A stretch of DNA of 41,999 nt from Sphaerochaetaceae bacterium (GTDB lineage: Bacteria; Spirochaetota; Spirochaetia; Sphaerochaetales; Sphaerochaetaceae), in contig JAILRW010000087.1 in the NCBI GenBank assembly GCA_024698005.1, positions 1-41,999 on the forward strand, written 5' to 3'. This document shows positions 1 to 41,999 of the stretch, in pieces; within the stretch, counting starts at the first letter, position 1, and each line of letters opens with the position of its first letter. The notes beneath the pieces are model-generated. The model did no database searches, had not been told where the DNA came from, and saw only the letters and a program-made list of their open reading frames with translations. The position numbers and the translations under genes are program-made.

Positions 1-1216
1 TGCGCATATAGGATCTTTCCATTTTCATATAGTCAGATGCTCCATACAGGGCAGAGATAAGGAAAGGAACGTAGGTAACAATACTTAGTAGAAGGTGCTC
101 ATTATTCGAGAGGTCGACGATAAAGAGTAGCAGGCCTCTTATCATTATGAAAAAGGTAGATAATGCTATTGTAATATCCTGAAATAGATGGCTCTGTTCT
201 GAGTCTCTAGACAGTATGGCAACGATAGAAATAATCATTGCACTCGTAACAGAACTGAAGATTGTCAGATCGGCAATGAGGGATGAGGTGTATGCCTCTT
301 CTGTAAGGGCGATACAGAACATTATAAAAAGTATGATAGGAATAATACTGAGGAGTGAAATCAGCTGATTTTTCATATTTGAATGGTGACCTGTTGCCAG
401 ATGAAACAAGAGAATTGCAAATGGAAAAAGCACGTAGGAGAACATAAGGATCAGCGAAACAACAAGTTGATTCTGCAAGAATAAGCTGATTACAGGGTTA
501 TCCATGATCGAGATCAACATCATAAGCAATGATAACAATGCAAAACAGGATAGGATTCTCTTGTATCTGTTGTCCTTTACAAAGATGAAGACCAGAACAA
601 TTCCTGTTATTGTGATTGAATAGAAGCTGAAGTTCATGTAGATATCGAAGAAGTCATTGAGCTGAAGATTTCTGATCTCTGTAAAACTTCCAATTCTGAC
701 AGGATGTATCTTTGTTCCATTCAAGGCCAGTGCGCTTCCAAAATGATATTCGACTGCAATACGGCTACCATTGAGTGGCTGATCGAAGAAGCCTAAAAAG
801 TCGTTCTCGCAACCGAGCAGGAATGCTGGGTAGTTTCGCTGTTTTGGATATCTCGAAATCTCTTTTCCATCCACAAGGATTCTTATGGAGGAGAAGTTGC
901 TTTTTATCAGATAGCAGTTGAAGCTCTTGTCAACATGATCTGAAAGGGTAGTTTCAATCCTAATATTCTGGCCTGTTCTCGCCTTGACTCTATAAGGCAG
1001 TGATACATTTTTTTCAATTAACTGATCTTCTAGATAGATATCCCAGGTCAAAGAGTCCGTTCTGAAGATCGGACTGTTGAACGAATAGATATCCATTTCT
1101 GAATGAATGAAGAGAATATAGATAGAGAGCGAAAAGAAGAGAAAAAGAACAAACACCAGCAAAAATCTTTGCAAGAGTTCTGGTGCAATTTTCCATCTTT
1201 GTATTCTTCTATCCAT
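1..1216 (-). CDS. 7TM membrane sensor, 3' end beyond the left edge
   Basis: The frame from ATG at 1216 stays open to base 1, giving at least 405 residues. A first membrane helix lies at about residues 17-39. An extracytoplasmic domain follows at about 40-190. Seven hydrophobic segments then occupy about 194-392, and the last residues in the window turn charged. This order matches the 7TMR-DISM receptor family, in which an outer ligand-binding domain, seven helices and a cytoplasmic output domain (GGDEF or histidine kinase) follow each other. The output domain would be encoded left of the window, so signalling type and ligand are unknown. There is no Shine-Dalgarno sequence; a TTGAAA/TACATT promoter ends 10 bases before the ATG, so the mRNA may be nearly leaderless. 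The gene is divergent from apbE. The membrane topology is clear; the family name is inference. Confidence 0.72.
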   Translation of the reverse strand, partial: MDRRIQRWKIAPELLQRFLLVFVLFLFFSLSIYILFIHSEMDIYSFNSPIFRTDSLTWDIYLEDQLIEKNVSLPYRVKARTGQNIRIETTLSDHVDKSFNCYLIKSNFSSIRILVDGKEISRYPKQRNYPAFLLGCENDFLGFFDQPLNGSRIAVEYHFGSALALNGTKIHPVRIGSFTEIRNLQLNDFFDIYMNFSFYSITITGIVLVFIFVKDNRYKRILSCFALLSLLMMLISIMDNPVISLFLQNQLVVSLILMFSYVLFPFAILLFHLATGHHSNMKNQLISLLSIIPIILFIMFCIALTEEAYTSSLIADLTIFSSVTSAMIISIVAILSRDSEQSHLFQDITIALSTFFIMIRGLLLFIVDLSNNEHLLLSIVTYVPFLISALYGASDYMKMERSYMR

Positions 1217-1226
1217 AGTATAAAAA

Positions 1227-1255
1227 AATGTATCAGCATAAAGAGCTACTTTCAA
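1227..1255 (-). promoter_or_regulatory. Promoter of the 7TM sensor gene
   Basis: On the minus strand TTGAAA (1255-1250), a 17-base spacer and TACATT (1232-1227). The -10 box ends 10 bases before the ATG, which leaves a leader of only a few bases. Confidence 0.5.
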
Positions 1256-1286
1256 TAAGTAGTTGTTTCTATTATTCTTATCAATT

Positions 1287-2228
1287 ATGAAAAAAGCACT
1301 CCTCCTGTTATTGACTATCCTTCTTCTGGTCTCATGTTCAGAACCAATTAGACAGGATCGTCTTCTCATGGGAACCAATTGCTCTATCAGTGTTTTTGCA
1401 AAGAGTGATGAAGAAAGAATCCAGGAGTGCTTTGATATTCTTTCCAGCATAGAAAAAAGGATCAGTGCAAAGCTTTCAGAAAGTGAAATAAGCAAGATAA
1501 ACAAAGCTGCAGGGAAGGAGAGTGTAAGAGTATCAGAAGAGACATTTAAGCTGATAAAGCGTTCTGTTGAATTACATAAGCTCACAAAAGGGGCTTTCAA
1601 TCCACTCATTGGCAAGATAACAGCACTTTGGAATATTGGTAGTGGGGATGAGAAGGTCCCAGAAAAAGCTGAAATAGAGTTTCTTGTCACTCATGCAAGA
1701 GAAGGTGAGATTGTCCTCGATGAAGCTAATCAGACAGTTTATTTGACAGACGAATATACATCTCTTGACCTTGGTGCAATTGGAAAGGGGTATGCAAGTG
1801 ATGTGCTATCAGCTTTTCTTGAGAAGGAAGGAGTTAGCAAGGCCCTTATCAATTTAGGTGGCAATGTATATGCAGTTGGGAAAAAGAGCAAGAAGGCCAA
1901 TTGGAAGATTGGGCTTAGAAATCCAGATGGAAATGGGCTCTTTACAACAGTTGAAATTGAAGATGGGGCAGTAGTCACCTCCGGTGCATATGAGCGCTAC
2001 TTTATTCAAGATGGTGTAAAGTATCACCATATCATGGATCCAGATACTGGTTATCCTGTAAATCTCGACCTAACATCAGTATCTATAATTTGTGAGGATG
2101 CAACGCTTGCAGATGCACTCAGTACAGCTGTATTCGTCCTTGGAAAAGAGGAGGGTATCAAGCTGTTGACTGAGCTTGGTGTAAATGCAGTTCTGCTAAC
2201 AAGAGACAAGGAGATTATCAAACTTTGA
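1287..2228 (+). CDS. apbE: FAD:protein FMN transferase, lipoprotein (ApbE/Ftp)
   Basis: The enzyme splits FAD and attaches FMN to a threonine or serine of target flavoproteins such as Rnf/Nqr subunits, on the outer face of the inner membrane. The 313-residue protein begins with a short basic and hydrophobic signal ending in the lipobox LLVSC, so it should be lipid-anchored like the Treponema pallidum homologue Ftp. Family motifs are present in order: MGTNCSISV, DLGAIGKGYASD, INLGGNVYAVG, VVTSGAYERYF, HHIMDPDTGYP and DALSTAVFVLG. A start at TTG 1263 is possible, but ATG 1287 gives the proper signal peptide. No ribosome-binding site is visible; a TATTAT sequence at 1270-1275 could be a -10 box 11 bases before the ATG. 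Its 3' end overlaps the convergent methyltransferase gene by 11 bases. No target flavoprotein gene is in the window. Confidence 0.93.
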   Translation: MKKALLLLLTILLLVSCSEPIRQDRLLMGTNCSISVFAKSDEERIQECFDILSSIEKRISAKLSESEISKINKAAGKESVRVSEETFKLIKRSVELHKLTKGAFNPLIGKITALWNIGSGDEKVPEKAEIEFLVTHAREGEIVLDEANQTVYLTDEYTSLDLGAIGKGYASDVLSAFLEKEGVSKALINLGGNVYAVGKKSKKANWKIGLRNPDGNGLFTTVEIEDGAVVTSGAYERYFIQDGVKYHHIMDPDTGYPVNLDLTSVSIICEDATLADALSTAVFVLGKEEGIKLLTELGVNAVLLTRDKEIIKL

Positions 2229-2985
2229 TAAATCTGAGAGCCATGTAGCAGTCAACTAGATAGCTATCAATTGGCTCTGTATCACTGCCGTCTGAATAGA
2301 AGGCAGAAAGAAGGAATCCTCTTTTCAGTATTGAGCCAATGATATCATCCAGAGTATGGCTATATTCTAGTGTTCCCTTTTCTTCAATTAATCTCTCGAC
2401 CTCTTTTCTGGACATGGAAACTTCACTCTTGAATGGTAATGTATACTTTATCTTTACCTTTCCTTTCAAGAGCTTGTCTGCATCAAAAAGATATAGGGTC
2501 GGATTTGCAAAACTTAATATGTAGACGCCACCTTTTTTCAGGACTCTGTCAACTTCACCGTAAAGGCCATCAAGATTCGGTACAAAGTTTATTGCTTGTG
2601 GATTGATTACAAGATCGAACGAGCTATCTTCAAGCTCTTCAAGATTGCACATGTCACAATTGATAGTCTTTATATCAAGACCTTCCCGCTCACAGACTGC
2701 CCTGTCATTTTCCAGTTGATTGCTGCTGATATCAACAACAGTAACTCTCTTTCCATAGGCTGATAGTAGTGGTCCTTGCTGGCCTCCACCTCCTCCAAGG
2801 AGCAGAGTATCTGCACCAGTATCGTTGAGCCAATAAAGTGGCATGTATTTTATTGGAGTGAGATGAAGCTTTGGATTTTTGTTTCTTGCTGCTTCAATCT
2901 CCTCACTGTTAACAGGTATCGTCCAGTAATTGTGTTTTTCAACTTCGCTATCCCAGGCGATTCTGTTGATTTCCTTTGCATCCAT
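2218..2985 (-). CDS. Class I SAM-dependent methyltransferase
   Basis: A 255-residue protein with the Rossmann methyltransferase core: the SAM loop LLLGGGGGQQGPLLS at about residues 61-75, the acidic end of strand 2 in VTVVDIS, an INCDM acidic motif, and FDLVINPQAINFV as motif IV. The N-terminal stretch IAWDSEVEKHNYWTIP is typical of the small UbiE-like subgroup. The substrate cannot be told. Start choice: a TTG at 3021 is upstream in frame, but ATG 2985 follows a TTGAAA-17-TATACT promoter by exactly 7 bases, while the TTG lies inside that promoter. The gene is divergent from htrA and convergent with apbE. Confidence 0.85.
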   Translation of the reverse strand: MDAKEINRIAWDSEVEKHNYWTIPVNSEEIEAARNKNPKLHLTPIKYMPLYWLNDTGADTLLLGGGGGQQGPLLSAYGKRVTVVDISSNQLENDRAVCEREGLDIKTINCDMCNLEELEDSSFDLVINPQAINFVPNLDGLYGEVDRVLKKGGVYILSFANPTLYLFDADKLLKGKVKIKYTLPFKSEVSMSRKEVERLIEEKGTLEYSHTLDDIIGSILKRGFLLSAFYSDGSDTEPIDSYLVDCYMALRFIKV

Positions 2986-2992
2986 AACATCA

Positions 2993-3021
2993 AGTATAAG
3001 TGCTCTAGCACACTCTTTCAA
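2993..3021 (-). promoter_or_regulatory. Leaderless-type promoter of the methyltransferase gene
   Basis: Minus strand TTGAAA (3021-3016), 17-base spacer, TATACT (2998-2993), then 7 bases to ATG 2985. The -35 box abuts the -35 box of the divergent htrA promoter. Confidence 0.65.
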
Positions 3022-3050
3022 TTGACCACTTTTGCGCTAGGTGTTAGCTT
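3022..3050 (+). promoter_or_regulatory. Leaderless-type promoter of htrA
   Basis: TTGACC (3022-3027), 17-base spacer, TAGCTT (3045-3050), then 7 bases to ATG 3058. There is no Shine-Dalgarno sequence in the interval. It is back to back with the methyltransferase promoter. Confidence 0.5.
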
Positions 3051-3057
3051 TTCAGAT

Positions 3058-4317
3058 ATGAAAGATGGAAAGCATTTTAGATTCTTCTTGCCACTGCTGC
3101 TGATTATTTTAATTATTCTTGTCTTGGTAGTACTCTTTTCCTGGACTGACAGTATCAGTGAAAAAAACAGATTGAAAGAGCTTAGTAAAGAGCTTGAAAA
3201 GGTAACAAAAGAAGGTGGCGAAGCTGCACTTCTTTCCTTGGCAGGCATTAAGCTTTCCAATATTTTCTATGGTGACGATGGCGTCATTATATTTGCCGAC
3301 AGCTCTGATAGCTGGAACTACTCTGCTGATGAACTTCAGAATATGAGCGTATACGAAAACTCCAAGAAGAGTGTTGTAGAAGTAATCTCTCTTTCAGGTC
3401 TATACGATAGAAGCTCTGGCTGTGGTGTAATTATTTCATCAGATGGATACTGTATAACCAATGGCCACGTTATAGGTTCAGGTGACAGTTTTACCTGCCT
3501 CATGGAAGATGGCTCTGCTATTTCAGCTTCTCTTGTTGGTGTGGATAAGATGACTGATATAGCAGTGATAAAGCTTGAAAAAAGGGAAGAGAAGTACATT
3601 CCTCTGAGTTTTGCTTTGGATAAGGAACTCAAGGTGGGCCAGAAGGTAATTGCAATTGGTAGCCCATTTGGCTGGTCCTGGTCCCAGAGTGTAGGTACAA
3701 TTTCAGGTCTTGGTAGACTGGTAACCAGTAGTAGTGGTATTCCTCTTGCAAACATGATACAGACCGATGCTGCAGTCAACCCTGGTAACTCTGGTGGTCC
3801 TCTTCTCGATGGCCACGGAAGGATCGTAGGTTTGAATACTGCTATCTATACAACGACAGGTACTGCTCAGGGTATTTCCTTTGCGATCCCAATCGATACT
3901 GTAATGACTGTTGCTACAGACCTTATCAGAAAGGGAAGAGTTAGCAGAGGTTGGCTTGATATCCTTTCAGTTGAGATGAATCCTATCATTGCTGAGTATA
4001 TGAATATTCCTGTGGAAACACGTGGTATCCTCATTAGCCAGGTAGTTCCAAGTGGTGAGGCAGATAGAGGCGGTCTTAGAGGTGGAAATAACCGTGTCCA
4101 GTATGGAAACAGTGAAATCTATCTTGGTGGCGATATCATTACGAAGATCGGCTCATCCGTAATTGAAAATACAAACGACTACTACACAGCTCTGCTATCT
4201 ACAAAAGCTGGGGATAAAATGGATATCGAGGTTATCAGAAATGGGCAAAAGACAAGAATAAAGGGTGTAGTACTTGTCGAACAGACTGAGGAGAATACCC
4301 GCTGGGTTATAAGATAA
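3058..4317 (+). CDS. htrA: HtrA/DegP-type serine protease with PDZ domain
   Basis: A membrane-anchored periplasmic quality-control protease, 419 residues. A single N-terminal helix (about residues 8-25) is followed by a short coiled segment, the trypsin-like S1C domain, and a C-terminal PDZ domain from about residue 300 (RGILISQVVPSGEADRGGL, then GGDIITKIG). The triad is His137 in NGHVIG, Asp167 in MTDIAVIKL and Ser245 in NPGNSGGPL. The one PDZ domain and the anchor make it like DegS or gram-positive HtrA rather than two-PDZ DegP. The frame is open upstream to 2776, but that part is antisense to the methyltransferase and does not look like protein. The stop codon overlaps the uvrB start (TAATG), so the two are translationally coupled. 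Confidence 0.93.
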   Translation: MKDGKHFRFFLPLLLIILIILVLVVLFSWTDSISEKNRLKELSKELEKVTKEGGEAALLSLAGIKLSNIFYGDDGVIIFADSSDSWNYSADELQNMSVYENSKKSVVEVISLSGLYDRSSGCGVIISSDGYCITNGHVIGSGDSFTCLMEDGSAISASLVGVDKMTDIAVIKLEKREEKYIPLSFALDKELKVGQKVIAIGSPFGWSWSQSVGTISGLGRLVTSSSGIPLANMIQTDAAVNPGNSGGPLLDGHGRIVGLNTAIYTTTGTAQGISFAIPIDTVMTVATDLIRKGRVSRGWLDILSVEMNPIIAEYMNIPVETRGILISQVVPSGEADRGGLRGGNNRVQYGNSEIYLGGDIITKIGSSVIENTNDYYTALLSTKAGDKMDIEVIRNGQKTRIKGVVLVEQTEENTRWVIR

Positions 4318-6392
4318 TGGCAGAAAACATTCCAGACGCCTCTTGGGGAGGCCAAGAAGTAAGCAATGTTCATGAAGGCGCAAGTGGAAGTGGATATACT
4401 CCATTCAAGGTCGTATCACCCTATGAACCTTCGGGGGATCAAGGAGCTGCAATCGATTCTCTTGCTGAAGGAATAATGAAAGGTGACAGGGCTCAGACAC
4501 TGAAAGGTGTAACGGGTTCTGGTAAGACATACACGATGGCCAAGGTAATCGAGAAGATTCAGCGTCCAACTCTTATCCTTTCTCACAACAAGACACTGGC
4601 AGCCCAGCTCTATAAGGAGTTCAAGAGCTTCTTTCCTAACAACGCAGTTGAGTACTTCGTCTCTACTTACGATTACTACCAGCCAGAAGCTTACGTGCCT
4701 GGCAAGGATCTATACATTGAAAAAGAGACAGATATAAATGATGAAATTGATCGTTTAAGGCTTTCTGCTTCCTTTTCATTGATGGAAAGGCGTGATGTTG
4801 TAGTTGTTTCTACAGTCAGCTGTATCTATGGTCTTGGCAATCCTGTATCTCTCAGGGATATGATCCATTCTTTTCACGTTGGTGATGTCTTTGATCACAG
4901 GAAAGAGCTTGAGCAGCTTGTAAGGATGCTCTATGAGCGAAATGATATGGTCCTCAATAGAGGAACCTTCCGTGTGAGGGGAGATATCATAGAAATCTAT
5001 CCTGCATATCTTGAAAACGCCTTCAGAATTATACTCGACTGGGATGAGATTGCTGCAATCGAATGGTTCGATCCGGTGACCTTGATAAAGGGTGATAGGG
5101 TTGAGAGTGTAAATCTCTATCCTGCTAAGCAGTTTGTTATGCCACAAAGTGCACTTGCAGGTGCAATCAAGAGGATTGAGAACGAGCTTGCAGATCAGGT
5201 TGCCTTCTTCGAGGGAGAGGGGCGATTAGTTGAGGCTCAGAGACTTAAAAGTCGAGTAGAGTACGATATGGAGATGCTCAAGGAGGTTGGTCACTGCTCT
5301 GGTATAGAGAACTACTCTAGACAGCTTGCAGGAAGAGCTGCAGGAGAGCGACCTGCTGTTCTCCTCGATTATTTCCCAGATGACTTTGTTTGTTTCATCG
5401 ATGAATCTCATGTAACACTTCCTCAAATTGGTGCAATGTATGAAGGCGACAGGTCTAGAAAGATGAACCTTGTAAACTATGGTTTTCGTCTTCCTTCAGC
5501 TCTCGATAACAGACCACTCAAATATGCTGAATTTGACAAGAAGGTCGGTCAGAGGATCTATGTAAGCGCAACTCCAGGAAAGATTGAAGTCAAAGAGAGC
5601 TCGAAGATTGTAGAGCAACTTATAAGGCCTACCGGTCTTCTTGATCCAACTATTGAAGTCAGAGCGACGGAAGGACAGATGGAAGACCTTTATGGAGAGA
5701 TCCGAAAGACCATAGAGAAGCATGAGAGAGTACTTGTTACTACTCTTACCAAGAAGATGGCAGAGGATCTTACAGATTACTTGACAGGGCTTGGGCTGAA
5801 AGTCAGATATCTGCATAGTGAGGTTGAAACAATTGAACGAGTTGAAATTCTTCGTGATTTAAGACTTGGCAAGTTTGATATCCTTGTCGGTATCAATCTG
5901 CTTAGGGAAGGTCTTGATCTTCCAGAAGTATCTCTAGTTGCAATCCTTGATGCTGATAAGATTGGCTTCTTGCGTTCTGCAACCTCTCTTATACAGACTA
6001 TTGGACGTGCCGCAAGAAATGCAGATGGCAGGGTCATCATGTATGCAGATATGATGAGTGATGCCATGAGAGAGGCCATAGTAGAAACTGAGCACAGAAG
6101 AGAAGTGCAGAATGAGTATAACATCACTCACGGTATAACACCTAAGACAATCAAGAAGGCGGTTGAAGATCTCATAGAAAGACAGGAAGCAGAGAAGAGT
6201 GAACTTCAGGAAGCTGAAATGAAGATTCAGAGATCAGGCTACAATCTTCTAGTTGAAAGTGACAGGAAGAAGTATCTCAAGGCGATTGAGAAGGAGATGC
6301 TCGAGTGTGCCAAGAATCTGGAGTTTGAGCGTGCTGCTCAGCTCAGGGATGAGATTGAACTTGTCAAGTCCGGGCGATTCCTGGAAGAGTAA
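4317..6392 (+). CDS. uvrB: UvrABC excinuclease subunit B
   Basis: UvrB verifies DNA damage delivered by UvrA and recruits UvrC during nucleotide excision repair. The 691-residue protein has the Walker A motif GVTGSGKT (64-71), the damage-contacting hairpin beginning at YDYYQPEAYVP, the DEXX-type motif FIDESHVTLPQ, YVSATPG, the helicase motif VI region QTIGRAARN, and a C-terminal UVR motif with NLEFERAAQLRDEI that binds UvrC. About 30 residues precede the usual start of the family core, a modest extension. The ATG overlaps the htrA stop. The last 29 bases overlap the 3' end of the convergent caspase-like gene, and no terminator separates them. uvrA and uvrC are not in the window. Confidence 0.98.
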   Translation: MAENIPDASWGGQEVSNVHEGASGSGYTPFKVVSPYEPSGDQGAAIDSLAEGIMKGDRAQTLKGVTGSGKTYTMAKVIEKIQRPTLILSHNKTLAAQLYKEFKSFFPNNAVEYFVSTYDYYQPEAYVPGKDLYIEKETDINDEIDRLRLSASFSLMERRDVVVVSTVSCIYGLGNPVSLRDMIHSFHVGDVFDHRKELEQLVRMLYERNDMVLNRGTFRVRGDIIEIYPAYLENAFRIILDWDEIAAIEWFDPVTLIKGDRVESVNLYPAKQFVMPQSALAGAIKRIENELADQVAFFEGEGRLVEAQRLKSRVEYDMEMLKEVGHCSGIENYSRQLAGRAAGERPAVLLDYFPDDFVCFIDESHVTLPQIGAMYEGDRSRKMNLVNYGFRLPSALDNRPLKYAEFDKKVGQRIYVSATPGKIEVKESSKIVEQLIRPTGLLDPTIEVRATEGQMEDLYGEIRKTIEKHERVLVTTLTKKMAEDLTDYLTGLGLKVRYLHSEVETIERVEILRDLRLGKFDILVGINLLREGLDLPEVSLVAILDADKIGFLRSATSLIQTIGRAARNADGRVIMYADMMSDAMREAIVETEHRREVQNEYNITHGITPKTIKKAVEDLIERQEAEKSELQEAEMKIQRSGYNLLVESDRKKYLKAIEKEMLECAKNLEFERAAQLRDEIELVKSGRFLEE

Positions 6393-7350
6393 ACAGTACA
6401 AGATCTACAAAAGACGAGGAGGTGTCTGGGTTCTGGTCCTTCTCGTTTATTCTTCTCCTGATCCCTTCATAAAGTGAATATACAGATATCTTGCCACTGG
6501 AAGGTTTTCCAGCACCTTCCCATTGCTCTTCATATCGGTAGCCGAGTTCTGATAGAAGAGCAGAGGTGAATATCCCATGGAAGATTTCATCGTCATATAT
6601 TTCCTCAAAGGATTGCTCGTCATATCTAGAACCAGATATTTCCCAGATGTCATCTGAATATATTCGTGATGGATTTGTAAGTTTTGATAATAGTGTGAGT
6701 ATATCTCCTTCCTTTAGCTCATCCTTTATGATCTCCCCTGAGTAGCAGGAATCTAGTAATATTAGTTTTCTTCCAGGTATTTCTGAAAGATCCAGTCTAA
6801 GTTCATCGAGGGGGTAAAGATATATGATATTCTCATCGAGACTTCTCCAGTCTCCAATGTCAGGAAAGACTATATTTCCCATGACCATCGCTCCATTCAG
6901 ATACCTTATGTTTTCATCTTCACTTTTGTAGCTGTTCACACCATGGCCTGCATAATAGAAGATTATTAGATCTTCAGAATTAGTGATGTGGCTTAAATAT
7001 TCCAGTTTTTTTCGTACATTGTTCTTGTAGGAAGAAAGAGTGATCGCGTTTATTCTGTCAACAGGTTCTCCCAATATTGGTCTTTTGAGTGTTCTTTCAT
7101 AAATATTGTTACCATCCTGTGTAAAAGAATAGGAATAAAACGCTTTGCCTTGTAATGAGGCTAGATATGAAAACTGCTCTATAACAGCTTTCTGATCTTC
7201 ATTTGTACACACGAGAGAGTTAACTGTTGTTGATCTGTAATCAAGAGAGCAGGAGACTAGGTAGACTGCTCCTTTTTCATAATCTGAATTGTTCATTTCG
7301 CAAGAGACTAATAGGAGAGAGAGGAGAATCATTAGAGCAAGCTTTCTCAT
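6364..7350 (-). CDS. Caspase-like (C14) lipoprotein, copy 2 of tandem cassette
   Basis: A 328-residue protein with a lipoprotein signal (LLLVSC, Cys17). It carries the clan CD catalytic pair: His136 in IIFYYAGHG and Cys202 in KLILLDSCYSG. Asp200, two residues before the cysteine, sits where metacaspases have an S1-pocket aspartate, which hints at cleavage after Arg or Lys (inference). A later block, ISGSRYDEQS then HGIFTSALLSELGY, matches the small-subunit part of caspase domains. The N-terminal part is degenerate compared with the neighbouring paralogue: the L-x-G-x-x-N-D motif is changed to VCTNEDQ. The ATG overlaps the stop of the upstream barrel-like gene (ATGA) and has a strong GGAGGAAGG site. 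Substrate and role are unknown; an outside-facing protease is the simplest reading. Confidence 0.85.
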   Translation of the reverse strand: MRKLALMILLSLLLVSCEMNNSDYEKGAVYLVSCSLDYRSTTVNSLVCTNEDQKAVIEQFSYLASLQGKAFYSYSFTQDGNNIYERTLKRPILGEPVDRINAITLSSYKNNVRKKLEYLSHITNSEDLIIFYYAGHGVNSYKSEDENIRYLNGAMVMGNIVFPDIGDWRSLDENIIYLYPLDELRLDLSEIPGRKLILLDSCYSGEIIKDELKEGDILTLLSKLTNPSRIYSDDIWEISGSRYDEQSFEEIYDDEIFHGIFTSALLSELGYRYEEQWEGAGKPSSGKISVYSLYEGIRRRINEKDQNPDTSSSFVDLVLFTLPGIART

Positions 7351-7883
7351 TTCCTTCCTCCATAGACAGCCTTTATGCCAATGAAGGTGGAGAAATCGGT
7401 GGCTCCATCCCTTACTGAATAGTTTATTCCTGTTTTTAAACTGAATGGTGGTTTGATCAAATAGTTTACGAACAGTGTGCTCTCATAGAGTGCAAAAACG
7501 GTCTTGTTAAAGTTGTATTTACCTTTGCCTGCACCAAAGGAAAGGCCAAGGTCGAACCTTTTTGAAAGGTTATAGTCTGCTTGGATACCAAGGCAAAAAA
7601 TATCAAAGCCGAGAAGAGTTATACCATTATTCACTAACGAATCACTTTGCTTTGTAATCGAGCCATAGGGACTCACAGAGAAGCGCCAAAGTTTGATTTT
7701 CAGTGGAGCAATATCTATACGTGCACGTCCTGCTGTGAATGACTTGTCATTAATGTTATCGATATTTGTTGGCGTTATAATTGTAGGGGAGAGTGTGAAA
7801 CATGCTTCCATCGATATTGCGATTGCATGTACTGAAATAGAAATAAAAGCGATAAGCAAAAAAATAGTCATGAGTTTCTTCAT
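7347..7883 (-). CDS. Small secreted barrel-like protein, copy 2 of tandem cassette
   Basis: A 178-residue protein with an N-terminal signal peptide (MKKLMTIFLLIAF, probable cleavage after VHA). The mature part is rich in alternating polar and hydrophobic segments with aromatic ends, for example LWRFSVSPYGS, FDLGLSFGAGKGKYNF and YESTLFVNYLI, as in an eight-stranded outer-membrane barrel. It lacks a terminal aromatic residue, so BamA recognition is uncertain. It starts 33 bases after the upstream caspase-like gene and its TGA overlaps the start of the downstream one. Together with the 9388-8873 gene it forms the barrel half of a duplicated pair. No function is recognised. Confidence 0.75.
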   Translation of the reverse strand: MKKLMTIFLLIAFISISVHAIAISMEACFTLSPTIITPTNIDNINDKSFTAGRARIDIAPLKIKLWRFSVSPYGSITKQSDSLVNNGITLLGFDIFCLGIQADYNLSKRFDLGLSFGAGKGKYNFNKTVFALYESTLFVNYLIKPPFSLKTGINYSVRDGATDFSTFIGIKAVYGGRK

Positions 7884-7916
7884 GACTATTTCTCGCCTGA
7901 AAATTGAAATATTGTA

Positions 7917-8876
7917 TCAATGTTCAGTTGTAAAAAGCACAAGATCGATGAAATTTGTACTTTCTGTAGTTGTCTGGCTATATGTGTGGCCTTTCAGGCT
8001 CTTGATGTAGCTCAACATGTTATTTACATAACTATTTGTGTTTTCAAACAGAGAGGTGACAGTAATTGTTCCAGAAGTTGTGTTTGCTGTTCCAGATGAA
8101 AGGTCATAGCCTAGTGAGTTGAGTAATCCAGCAGAGAACATGCCATGTGGGTCTTTCCATCCAAGTTCAGAGTTCGTTCCGTAATAGGTGGATGTTGTAG
8201 TATGCTCTTTTGATGTCTGGCTTGAAGATGAAGCATATATACCCCAAGTGTATGTAAGATCAAGATCGCTGCTTGAGAAAAGACTTGAGTAGGCAGATCC
8301 AATGTCAGTATTAGCATTTTCACTAAATGATAGGTTGCCAGAGTAACATGAATCTATGAGGATAATCTTATTCCCATTGGTAGCTTTTACTAAAGAAACG
8401 AAATCAGTTGGTGAAATCAAATCCAAATAGGTACTGGAATAGTATGGACCTACTAGATATCCAGTATTGCTTATTCCATGTCCAGAGTAGAAGAATATGG
8501 TGATATCATTTGATCCAATATTTTCATCTTCGATCAAATCTTCAAGAGTGGAAGTGTTAGAGAAGATAATTTTTGTACCAAGATTAGATGTGCTTTCTGA
8601 TCCGTTCCTATATGTTTTTTTATAGATACTATTACTTTGATCATATATGAGGGTTGCAGAATAACTATAACCAGCATTTTCATACATGGCCTTGGTCTGC
8701 TCATAAAGGGCATTCATGTCATTCTGTGTTCCATCTAAATCATCAGCAACTGTAGTACCTGAATAAGAATAACCCATTGCAATCAAATGGACGGTTGGCT
8801 TGGAGTAGGAAGAAAAGTTCTCACAGCCAACAAGAACTATCATTGCAATCAGACAGAGGATAAGTATCTTTTTCAT
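7917..8876 (-). CDS. Caspase-like (C14) lipoprotein, copy 1 of tandem cassette
   Basis: A 319-residue protein with a lipoprotein signal (IVLVGC, Cys18). The caspase core is well kept. VHLIAMGYSYS forms the first strand, LDGTQNDMNALYE the conserved L-x-G-x-x-N-D motif, ITIFFYSGHG holds His133, and KIILIDSCYSG holds Cys177 with Asp175 as the metacaspase-type S1 residue. YASSSSQTSKE and HGMFSAGLLNSLGY fit the small-subunit region. It is serine- and threonine-rich after the signal, as in surface-exposed lipoproteins. Its ATG overlaps the TGA of the barrel-like gene 9388-8873 and is preceded by GGGGGTAAG. It looks the more complete of the two paralogues. It resembles peptidase C14 proteins by motif; the biological role is unknown. 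Confidence 0.88.
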   Translation of the reverse strand: MKKILILCLIAMIVLVGCENFSSYSKPTVHLIAMGYSYSGTTVADDLDGTQNDMNALYEQTKAMYENAGYSYSATLIYDQSNSIYKKTYRNGSESTSNLGTKIIFSNTSTLEDLIEDENIGSNDITIFFYSGHGISNTGYLVGPYYSSTYLDLISPTDFVSLVKATNGNKIILIDSCYSGNLSFSENANTDIGSAYSSLFSSSDLDLTYTWGIYASSSSQTSKEHTTTSTYYGTNSELGWKDPHGMFSAGLLNSLGYDLSSGTANTTSGTITVTSLFENTNSYVNNMLSYIKSLKGHTYSQTTTESTNFIDLVLFTTEH

Positions 8877-9388
8877 ATTCTTACCCCCAGACCAAGAGTG
8901 ACGGCAACAGAATCCTGATAACTGGCTCTTTCAAGCTGGACCTGAGGAGAAATGAAAAAGTTCTTGTTGAAAAGGTATTCCATGCCAAGGTTACAGCCAA
9001 TGAATGCAAGTTTTGTCTCTGTATTGAAGTAGAAGCCAAAGCCTGTATAGATATCAGCATTTAGCCTGAAGTGATTTGATAGGGCATAGTAGAGACCAGC
9101 TCCTATACCTAAGTCAAAATGAGATTTGAGAGTAATCATCGGAGCACTGAGTGTTTTGGATGAATACCTTATCAAAGCAAAAGGAATAGTGCTTAACTTA
9201 CTATTGATTTTAAATTCTGCACCAGCTCTATTGTCTACAAGAAAGCTGGTTCTGAAATTCAAATTATCATTAATATTTCTAGTATGGCCTTCATTGACGC
9301 CACCACTCAATCTATCATAGAAGGAAACCGCAGGAAGTATAGAGATTGTCAACAACAGGACAGCTAATATCAAAACGATTTTTCTCAT
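8873..9388 (-). CDS. Small secreted barrel-like protein, copy 1 of tandem cassette
   Basis: A 171-residue protein with a signal peptide ending near LPAVS. The remainder shows repeated amphipathic strands (FDLGIGAGLYYALS, FRLNADIYTGFGFYF, LAFIGCNLGMEYLF, FFISPQVQLERA) and ends in VAVTLGLGVRI, the pattern of a small outer-membrane beta barrel. It is the first gene of a four-gene unit (barrel, caspase, barrel, caspase). No Shine-Dalgarno sequence precedes the ATG; TAATAC lies 6 bases upstream as a poor -10 candidate. The 47 bases to the thiQ stop are very AT-rich and show no terminator, so read-through from thiBPQ is possible. Function is unknown. Confidence 0.75.
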   Translation of the reverse strand: MRKIVLILAVLLLTISILPAVSFYDRLSGGVNEGHTRNINDNLNFRTSFLVDNRAGAEFKINSKLSTIPFALIRYSSKTLSAPMITLKSHFDLGIGAGLYYALSNHFRLNADIYTGFGFYFNTETKLAFIGCNLGMEYLFNKNFFISPQVQLERASYQDSVAVTLGLGVRI

Positions 9389-9435
9389 AGCTTAGTATTA
9401 ACACAATAAATTAGAATTATTAATAAAAAATCAGC

Positions 9436-10443
9436 TTAATTTATTAATTTTTCGTCCTTAAAGAATGAAATCAGTGGTTTCCTTATATAGACACTTACGA
9501 TTTTTTTGTTTGGAATATCTGTGGTCTCAGCTTTGACTAGATGACCTCTAAAATCAAGATTTACAAGATATCTTGAACCTCTATATTCAGTTGATAGCAC
9601 ACTGCAGTTGTCCAGACAGAGGTGCATTTTAAAATCACCGTGGAAAGGGGATTCAGTCATGTGAACTGACTCTGGACGGAAAAAGATTGTGTCATAGTTT
9701 TCATTATCAGAAAACAGTGAAGCAGGTAGGAATGTACCATCTCCGGAAAAAGATGCAGTAAATTGTGTGGCGGGGTGCTGGTAGATCTCTTCTGGTCTTG
9801 CGCTCATTTCGACCTTTCCATCCTTTATGATTACAATCCTATCAGAGATGCTGAGGGCCTCTTCTATGTCGTGAGTGACATAGATTGTTGTCATTCCTTC
9901 TGCCTTATCATGTATCTTCCTGATTTCATCCTTCAGATGCCTTCTGAGATTGGCATCAAGTGCTGAAAGAGGTTCATCAAGCAGAAGTACTTCAGGACTT
10001 GTTGCAAGAGCTCGGGCAAGTGCTACTCTCTGGCACTGTCCACCTGAGAGTGTGCTTATCTTCCTTTTATCAAAACCTTCAAGACCTACGAGGGAAAGAA
10101 GGAGATCTTTTGTTTCTTTCTTCTCCTTTCTCTTCATCTTATGGAATTTTAGAGCGTATGCAATATTTTTGGAGACATTCATGTTCTCGAAAAGTGCGTA
10201 GTCCTGGAAGACAATTCCGACGTGTCTCTTTTGGATCTTCTCATGGGTGATATCTCTGCCACCTAGAGTTATTTTGCCTTCTTTGATAGGGGTGAGCCCT
10301 GATATTACAGAGAGAATTGTTGATTTACCACTTCCTGAAGGACCAATTACAGATACGAATTCACCTGCTTCCGCCTTGAAAGATAGATCGAGCTTGAAGT
10401 TTGGATATTCTACAATGACATTTTCTAGTATGAGCTCACTCAT
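9436..10443 (-). CDS. thiQ: Thiamine ABC transporter ATPase
   Basis: The ATP-hydrolysing subunit of a binding-protein-dependent importer, 335 residues. The Walker A motif is GPSGSGKS, the Q-loop is in VGIVFQDYALF, the signature is LSGGQCQRVALARAL, the Walker B motif is VLLLDEPLSALD, and the switch histidine is in VTHD. About 100 C-terminal residues (FRPESVHM onward) form a TOBE-like domain, longer than in E. coli ThiQ. This makes it resemble the Fe3+/Fbp type of ATPase. The thiamine assignment therefore rests on the operon and its TPP riboswitch. Its start overlaps the permease stop (ATGA). Confidence 0.85.
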   Translation of the reverse strand: MSELILENVIVEYPNFKLDLSFKAEAGEFVSVIGPSGSGKSTILSVISGLTPIKEGKITLGGRDITHEKIQKRHVGIVFQDYALFENMNVSKNIAYALKFHKMKRKEKKETKDLLLSLVGLEGFDKRKISTLSGGQCQRVALARALATSPEVLLLDEPLSALDANLRRHLKDEIRKIHDKAEGMTTIYVTHDIEEALSISDRIVIIKDGKVEMSARPEEIYQHPATQFTASFSGDGTFLPASLFSDNENYDTIFFRPESVHMTESPFHGDFKMHLCLDNCSVLSTEYRGSRYLVNLDFRGHLVKAETTDIPNKKIVSVYIRKPLISFFKDEKLIN

Positions 10444-12104
10444 CTTTCTGTCTCCCTGAATAGATACTCACAAAGTATGAACACGATAAAGGTTATAACC
10501 ATGAGAATGGTTCCAACTGCGCATGCTCCCTGGTAATTATAGGAATTTATAAGTCTGTATAGTTGTAATGGTAAGGTAGAAACCTTTCCCTGGGCAAGAG
10601 TTAGTGTTGCATTTACTTCTCCCATTGAAAGGGCAAAGGCAAATATGAATGCCTTGATTATACTACTCAAGATGGAAGGTATCTCTATATCAAGAGAGGC
10701 TTTCATCTTACTAGAGCCCATAGTATATGCAGCATTAAGTTTATTTTCTTTCTGGCTTCTAAGTATTGGTAGAAGTGTTCTTAGACAGAATGGCAGTGTG
10801 ATAACAGTGTGAGCAAGTACTACAAGCATAGGGCCCGTAAGTATAGAACCATCACTGACACTTGCTCTCATCAATGAATATCCAAGTCCAAGCGTTACGC
10901 TACTGATAGCCATTGGTAGCATCGATAAAAGCTCAAAGAAAGCACCTTTCTTGCTTTTGGATATCCAGAGTGCAAGACAGAGGGAGATAATTGTAGAAAC
11001 ACTTGCTGAAGCAATTGCAATTGAAAGAGAACTTTTTATGGCTCCTAGTGTATTTTTCATGGCAAGAGAACTCTCAAGTCCAAAGAGTTCCTTGTATGCT
11101 CTGATCGTGTAACCAGTTCCCAGCCTCTGGCTTGTTGAATAGAAGCTTCTCCAGATTATCGAAACCAGAGGTGCAAAGAAGAAGAGCATCATTATTACTA
11201 TGTAGAAAGTAATTGCGAAATAGGTAAGGCGGGAATTGGGCTTTACCAGCCTTGAAAGCCTGTGTTTTTCTCTATTCTTGAAGAGAGATGAGAAGATTAG
11301 ATAGATGACAAGGCAGAATAGGTTTACAGAGAAGGAGTATACACTCAAGGCAGCCGCCTTAGAAGTGTTGCGAACTATATTATTGAGTCTGTAGATTTCA
11401 ACTTCGATAGTTGTGAACTGTGGTCCTCCACCGAGCACAAGTATTATAGAGAAACTTGTGAAACAGAAGAGGAAAATAAGAAGTCCGGCAGAAAGGATTG
11501 AAGGGAGAATTCTTGGCAGTGTTATCTTACAGAATGTCTTGATACTAGAAGCTCCCATCAGCATGGAAGCATTTTCCTGGTTGCGTGAAAGATGGCTCCA
11601 TGAGTCCGTAATAAGAGATAGAGCTACAGGAAAATTCAGAAACACATGTGCAAGAATAATGGCCTTGAAGGAGTAGAGTATTCTGAGTGGAGGTTCATCT
11701 GTTCTTAGTATCTTCATCAATATTGTGTTGAGGACACCTCCATTTCCATAGAAGATGACAAATCCAAGGACAACAAGAATAGATGGAAGAACAAAACAGA
11801 GATTTGAAATGCTTAGAACAAGCTTTCTGAAGTGGAATTTATAGTTTGAAAAAAGATATGCACCTGGAAGTGCAAAGAGGACAGAAAAGAGTGCAGAGAG
11901 AGAAGCTTGTTTCAGAGTGAAAACAAGAATTTGCCTGTTATAGGCAGATGTGAAACTCTCTGTGACCCTCTTTATTGTAAAGGAGCCGTCACTAAGGAAG
12001 GCTCCCTTTAGATTTTGATACAAAGGGAGGAAGAATACTAAGAATAGGATCAGCAATGGAATGATGCTGATAGCTGTATAGTAGTCAAACCTCTTTTTTT
12101 CCAT
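10440..12104 (-). CDS. thiP: Thiamine ABC transporter permease, two fused domains
   Basis: A 554-residue inner-membrane protein made of two consecutive BPD_transp_1 domains, the arrangement of ThiP and of FbpB-type iron permeases. Roughly twelve hydrophobic helices are visible. The first EAA-like loop is near NASMLMGASSIKTFCKITLPRI and the second near NKLNAAYTMGSSKMKASLDI; both contact the ATPase. The start overlaps the thiB stop (TAATG), and the stop overlaps thiQ. Substrate choice follows from the TPP riboswitch upstream of thiB. Length and fusion are normal for the family. Confidence 0.88.
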   Translation of the reverse strand: MEKKRFDYYTAISIIPLLILFLVFFLPLYQNLKGAFLSDGSFTIKRVTESFTSAYNRQILVFTLKQASLSALFSVLFALPGAYLFSNYKFHFRKLVLSISNLCFVLPSILVVLGFVIFYGNGGVLNTILMKILRTDEPPLRILYSFKAIILAHVFLNFPVALSLITDSWSHLSRNQENASMLMGASSIKTFCKITLPRILPSILSAGLLIFLFCFTSFSIILVLGGGPQFTTIEVEIYRLNNIVRNTSKAAALSVYSFSVNLFCLVIYLIFSSLFKNREKHRLSRLVKPNSRLTYFAITFYIVIMMLFFFAPLVSIIWRSFYSTSQRLGTGYTIRAYKELFGLESSLAMKNTLGAIKSSLSIAIASASVSTIISLCLALWISKSKKGAFFELLSMLPMAISSVTLGLGYSLMRASVSDGSILTGPMLVVLAHTVITLPFCLRTLLPILRSQKENKLNAAYTMGSSKMKASLDIEIPSILSSIIKAFIFAFALSMGEVNATLTLAQGKVSTLPLQLYRLINSYNYQGACAVGTILMVITFIVFILCEYLFRETER

Positions 12105-13129
12105 TATTTAACCATAGCCTTTGTCCAGTCTTCTGTCCACTTGTCAAGCTTCTCTGCGATGGTTTCTTCATCGATACTGAGCAGTTTTTCTGGTACTGGT
12201 GCATACTTGTACTCTTCTGGAAGTGTGACAGTGTTGTTTGCTGGATACATTGAGTTGGCAACAGCAGTTTCGACCTGGCCATCAGAAAGGATGAAGTCAA
12301 CAAATGCTTCTGCTTCTTTCTTGTGCTTGCTGTTCTTCAAAATGCCAATGCTCTCGATAGTCTTTGCATGGCCTTCTGAGAAGATGAGTGCCTTGTATCT
12401 AGTACTCTTTTCCCACATTGCATGATATACAGGGCTTGTTGTATAGGAAAGAACGATTGGAGCTTCGCCCTCTGTGAAGAGGCCATAAGCAGTTGACCAA
12501 CCATCAGCAATTGTGAGTGCGTTCTCACCAACTGCTTTCCACCAATCAAGATAGCCATCTTCACCATAGACTTCAATTGTCCAAAGCAGGAGGCCAAGGC
12601 CTACTGAAGAAGTTCTTGGGTCGATGAGGATGACCTTGTTCTTATAGATAGGATCCTTGAGATCTTCAAGTGACTTTGGCTCTGGAATGTTGGACTGTGT
12701 ATCGTAAACAAATGCAAAGGCACCGTAGTCAAAAGGAAGAAGTCTCTTCTCGCTATCAAAAACCAGGTCATCAGAAACATTCTTGAGCTCTGGTGAGTCA
12801 TAGGATGCGAATAGACCAGACTTATATGCAGCACTGGCACTGTCATCACTGATACCCATTACAACATCTGCAGGGCATCTGTCTGCCTCAGTAATTGCCT
12901 GGTTGAGCATCTGAATTGCATCCCCTGTGGAGACGACATTTACCTTTATTCCAGTCTTCTCTTCAAAGAGAGGAATGAGAGTAGGGCCAGATCCCCATTC
13001 GGATGAGAATGTGTCATAGCAGTAGAGTGTGAGAACTTTTTCTTCATTCTTCTCTTCAACTTGGCCACGTGCAAAGGAAAGAGACAAAGCGAGAATGAGA
13101 ACAAGAATAACGGTGATTGATTTCTTCAT
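12104..13129 (-). CDS. thiB: Thiamine-binding periplasmic protein
   Basis: The substrate-binding subunit, 341 residues, with a signal peptide (ILVLILALSLSFA). Family motifs are TLYCYDTFSSEWGSGP near the mature N-terminus, FEEKTGIKVNVV, PADVVMGISDD, LLPFDYGAFAFVYD and IDPRTSSVGLGLLLWTI, as in ThiB. Tryptophans in LDWWKAV and IADGWSTAYGLF are placed as in the thiamine pocket of ThiB. The start is set by an ideal site (AAGGAGGA, 13139-13132), which can be hidden by the riboswitch expression hairpin. It is the first gene of thiBPQ. Confidence 0.92.
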   Translation of the reverse strand: MKKSITVILVLILALSLSFARGQVEEKNEEKVLTLYCYDTFSSEWGSGPTLIPLFEEKTGIKVNVVSTGDAIQMLNQAITEADRCPADVVMGISDDSASAAYKSGLFASYDSPELKNVSDDLVFDSEKRLLPFDYGAFAFVYDTQSNIPEPKSLEDLKDPIYKNKVILIDPRTSSVGLGLLLWTIEVYGEDGYLDWWKAVGENALTIADGWSTAYGLFTEGEAPIVLSYTTSPVYHAMWEKSTRYKALIFSEGHAKTIESIGILKNSKHKKEAEAFVDFILSDGQVETAVANSMYPANNTVTLPEEYKYAPVPEKLLSIDEETIAEKLDKWTEDWTKAMVK

Positions 13130-13133
13130 TGAA

Positions 13134-13161
13134 ATCCTCCTTATAAACTTGTCCGGAGGAT
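13134..13161 (-). promoter_or_regulatory. SD-sequestering hairpin of the thi riboswitch
   Basis: On the minus strand ATCCTCC (13161-13155) is the exact complement of GGAGGAT (13140-13134), which is the thiB ribosome-binding site. The loop is 14 bases. When formed, the hairpin would block translation initiation, giving TPP control at the translation level. Confidence 0.7.
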
Positions 13162-13167
13162 AAAAAA

Positions 13168-13246
13168 ACTGCGCTTCCTACGCTGGTATTGTCCAGATCA
13201 GGTAACGGGTTTGATCTCAGGCCTTATAGGCCACCCCGGGCTACAG
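13168..13246 (-). ncRNA. TPP riboswitch (THI element)
   Basis: The minus strand contains the classic THI-box blocks in order: CGGGGTGG, CTGAGATCA, ACCCGTTACCTGATCTGG and AATACCAGCGTAGGAAG, closed by a P1 stem between CTGTAGC (13246-13240) and GCGCAG. The CUGAGA and the ACCUGAUCUGG loops are those that bind the pyrimidine and pyrophosphate parts of TPP. It lies in the leader of thiBPQ, and the downstream sequence holds an anti-Shine-Dalgarno segment. Confidence 0.96.
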
Positions 13247-13249
13247 ATA

Positions 13250-13279
13250 AGCATATTCTCCAAGGTATAAATATGTCAA
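13250..13279 (-). promoter_or_regulatory. Promoter of the thi riboswitch and thiBPQ
   Basis: Minus strand TTGACA (13279-13274), 18-base spacer, TATGCT (13255-13250). Transcription would begin at the foot of riboswitch stem P1. Confidence 0.6.
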
Positions 13280-13282
13280 TGG

Positions 13283-13311
13283 TGGACTTGTAAGAAAAAA
13301 AGGGGTAGATT
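13283..13311 (+). promoter_or_regulatory. Leaderless-type promoter of nnrDE
   Basis: TGGACT (13283-13288), 17-base spacer, TAGATT (13306-13311), then exactly 7 bases to ATG 13319. AGGGG at 13301-13305 lies in the spacer and would be upstream of the transcript, so it is probably not a ribosome-binding site. Confidence 0.4.
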
Positions 13312-13318
13312 TTTATAC

Positions 13319-14725
13319 ATGCAGTATGTTCTATCAGCCGAAGAGGCAAAGAGCCTTGATTTGATTACTCAGAATGAGTTTGGCCTTCCTGGGCTATCTT
13401 TGATGGAGAATGCAGCTCTTAGCTTCTTCTATGAAATCGAAAATGATTTGAAAAATGCTAAACTCTGCATATTCGTTGCTGGCTGTGGCAACAATGGTGC
13501 TGATGCAATTGCGGCTGCAAGAATTGCCTTCAGTAGAGGCTATGAGAATGTCAGGATCTGCGCCCTGAAAGGTAAAGAGAGTCCAGATAGGGCAAAACAG
13601 AGAGCAATAGCAACCTTTTTTGGGGTACCTTTTACTTCCCTTATTGAAGGAGACCTTATAATAGATGGCCTCTACGGTATAGGTCTCAAGGGCGATGTGA
13701 GAGATGAAGGTAGGAAGGTAATCGAGAAGATAAACAGTCTCAAGACCAAAGTAATCAGCATAGATTGTCCTTCAGGCCTAGGTGATAAATCCACATTTAA
13801 CTGTATAGTCAAAGCGGAAAGAACTGTTACTTTTGGCTTTGCCAAGAAGTGCTTCTTTACCCCTAATGGAAGGGCTTACTGTGGAAGTATCAAGGTGGTT
13901 AATCCTTCATTTGCTCCAGATGCAATGAAGCGCGTTCAGGGCAATTTCTCACTGCTTGAGGAGTGTGACCTTTCTCTTCCCAAGATGGATGCAGACAGCT
14001 ATAAGAACAAGAGGGGACATGTGGCCATATTTGGTGGTTCTGATGATTTCACAGGTGCTGTCAGACTCTCCTCAAGAGCTGCGTTCCTTTCAGGAGCTGG
14101 TCTGGTAACAGTCTATACAGATGAGCATATACTTCCTATCGTTGCCAGTGAAAATCTTTCTCCAATGGTAAGAGCTTTTGATAACTACACGGGAAAGGAA
14201 AAGTATGACTGCATTCTCTTCGGTCCTGGAATTGGAAAGAATAAGGAAGCTCTGCTTGAGAAGGTGTTGAAGAGTGCCAAGTGTCCTGTTGTCATCGATG
14301 CTGATGGCGTCAGTACCTTCAAGAACCTTTCTGATCATAGTACAGAGAGCCCTCTTCTAGTATTTACGCCACACTTGGGGGAACTGAGAACACTGAGTGA
14401 TAATGCATCTTATAATACACCAGATGAATATTTCTCAATGCTTGATACACTTTCAAGAAAATATAGTGCAACAATTGTGGCAAAAAGTAGTGTAGTCACA
14501 ATTGCAGATGGAAAGAATATAATTAGTGTAGATGGTGCAAATCCTGCTCTTGGTGTTGCAGGAAGTGGTGATGTCCTTTCTGGAATCATTGCAAGTATTC
14601 TATGTCAGGGTAAGGATGTACCAACTGCTTGTCTGTATCATCAGATGGCAGGTCATAGATTAAGAGAAGAGAAGGGTTTCTTTACCAGTGAGGAGCTGGT
14701 CGAGATGGTAGGTAGATTAAGATGA
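13319..14725 (+). CDS. nnr: Bifunctional NAD(P)H-hydrate epimerase / ADP-dependent dehydratase
   Basis: This metabolite-repair enzyme interconverts the R and S forms of hydrated NAD(P)H (N-terminal YjeF_N domain, about residues 1-205) and dehydrates the S form at the expense of ADP (C-terminal ribokinase-like domain, about 215-468). Seen motifs are GCGNNGADAIAAAR in the epimerase part, DCPSGLGDKS, then GHVAIFGGSDDFTGAVRLSS, GPGIGKN, VIDADGV, TPHLGEL and the catalytic-loop motif GVAGSGDVLSGI in the kinase-like part. The usual form of that last motif is AGTGDVLSG; here the Thr is Ser. At 468 residues the length is normal for the fused form. The stop overlaps the start of the next gene. Confidence 0.94.
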   Translation: MQYVLSAEEAKSLDLITQNEFGLPGLSLMENAALSFFYEIENDLKNAKLCIFVAGCGNNGADAIAAARIAFSRGYENVRICALKGKESPDRAKQRAIATFFGVPFTSLIEGDLIIDGLYGIGLKGDVRDEGRKVIEKINSLKTKVISIDCPSGLGDKSTFNCIVKAERTVTFGFAKKCFFTPNGRAYCGSIKVVNPSFAPDAMKRVQGNFSLLEECDLSLPKMDADSYKNKRGHVAIFGGSDDFTGAVRLSSRAAFLSGAGLVTVYTDEHILPIVASENLSPMVRAFDNYTGKEKYDCILFGPGIGKNKEALLEKVLKSAKCPVVIDADGVSTFKNLSDHSTESPLLVFTPHLGELRTLSDNASYNTPDEYFSMLDTLSRKYSATIVAKSSVVTIADGKNIISVDGANPALGVAGSGDVLSGIIASILCQGKDVPTACLYHQMAGHRLREEKGFFTSEELVEMVGRLR

Positions 14726-15102
14726 TCCAGCTTTATGTAATTACCTTGATATATCTATTCCTGGCAGCTTCTACTGCTCTGTATGATACCTACAGAGGTC
14801 TTTTCTCTTTTGTCTTTTCATATCGTCATCGTCTGCATTCCAATAGGAGATTCAGGCATTTTATAATTATTTCAGGCCCTGTTCTGGCACTTTTGAATCT
14901 ATTTTTTCCTCAAGATCCAGGTCCAAGGTATCTTGGGAATCTTGTGCCTGCATTTGCCTGCCTCTACTCAGCCTACTTTTATATTCGATACATCAAGGGT
15001 GGGGCAGCTGAGGATATACTTAATCCTTCTCCTTTCAAGGGTTATATGCTATTTTTAGTGACAATTCTTCACTTTTTATTCCCTTTCCTAGTTCTTCTTT
15101 AA
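14722..15102 (+). CDS. Small integral membrane protein, unknown function
   Basis: A 126-residue protein overlapping the end of nnr (ATGA). Four hydrophobic segments are seen, at about residues 3-20, 47-62, 72-88 and 107-126. A basic loop with YRHRLHSNRRFRHF sits between the first two, which suggests a cytoplasmic loop. I recognise no family. Co-transcription with nnr is likely. A terminator for the opposite strand lies just beyond it. Confidence 0.65.
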   Translation: MIQLYVITLIYLFLAASTALYDTYRGLFSFVFSYRHRLHSNRRFRHFIIISGPVLALLNLFFPQDPGPRYLGNLVPAFACLYSAYFYIRYIKGGAAEDILNPSPFKGYMLFLVTILHFLFPFLVLL

Positions 15103-15110
15103 TCAATTGC

Positions 15111-15142
15111 AGAACAAAAAGAAGGGGACCTCGAGGGTCCCC
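15111..15142 (-). terminator. Intrinsic terminator after glgC
   Basis: A perfect 7-bp GC-rich stem, GGGGACC with GGTCCCC (15142-15136 and 15130-15124), is followed on the minus strand by CTTCTTTTTG. It ends the TPR-tsaE-tsaB-trxB-glgA-glgC unit. Confidence 0.85.
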
Positions 15143-15162
15143 AACTTGTATCTGGATATGTC

Positions 15163-16473
15163 TTAGATGACTGTACCGGACTTGATGATTGCATTCTTGT
15201 TGATGACGATAATTCCATCATGTACTGAATACATATCGAAATCACCTTCTGGTCTTGGGATATCATCGATACCGATTCTACAACCATCACCGATTCTAAC
15301 GTTTTGGTCGATAATTGCTCTGCGGATGATTGTACCCTTACCAATACCGATGTTAGGAATGCCATTCTTTGCATTCTTCTCTCTTTCTGCATCAGTTTCA
15401 TAGTAACTTGCACCCATGCAGTAAACACCGTCGAGGGAAGCACCGGACTCGATGATGGTTCTGACACCAACGATTGAGTTGACAATATAAGCGTTAGTGA
15501 TGATAGAACCCTCAGATGCGAGAGAGTAGGAGATGTTACAGAAGTTCATCTTTGTAGCTGGGAGGTGTCTTCTGTGTGTGTAGATTGGCATGTCTTCATC
15601 GTAGAAGTTGAAGTCTGGGTGGATAGAAGCAAGGTTGAGGTTACACTCGTAGAATGCCTTGATAGTACCGATATCTTCCCAGAATCCATCGAAGAGATAT
15701 GCAGCAGCTGGTCTGGTCTTGATTGACTCAGGGATGATTTCCTTACCGAAGTCAGTCTCATCATTGTTGAGCATCTCTTCCATTGCCTTTGCATTGAAGA
15801 TGTAGATACCCATTGATGCAAGATATTCGTTGGAGGAGTCTACCTTCTTGCCAAGCTGATCCTTCATCAAAGCTTCATTAACACGATACTCAGAGATATC
15901 CATGTCAGCTGCTGGCTTCTCATAGAACTTCTTAATCATGCCCTTTTCGTCTACAGACATGATACCAAGTCCGGTAGCTTCAGCTCTTGAAATTGGCTTA
16001 GCTGCGACAGTGAAATCTGCACCAGTATCAATATGGCGCTTTAGCATGTCCTGGAAGTCCATAGCATAGAGCTGATCACCAGAGAGTACGATGTAGTAAT
16101 CTGCATTCTGATCGTGGAAGTGCTTGAGGTTCTTTCTTACAGCATCTGCTGTGCCCTGATACCAGGACTCGGATGAGTATGTCTGCTCTGCAGCAAGAAT
16201 CTCGACAAAGCCACCAGAGAAGGAATCGAACTGATATGTGCTTACGATATGGTTGTGAAGGGAAGCTGTGTTGAACTGGGTAAGAACGTAAATCTTGTTG
16301 ACGCCACTGTTGAGACAGTTTGAAATTGGGATGTCAACGAGACGATACTTACCAGCAAATGGTACAGCTGGCTTTGATCTGTCCATTGTCAATGGATAGA
16401 GTCTTGTGCCTCTTCCACCACCGAGAATGATAGCAAGAACCTTCTTCTGCTTGTCTTTTACTTTTTTATTCAT
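15163..16473 (-). CDS. glgC: Glucose-1-phosphate adenylyltransferase
   Basis: GlgC makes ADP-glucose from ATP and glucose-1-phosphate, the committed step of bacterial glycogen synthesis. The 436-residue protein has the nucleotidyltransferase loop GGGRGTRLYPLT, followed by RSKPAVPFAGKYRLVDIPISN, the GTADAV motif, the metal-site motif LSGDQLYAMD, FYEKP and YLASMGIYIF. The C-terminal part has the imperfect hexad repeats of a left-handed beta helix (SIITNAYIVNSIVGVRTIIESGA). Start: ATG 16473 has GGAGG at the right distance; the upstream in-frame ATG 16497 does not. The gene overlaps the end of glgA by 8 bases. Confidence 0.96.
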   Translation of the reverse strand: MNKKVKDKQKKVLAIILGGGRGTRLYPLTMDRSKPAVPFAGKYRLVDIPISNCLNSGVNKIYVLTQFNTASLHNHIVSTYQFDSFSGGFVEILAAEQTYSSESWYQGTADAVRKNLKHFHDQNADYYIVLSGDQLYAMDFQDMLKRHIDTGADFTVAAKPISRAEATGLGIMSVDEKGMIKKFYEKPAADMDISEYRVNEALMKDQLGKKVDSSNEYLASMGIYIFNAKAMEEMLNNDETDFGKEIIPESIKTRPAAAYLFDGFWEDIGTIKAFYECNLNLASIHPDFNFYDEDMPIYTHRRHLPATKMNFCNISYSLASEGSIITNAYIVNSIVGVRTIIESGASLDGVYCMGASYYETDAEREKNAKNGIPNIGIGKGTIIRRAIIDQNVRIGDGCRIGIDDIPRPEGDFDMYSVHDGIIVINKNAIIKSGTVI

Positions 16474-17908
16474 TGGTACCTCCAAGTAGTTTCTCATATA
16501 TTTTAATATATTTTTGAGCTGATTCTTTCCATGAAAAATCAGTATTCATACCAATTTTTCTTGCTGCGTCGACTTGCTTGCTTCCCTTTTCGTAGAAAGC
16601 GAGGGCACGGCTGACGCACTTTACAATCTCATCAGAGTCAAGTTTCTTGAATGAGAAACCATTTCCCTTGTATAGATCGCTGTCGATATCTATTACAGTA
16701 TCCTTCAATCCGCCTGTTTCATGGACGATTGGAAGAGTACCGTATCTTAGTGAATACATCTGATTAAGGCCACAAGGTTCATATCTTGATGGCATCAGGA
16801 AGAAGTCTGCAGCGCCTTCAACAAGGTGGGATGCCTCCTGTGAGAAGATGATATTTACACTAAGGTTGTCATACTTTTCAGCAAGCTTGTTAAGCTTGTC
16901 GACATACTCCTTGTCTCCGGTTCCGATCAGAAGAACCTGACATTTTTTATCAAGTATCTTTTCTAGAGCACATGGAGTACCATGTAGCAATTCATGGAAA
17001 CCTTTCTGCTCTGCAATTCTGCTGATCATCGCAATAAGAGGAGTATCTGGATCGACCGATAGGCCAAACTTCTTCTGAACTTTTGCTTTCAGCTTCTTCT
17101 TGCCGGAAAGATCTGAACTGGAGAAATGGGTCTTGAAGAACTTATCTGTTTCAGGATTCCATTCCTCTGTATCGATTCCGTTGAGAATGCCTGCCAGACT
17201 GTCCTTTTTAGACTTCAACAACTCTTCAAGGCCACAGCCCTGTTCTTTTTCCTGTATCTCATCTACATAGCTTTCTGAAACAGTTGTAATCATATCAGAG
17301 TAGACGAGTCCAGCTTTGAGCATGTTTAATCTTCTGTCTATGCCACTACCTGAGAACATTCCATCTTCAGTTTCATAACCAAGTTGCAGTGCATCAAAGC
17401 GAGGGAAAGTTCCCTGATATGCTAGGTTGTGAATTGTAAAGATCGAGTAGGAGAGGAACCCTTCCTTCTTCAAGAGGAAAGGAACAAGTCCACTTGTCCA
17501 GTCGTGACAATGAACTATATCTGCATCGAAACGGCTTCTCTTCATGTAGGCAAGCACAGCTTTGCTCATGAGAAGATAGCGATAAGAGTTATCTCCATAT
17601 GGAGCAAAGGATGTATCTCCATATATACCTTTCCTTTCTGTGAATACAGGATGCTTGAGGGCGACGTACTCTACACCTTTAAGTTTTGTAGAGACAATGT
17701 CTACCTTCTCATCCTTGTCCAGCATAGGAACTGAAAGCGTGTACTTGTATTTGAAATCTTTTTCACTAATGAAGCCATATAATGGCATAAGAACTCTCGT
17801 CTCGACACCAGACATTGCCAGTGCAGGGGAGAGAGCTCCTACAACATCTGCCAGCCCTCCAGATTTTGAGAAGGGAACAGTTTCCGAACTTACCATCAAT
17901 ACTTTCAT
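16466..17908 (-). CDS. glgA: Glycogen synthase (ADP-glucose type, GT5)
   Basis: Transfers glucose from ADP-glucose to the non-reducing end of glycogen. The protein has 480 residues and a GT-B fold. The N-terminal KSGGLADV motif (Lys15-Gly18) is the ADP-glucose binding site. HCHDWTSGLVPFLL and FTIHNLAYQG follow. The C-terminal half has ISRIAEQKGFHELL and SRYEPCGLNQMYSLRYGTLP, with the catalytic EX7E-like region. It starts ATG 17908 behind GAGG. The 91-base gap to trxB holds a 13-bp inverted repeat whose second arm ends 16 bases before the ATG, so a structured leader may modulate its translation. It is followed by the overlapping glgC. Confidence 0.96.
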   Translation of the reverse strand: MKVLMVSSETVPFSKSGGLADVVGALSPALAMSGVETRVLMPLYGFISEKDFKYKYTLSVPMLDKDEKVDIVSTKLKGVEYVALKHPVFTERKGIYGDTSFAPYGDNSYRYLLMSKAVLAYMKRSRFDADIVHCHDWTSGLVPFLLKKEGFLSYSIFTIHNLAYQGTFPRFDALQLGYETEDGMFSGSGIDRRLNMLKAGLVYSDMITTVSESYVDEIQEKEQGCGLEELLKSKKDSLAGILNGIDTEEWNPETDKFFKTHFSSSDLSGKKKLKAKVQKKFGLSVDPDTPLIAMISRIAEQKGFHELLHGTPCALEKILDKKCQVLLIGTGDKEYVDKLNKLAEKYDNLSVNIIFSQEASHLVEGAADFFLMPSRYEPCGLNQMYSLRYGTLPIVHETGGLKDTVIDIDSDLYKGNGFSFKKLDSDEIVKCVSRALAFYEKGSKQVDAARKIGMNTDFSWKESAQKYIKIYEKLLGGTNE

Positions 17909-17924
17909 ACTACCTCAAATTAGA

Positions 17925-17970
17925 AACCATCAAATTTGGCAAGTCAAGGAAAAACGCAAATTTGATGGTT
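17925..17970 (-). repeat. Perfect 13-bp inverted repeat in the glgA leader
   Basis: AACCATCAAATTT (17925-17937) and its exact complement (17958-17970) are separated by 20 bases, between the trxB stop and the glgA start. On the minus strand no run of T follows, so it is not a typical terminator. It may be an RNA hairpin that affects glgA expression relative to trxB, a processing site, or a protein operator. Confidence 0.8.
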
Positions 17971-17999
17971 ATATATTTATAAAATGTACTGAATATAAC

Positions 18000-18896
18000 T
18001 TATCTTGAAAGATATTCGTCCATTGACGAAGCAGCGACAGCGCCATCGCCAGTTGCAGTAACAACTTGTCTCAGAGCAGTTGTTCTTACATCACCGGCAG
18101 CAAAAATTCCTTCAGCACTGGTTTCCATCTTTCCATTTGTGATAACAAAGCCTCTCTTGTCCATTTCAACAAGGTCCTTGAATATCTCAGAGGTAGGGAT
18201 GATACCAGTGAAGATGAAGATGCCATCGGTTTCGATTGTCTCTCCTGTATCCAGGGTAACGGACTTTACTTTTTCCTCACCATTGATAGAGACAACATTG
18301 GCCTTCATGACACACTTGATCTTCTCTTCTTTGAATACTCTATCCTGAAGAATTTTTTGAGCTCTGAACTGATCTCTTCTATGGATAAGAACAACTTCAG
18401 AACAAAGCTTTGCAAGATATAGAGCGTCTGTGAGTGCTGTGTCTCCACCACCTACAACAACGACCTTCTTGTTCTTGAAGAATGGTCCATCGCAGGTTGC
18501 ACAATAGCTTACGCCCTTGCCTTCATATTCGTTTTCTCCAGGGATGTTGAGCTTGCTGTGCTTTGCACCAGAAGCAATGATTATTCCTCTTGTTGCTATA
18601 TCTTCTACATCAGTGTGAAGCAGGTAGCCACCATCACTCTTCTCAATGCTTTTTACAAGTGTGTATTCGACCTCACCACCAAGTCCATTGAGCTGCTCCT
18701 CGAAATCCTGAGCAAGCTTGAAACCCTTGGCATTCTTGAATCCTGGATAGTTTTCGATTTCGTTGATCATCATGAGCTGACCACCTACGCCCATTGGGTC
18801 AAGTAGGGCAATATCATATCCATAGCGCTTGAGATAGATAGCACTTGTGATGCCAGCGGGACCAGCTCCAATAATTACAGCGTCGACATTCCTCAT
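18000..18896 (-). CDS. trxB: Thioredoxin reductase
   Basis: NADPH-dependent flavoprotein that reduces thioredoxin. The 298-residue protein has the FAD-binding GAGPAG at residues 10-15, the redox-active pair in SYCATCDG (Cys132 and Cys135), the NADPH fold VVVVGGGDTALTDALYL followed by HRRDQFRA, and the FAD-contacting GIFAAGDVRTTALRQVVTATGDG. The length is that of the low-molecular-weight type. Its ATG overlaps the tsaB stop. It belongs to the operon that runs into glgA. No thioredoxin gene is in the window. Confidence 0.96.
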   Translation of the reverse strand: MRNVDAVIIGAGPAGITSAIYLKRYGYDIALLDPMGVGGQLMMINEIENYPGFKNAKGFKLAQDFEEQLNGLGGEVEYTLVKSIEKSDGGYLLHTDVEDIATRGIIIASGAKHSKLNIPGENEYEGKGVSYCATCDGPFFKNKKVVVVGGGDTALTDALYLAKLCSEVVLIHRRDQFRAQKILQDRVFKEEKIKCVMKANVVSINGEEKVKSVTLDTGETIETDGIFIFTGIIPTSEIFKDLVEMDKRGFVITNGKMETSAEGIFAAGDVRTTALRQVVTATGDGAVAASSMDEYLSR

Positions 18897-19591
18897 TTTT
18901 CTTCTCCTTTCAATCGTTCAAGCAGAGCTTCTTCTGCATCTGATCTTCTAATATAGCTTGGTCCCTGACCAATATCGTCAGCACCAACTTCTTCAAACTG
19001 TTTGATACCCATTTCAATAAGTACAAGACCAAGTGGTCTTACTTCATTTCTATCAACAATCAGCTTCTGATCTTCTTTCAAGAGAAGAATTAGCTTTTCT
19101 GCAAAAACCTTGGCATCAGGTCCTGTTGCATAGATAGTAGAGTAGGCGGAAAGCTTATCAACAAGATTTTCAGCATTTCCATCAATATCATCCATCAAGG
19201 CATTTCCATCGCTGTCATATAGACCAAGATAGAATCTTTTCTTTCTTGCATCTATTACAGTCAGAATGGCTTGGTCACTTGCACCACTGGAAAGTGCAAG
19301 AGCCTTGAGGGTTGGAACTGAAACCATTGGTTTATCAAGTGCAACGCTTATTCCCTTCAAGCAGGACATTCCAATTCTTAGAGAAGTGAAAGCTCCTGGA
19401 CCCCTTGTGCAGACAAGAAGATCAAGGTCATCAAGCTTGAGACCTTGTCTTGAAACTAGTTCCTTTATCTCCATCAAAAGTCTTTCAGAGTGCTGCATTG
19501 GCAGAGAGAGAACTCTCTCTTCAAAACCATTGCTGCTTTTAAGAGCAAGGTGAAGTGTATTTGTTGATGTGTCTACTGAAAGTACGTTCAT
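18893..19591 (-). CDS. tsaB: tRNA t6A biosynthesis protein TsaB
   Basis: TsaB is the scaffold partner of TsaD in the enzyme that puts threonylcarbamoyl on A37 of ANN-decoding tRNAs. The 232-residue protein has the ASKHA-fold start VLSVDTSTNTLHLAL, the helix QHSERLLMEIKEL, and CTRGPGAFTSLRIGMSCLKG, which matches the GPGSFTGLRIG family motif with small changes. The C-terminal part ends in PSYIRRSDAEEAL, typical of the family. It overlaps tsaE (ATGA) upstream and trxB downstream. Confidence 0.93.
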   Translation of the reverse strand: MNVLSVDTSTNTLHLALKSSNGFEERVLSLPMQHSERLLMEIKELVSRQGLKLDDLDLLVCTRGPGAFTSLRIGMSCLKGISVALDKPMVSVPTLKALALSSGASDQAILTVIDARKKRFYLGLYDSDGNALMDDIDGNAENLVDKLSAYSTIYATGPDAKVFAEKLILLLKEDQKLIVDRNEVRPLGLVLIEMGIKQFEEVGADDIGQGPSYIRRSDAEEALLERLKGEEK

Positions 19592-20007
19592 AACTCAAGT
19601 CCTTTGATCTCTATATCTCTAGAAAGGTCATCATTGATTGTGATGTTAATATAGATTGTATCATCTGGGAGCATATCTTCAATCTTCTCACTCCACTCGA
19701 TGAGAGCTACGCCATCAGAGTAGAGGAAGTCCTCACCTCCCATGGATTCAAACTCATCTTCACCTGAGAGTCGGTACAGATCGAGATGGTACATCTTCAA
19801 TTTGCCATCATACTCCTGTACAAGAGTGAAGGTAGGGGAGACGATAGCTTCTTCAATGCCGAGCTCCTTCGCAAAACCTTTTGCAAATACAGTTTTACCA
19901 GCACCGAGAGAGCCCCTTAAAGAAATTACAGAACCCTTGTTTATCTTCTGGGCAACCTTTCTCCCAATCTCCTGTGTTTCTTTTTCGTTTTTGCTTATTA
20001 TATGCAT
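19588..20007 (-). CDS. tsaE: tRNA t6A biosynthesis ATPase TsaE
   Basis: The P-loop ATPase that resets the TsaBD complex during t6A synthesis. The 139-residue protein has the Walker A motif GSLGAGKT (32-39), the switch region VSPTFTLVQEY, LKMYHLDLYRL as the Walker B part, and VALIEWSEKIED. Size and motif order are standard. The start is 3 bases after the TPR gene's stop, and the end overlaps tsaB, so the three are co-translated. Confidence 0.95.
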   Translation of the reverse strand: MHIISKNEKETQEIGRKVAQKINKGSVISLRGSLGAGKTVFAKGFAKELGIEEAIVSPTFTLVQEYDGKLKMYHLDLYRLSGEDEFESMGGEDFLYSDGVALIEWSEKIEDMLPDDTIYINITINDDLSRDIEIKGLEL

Positions 20008-20010
20008 TTC

Positions 20011-21300
20011 TTATTCTTCATCCTCGAGGCCAAACTTCTTCATGTTGACAGTTGAAAAGCCTTTAGCGTAATCCTCTTCACCAAGTGCCTTGAGCTCTTC
20101 TTCATAGCCATCATCTTCACCGTCGAAATCGTTCATCTTTTCTCTGGCCTTATCATCGTCTGGAGTCTTTACAAGCTCTTCAGTGATGACATCCTTAAAC
20201 TCTTCACCGGTCTTTTCTGTGTATTCAGCCATCATTGCCTGAATCTGCTTGTCTTCAGGTGCAATCTGACGACACTTTTCGATCCACTTTTTAGCTTCAT
20301 CATATTCTCCATCAACAAGGTGGAGGTATGCGAGGTTGTTCATGAGAGTGAAGTTGTCACTTTCAAGTTCTATTGCGATATCGAGATAGTTCTTTGCCAA
20401 ATCTTTTCTGCCGGTCTCAAGAGAACAGATTGACAATTCGTTATAGATTTCACTATTGCTCTCACCAAGTTCAAGACAGCGGAGGAAGGATTTTTCTGCA
20501 TTTAAATAATCCTTCTTCTTTCTCAGAGCCCATCCCTTGATGAAGTGTCCATGCCAAATATTGGGGTTTTTCTTCAAGAAGCTTTCAATTGAAGAGAGTG
20601 CCTTATCCTCTTCTTCAAGCATCATGAAATCATATGCCTGGTTAATTTCATTATCGCTGTCGATCCTGAATTCAACTTCTTTGAGAATCTTCTTGAGCTT
20701 CTCTTTCTTTTCACCTTCAGTTGCGACCTTTACGTAGCGAGAAAGATATTCCCTAGCATCCTCAAGATTGCCAAGATAGGATTCAATCGAACCAAGTTCT
20801 GCAAGAATTGCTTCATTTTCACCAAACTTCTCAAGACCATCCTTCAAGGTATTGAGGCACTTGGCTGTATAGAAATCCTCTTCCTTTTCATTCTTTTCCT
20901 TCTTCTTGAAGGCAGCCCAAGAGGAGTAGAGAGTTGCAAGATTGATGCAGGAAGCGCTCTGTGGGAGCATGTGGTATACAGCTAGAAAGAGTTGTTCAGC
21001 AAAAGGGTAGTCCTTCTGTCGCTCTTTTGTAATCGCAGCAGTATTAAGCTCCTGGATGCAGTCTGGTTGGCATGCAAGGACAAAATCCCTGTAGTAATTG
21101 AAATTCTTATCCTCTGGATGGTATGCGATAACAATAATCATGCCAGCACAGATGGACTCTATTGTAATATGTTCAGGAAGTGGCTTCTTTACCTTAGCAG
21201 GAAGCTGGATAGGAATCTGGATATCGCTTCTGACCTTGAAGCCCTTTATTTCCTTCTCGAGAGAGGAAGGAAGTGTAATATACTGGATATTCTCATTCAT
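20011..21300 (-). CDS. TPR-repeat protein, unknown function
   Basis: A 429-residue protein without a signal peptide. The first 130 residues form a distinct domain (CAGMIIVIAYHPEDKNFNYY and similar). From about residue 170 there are tetratricopeptide-like helical pairs, such as AILAELGSIESYLGNLEDAREYLSRY, WALRKKKDYLNAEKSFLRCLE and LMNNLAYLHLVDGEYDEAKKWIEKC. The tail is very acidic. It is probably a cytoplasmic scaffold. It is the first gene of the operon continuing into tsaE-tsaB-trxB-glgA-glgC. No Shine-Dalgarno sequence is visible, but TATACT sits 7 bases before the ATG. Confidence 0.8.
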   Translation of the reverse strand: MNENIQYITLPSSLEKEIKGFKVRSDIQIPIQLPAKVKKPLPEHITIESICAGMIIVIAYHPEDKNFNYYRDFVLACQPDCIQELNTAAITKERQKDYPFAEQLFLAVYHMLPQSASCINLATLYSSWAAFKKKEKNEKEEDFYTAKCLNTLKDGLEKFGENEAILAELGSIESYLGNLEDAREYLSRYVKVATEGEKKEKLKKILKEVEFRIDSDNEINQAYDFMMLEEEDKALSSIESFLKKNPNIWHGHFIKGWALRKKKDYLNAEKSFLRCLELGESNSEIYNELSICSLETGRKDLAKNYLDIAIELESDNFTLMNNLAYLHLVDGEYDEAKKWIEKCRQIAPEDKQIQAMMAEYTEKTGEEFKDVITEELVKTPDDDKAREKMNDFDGEDDGYEEELKALGEEDYAKGFSTVNMKKFGLEDEE

Positions 21301-21307
21301 GGCATAA

Positions 21308-21336
21308 AGTATAATGATTTTTCTAATAAACGGAAA
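21308..21336 (-). promoter_or_regulatory. Leaderless-type promoter of the TPR-tsaE-tsaB-trxB-glgAC operon
   Basis: Minus strand TTTCCG (21336-21331), 17-base spacer, TATACT (21313-21308), then exactly 7 bases to ATG 21300. The -35 box is weak, the -10 box good. Confidence 0.5.
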
Positions 21337-21346
21337 CAGAGAAGAG

Positions 21347-21526
21347 AAAAAAGAAGTCCGGGTGGCCTCGAAACTCTTGAACCTGTTCGTTCAAGGGGGG
21401 AGCCTAGTTAAGATTAGAAATTCTGTTCCTTTAAACTTCGTTAGAGAGGTAGGAGCACTGCAATCTATCTATTCCAGCTCCCGTCAAGTGTAAAATGCGC
21501 CAAGAGACATAGCAGCCACCCGGGAT
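21347..21526 (-). ncRNA. ssrS: Probable 6S RNA
   Basis: This fills most of the 310-base gene-free stretch 21301-21610. On the minus strand a closing stem pairs GCCACCCGG and CCGGGTGGC (21358-21366 with 21515-21523). It encloses a long bubble, an apical stem started by GGGAGC (21483-21478) with GGCTCCC, and, on the 3' side of the bubble, a small hairpin CTTGAAC/GTTCAAG like that of E. coli 6S RNA. A run of T follows the closing stem (21352-21347). A TTGGAC-18-TAAGAT promoter places the 5' end near 21526, giving about 180 nt, the usual 6S length. 6S RNA traps sigma-70 RNA polymerase in stationary phase by imitating an open promoter. The topology is seen; the name is inference. Confidence 0.72.
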
Positions 21527-21532
21527 AGGCGT

Positions 21533-21562
21533 ATCTTAACAATTAATATGATAAGAGTCCAA
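21533..21562 (-). promoter_or_regulatory. Promoter of the 6S-like RNA
   Basis: Minus strand TTGGAC (21562-21557), 18-base spacer, TAAGAT (21538-21533), 7-8 bases before the inferred RNA 5' end. Confidence 0.45.
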
Positions 21563-21571
21563 CCTTAAATA

Positions 21572-21601
21572 GTAAAAAGCCCAGTTTCCTGGACTTTTTA
21601 C
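21572..21601 (-). terminator. Terminator after the ATP-grasp gene
   Basis: Arms 21572-21584 and 21589-21601 pair on the minus strand over 13 bp with one G-U pair; the second arm includes CTTTTTAC. The hairpin separates the ATP-grasp gene from the 6S-like RNA. Confidence 0.75.
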
Positions 21602-21610
21602 ACACACTGT

Positions 21611-22801
21611 TTAAGCTTGTTCCTGAACGAAGGCTATGAACTCTTTGGCCGCTTCCTCATCCTGAGCATGTGCTGTGTAGAGGTAGTTGCCCATTGTACC
21701 TGCAAGTACATCCGGCATTCTTTCGTTCATGACTATCTTGTCACCATATTTTGCCATGATCTCATCATGAGAGTGGACATAGTTGTGAATATCTCTTCTG
21801 GAAGCGAATACACAGTAGTGATCAAGGCCATTCTCTTCAACTCTTCTTTCGTCGTATGTGACCATATCAGCCCAGATCTGATAAACATCAGTTGCATGAG
21901 CAAAGTTCATCATATCAGGAGTATAGCCGCCAGCTGGTCTCATATTTACTTCAAGACCAATGAAATCACCTTTCTTGCCAAGACCCTTCTTTGCCTTTGT
22001 AAGGCGGAAGAATTCCATATGAACAAAGCGCTGATTTACCTTGAAAGCCTTAACTGTAGCTCTACCAAGCTTTCTGAGATTCTCATTTACATCTGCTGCT
22101 GTGTAGTAAGCAAGATCGAGTGATTTGTTTACAATCTCAGAAATTGAAGGTGGGAACTGTGACATGGACTCGAAGAGTGGTTCATACTTACTGTTTATGA
22201 TTGCATCGTAGGAGTAGATGTCACCAGTGATGAACTCTTCCATGATATAAGGAGTGTTTGGCTTGTCATTGAAGAAAGCCTCCATATCCTTCTTGTTCTC
22301 TATCTTGTATGTACCGAAAGCTCCAACACCATTATCTGGCTTTGCGAAAACAGGGTAGGAGACCTCATCAGCAAAAGCAAGAGCCTTGTCGATGGTTGTT
22401 ACCTTAAGATAGCGAGCAGTAGGTACGCCAGCTTCCTCATAGTACTTCTTCATTGCAGACTTATATCTGTACTTCTGTACCTGCTTTGAGTCAGCACCAG
22501 TTGTGATATTGAAGTCTGTTCTGAGTCTGGCATCCTGTGTGAGCCAGTATTCATTGTTGGATTCGATCCAATCAATCTTTCCATATTTGAAGGAGAAGAA
22601 AGCTACAGCTCTGAATACCTCATCATAGTTTTCCATATTGGAAACCTTGTAGTATTCATTGAGAGAGCTCTTGAGCTCATAGCTGAGTTCATCATATGGA
22701 GTATCGCCAATTCCAAGAACATTTACACCGTTCTTCTTAAGTCTGTTGCACCAGAGCCAATATGTATGTGGAAATTGTGGGGAAATAAAAATGAAATTCA
22801 T
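21611..22801 (-). CDS. ATP-grasp family ligase, substrate unknown
   Basis: A 396-residue cytoplasmic protein with a Rossmann-like N-terminal part (MNFIFISPQFPHTYWLWCNRL), then an ATP-grasp domain. YRYKSAMKKYYEEAGVPTARYL and YPVFAKPDNGVGAFGTYKI give the ATP-binding lysine and loop, YIMEEFITGDIYSYDAI the hinge, and FIGLEVNMRPAGGYTPDMMN the Mg-binding Glu and Asn. Such stand-alone ligases join a carboxylate to an amine, as in biotin carboxylase, PurK or dipeptide ligases. The neighbours give no hint at substrate. It starts behind AAGGAGG and is a single-gene unit, with a terminator on each side. Confidence 0.85.
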   Translation of the reverse strand: MNFIFISPQFPHTYWLWCNRLKKNGVNVLGIGDTPYDELSYELKSSLNEYYKVSNMENYDEVFRAVAFFSFKYGKIDWIESNNEYWLTQDARLRTDFNITTGADSKQVQKYRYKSAMKKYYEEAGVPTARYLKVTTIDKALAFADEVSYPVFAKPDNGVGAFGTYKIENKKDMEAFFNDKPNTPYIMEEFITGDIYSYDAIINSKYEPLFESMSQFPPSISEIVNKSLDLAYYTAADVNENLRKLGRATVKAFKVNQRFVHMEFFRLTKAKKGLGKKGDFIGLEVNMRPAGGYTPDMMNFAHATDVYQIWADMVTYDERRVEENGLDHYCVFASRRDIHNYVHSHDEIMAKYGDKIVMNERMPDVLAGTMGNYLYTAHAQDEEAAKEFIAFVQEQA

Positions 22802-22864
22802 ATCCGTCCTCCTTGTATCGATTAAAATTATTACTAAAAAATTTTTTTAGTACAATAATAAAGA

Positions 22865-22888
22865 ACAGGAAAGCAGACGCTTTCCTGT
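22865..22888 (-). terminator. Terminator of the infC-rpmI-rplT unit
   Basis: A perfect 10-bp stem, ACAGGAAAGC and GCTTTCCTGT with a 4-base loop, is followed on the minus strand by TCTTTATTATT. It lies 30 bases after the coiled-coil gene's stop. Just beyond, at 22832-22852, is a 10-bp A/T inverted repeat in the ATP-grasp promoter region. Confidence 0.75.
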
Positions 22889-22917
22889 ATCTTTTCATTT
22901 TGCACAATGATTAAATC

Positions 22918-23256
22918 TCAAAGACTTTTATCCTCGAATGTTTCGATATCCTGAGCAGCTCCATCAAGAGTGAAGCTTTCTGCAGCCTCGAGCTCTTCGC
23001 TAGACATAGTACCGAAGTCTCCAATATCGTCGAGTTCGAGAGAATCCAAGGTTTCGAGGGCTTCTGTAATAGCACTTTCGATAGCAGCCTGATCTGTGGA
23101 GTTCTTTTCAAGGAGCTCCTGGAGCTCGTTGTTATGGTTTGTAACCATCTTAAGTCTGTCAAGAAGTTCGACCTTGTCAGCTCTAAGTCTTTCAATCAAG
23201 GCAACGGCCTTGCGAATTCTCTCCTGTAGAAGTTTGCTACTCTCGATAAGTGTCAT
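22918..23256 (-). CDS. Small coiled-coil protein, possibly ZapB-like
   Basis: A 112-residue protein. The first 60 residues form a continuous heptad coiled coil (LIESSKLLQERIRKAVALIERLRADKVELLDRL, with a break, then NNELQELLEK). The second half is acidic and mostly disordered. Start ATG 23256 follows GGGGAGG; an upstream in-frame ATG at 23271 lies inside that site. It is the last gene after infC-rpmI-rplT. Spirochaete genomes often carry a cell-division coiled-coil gene of the ZapB type here, so that is my guess. The sequence itself shows only coiled coil plus acidic tail. Confidence 0.7.
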   Translation of the reverse strand: MTLIESSKLLQERIRKAVALIERLRADKVELLDRLKMVTNHNNELQELLEKNSTDQAAIESAITEALETLDSLELDDIGDFGTMSSEELEAAESFTLDGAAQDIETFEDKSL

Positions 23257-23293
23257 TGAATACCTCCCCATTACTTGAATTCAATAAAATATC

Positions 23294-23650
23294 TTAAGCA
23301 AGTACTGCCTTTACCTGAGAAACAAGTGCTGTGAATGCAGCCTTATCCTCAATAGCCATGTTAGACAGTGCCTTTCTGTTAAGCTCAATGTTAGCGAGCT
23401 TGAGACCATGCATAAACTGTGAGTAGTTGAGACCCTCAGCCTGTACTGCTGCGCTGATACGTGCAATCCAGAGCTTTCTGAAATCTCTCTTCTTCTCTTT
23501 TCTACCGCGGTATGCATACTGACCAGCCTTAGCGACTGCATCCTTAGCTACGCGCCAGTTTGTGCTTCTGCGACCATAGTAACCCTTGGCCTGTTCGAGA
23601 ACTTTATTTCTCCTATCCTTGTGCTTTGTTCCGTCAACTGCTCTTGGCAT
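23294..23650 (-). CDS. rplT: 50S ribosomal protein L20
   Basis: Early-assembly 23S rRNA-binding protein, 118 residues, normal length. The basic start [29 protein letters not shown] and the segment [27 protein letters not shown] are diagnostic. It lies 18 bases after rpmI in the conserved infC-rpmI-rplT order. In other bacteria L20 represses this operon by binding its mRNA; no clear binding site could be recognised here. Confidence 0.98.
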
Positions 23651-23668
23651 ATTATCTCACTCCTTTAA

Positions 23669-23866
23669 TTAAGCGTAAGGAAGCATTGTCTTTGCTTTCT
23701 TTGCTTCAACGTCTGAAAGAATACCAGCATGTCTGAGATTCTTCTTTCTCTTTGTTGTCTTCTTTGTGAGAATATGGCGAAGGCCCTGCTTCTTGTACTT
23801 GACCTTGCCAGAACCGGTGACTGAATAGCGCTTTGCAGCAGCTTTTCTTGTTTTCATCTTTGGCAT
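23669..23866 (-). CDS. rpmI: 50S ribosomal protein L35
   Basis: A 65-residue basic protein, [21 protein letters not shown] and onward with [11 protein letters not shown], standard for L35. Start ATG 23866 lies behind AAAGGATGG. The upstream in-frame ATG at 23875 overlaps that site and would add three residues not found in the family. It sits between infC and rplT. Confidence 0.97.
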
Positions 23867-23937
23867 AGTAACCATCCTTTCGCGCCGCAGGGAACAAGTA
23901 ACCCCTGAAGCTACGTTATATAAAATCCGTACGGATC

Positions 23938-24465
23938 TTATTTCTTCTTGACGGGAGAGATGAACATACTCATCATCTTACCTTCCATGAAGGCTCCCTT
24001 ATCGACATTATACTGTACTCCATTTTCTGTAAGAATCGCAAGTATCTTGTCCAGTACTACCTTACCGAGTTCAGTGTGTGCAAGTTCACGACCACGGAAA
24101 CGTATTGAAACCTTTACTTTGTCGCCTTCTTCAAGAAATTCAGAGATGAATCGGCTCTTTGTCTCAAGGTCACCCTTGTCGATCTTAGGCTGCATTCTGA
24201 TTTCCTTGATCTTGACGATCTGCTGGTTCTTCTTGGCATCTCTCTGTTTCTTCTCCATCTCATAGCGATACTTGCCGAAATCGAGAATCTTGCAGACAGG
24301 AGGATTTGCATTAGGGGAAACTTCGACTAGATCAAGTCCAGCATCTTCTGCCAGCTGATATGCTTCGAAGGTGTTCATTACACCTCTCTGTTCACCATTT
24401 TCATCAATGAGACGGACCTCGCGTGCACGAATCTGTCTGTTGATACGTAAATCTTTAGTAGCCAA
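23938..24465 (-). CDS. infC: Translation initiation factor IF-3, TTG start
   Basis: IF-3 keeps 30S subunits free and checks the start codon and initiator tRNA. The 175-residue protein has the N-domain start [21 protein letters not shown], the linker [17 protein letters not shown] and the C-domain [19 protein letters not shown]. An in-frame TAA lies directly before TTG 24465, so the start must be that TTG or a later codon. AAGGAG stands 5 bases before it. A near-cognate start fits the known autoregulation of infC, where IF-3 discriminates against its own unusual start codon (AUU in E. coli). Confidence 0.96.
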
Positions 24466-24535
24466 TTAATCTCCTTAGCTTTTTTTCTTACAAAGCCTGA
24501 AAAAATACAGTTTGTGAATTAACTCACAAGCGCAA

Positions 24536-24564
24536 ATGTAACATATCGATTTTGATACTGTCAA
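24536..24564 (-). promoter_or_regulatory. Promoter of infC-rpmI-rplT
   Basis: Minus strand TTGACA (24564-24559), 17-base spacer, TTACAT (24541-24536). The leader of about 65 bases contains a short inverted repeat TTGTGA/TCACAA, possibly a regulatory hairpin. Confidence 0.55.
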
Positions 24565-24616
24565 AGCGTTTATGAACATTTTCATCATTTTGGTCACAAA
24601 TAATTCAATTAAATAA

Positions 24617-24639
24617 GGGAGAGGCAATAAGCTTCTCCC
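24617..24639 (-). terminator. Terminator after fba
   Basis: GGGAGA and TCTCCC arms with inner GC pairs and one mismatch on the minus strand, followed by TTATTT. It lies 25 bases after the fba stop and upstream of the infC promoter. Confidence 0.6.
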
Positions 24640-24663
24640 TTTGTGACCTAAAATTAGGCAAAA

Positions 24664-25662
24664 TCAGTCAAGAGCGTGACCTGCAGAACCGAGAACTTCG
24701 ATGTTCTTGTGCATGTACATCTTCTTGAGTTCTTCTCTAGCTGGACCAAGGTACTTTCTTGGATCGAATTCAGCTGGCTTGTCGTGGAAGACCTTTCTGA
24801 CCATAGCTGTCATAGCAAGACGACCATCGGAGTCGATGTTGATCTTACATACTGCAGACTTAGCTGCCTTTCTGAGCTGCTCCTCTGGGATACCGATGGA
24901 GTCAACAAGCTTTCCACCATATTCATTGATGATCTTTACGTACTGCTGTGGTACGGAAGAGGATCCATGGAGAACGATTGGGAAGCCAGGAAGCTTCTTC
25001 TCGATCTCTGCGAGAATATCGAATCTGAGTTCTGGTGGTACGAGGATGCCATCAGCATTTCTTGTGCACTGCTCTGGAGTGAACTTGAAAGCACCGTGGG
25101 AAGTACCAACAGAGATTGCGAGAGAGTCAACACCAGTTCTGGAAACGAAGTCGATAACTTCTTCTGGCTGTGTGTAGTGGCTGACTGCGGAGCTTACTTC
25201 ATCTTCGATACCAGCAAGAACACCGAGCTCGCCTTCGACTGTTACGTCGAACTGATGAGCATATTCAACAACCTTCTTTGTTACAGCAATGTTCTCTTCG
25301 TATGGAAGGGAAGAGCCATCGATCATGACAGATGAGAACCCATTGTCGATACACTGCTTACAGGTTTCGAAAGAATCACCATGGTCAAGGTGAAGAACAA
25401 TAGGAATATCGCAACCGAGTTCATGAGCATACTCAACAACACCACGAGCCATGTTTCTGAGAAGGTTGATGTTTGCGTAGTCTCTTGCACCACGGGATAC
25501 CTGAAGAATTACTGGAGCCTTTGTTTCTACACAAGCACCTACGATAGCCTGCATCTGCTCCATGTTATTGAAGTTATATGCACCAACTGCATATCCACCT
25601 TTAACGGCCTTTGCAAACATCTCTCTGGTGTTGACAAGGCCTAGTTCCTTATAACTAGTCAT
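24664..25662 (-). CDS. fba: Fructose-bisphosphate aldolase, class II
   Basis: Zn-dependent glycolytic aldolase, 332 residues. Motifs are GAYNFNNMEQMQAI at the N-terminus, VLHLDHGDSFETC with a Zn ligand and the catalytic Asp of the HLDHG motif, SVMIDGSSLPYEENI, EGELGVLAGIEDEV, SLAISVGTSHGAFKF with a Zn-ligand His, and IVLHGSSSVPQQY with the third Zn ligand. The C-terminal PRKYLGPAREELKKMYMHK is like treponemal and clostridial enzymes. It starts behind a perfect GGAGG with its own promoter. An antisense frame of 219 codons over it is a codon-usage shadow. Confidence 0.97.
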   Translation of the reverse strand: MTSYKELGLVNTREMFAKAVKGGYAVGAYNFNNMEQMQAIVGACVETKAPVILQVSRGARDYANINLLRNMARGVVEYAHELGCDIPIVLHLDHGDSFETCKQCIDNGFSSVMIDGSSLPYEENIAVTKKVVEYAHQFDVTVEGELGVLAGIEDEVSSAVSHYTQPEEVIDFVSRTGVDSLAISVGTSHGAFKFTPEQCTRNADGILVPPELRFDILAEIEKKLPGFPIVLHGSSSVPQQYVKIINEYGGKLVDSIGIPEEQLRKAAKSAVCKINIDSDGRLAMTAMVRKVFHDKPAEFDPRKYLGPAREELKKMYMHKNIEVLGSAGHALD

Positions 25663-25690
25663 TGAGAAATCCTCCTAGAATTTTGTGAAA

Positions 25691-25719
25691 ATTTTAGCTT
25701 AATCTAACTCCACAGTCAA
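25691..25719 (-). promoter_or_regulatory. Promoter of fba
   Basis: Minus strand TTGACT (25719-25714), 17-base spacer, TAAAAT (25696-25691), with a 20-odd-base leader holding GGAGG. Strong by consensus, as expected for a glycolytic gene. Confidence 0.7.
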
Positions 25720-25733
25720 TTGCTTGACAACGA

Positions 25734-25761
25734 TTGAAAAAAGTTCAATATCGATTATCAT
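25734..25761 (+). promoter_or_regulatory. Leaderless-type promoter of the secreted-protein gene
   Basis: TTGAAA (25734-25739), 16-base spacer, TATCAT (25756-25761), then 6 bases to GTG 25768. Confidence 0.45.
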
Positions 25762-25767
25762 TTGCTT

Positions 25768-26481
25768 GTGAAGAAAGTTCTTGGAATCTCATTTTTGCTT
25801 GTAATTCTTGTTTTTTTGCCTGCAGTAAAGTTTTTTACTATGCCTGTAGTCAAAATAAACTGTACGGGATTCGAAAAATTGTTTCTTGAAAAACTCATAA
25901 AAAATAATTTTGTAAAATCCTATCGCATAACATTTGAGGACGATGAGAGTGCAGATTACATATTCACTACCCCAATCAGGAACATGAAAGATGGAAATGA
26001 TAATAAATATACAATAGGTTCCACCACATTTGTGCCTGATGAGAATTCGATGTGGCAGACTGCCTTAAAATATTTCCCAAATGAGAGTAAGAGCGTACTG
26101 CTTTATAACGCAAATCAAATAACGCAGATAGAACTTGCAGAGAGTGCGCCTGACAATTTTATTAAATATTCCTATGAAGGAAATATCAGTAGTATTCAGG
26201 CTCAGGTATTTTTACAGGAACTTGAAAAGGCTGAAGTCGAGAATGTGATTGCACTTTCTCCTGATAGTTCCATTGAGCTTCTTAGACTATTGGATAAGAC
26301 TCTTCTGACTACTGACATGTATGCTATTGCGCTCGAGACCAAATTTGCGGACCTGACGGTAGGACCTGACTATGAGGAAATGATAATCAGAGCTATCAAT
26401 GAAGAAGAGGGTGGAGCTGTTCCTTATATCGTATTACCTCGCAAGCAGGGCCTCAAAGTTCTTTTTGACCGCTTCTTTTAG
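25768..26481 (+). CDS. Secreted or membrane-anchored protein, unknown function
   Basis: A 237-residue protein with an N-terminal hydrophobic segment (VLGISFLLVILVFLPAVKFF), either a signal peptide or an anchor. The rest alternates short strands and helices (SVLLYNANQ, VENVIALSPDSSIELLRLL), vaguely like a periplasmic binding-protein fold, but no family is recognised. Start: GTG 25768 gives the best signal and lies 6 bases after a TATCAT box; TTG 25762 is the alternative. There is no Shine-Dalgarno sequence. The last 48 bases overlap the convergent tatD, so the C-terminus PYIVLPRKQGLKVLFDRFF is read from DNA that also codes for TatD. Confidence 0.65.
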   Translation: MKKVLGISFLLVILVFLPAVKFFTMPVVKINCTGFEKLFLEKLIKNNFVKSYRITFEDDESADYIFTTPIRNMKDGNDNKYTIGSTTFVPDENSMWQTALKYFPNESKSVLLYNANQITQIELAESAPDNFIKYSYEGNISSIQAQVFLQELEKAEVENVIALSPDSSIELLRLLDKTLLTTDMYAIALETKFADLTVGPDYEEMIIRAINEEEGGAVPYIVLPRKQGLKVLFDRFF

Positions 26482-27189
26482 AGTATCCACAGATATCCCT
26501 CTGAGATTTGCAACGAAATTATAGGTATGTTCTATCTGGTGAGGTGTGTTGAGTTTTCCTCTGAAGGGAACAGGGGATAGGTAAGGGCTATCAGTTTCCA
26601 GAAGAAGGCTCTCAAGAGGTATGCTTGCTGCAATATCCTGAATCAGTTTATTTGATTTATATGTGACATTCCCTGCAAAAGAAATCAAGAAGTTCTTTTC
26701 TAAAGCAAGTTTAGCAAGTGGCCAGCCACAAGAGAAGCAGTGCATTATGCCGCCCTTGCTGGGTGCATGCTCCTTTAGTATTGCAATCGTATCATCTTCT
26801 GCATCTCTTACATGTAGCGCGACAGGTAGTTTCCAGCTGTCAGTTAGCTCAAGTTGCCTGATGAAAAGTTCCTTCTGCTTTTCTACTGTTCCATATTTCC
26901 AATAGTAATCGAGACCAATTTCCCCAATGAAAGCAGGATGGGTATCTTGATTATTTTCTATAAGTTCATCAACCAGTTCTTTTGGTGTCTTATCAGAATC
27001 AGCACACCAGGGGCCAGCGGCAACAGAGTAGACAATTGAGGGAAAATGGCCAATCAATGGTAGTCTTGTCTTGATATCATCTGGCTCACATCCGATATCC
27101 ATACCAAGATCAAGAGATAGTGAAAATATATCTATACCTTTCTCCTTCATTGAGGTGAGGTGAAAGTGTGTATCTGTGAAGCCGTTCAA
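26434..27189 (-). CDS. TatD-family metal-dependent DNase
   Basis: A 251-residue TIM-barrel hydrolase of the amidohydrolase superfamily. All metal ligands are visible: His8 and His10 in TDTHFHL, Glu90 in GEIGLD, His126 in ALHVRD, His150 in GIMHCFS and Asp200 in LLETDSPYL. TatD-type enzymes act as 3'-5' exonucleases or DNA-repair nucleases, but physiological substrates are debated. The start overlaps the stop of the (p)ppGpp synthetase gene upstream (ATGA). Its last 48 bases overlap the convergent secreted-protein gene. TatD, YcfH and YjjV cannot be told apart from sequence alone. Confidence 0.92.
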   Translation of the reverse strand: MNGFTDTHFHLTSMKEKGIDIFSLSLDLGMDIGCEPDDIKTRLPLIGHFPSIVYSVAAGPWCADSDKTPKELVDELIENNQDTHPAFIGEIGLDYYWKYGTVEKQKELFIRQLELTDSWKLPVALHVRDAEDDTIAILKEHAPSKGGIMHCFSCGWPLAKLALEKNFLISFAGNVTYKSNKLIQDIAASIPLESLLLETDSPYLSPVPFRGKLNTPHQIEHTYNFVANLRGISVDTLKEAVKKNFEALLAR

Positions 27190-27914
27190 TTGAATTCCTT
27201 CTCTAGTTTCTTCAGTTTTTCAATAAGCTGACTTTTAACATCAGAAGGGGAGTCATCCAATTCGATACTGTTTCTTATGGTCATCATTGCAATATCGAGC
27301 TCTGAGATACTTTCTGCACAGTATTGAAGGCGTTCCATTATCTCATCCATGTTCTTTATCTGCTTCTTGTATTTCAGAGTGTGCTCCAATGAAGCCCAGA
27401 AGTCCATAGCAATTGTTCTTATCTGTATCTCTACATCGACATCATAGACATCACTGAGAAGATTTACAGGAATCGAAACAATTAGATGAAGAGAGCGATA
27501 GCCATTCTCTTTTGGGAAGGAAATATAGTCCTTTATGGATTTAAGCTTGATATCCTTCTGCTTCTGGATTGCTCTTGAAATTTCATATACATCATCCAGA
27601 TAGGAACAGATTATTCTTATACCTGCGACATCATGAAGGTTCTCGCTAATGGATTCAATTGATATTGGAAGCTTTTTCCTGTGTAGCTTTTCAATGATAG
27701 AGGCAGTTGTTTTAAGTCTGGATTTTATTGAATGGATTGGATTGCGTTCATACATGATTGCATAGTCTTCATCAAGAATCTGAAGTCTGGTGCAGATCAT
27801 CTTCATTGCAGAACTATAACGAAGTAAAAGTTTCTTGAATTCCAGCATCTGATCAAACATTTCAAGATTGTTTTCTAACATCGTTCTAGGTTGAATCGCG
27901 TTGTTTTCTGGCAT
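27186..27914 (-). CDS. Small alarmone synthetase (RelQ-like)
   Basis: A stand-alone (p)ppGpp synthetase of 242 residues. Only the RelA/SpoT synthetase domain is present, with no HD hydrolase and no TGS or ACT regulatory parts. Motifs are the ATP-binding IKSRLKTTASIIEKL, Asp96 in DVAGIRIICSY, the G-loop DYISFPKENGYRSLH with its GTP-stacking tyrosine, and EIQIRTIAMDFWASLEH with catalytic Glu162. N- and C-terminal helices fit the RelQ tetramer type. The start has GGAGGTG. It is followed by tatD with a 4-base overlap. Regulation is probably transcriptional, as with other small synthetases. Confidence 0.93.
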   Translation of the reverse strand: MPENNAIQPRTMLENNLEMFDQMLEFKKLLLRYSSAMKMICTRLQILDEDYAIMYERNPIHSIKSRLKTTASIIEKLHRKKLPISIESISENLHDVAGIRIICSYLDDVYEISRAIQKQKDIKLKSIKDYISFPKENGYRSLHLIVSIPVNLLSDVYDVDVEIQIRTIAMDFWASLEHTLKYKKQIKNMDEIMERLQYCAESISELDIAMMTIRNSIELDDSPSDVKSQLIEKLKKLEKEFN

Positions 27915-27984
27915 ATTTAATACACCTCCATGTGTTTTAAGTATAATAAATAATCAACCCTTGATATGTGTACTTTTGATGTAT

Positions 27985-28019
27985 GAAAGAAAAGGCCAAC
28001 TGTTCATCCCAGCTGGCCT
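27985..28019 (-). terminator. Terminator after the membrane coiled-coil gene
   Basis: AGGCCAGCT and AGTTGGCCT (28019-28011 and 28001-27993) pair over 9 bp with one G-U, followed on the minus strand by TTTCTTTC. Confidence 0.8.
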
Positions 28020-28027
28020 CTTTAGAA

Positions 28028-28486
28028 TTATTCGTCCAATTCCTTTATTACTGATGCATCTGTCTTGGTAGGAATCAGCTTCTTCAGGAAGGGTTGAACA
28101 CCAAGGAATGTCTGTTCAAATTCCTTTTCGCTTTCTTTCAAGGCTGTCTGCCAAGCAGGGCCAAAACCAGGAGCGTTGATAGTCAGCCTATCTGCAGCAG
28201 TCTGGTATACCTGTAGACGCTGAATTTCTTTTCTTCCTGGTTTCTGTGACCAGGTCTGAACTGAAATCTTGAGATTGTTATTCTCATTCTTCAGCTTTTC
28301 ATTCTCTTCCTTGAGCTTTGTAATGCCGTCCTGCTCAATTTCCATCTTGTCAGCAAGCATTTTCTTGTACTTTTCGATTTCTTTCTTGTATGTTGAGGCT
28401 GCATGAAGAGCCTGTACCTTCATAACAATAAAAACAATAACAGCTACAGCTGCACCTGCAAGGAATCCATATATCATTTCTTTCAT
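28028..28486 (-). CDS. Membrane-anchored coiled-coil protein, unknown function
   Basis: A 152-residue protein with one N-terminal membrane helix (IYGFLAGAAVAVIVFIVMKV), then a heptad-rich coiled coil at about residues 30-75 (YKKEIEKYKKMLADKMEIE and ITKLKEENEKLKNENNNLK), then a conserved-looking globular tail. Start ATG 28486 has GGAGA and a promoter (TTGTCT-17-TATATT, 28540-28512); an in-frame extension upstream would run through that promoter. I recognise no family. It is divergent from tRNA-Leu. Confidence 0.72.
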   Translation of the reverse strand: MKEMIYGFLAGAAVAVIVFIVMKVQALHAASTYKKEIEKYKKMLADKMEIEQDGITKLKEENEKLKNENNNLKISVQTWSQKPGRKEIQRLQVYQTAADRLTINAPGFGPAWQTALKESEKEFEQTFLGVQPFLKKLIPTKTDASVIKELDE

Positions 28487-28511
28487 GTTTTCTTCTCCGC
28501 GATTAATAGAA

Positions 28512-28540
28512 AATATAATGATAACTAACTTAAAAGACAA
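28512..28540 (-). promoter_or_regulatory. Promoter of the membrane coiled-coil gene
   Basis: Minus strand TTGTCT (28540-28535), 17-base spacer, TATATT (28517-28512). Confidence 0.6.
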
Positions 28541-28545
28541 GAAGC

Positions 28546-28574
28546 TTGAAAATAGATGCAAATAATGGTATTTA
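28546..28574 (+). promoter_or_regulatory. Promoter of tRNA-Leu
   Basis: TTGAAA (28546-28551), 17-base spacer, TATTTA (28569-28574), 10 bases before the mature tRNA 5' end. Confidence 0.55.
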
Positions 28575-28584
28575 TTTATCTGTT

Positions 28585-28668
28585 GCCCCGATGGCGGAAC
28601 TGGTAGACGCACAGGACTTAAAATCCTGTGTCCGCAAGGACGTACGGGTTCGATCCCCGTTCAGGGCA
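28585..28668 (+). tRNA. tRNA-Leu (anticodon UAA)
   Basis: An 84-nt class II tRNA. The acceptor strand GCCCCGA is followed by a D arm with GGCGGAACTGGTAGACGC, then the anticodon stem CAGGA/TCCTG with loop CTTAAAA and anticodon TAA at 28619-28621. A long variable arm (TGTCCGCAAGGACG) and T arm ACGGG-TTCGATC-CCCGT follow. The acceptor stem has one C-A mismatch (position 5 with 68). CCA is not encoded. It reads UUA codons, and UUG by wobble. A strong terminator follows, so it is a single-gene unit. Confidence 0.96.
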
Positions 28669-28671
28669 GAG

Positions 28672-28705
28672 TACGGGGTCTAATTGAAATAGACCCTGTA
28701 TTTTT
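28672..28705 (+). terminator. Terminator of tRNA-Leu
   Basis: An 11-bp stem, TACGGGGTCTA with TAGACCCTGTA (one G-U), is followed by TTTTT. Confidence 0.9.
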
Positions 28706-28789
28706 ATAATGAACTACAGATTAATTATGTGGAGATAATCACAAAATCTAATATAGAATAGTTAGCGTATATGGTGTAGGGGGTTATAG

Positions 28790-29407
28790 ATGAAAAGATT
28801 CCTGATTTCTTGTCTTATATTATTATTGGTTTCAACTGCTGTCTTTGCTGGTAAAAACAACTTTATTGGTCTCATCGGTGCTGATTTGGAAATAGGCATC
28901 AATAAATCTAAATATGATTCTAGTTATGAAGAGAATATAACCAGTTTGAATCTGTTGCTCAATGGTGCTAACTATTTTGGCAAAAGTCCATTTGGTATTT
29001 TCTATGGTGTAGCAATTATTGAATCTCCTATCGAAGCAAAGAATTCAGAAAACGACAATATAAAATCTTCTATATATACAATTGCAGAGGTTCAGGACCT
29101 CAAATTTGGTATCTCCTTAAAGAAGAAGATGTCCAACAATATTTATGTAATTGGTAATGTTGGTGCAAATGTTCGTTTCAGAAATATCACATTCAATAAT
29201 AAGAATTATAGGGGCTACACATTTGGTGTATGTGCTGAACCAGTATTCCTGGTATCCCTTGGGGAAAGTGGACGAGTCAATCTGAAGGTCAGCTGCAATG
29301 CTTATGTACCTTTTGCTTATGATGAGAAGATCAATGGAGAGAAAGTTTATTCCAATGTTCTTGGTTTTGAGCTAGGTGGCAGAGTAGGTCTTGCTTATCT
29401 TTACTAA
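28790..29407 (+). CDS. Probable small outer-membrane barrel protein
   Basis: A 205-residue protein with a clear signal peptide (MKRFLISCLILLLVSTAVFA, cleavage after VFA). The mature part has repeated amphipathic strands with aromatic borders (FGIFYGVAIIES, NIYVIGNVGANVRF, YRGYTFGVCAEPVFLV, RVNLKVSCNAYVPF) and ends in FELGGRVGLAYLY. The final Tyr is like the terminal aromatic residue recognised by the BAM machinery. It starts behind AGGGGG and is a single-gene unit with a strong terminator. It is not obviously homologous to the two barrel-like proteins of the caspase region, beyond general type. Confidence 0.75.
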   Translation: MKRFLISCLILLLVSTAVFAGKNNFIGLIGADLEIGINKSKYDSSYEENITSLNLLLNGANYFGKSPFGIFYGVAIIESPIEAKNSENDNIKSSIYTIAEVQDLKFGISLKKKMSNNIYVIGNVGANVRFRNITFNNKNYRGYTFGVCAEPVFLVSLGESGRVNLKVSCNAYVPFAYDEKINGEKVYSNVLGFELGGRVGLAYLY

Positions 29408-29447
29408 TTTAATGGCATCACAATCATATTTTTATTTGAATACAGTA

Positions 29448-29484
29448 ACAGCTTCGGGATTGGCCTGAAGCTGTTTCTTTTTTT
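29448..29484 (+). terminator. Terminator after the barrel gene
   Basis: ACAGCTTCGGG and CCTGAAGCTGT pair over 11 bp with one G-U, followed by TTCTTTTTTT. The rest of the interval 29408-29622 shows nothing but AT-rich promoter-like DNA. Confidence 0.9.
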
Positions 29485-29622
29485 CACACAGGCTTTGTTA
29501 TGTAATGCTTTGATAGTAGATTACGAAATCCTGGATTATGAAGATTATAGAAATTCATATTCTTGGTATTTTAAATACACCGATGATTTAGTATATTTAT
29601 ATATAAAGAAAAGGGTATGATA

Positions 29623-30102
29623 ATGAAAAAATTCTTGCTTTTGATGCTGGTTTCACTACTTTTTATTAGCTGTCTGTCTGTTTCTTCTGATGAGGGCTTT
29701 GTCCAGAATCAGTCAGTTATGGGTAATGGAGTTGCTGAAGTTACTGTTGTTCCACAGGGTGGAACCACTGAAACATCTGGCTATGTAATCTATGTAAAGA
29801 ACCTTACCAATAAAGAGATAAATATTGATTGGTCTAAGTGTTCCGTTTCATATTTTGGCCAATCATATTTATTGCTTGTTGAAGATGATGTCGACTACAC
29901 AGAAGGATATTCACTCCTGACTCCAATTGCTCCAGGTGTAACAGATTCATTCAACGTATACTCCTCTGGACAGTTGAGAATAGGCCCTAATAGACTTGAA
30001 ATCAAAAAGATTCCTACTTCTGAGTCAGAGATGACAATTGCAATTGAGAGTGGGGGAGTTGTTACCAACTATCGTTTTATCATCTCTCGAAAAGCTCAAT
30101 AA
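29623..30102 (+). CDS. Lipoprotein of unknown function
   Basis: A 159-residue protein with the signal MKKFLLLMLVSLLFISC, lipobox FISC. The mature part looks like a compact beta-sandwich (TSGYVIYVKNLTNKEINIDWSKCSVSYF, then LEIKKIP and YRFIISRKAQ), with features of small Ig-like or DUF-type lipoproteins. No family is recognised. Start ATG 29623 has AAGGG at good distance; ATG 29617, two codons earlier, is also in frame. It forms its own unit with a terminator and may face the cell surface or periplasm. Confidence 0.75.
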   Translation: MKKFLLLMLVSLLFISCLSVSSDEGFVQNQSVMGNGVAEVTVVPQGGTTETSGYVIYVKNLTNKEINIDWSKCSVSYFGQSYLLLVEDDVDYTEGYSLLTPIAPGVTDSFNVYSSGQLRIGPNRLEIKKIPTSESEMTIAIESGGVVTNYRFIISRKAQ

Positions 30103-30141
30103 TCGTTAATATAAAAGAAAGCAATAAATAATTTATGAAAG

Positions 30142-30167
30142 AGGAACACAGATTGTGTTCCTTTTTC
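30142..30167 (+). terminator. Terminator after the lipoprotein gene
   Basis: A perfect 9-bp stem, AGGAACACA and TGTGTTCCT with a 3-base loop, is followed by TTTTCTT. Confidence 0.9.
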
Positions 30168-30180
30168 TTGCATACAAATA

Positions 30181-30206
30181 AAAAAGGAACTTCGTTTGAA
30201 GTTCCT
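30181..30206 (-). terminator. Terminator after rpsU
   Basis: A perfect 9-bp stem, AGGAACTTC and GAAGTTCCT with a 4-base loop, is followed on the minus strand by TTTTTATTTG. It stands back to back with the lipoprotein terminator; both stems share AGGAAC. Confidence 0.88.
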
Positions 30207-30218
30207 CGTGAGTACTTA

Positions 30219-30428
30219 TTAGTAAGACTTGGATGCGTGCATCTTCTTCTTCTTGAGCATCTGCTTTCTAGCAAGAGTCTTGTCCTTCTTGTGCTGGATT
30301 GCGGATGGCTTTTCAAAATACCTGCGCATTTTGAACTCTCTGATGATGCCTTCTTTTTCAACCATTCTCTTGAAACGTCTAATGACTTTCTCGATAGGTT
30401 CATCGGTATCTACGGATACATATGCCAT
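30219..30428 (-). CDS. rpsU: 30S ribosomal protein S21
   Basis: A 69-residue basic protein near the anti-Shine-Dalgarno end of 16S rRNA in the 30S platform. It has MAYVSVDTDEPIEKVIRRF and the basic FKMRRYFEKPS stretch typical of S21. Start ATG 30428 lies behind GGGGGTGAG; the in-frame ATG at 30440 falls close to that site and adds four residues not in the family. It is a single-gene unit with its own terminator and is divergent from the S51 peptidase gene. Confidence 0.95.
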   Translation of the reverse strand: MAYVSVDTDEPIEKVIRRFKRMVEKEGIIREFKMRRYFEKPSAIQHKKDKTLARKQMLKKKKMHASKSY

Positions 30429-30551
30429 ACTATAACTCACCCCCTCTGCCTAAAGGCCCAAGAATCGAATTAAATTAATAACGGATTTTAGAGAAATTGT
30501 CACTAGTATTACAAAATTTTTTTACTTAAAATTCTTATAAGAAGGGAATTA

Positions 30552-31268
30552 ATGAAACTTTTTCTTACATCAAGTCCTACAGAAGGACATTCTGAAGTGC
30601 TCTCAAACCAGAATGGATTTGTTGATGCATTGAAGGAAAACTGCAATGGAGCAAGAAAAGGTCTGTACATTGCATCCTATCCACACTGGTATGAATTTAC
30701 AGAAAAGTATGGTTATGGAATGAAGTTTTCTTTAGAACAAGCAGGCATTCGATTTTCTTCTTACAATCTTTTAGATGGAAGAAATGATTGGGATGCCAAG
30801 GTATTGGTTAATAATAGTGACCTTATTATTCTTGCAGGTGGACATGTGCCTACGCAGAATAACTTCTTCAAGGAGATTAAATTAGCGTCTCTTTTGCGAG
30901 GATATGAAGGTGTAATAATTGGAATCAGTGCAGGAAGCATGAATGCTGCTTCTATTGTATATGCAGCGCCAGAAGAGGAGGGTGAGAGTATCGATAGAAG
31001 ATTTATTACCTTCCGCCCCGGTCTTGGACTCACAAATATCCAGATCATCCCTCATTACAATGAAGAGAAGGATACCATACTTGATGGAAAGAAGCTGTAT
31101 GACGATATCATCGCAAAAGATAGTGTTGGTCATAAATTCTATATCTTCAATGATGGAACCTATTACTATAAGGATGAGAATAGAGAGGAGATTAGAGGCG
31201 AGTGCTATCTAATTAAAGACAAAAAGCTTTCTAAGATCCTTGAGGATGGTGAAACCCTATCTTTCTGA
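30552..31268 (+). CDS. Peptidase E-like serine peptidase (family S51)
   Basis: A 238-residue cytoplasmic protein of the class I glutamine-amidotransferase-like fold. The nucleophile elbow GISAGS puts the catalytic serine at 126, and IIPHYN gives His168. LIILAGGHVPTQNNFF is the oxyanion-side motif. Family S51 includes alpha-aspartyl dipeptidase PepE and cyanophycinase; at this size it is closer to PepE. The start follows GAAGGGAATTA. No substrate evidence comes from the neighbours. Confidence 0.87.
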   Translation: MKLFLTSSPTEGHSEVLSNQNGFVDALKENCNGARKGLYIASYPHWYEFTEKYGYGMKFSLEQAGIRFSSYNLLDGRNDWDAKVLVNNSDLIILAGGHVPTQNNFFKEIKLASLLRGYEGVIIGISAGSMNAASIVYAAPEEEGESIDRRFITFRPGLGLTNIQIIPHYNEEKDTILDGKKLYDDIIAKDSVGHKFYIFNDGTYYYKDENREEIRGECYLIKDKKLSKILEDGETLSF

Positions 31269-31422
31269 TTTTTTGTGATAACAACATACATTTATTTGAT
31301 ATTGCTTTTAATTAGATAATTAAAAATCATAACCCTTTGTCTTTATTCATGGATGAATGAAGAAAAAAGTGTTAGAGTTTATATATAAATTTCAAATTCA
31401 ACTTTATAAAGAGGAAAAGTTT

Positions 31423-32457
31423 ATGGATTTTGTAAAAGAACTTGAGGCTAAGGCTGCTGCAGCTGGTAAGACCATTGTTCTCTGCGAAGGCGAGGATAAG
31501 AGAGTCGTAGAAGCAGCTTCCATCATCGTCAAGAAGGGTATTGCAAAGATTATCCTTCTCGGAACAGACGCAGAGGTCAAGGCAGCATGCCCAGATGTAG
31601 ACCTTACTGGCGTACAGCTTGTTGATCCAGCAACTGATAAGAATGCAGACAAGTATGCAGAACTTCTTTTCAAGGCTCGTGAGGGCAAGGTAAATAAGAA
31701 GACTGGAGCTCCTGAATATGCAGATGTAGCTGCTGCAAAGGCATACATCCTCAAGGACAGAACCATGTACGGTGCTCTCATCCTCAAGGCTGGTGATGCT
31801 GACGGTTTCGTTTCTGGTGCTTGTCACTCCACAGCTAACACTCTCCGCCCAGGTCTTCAGGTAATCAAGACTGCTCCTGGCATCAAGACTGTTTCTTCTT
31901 CCTTCATCATGGTTGCTCCAGAAGGTGGCAACAAGTATGTACCAGAAGGTGTCTGTGTCATGGGTGACTGTGCTATCAACATTGAGCCAACTGCAGAGCA
32001 GCTCGCAGACATTGCAATTGCTAGTGCTGATACAGCAAAGAAGATCGCTGGTGTAGAGCCAAGAGTAGCAATGCTTAGCTTCTCCACAAAGGGATCTGGT
32101 AACGATGACAAGTTCTTCAAGAGCGTTCCAAAGGTACAGGAAGCTGTCAAGCTTGCTCAGGCTGCTGCTCCAGAGCTTGCACTCGATGGTGAATTCCAGT
32201 TCGATGCTGCTGTTGCTCCAGAAGTTGGTGAGCTCAAGGCTCCAGGCTCAAAGGTTGCAGGACATGCTAATACCTTCATCTTCCCTAACATCAACGCAGG
32301 TAACATCGGTTACAAGATCTGCCAGAGAATGGGTGGCTGGATGGCTATCGGTCCTATCTGCCAGGGCTTTGCTAAACCTCTCAACGACCTCAGCCGTGGC
32401 TGTAACGTTGATGATATAGTAGCTACTGTAGCTGTAACTGCTCTTCAGGCTAACTAA
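31423..32457 (+). CDS. pta: Phosphate acetyltransferase
   Basis: Interconverts acetyl-CoA and acetyl phosphate in fermentative acetate formation. The 344-residue protein is the short form, lacking the N-terminal DRTGG extension of E. coli Pta. Motifs are VLCEGEDKRVVEAA, YGALILKAGDADGFVSGACHSTANTLRPGLQVI, MLSFSTKGSGNDD and ANTFIFPNINAGNIGYKICQRMGG, all family hallmarks. Start ATG 31423 lies behind GAGG; upstream in-frame ATG 31357 would add an AT-rich lysine-heavy tail not found in the family. Codon choice is strongly biased (CTC, AAG, ATC), as in highly expressed genes. ackA is not adjacent within the window. Confidence 0.96.
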   Translation: MDFVKELEAKAAAAGKTIVLCEGEDKRVVEAASIIVKKGIAKIILLGTDAEVKAACPDVDLTGVQLVDPATDKNADKYAELLFKAREGKVNKKTGAPEYADVAAAKAYILKDRTMYGALILKAGDADGFVSGACHSTANTLRPGLQVIKTAPGIKTVSSSFIMVAPEGGNKYVPEGVCVMGDCAINIEPTAEQLADIAIASADTAKKIAGVEPRVAMLSFSTKGSGNDDKFFKSVPKVQEAVKLAQAAAPELALDGEFQFDAAVAPEVGELKAPGSKVAGHANTFIFPNINAGNIGYKICQRMGGWMAIGPICQGFAKPLNDLSRGCNVDDIVATVAVTALQAN

Positions 32458-32479
32458 TATCGATCAGTAACAGAGGAGT

Positions 32480-32508
32480 GGGAGAAGATATCTTCTCCCT
32501 CTTTTTTT
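32480..32508 (+). terminator. Terminator of pta
   Basis: A 9-bp perfect stem, GGGAGAAGA and TCTTCTCCC with a 2-base loop by pairing, is followed by TCTTTTTTT. Confidence 0.92.
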
Positions 32509-32510
32509 GC

Positions 32511-32548
32511 AAAAAAAATACTCCAGCTCTTTTTAGGAACTGGAGTAT
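32511..32548 (-). terminator. Terminator of the efflux operon
   Basis: ATACTCCAG and CTGGAGTAT form a perfect 9-bp stem, followed on the minus strand by a run of T (32518-32511). It lies 10 bases after the PII-like gene's stop. Confidence 0.88.
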
Positions 32549-32558
32549 CTTCTTCTAT

Positions 32559-32846
32559 TTAGATTTCTTCACAAGGGGTTATGAAGCAAGCAATACCATC
32601 ATCAGGGAAGTCTCTCCTTAGAGAGTTTATCACCATCCTTATCGGTTCAACTTCTTCTTCGCGCACTACAATCATGTAGTGCACGTTTTCCTGAGGCCAT
32701 ACTTCATTTCCAAGCTTAGGGTTCTGATTTCCCTTGCCAAAGACATTCTCAACCTTTGTGTAGTGCTGAGCGATGCCTCTGACTTCACAACGGTGCATGA
32801 AGTCATTATCGATAGCTGCTGACATTATAATTTCAAGCTTTTGCAT
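32559..32846 (-). CDS. PII-like small protein linked to the RND pump
   Basis: A 95-residue protein, MQKLEIIMSAAIDNDFMHRCE and onward. The predicted order is strand, helix, strand, loop, strand, helix, strand (VHYMIVVREEEVEPIRMVINSLRRDF, ending GIACFITPCEEI). This is the ferredoxin-like PII/CutA class of fold, with a loop VFGKGNQNPKLG where PII has its T-loop. The uridylylation-site tyrosine of classical GlnB is not evident. Start ATG 32846 follows GGAGG and overlaps the last codons of the pump gene. A co-translated PII-like partner suggests a trimeric sensor or metal/nucleotide-binding modulator of the pump. This is inference. Confidence 0.65.
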   Translation of the reverse strand: MQKLEIIMSAAIDNDFMHRCEVRGIAQHYTKVENVFGKGNQNPKLGNEVWPQENVHYMIVVREEEVEPIRMVINSLRRDFPDDGIACFITPCEEI

Positions 32847-35800
32847 ACTTTTCATCCTCCATAAGTGCTTCCTGGAGTTCCTTCTGCTTTCTCTTGATAG
32901 ATCTCTTTTCCTTGCCCCTACCAAAGATATAGTAGAGAGTAGGCATCATAAAGAGTGTCATAAGAGTAGAGAAGGTTAGTCCTCCGAGAACTGTCTGTCC
33001 GATTGGTACTGAGAATTCAGCACCTTCACCTGGGAAGAATCCCATTGGAACAAGGGCAAGGACAGTAGTAAGAGTTGTCATCAAGATAGGTCTAAGTCTT
33101 GATCTTGCTGCTTCAACACAGGCCTCTTCAAGATTAAGTCCTCTCTTCTGCATGAGGCTAATGTAGTCAACAAGTACAATACCATTATTTACAACGATAC
33201 CAACCAGGATAAGACAGCCAACAGCAGTTATGACGTTGAAAGGAAGTCCTGTTACTGTGTAGATAGCAACGATACCAATGACAGCAAGTGGCATTGAGAA
33301 AAGGACGATGAAAGGCTTGAGGAAGCTTTCAAACTGTGCGGCCATTACTGCGAATACCATCAGGATAGCTACGATGATGATTTCTGTGAATGTCTTGATA
33401 GCATTCATCATGCTTTCATAGTCACCTGAGTAGTCGATGATGACATCATCTCTGAGTGGAATATTGTCGTCAATAATCTTTGCAATCTCCTTCTGAGTCT
33501 CAGAAAGTGGTTTAAGACCAGTAGAGGATGCAGAAACAGTTACTATACGGCTCTGATTCTCTCTGGAGATTGAAAGAGCTGTCTTTGATTCAACGATGGT
33601 TGCAAATGCTGAAAGTGGAACCTGGGTGCCGAAAGAACTCTTGACCATGATATCTTCGAGGTCGAGCTGTGTTGCCTTGTCTTCCTTTGGTAGGGTAAGG
33701 ATAACATCGACATCCTCGCCTTGTTCTCTATAGCGGGCAAAGGTTGATCCTCCAATATTTGCCTTGACTTCTGCGTTTGCTGTTGCAATGTTGATTCCAA
33801 GTGAATACATCTTGTCTCTGTCATATTTGATAGTCAACTGAGGTGTACCATCTTCCATTGATGAGTCAACATCTTTTACGTAATCACCAGCTTTCTCTTC
33901 AAGTAGCTTTACAATCTGGCTGGAAACCTCTCTTACTGCATCGAGGTCAGTGGAGATGACCTTTACTGCAATACCTGAAGAGCCACCCATTGCAGAGGTA
34001 GTTGACGATTCAGAGACTGTAATCTTTGCTTCAGGGAAGTCGTCCTTGATATGTTCTACTTTTGCCTTGGCCGTTGTTCCGTTGTCCCAGCCTTCTTCTC
34101 TTTCACTAGCATTGTAGAACATGTACATGATAGTACCAGTGTTAGAACCACCAGAACCTCCCATCATCATCGAAGAACCGATCATGACTGCATTTGTCTT
34201 CACACCCTTTAATTCAGTTGAAAGTGCTTTGTCTATTCTGGTAATAGTATCTCTTGTCGTCTCAAGATCGGTTCCCTGAGCAAGCTCTACGTTTACAGTC
34301 AGAGAAGTAGATTCCTGTTCTGGCATGTATGTAAAGCCGATAGACATTGCCATTTTGATTGATAGAACAAACAAGATAAGAATTACAGCAATAAAGATAG
34401 TCTTGTGATGAAGGACCCATCTTACTGCCTTTGCATAGCCATTATCCAGACCAGAGAAGATCTTTTCAGTGACGTAAAAGAACTTCTTATTCTTTCTTGT
34501 CTTAAGGTTCTTGGTAACAAGGTACTTGCTAGAAAGTACAGGTACGAGTGTTATAGCAACAACAAGAGAAGAGAGGAGAGAATATACAATAGTCAAGGAA
34601 AGCTGATCAAAAATCTGACCAAGAATACCAAGCTGCTTCTTGTACATTACCAAGGGGAGGAATACACAGATTGTAGTCAAGGTAGAAGAAGTAATAGCCA
34701 TTACCATTTCTTCTGAGCCCAGAATAGCTGCAACTGTAGGTTTTGTTCCTCGTTCCTGATATGAGAAGATATTCTCAAGAACAACGACTGCATTATCGAC
34801 AAGCATACCTACACCAAGTGCGAGTCCAGAGAGAGTCATGAGGTTCAATGAGAAGCCAGAATAATACATCAACAGCATTGTAATTATGATTGAAACAGGA
34901 ATTGTAATGCCAATGATGAAGGTTGACTTGATCGCTCTGAGGAACACAAGGAGTACAAGAATTGCAAATACTGCACCTGTTATAGCAGAGGATGCAACAT
35001 TATCGATAGCATTCTCGATTTCTTCTGCTGTGTTATATACAACCTGGATTTCACAGTCTGATGGGATGATGCTTTCGAGCTCATCGATCTTATTGAGAAT
35101 TTTGTTTGCAGTTGCAACACTGTTCTTTCCTGTCTGTTTGGAAACAGTAAGAGCTACACATTCATCCCCTTTTGAATAGGTGAAGGAATCTGCGTCCTTG
35201 TATCCATCGTATACATCGGCAATCTCGTTGAGCTTGATCTGATGCATCTGTCCATCAGAGCTGGCCTTGTAGCTGATAACAGTATTTCCGATTTCTTCTA
35301 CGCTTGTGAAAAGACCATCAGCCTGGACAGAATATTCGATACCATTTTCAACAATGTTACCGACAGAAGAGTTCATGTTCTGTGCTGCAATCATCTGACC
35401 AACAGAGGAGAAGGTGAGTCCGTAAGCATCGAGTCTATCCTTAGGGATTTCAACTCTGATTGCTCTTTCACGACCACCCATGAGTGATACAGATGCAACA
35501 CCATCAAGCTGTTCAATTCTTGGTGAAACGACATCATTTGCAATTTTCTTGATTTCATCTGCTGTTCTTGTAGATGAATTCATTACGAGGACCATGATAG
35601 GCATCATGGAAGGGTCAAGCTTCATCAAGATTGGGCTGTCTGCATCCTCTGGAAGATAATCTCTGACAAGATCGATTCTATCACGCGCTGTGATGGAAAC
35701 ATCGTCGAGATTTGTTCCAACCTCAAACTCCATCATGATCATGGACTGTCCTTCACTTGAAGTGCTGGACAATTTTTTTATACCAGATACAGAGGAAAGC

Positions 35801-36009
35801 GAACTTTCCAATGTCTTGGTTACCTTATCTTCAACTTCTTCAGGGCTTGCATTCCTGTAGGTTGTCATAACAATGACATAAGGTATATCGAGATCAGGAA
35901 TGAGCTCGATTGCAAGCTTCTGTGCACTGTTCAGACCGAGCAGTATTAGGAGGATGAAGATGATAAGTACGGTAACTGGTTTACGTACACTAGTTCTAGA
36001 AATTGACAT
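32833..36009 (-). CDS. RND efflux pump, inner-membrane permease (HAE1/AcrB type)
   Basis: A 1058-residue proton-driven transporter with the usual duplicated layout of twelve membrane helices and two large periplasmic loops. The N-terminus has RKPVTVLIIFILLILLG and ELIPDLDIPYVIV. The fourth-helix motif GMLVDNAVVVLEN keeps one of the two proton-relay acidic residues of AcrB; the second is Asn, as in many non-proteobacterial pumps. The last helices end in TLYYIFGRGKEK. The periplasmic insertion contains the glycine- and methionine-rich SSMMMGGSGGSNTG, which is unusual. It is co-transcribed with tolC and the fusion protein. Substrates are unknown. Confidence 0.93.
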   Translation of the reverse strand: MSISRTSVRKPVTVLIIFILLILLGLNSAQKLAIELIPDLDIPYVIVMTTYRNASPEEVEDKVTKTLESSLSSVSGIKKLSSTSSEGQSMIMMEFEVGTNLDDVSITARDRIDLVRDYLPEDADSPILMKLDPSMMPIMVLVMNSSTRTADEIKKIANDVVSPRIEQLDGVASVSLMGGRERAIRVEIPKDRLDAYGLTFSSVGQMIAAQNMNSSVGNIVENGIEYSVQADGLFTSVEEIGNTVISYKASSDGQMHQIKLNEIADVYDGYKDADSFTYSKGDECVALTVSKQTGKNSVATANKILNKIDELESIIPSDCEIQVVYNTAEEIENAIDNVASSAITGAVFAILVLLVFLRAIKSTFIIGITIPVSIIITMLLMYYSGFSLNLMTLSGLALGVGMLVDNAVVVLENIFSYQERGTKPTVAAILGSEEMVMAITSSTLTTICVFLPLVMYKKQLGILGQIFDQLSLTIVYSLLSSLVVAITLVPVLSSKYLVTKNLKTRKNKKFFYVTEKIFSGLDNGYAKAVRWVLHHKTIFIAVILILFVLSIKMAMSIGFTYMPEQESTSLTVNVELAQGTDLETTRDTITRIDKALSTELKGVKTNAVMIGSSMMMGGSGGSNTGTIMYMFYNASEREEGWDNGTTAKAKVEHIKDDFPEAKITVSESSTTSAMGGSSGIAVKVISTDLDAVREVSSQIVKLLEEKAGDYVKDVDSSMEDGTPQLTIKYDRDKMYSLGINIATANAEVKANIGGSTFARYREQGEDVDVILTLPKEDKATQLDLEDIMVKSSFGTQVPLSAFATIVESKTALSISRENQSRIVTVSASSTGLKPLSETQKEIAKIIDDNIPLRDDVIIDYSGDYESMMNAIKTFTEIIIVAILMVFAVMAAQFESFLKPFIVLFSMPLAVIGIVAIYTVTGLPFNVITAVGCLILVGIVVNNGIVLVDYISLMQKRGLNLEEACVEAARSRLRPILMTTLTTVLALVPMGFFPGEGAEFSVPIGQTVLGGLTFSTLMTLFMMPTLYYIFGRGKEKRSIKRKQKELQEALMEDEKYAKA

Positions 36010-36023
36010 CTTTTCTCCTATTA

Positions 36024-36920
36024 TTAGTTATTGATAATTCTTACTTTTGCACCATCAGAAAGGAGTGTCTGGCCTCTTGTGACAAGTTTGTCACCAGCTT
36101 TTAGACCTTTTGTGATCTCAGCATTAGAACCCTCTCTGATACCAATTTCTACTTCAGTCTTGACTGCCTGGTCTCCACTGATAATGAAAACATAGGAACT
36201 ATCGTTTGTGACTGTTACAGCAGAATATGGGATAACAACAACATCGTCCTTTTCTTCTGTAATTACGTTAAGGCGAGCATACATACCTGCGATTACTCTA
36301 TCATCATCCTTATCAAGCTTTGCCTTGATGCTTCTTGATCTTGTGGTTGTGTCGAGAGTAGGGCTTGTATATGTAATGGTTGCACCAAACACTTCTCCTG
36401 GGAATGCATCGAATGTAACGATTGCTTTGTTTCCCTTCTTGACTGTATTTACGTACTTCTCGATTACATTGAAAGAAATCTCAAGGTCATCCAGTGTCTG
36501 TACTACTGCAATAGGACTTGCCTGACTTACTGTACTACCGTAGGAAACATTGACCTTGGTCACTGTTCCATCAAGAGTGGATTTGACAGGGGAGAAGTTA
36601 TACTTCTGACCTGCTCTGGATGGGTCGACAGTTGCAATTACCTGATCTTTTGTTACTTCAGTACCTTCCTCTACAAGGATGCTGGCAATCTTGCCTGCAG
36701 CGTCTGGAAGAATTGTTACTGAATCCTTTGCTGTGACTGTGCCACCAAACTTGTGATACTGGGTGATAGTACCTGCTTCAACTGTTGAAACAGATACAGG
36801 AGTGGTAATCACTGCATCCTCTTTGACAGTCACAGTCTTCTGGGACTGTTCCTTGGAGCAGGAAGTGAATGTGAGAGCAACAACGATTGCTGCAATGATG
36901 ATTACATTTTTTCTATTCAT
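36024..36920 (-). CDS. RND membrane-fusion lipoprotein
   Basis: The periplasmic adaptor linking pump and TolC, 298 residues, with a lipoprotein signal ending FTSC. The lipoyl/barrel-sandwich motif is split around residues 65-125 (AGKIASILVEEGTEVTKDQVIATV, then LDGTVTKVNVSYGSTVSQASPI). The beta-barrel and membrane-proximal domains follow (GEVFGATITYTSP, IPYSAVTVTNDSSYVFII, LKAGDKLVTRGQTLLSDG). There is almost no alpha-helical hairpin, as in short adaptors. It lies between tolC and the pump and has AAAGGAA before its start. Confidence 0.92.
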   Translation of the reverse strand: MNRKNVIIIAAIVVALTFTSCSKEQSQKTVTVKEDAVITTPVSVSTVEAGTITQYHKFGGTVTAKDSVTILPDAAGKIASILVEEGTEVTKDQVIATVDPSRAGQKYNFSPVKSTLDGTVTKVNVSYGSTVSQASPIAVVQTLDDLEISFNVIEKYVNTVKKGNKAIVTFDAFPGEVFGATITYTSPTLDTTTRSRSIKAKLDKDDDRVIAGMYARLNVITEEKDDVVVIPYSAVTVTNDSSYVFIISGDQAVKTEVEIGIREGSNAEITKGLKAGDKLVTRGQTLLSDGAKVRIINN

Positions 36921-36932
36921 ATTGTAATTCCT

Positions 36933-38222
36933 TTATCGGATATTCTGCTGAGTTGCATACTCAAGATCGATGAGTGCAGATAGGTAGTCGAACTGACTGG
37001 AAAGTCTTCCCAGCTTAGCCTGTTCTAGAGCATATTCTGAATCCTTCAATGTAAGGTAATCGGTTGTACCATTGTTGTAGGACTCTTCTGTCATTGCATA
37101 GCTTTTCTCTGCTAGCTGAACAGTTCTATCAAAGTTGGAAATCTGCTCCTTTGTGGTCTTGATCCTATCAAGCAATGAAAGGATTTCAATCTTTGCTCCC
37201 TCTTCTGCCATTCTATATTGGACATTAAGATTTTTCTCTGTCTCATTGAGCTTCTTGATATTCTGCTGAACTGAAGACTGAGGGAAAAGGTTTGTCAGAT
37301 TGTAGGCAACAGTAAGGGTAACCTTTCCTGATGCATCAATATAGTTCTTTGATTTTGTCCAGTTATCACCATCAATGTTGATATATGGACTATGGGAAGC
37401 AGAAAGATTGAAAGATGGTAGGAATGCCTGTTCTCTTAATGCTCTTCTGTTAAGGTTGATAAGCTTTGCAGAATTGGTGATACTGCTGAGATCATATCTC
37501 ATTCCGATGTTATCGAGCATCTTATCTTCCTCGATATCTACAATCTTCAGATCAACAGGGTCTGTGAGATTGATCTCCTCATTGATGTCTAGGCCAAGGA
37601 GGAATGCGAAACTTCTTTTGTTAGCAGCAAGAGATAGTTCTACTTCATCAACTTCAGGCTTTGCATTCTCATATGTTACCTCAGTGTTAAGTACATAGAT
37701 TTCTGGAACAAAGCCATTTTCATAGTCAATTCTTGCCTGATCCATTCTATCTTTCTTAATCTGAAGAGAATTCTTCTGGATATTAAGGGACTCCTCGAGA
37801 AGAACGATTGCATAGTAAAGCTTTTCAACATCAACCTTAAGTTCTGCCTTTGCCTGCTCATAGGTAAGGAGACCATTGAGATAGCTCTGCTTTGTTGCCT
37901 TGATGGATGTGATCATTGCTGGCGAGAAGCTAAAGCTGAAGCTGAAATTGAAATTCAGAAAAGGATCGTTTTCTGGATATGATGGGCTGTACCTATTGTT
38001 CCTTCCTAGAGTGCCTGTTGCATTTATAGAAGGAAGCAAAGTACCCCAAGAATCCTTGCTTTGTCTTTTTAGTGAAGCGAGCTCAAGCTTTGCACTTTCC
38101 ATCTGTAGGCTTGAGTTAAGTGCCAGATCCACTGCCTCATCAACACTGATATCCCTTGCTGGAAGGGATGTGATAATTAGAGCAATAAGGATCAAGAGTG
38201 ACACGATCTTGTTTGCTTTCAT
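36933..38222 (-). CDS. TolC-type outer-membrane channel
   Basis: A 429-residue protein with a signal peptide (LLILIALIITSLPA) and two OEP repeats, each with long coiled-coil helices: SVDEAVDLALNSSLQMESAKLELASLKRQ in the first, and LDRIKTTKEQISNFDRTVQLAEKSYAMTEESYNNGTTDYLTLKDSEYALEQAKL in shorter pieces in the second. The YNNGTTDYL motif is diagnostic. It starts behind AAGGAGA and overlaps the stop of the regulator gene by 4 bases, so regulator and pump are one operon. Confidence 0.92.
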   Translation of the reverse strand: MKANKIVSLLILIALIITSLPARDISVDEAVDLALNSSLQMESAKLELASLKRQSKDSWGTLLPSINATGTLGRNNRYSPSYPENDPFLNFNFSFSFSFSPAMITSIKATKQSYLNGLLTYEQAKAELKVDVEKLYYAIVLLEESLNIQKNSLQIKKDRMDQARIDYENGFVPEIYVLNTEVTYENAKPEVDEVELSLAANKRSFAFLLGLDINEEINLTDPVDLKIVDIEEDKMLDNIGMRYDLSSITNSAKLINLNRRALREQAFLPSFNLSASHSPYINIDGDNWTKSKNYIDASGKVTLTVAYNLTNLFPQSSVQQNIKKLNETEKNLNVQYRMAEEGAKIEILSLLDRIKTTKEQISNFDRTVQLAEKSYAMTEESYNNGTTDYLTLKDSEYALEQAKLGRLSSQFDYLSALIDLEYATQQNIR

Positions 38223-39367
38223 ATATTCTCCTTGTTATCGGTATATATTCCGTACCTTATATATTCATAGATAGAGAAGATGTTGTTCTCCCTGTCTTTC
38301 ATAGATTGTGTTCTTGCTGTCATGCTTTGTACAACAGCAAGTAGAAAGCACCAGTATTTGAGATGCTCAATATTTGAATCATGCTTGAGATAGATATCCT
38401 TGATAGGGATACTGTCTATCATCCTGTAAAAAAAGTCCGTATCTTTGTTTTTCCTAAGTGAGTAGTAGTTGTGATCGAGGCTAAGCAAGATTATGAACCA
38501 GGTAAGATCAGGGGAAAGAGATACGTAGTTAATGATAAAGGAAAACATTGAAATGAGTTTTTCGTTGTCCTTCTCATATCGGTCCATGTTCCTTCTAAGT
38601 GGCTCTATCAGATTCTTGAACTCTTTGCTTGCTGTATATTCAATCATCTCTTCCTTGGTTGTGAATTTTGAATATAACGTACTTTCTGCCTGGCCCAATT
38701 CTTGAGCTATGTTCTTTATCGTGATGGAAGAAATACCATTCCTTACAATGATTGAACTTAGCGCACTTAGATATTTGTCTTCCTTGATATCACTCTGCTC
38801 AGGAATGCAAGAAATAAAGATCTCATGAACTCTCTTCCTATCAATATCTGGTAGATCCAGGATTCCATTATCTAGACAGGTGATTATATGTTGCACCAAA
38901 TTATCGATATCTGCTTCTTTGACGTCTCTTCTGTTCTTATATAGTTCTTCAACATGAGAGCTTATAAGAGTGGATAGAAAAAGATAGGCAACTGTATCCT
39001 CTTTATAGCCTTTGTTGATGATGATCTGAGATAGTTTCACACGCAAGAATGAACTCTTCATGACATGCATGAACATCAAACGCATATGTGAATAATTCTT
39101 GATGGAATATGATGTGAAGAATTTCAGTATTGGCCCAATGTCTTCTGGGGTCTGTTCGGCAACTTGGAAAAATTCTGAAATCTCTTCATTCATTATTCTT
39201 TCAATTTCATCATCAAGATCCTTTTTGTTCTTGAAATGTCTGTAAATTGCAGCTTTTGAAATGCCAATATTTGCAACAATATCTGACAGACTTGGATTGT
39301 CCATAGGATGCTCAGATATCAGCTTGATGGCAGATTCGATGATTTCTTGTCTTGTGTTTCTTTTCAT
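38219..39367 (-). CDS. Double-headed TetR-family regulator of the efflux operon
   Basis: A 382-residue protein, about twice the normal TetR length. A TetR_N helix-turn-helix lies at residues 26-50 (LSDIVANIGISKAAIYRHF, NKKDL). A second complete one lies at about 213-242 (ITIKNIAQELGQAESTLYSKF, then TTKEEM). Each is followed by helical ligand-domain-like sequence. Start ATG 39367 has no Shine-Dalgarno sequence; upstream in-frame ATG 39424 lies in the promoter. The promoter TTGACA/TATATT is immediately upstream of the palindrome 39373-39394, so autorepression is likely. It is the first gene of the tolC-fusion protein-pump-PII operon. The tandem form would act as a pseudo-dimer in one chain. Confidence 0.87.
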   Translation of the reverse strand: MKRNTRQEIIESAIKLISEHPMDNPSLSDIVANIGISKAAIYRHFKNKKDLDDEIERIMNEEISEFFQVAEQTPEDIGPILKFFTSYSIKNYSHMRLMFMHVMKSSFLRVKLSQIIINKGYKEDTVAYLFLSTLISSHVEELYKNRRDVKEADIDNLVQHIITCLDNGILDLPDIDRKRVHEIFISCIPEQSDIKEDKYLSALSSIIVRNGISSITIKNIAQELGQAESTLYSKFTTKEEMIEYTASKEFKNLIEPLRRNMDRYEKDNEKLISMFSFIINYVSLSPDLTWFIILLSLDHNYYSLRKNKDTDFFYRMIDSIPIKDIYLKHDSNIEHLKYWCFLLAVVQSMTARTQSMKDRENNIFSIYEYIRYGIYTDNKENI

Positions 39368-39372
39368 GATTT

Positions 39373-39394
39373 TGTAACCGAATTTTCGGTAACA
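39373..39394. promoter_or_regulatory. Palindromic operator 1 (regulator/efflux promoter)
   Basis: A 22-bp near-palindrome with halves TGTAACCGAA and TTCGGTAACA around a central TT, 5 bases upstream of the regulator start and directly downstream of its -10 box. A repressor bound here would block transcription start. Confidence 0.75.
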
Positions 39395-39424
39395 AATATA
39401 TAAATGTAATAGTACTGATGTCAA
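39395..39424 (-). promoter_or_regulatory. Promoter of the efflux operon
   Basis: Minus strand TTGACA (39424-39419), 18-base spacer, TATATT (39400-39395); TATATA with a 16-base spacer is the alternative. It lies between operators 1 and 2. Confidence 0.7.
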
Positions 39425-39452
39425 TCGATTTCAAGAAAAATATACAAAAAAA

Positions 39453-39474
39453 TGGAAACGAAAATTCGTTAACA
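39453..39474. promoter_or_regulatory. Palindromic operator 2
   Basis: Read on the minus strand, it matches operator 1 at 17 of 22 positions; both share halves of the form TGTTAnCGAA and TTCGnTTnCA. It lies 80 bp from operator 1, centre to centre, and upstream of the divergent gene's promoter. The rest of 39425-39527 is AT-rich without a gene. Confidence 0.65.
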
Positions 39475-39527
39475 TTTTATAAAATTTCAATATTTCATTC
39501 AGGATAATCAAATTAGCTTAAATTGGT

Positions 39528-39556
39528 TTGTCGTTTGACTCGAAGATTGTTATAGT
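39528..39556 (+). promoter_or_regulatory. Leaderless-type promoter of the divergent membrane-protein gene
   Basis: TTGTCG (39528-39533), 17-base spacer, TATAGT (39551-39556), then exactly 7 bases to ATG 39564. No Shine-Dalgarno sequence is present. Confidence 0.55.
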
Positions 39557-39563
39557 TAAAGTC

Positions 39564-40667
39564 ATGGAGATGAATGGTAATAGAAACGATTATGCATTCA
39601 AGAAAGCAATAGAGTTGGCTCAGGATGTTGACATCGAGCCAATAAATTACCCAGAGAATTCCAGCTTTGATGAAAAGCAGGAAGGGGAAGAGATACTGCT
39701 TTTGAAGGAGATTGCCAGCAACGAGGATATGCCTGAAGATGCCAGGAAGTCTGCAGCTTCAGCACTTATGTTCAGTCTGTCACCTCTTGAAAAATTAAAA
39801 GATAAGTTACCTATAAAAAATAGAAAAGCTAAGAAGAATACTATCGTTTCCAAGGTCTTTTCCAAGGCGATTAACAAGATAAAGAATGATCCTGAAAAGA
39901 CGATGCAGATAGTAGATAATCTCCCCCCAGGGCTCAAGAAGTTTGGTATGAAGACCTTTGGTATAGTTGGTGGTGCTGTTGTTGGTGCGAAGATGGGGGC
40001 CATGGCAGGTAGCTTTGCTGGGGACTATCTGGGAGAAAATCAACTATCTGAAGTCTACAAGAATCTGAAAAAGATGAATGAAGAACTGGTCGAGAAGGAA
40101 AAGCAGCTCAGGGAAACACTCATACAGACTGCAAAGAATTATCTTTCTTCCCAGATCAGCAAGTTCATCAAGATTTCATTTTCAAACAAATATAGAAGAA
40201 GTCTTGAAATCCTGCTTCTCTATCTTTTCTCGATAATGTTCTCTGTTTCTCCAATATTTGGAAAGAGGATAAGCTCCTATATAGCAGCTCTGTTGATGGC
40301 AGCTTCTATTGCTCTCTTTTTGATAGGAGTAATCAGAACAACAAGATCTCTGTTTCCATATGTAAGGAGTATCTATAAGGAAAAGTCTGTTGTAAACGGG
40401 GTACTCGTTGAGTTGAAGAAGCTGAATGAAAGCTTTGCAAAGGGTGAGAAGTTGATTCAGAGCATGAATATCACTTTGACAGATCGGGAACTGATGCCAC
40501 TTGTAAAGGAAGTACTGAGACTATTTAAAAAGCAGATAATCATCTATATCGTTGGCTTTATCATGATCACCATGGGATTCTTCCTGATCAAGCATGGTGT
40601 AATCCTTCAGACAACAGAGCTATCTGCACTCCAGATAATTCTCTATCCATTCTTTGCATTGAAGTAA
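39564..40667 (+). CDS. Membrane protein with glycine-zipper and coiled coil, unknown function
   Basis: A 367-residue protein. The N-terminal 110 residues are soluble and basic. A glycine-zipper-like stretch (GIVGGAVVGAKMGAMAGSF) lies at about residues 133-151. It is followed by a coiled coil (SEVYKNLKKMNEELVEKEKQL). Two membrane helices follow at about 213-260, then a second helical region, and a C-terminal membrane helix (IIIYIVGFIMITMGFFLI). I know no family. Start ATG 39564 is 7 bases after a TATAGT box; TTG 39528 upstream would overlap the -35 box. The gene is divergent from the efflux regulator and shares its control region with operator 2. Its stop abuts the convergent ABC-F stop with no gap. 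Confidence 0.75.
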   Translation: MEMNGNRNDYAFKKAIELAQDVDIEPINYPENSSFDEKQEGEEILLLKEIASNEDMPEDARKSAASALMFSLSPLEKLKDKLPIKNRKAKKNTIVSKVFSKAINKIKNDPEKTMQIVDNLPPGLKKFGMKTFGIVGGAVVGAKMGAMAGSFAGDYLGENQLSEVYKNLKKMNEELVEKEKQLRETLIQTAKNYLSSQISKFIKISFSNKYRRSLEILLLYLFSIMFSVSPIFGKRISSYIAALLMAASIALFLIGVIRTTRSLFPYVRSIYKEKSVVNGVLVELKKLNESFAKGEKLIQSMNITLTDRELMPLVKEVLRLFKKQIIIYIVGFIMITMGFFLIKHGVILQTTELSALQIILYPFFALK

Positions 40668-41999
40668 TTATTCCTTCTCTGCAAGGATGAGCCAGCGCTC
40701 TTCCTTTTCCTCCTTGTCCGCTTTGGCTTTTTCATATTTCTGTGTTCTTTCCTGAAGAGTTCCATCTTCAGTTACCTGAGTTGTTGAGAAACTCTCTTCA
40801 AGGCGAGAAATAAGCTCATCAAGAGCTTCAATTTCACTCTCTAGTGCTTCGAATTCTTTCTTTTCCTTGAAAGTGAGACCCTTCGTCTTTCTAGGCTGTT
40901 TCCAGTCATTCTTGCTTGAAGTCTTGTCTTCATCTTTCACACTCTTGGCCTTGTCTTTTTCACTTCTGTACTGGGAGTAGTGCCCAGGATAGAGCTTTAT
41001 CTTTTCATCTTCAAGAACAAGAAGCATATCACAGGTGCAGTCGAGGAAGGCTCTATCATGGCTGACGATCAGTACACAGCCAGGAAAGGAAGAGATGTAC
41101 TCTTCAAGATTTTCCATTGTCTTAATATCGAGGTCATTGGTAGGTTCATCGAGGACAAGGAAGTTAGGATTTCTAGCTATCTTTGAAAGAAGATAGAGTC
41201 TGCGCTTTTCACCACCGGAGAAGACAGAAACTTCGGTTCTCTGTCTTGAAACAGGAAAACCAAAGATTTCAAGAAATCTAGAGGAAGAGACCTCTCCAGA
41301 ACCCATGAGAATTCTTGAACCAATTTCATTAATATACTCAAGAGCAGTCTTTGTTGTATCAAGATTGCGTCCTAGCTGGTCGTAGTAGCCAAAGCAGGTA
41401 TTTACGCCAACATCTACCTTGCCTTCAGTCTGTCTGGTTACACCTGTAATTATATCAAGGAAGGTTGATTTCCCGCTGCCATTGTCTCCAACAAGACCAA
41501 TACGGTCTCCCTTCTTGAATTCATATGTGACATCTTTAAACAGAGTTCTATCATCGTATGAGAAGCCAACCTGCTCGATATTTAGTATTTTCTTTCCAAG
41601 TCTTCTTTCTAGGGATGAGAACTGAACTTGTTTTATATCCTGCACGTTTCTCTTTTCAGAGAGCATGTTCTCGATTCTTTCTTTCCTGTTCTTATCCTTG
41701 CCGGTCCTGGCCTGAGGTCCACGTGCAAGCCAGATAAGCTCACGCCTTAAGATATTTTGAAGCCTGTCCTGTTCCTTCTGTTCTATCTCTATTCTTTCAG
41801 CTCTTCTCTCGAGATAGCACTCATATGAGCCAGGGTGTGAGTAGAAGTGACCCCTGTCGAGTTCCCAGATTGTTGAGCAGACTGAATTGAGAATATATCT
41901 ATCATGGGTAACTATGATTACAGCCGCATTGATAGAACCAATGTAATTCTCTACATATTCAATTGTCTTGATATCCAGATGGTTCGTTGGCTCGTCTAG
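40668..41999 (-). CDS. ABC-F ATPase, Uup-like, N-terminal part beyond the right edge
   Basis: The frame is open to the edge, giving 443 residues. At the edge it begins inside the first ABC domain at the Walker B motif LDEPTNHLDIKTIE and then VTHDRYI. The linker contains ELIWLARGPQARTGKDKNRKERIE, typical of Uup. The second ABC domain has Walker A GDNGSGKS, the signature FSGGEKRRLYLLS and Walker B FLVLDEPTNDLD. The C-terminal 80 residues form a coiled coil (FKEKKEFEALESEIEALDELI) as in Uup's DNA-binding CTD. ABC-F proteins act on ribosomes or branched DNA and are not transporters. The tail favours Uup over EttA. An internal ATG at 41666 is not the start. Confidence 0.9.
   Translation of the reverse strand, partial: LDEPTNHLDIKTIEYVENYIGSINAAVIIVTHDRYILNSVCSTIWELDRGHFYSHPGSYECYLERRAERIEIEQKEQDRLQNILRRELIWLARGPQARTGKDKNRKERIENMLSEKRNVQDIKQVQFSSLERRLGKKILNIEQVGFSYDDRTLFKDVTYEFKKGDRIGLVGDNGSGKSTFLDIITGVTRQTEGKVDVGVNTCFGYYDQLGRNLDTTKTALEYINEIGSRILMGSGEVSSSRFLEIFGFPVSRQRTEVSVFSGGEKRRLYLLSKIARNPNFLVLDEPTNDLDIKTMENLEEYISSFPGCVLIVSHDRAFLDCTCDMLLVLEDEKIKLYPGHYSQYRSEKDKAKSVKDEDKTSSKNDWKQPRKTKGLTFKEKKEFEALESEIEALDELISRLEESFSTTQVTEDGTLQERTQKYEKAKADKEEKEERWLILAEKE

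Follow-up and report, generated by a model that had tools for sequence, protein, structure and literature searches.

A double-TetR regulator at the head of a TolC–adaptor–RND operon in Sphaerochaetaceae and its predicted near-palindromic operator

Introduction

Mce3R (Rv1963c) of Mycobacterium tuberculosis combines two TetR units, dissimilar to each other, in a single polypeptide of approximately 400 residues. Experiments have shown that both heads of a single chain bind the operator, the protein being a single-chain pseudo-dimer (PMC11667970; structure PDB 9b7y), and a single ligand-binding domain has been ascribed to it. Mce3R is autoregulated, has two nonpalindromic upstream sites of 25 bp that lie 53 bp apart, and controls a regulon of lipid transport and oxidative stress (PMC11667970). 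Its authors regard the double-TetR kind as infrequent in bacterial genomes, and from the TetR–DNA structures that they cite a spacing of 32–38 Å between the heads would be expected (PMC11667970).

TetR repressors adjoining RND efflux operons are represented by AcrR, MtrR and TtgR, which are single-unit proteins acting as homodimers. For a spirochaete efflux system, the BesABC genes of Borrelia burgdorferi, encoding RND, adaptor and TolC proteins, are co-transcribed (PMC2279261) and are set beside the present locus by description; a text search of PMC2279261 found no TetR-type regulator of BesABC. Here we describe a regulator with two TetR heads that is encoded at the start of an RND operon in a Sphaerochaetaceae bacterium. 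The stretch analysed, referred to as the window, comprises positions 1 to 41,999 of contig JAILRW010000087.1.

Results

The regulator, of 382 residues, is encoded by an open reading frame on the minus strand, whereas the plus strand of this region is rich in stops. As start codon we prefer the ATG at 39367 over the TTG at 39424 given by the mechanical call, because close relatives begin at the same MKRNT and because the predicted promoter and operator fall between the two starts. The features of the locus are compiled in Table 1.

Table 1. Features of the regulator gene, its upstream region and the efflux operon, with positions in the window or residues of the protein.
Feature	Position	Strand	Basis
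Double-TetR regulator gene (382 aa), heading the operon	38219..39367	-	ORF, two TetR_N matches, relatives
First TetR_N head	39215..39343	-	50.8 bits, E 2.8e-13
First head HTH helices, recognition helix SKAAIYRHF	residues 27-34, 38-44		AlphaFold2
Second TetR_N head	38639..38755	-	32.2 bits, E 1.9e-7
Second head HTH helices, recognition helix AESTLYSKF	residues 217-224, 228-234		AlphaFold2
TolC-like outer membrane channel	36933..38222	-	TIGR01845 and TIGR01844, both below cut-off
RND periplasmic adaptor subunit	36024..36920	-	TIGR01730 RND_mfp, 184.9 bits, exceeding the cut-off
RND efflux permease, 1058 aa	32833..36009	-	NF033617 and related RND permease models, full length, below curated cut-offs
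Predicted operator O1, TTTGTTACCGAA-AA-TTCGGTTACAAA	39371..39396 (20-bp core 39374-39393)	-	inverted repeat, conservation
Predicted sigma-70 promoter (TTGACA-18-TATATT), adjoining O1 on its upstream side	39395..39424	-	11/12 consensus positions, consensus match only
Weaker operator-like site O2, GGAAACGAAAATTCGTTAAC on +	39454..39473	.	pattern, 3 mismatches; putative function

A Pfam search matched TetR_N (PF00440, curated cut-off 24 bits) twice to the protein, with 75.5 bits in total and the best stretch at residues 9–51. In a whole-genome scan both heads separately exceeded the cut-off, the second being located at approximately residues 205–243, and TetR_N was present in all 48 aligned relatives. 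The AlphaFold2 model has helices after the HTH in both halves, and TetR chains of the PDB match each half, as is typical of the TetR family. The sequence-only reading had placed two TetR HTH motifs in one chain, at about residues 26–50 and 213–242, and had proposed a domain search of both halves and a structure prediction as checks. Both bear it out, since each half has a TetR_N match over the cut-off and the predicted helices, including those of the second HTH, lie close to these positions.

By profile–profile comparison the N- and C-terminal halves could be aligned over 181 columns (98.8%, E 6e-17), which indicates that each is a full TetR unit consisting of HTH and helical domain. No BLASTP similarity was found between the two halves, and they are thus dissimilar units, not the result of a recent duplication. 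These two full yet dissimilar units agree with the fusion of two TetR units that had been suggested, and they are what characterizes the Double-TFR kind to which Mce3R belongs. That a sequencing or assembly error fused two adjacent genes is scarcely conceivable. Nothing in the window points to it, and a single long frame with both heads is kept across many genomes, a conservation that already refutes it; the one locus in its favour is L131, with a relative whose reading frame is cut in two by a stop, through either decay or a sequencing error.

AlphaFold2 modelled the whole chain with a pLDDT of 87.6 and a pTM of 0.84 (48 aligned sequences; one chain, DNA-free), with both halves confidently packed together. 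Among the PDB chains compared, Mce3R (9b7y_A) was the sole whole-length match (Z 16.7, rmsd 4.9, 331 residues). Single TetR chains ranked next, with Z values of approximately 10–11 (best 10.9) and about 170 aligned residues. Given the confident packing and the agreement with the Mce3R monomer along the entire chain, a single-chain pseudo-dimer with packed units is a well-founded prediction for the fold of this regulator. Sequence identity to Mce3R in the structural alignment is 12%, and by profile the match is confined to the first head region of Mce3R. An intramolecular pseudo-dimer had also been proposed from the sequence; it receives indirect support from the predicted packing, from the Mce3R match and from the unequal half-sites of related operators described below.

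The start of the TolC-like gene overlaps the regulator stop by 4 bases, and the TolC-like, adaptor and permease genes follow each other with gaps of approximately a dozen bases. Among 52 related loci fetched with flanks, all 49 with downstream sequence continue on the same strand with a TolC relative, followed in nearly all of them by the adaptor and then the RND gene, as far as the contig reaches. A role in efflux control, as assumed earlier, is thereby strongly supported at the sequence level, because this operon follows the regulator gene in all sampled relatives for which downstream sequence is available. The two ligand pockets that had also been considered may or may not exist, a single ligand-binding domain being ascribed to Mce3R. 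The first head resembles AcrR and MtrR, with scores of 57.9 bits for the AcrR equivalog model (NF007949, cut-off 271) and 60.3 bits for that of MtrR (NF051852, cut-off 280), both far below the respective cut-offs. At 39528–40667 on the plus strand, the window contains a divergent gene whose predicted product is a membrane protein without NCBIfam match; locus L161 has a relative at the same place, and O2 is located between this divergent gene and the regulator. Locus L175 shows RND and adaptor matches on both strands, suggesting two adjoining RND operons.

Identity of the regulator to close relatives is 54–61% within the genus and 19–25% in other genera of the family. Searches for relatives covered one phylum. 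Among 393 genomes sampled from this phylum, profile searches detected double-TetR relatives in 45. For f3 and f8, two further families of the class, the numbers were 123 of 274 genomes and 147 of 200 genomes (49 of 57 genera), respectively. When named genomes were scanned with the protein alone, matches were only HTH-deep. FlaA occurs in 44 of the 60 class members and in 0 of 14 control genomes, which makes the class most probably spirochaetal; it is absent from the family of the window (four genomes sampled).

The O1 inverted repeat has one mismatched pair and is positioned just past the −10 box, over the predicted transcription start. A corresponding 20-base motif, GTTAmCGAnnnnTCGkTAAC, preceded the gene in 158 of the 159 unique relatives when up to two mismatches over the 14 fixed positions were allowed, a level reached by 0.09% of shuffles. 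This predicted operator is kept although the aligned proteins are down to 14% identical to that of the window. At loci with single-TetR regulators it was not found, the best candidate having four mismatches. A search with the DNA pattern gave perfect matches in 10 of 297 genomes, and seven of these ten precede a double-TetR operon. The pattern matches in loci L173, L174 and L176, which show no double-TetR relative, probably arose by chance within coding sequence and were discarded.

O2 is situated 80 bp upstream of O1 (centre to centre). Two matches to the O1/O2 pattern occurred in 0 of 100 shuffles, and locus L161 has a comparable second site 68 bp from the first. At least two operator copies are present in 28 of 159 double-TetR loci, most commonly with a spacing of 20 bp (15 cases). 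Such repeated copies 20 bp apart suggest cooperative binding by neighbouring chains. In loci L165 and L166 three copies, 22–23 bp apart, are arranged in a row upstream of the regulator, and one of them sits between the −35 and −10 boxes.

Because O1 directly follows the −10 box and covers the predicted start, the regulator is probably an autorepressor of its own pump operon. With its gene inside the pump operon and the predicted operator at the promoter, it has the sequence features of a local RND-operon repressor. Some TetR-family proteins are activators, and the regulator might accordingly turn the pump on or, as a global regulator, act on many sites. We consider this very improbable, as the operator occupies the position of a repressor and the genome contains elsewhere no place with one mismatch or less to the O1 core.

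The two half-sites of the predicted operator are alike in some relatives and different in others. At position 5, most operators of family f3 (65 of 73) have two halves of the GTTACCGA type. In family f8, one half of the GTTAACGA type faces one of the GTTACCGA type in 52 of 70 operators, compared with 35 expected if the halves were independent; none of 20,000 shuffles reached this value. Relative to the gene, the unequal operator of f8 is found either way round. On the protein tree, a quick one with open forks, its orientation changed at least seven times, or five times when well-supported branches alone are counted. In one f8 clade (genus g36), near-sister loci even carry 20-mers that are exact reverse complements, centre included (GTTAACGACCGTTCGGTAAC and GTTACCGAACGGTCGTTAAC). 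A tree-aware test of half-site pairs agrees in direction, with a median p of 0.125 from too few independent pairs. A simple residue-to-base rule for C or A at half-site position 5 was tried and fails across clades.

Occupation of each site by one chain with two different heads would account for unequal halves that are kept in both orientations, and these halves suggest that a single two-headed chain binds each predicted operator. Alternatively, the N-terminal heads of two chains, or two pseudo-dimers on opposite DNA faces in the manner of QacR-type repressors, could bind the palindrome by two-fold symmetry, the second heads serving only to bridge the chains or to hold neighbouring sites. The halves of O1 differ at one position only (GTTACCGA versus GTAACCGA), a difference shared by loci L161 and L162, and a symmetric pair of chains would likewise give the same or nearly the same half-sites seen in the window and in most of f3. 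The near-perfect palindrome would suit such a pair, and so would the recognition helices: K38 and A40 of the first are invariant across the 48 relatives, while the second has E228 in the window protein instead of the K of most relatives, and this K228 has been lost in the window's family with the palindrome and both half-sites nonetheless kept. The repeated sites of 28 of 159 loci, often at a spacing of 20 bp, would fit two chains per operator as well. However, two-fold symmetry gives no reason for the unequal halves of f8 in both orientations, and in the closest structure over the whole chain, that of Mce3R, a single chain employs both of its heads (PMC11667970). Occupation by two chains thus seems unlikely to us, though it is a stronger competitor than activation or global control. 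From the model and the comparative data we infer instead one chain per operator and one head per half-site.

Taken together, we propose, with a probability of roughly 0.74, that the protein is a self-regulating repressor, a pseudo-dimer resembling Mce3R that places one head on each half of the predicted 20-bp operator and is released by a ligand. Its two TetR units would pack together within one chain as in Mce3R, and the non-identical heads would each contact one half of the operator over the transcription start, repressing the TolC–adaptor–RND operon that the regulator itself heads. Binding of a compound in the ligand domain would move the heads out of register and free the operator, so that regulator and pump would be switched on together. 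Repression, and induction by a pump substrate, would be expected by analogy with TetR repressors beside pumps.

Discussion

Double TetR is a known kind of regulator, established by Mce3R, with which the regulator described here shares the two dissimilar units in one chain, autoregulation (in our case predicted) and two upstream sites (likewise predicted). The operator, nonpalindromic in Mce3R (PMC11667970), comes close to a palindrome in the window, as it does in most relatives; nonpalindromy belongs to Mce3R itself and may not define the kind. The presumed targets also differ, an RND operon here in contrast to the lipid transport and oxidative stress regulon of Mce3R. What is new, judged from genome comparison, is a widespread lineage with a constant link to an RND operon and a predicted operator that is near-palindromic and in places directional. 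In the open-access literature searched, no earlier report of such a double-TetR lineage was found.

With about even odds, the relatives form a class-wide single-chain lineage in which a palindromic operator turns directional as the fused heads diverge, giving a series from homodimer-like to heterodimer-like recognition.

Mce3R was the only double-TetR protein with a solved structure found in the present comparison. Our data point to the double-TetR protein as the common regulator, across entire bacterial families, of one RND operon, and approximately 160 natural examples allow its predicted operator to be deduced. These loci provide a ready-made set of putative single-chain repressors with matching predicted operators, by which the sharing of work between two fused heads on DNA becomes directly testable.
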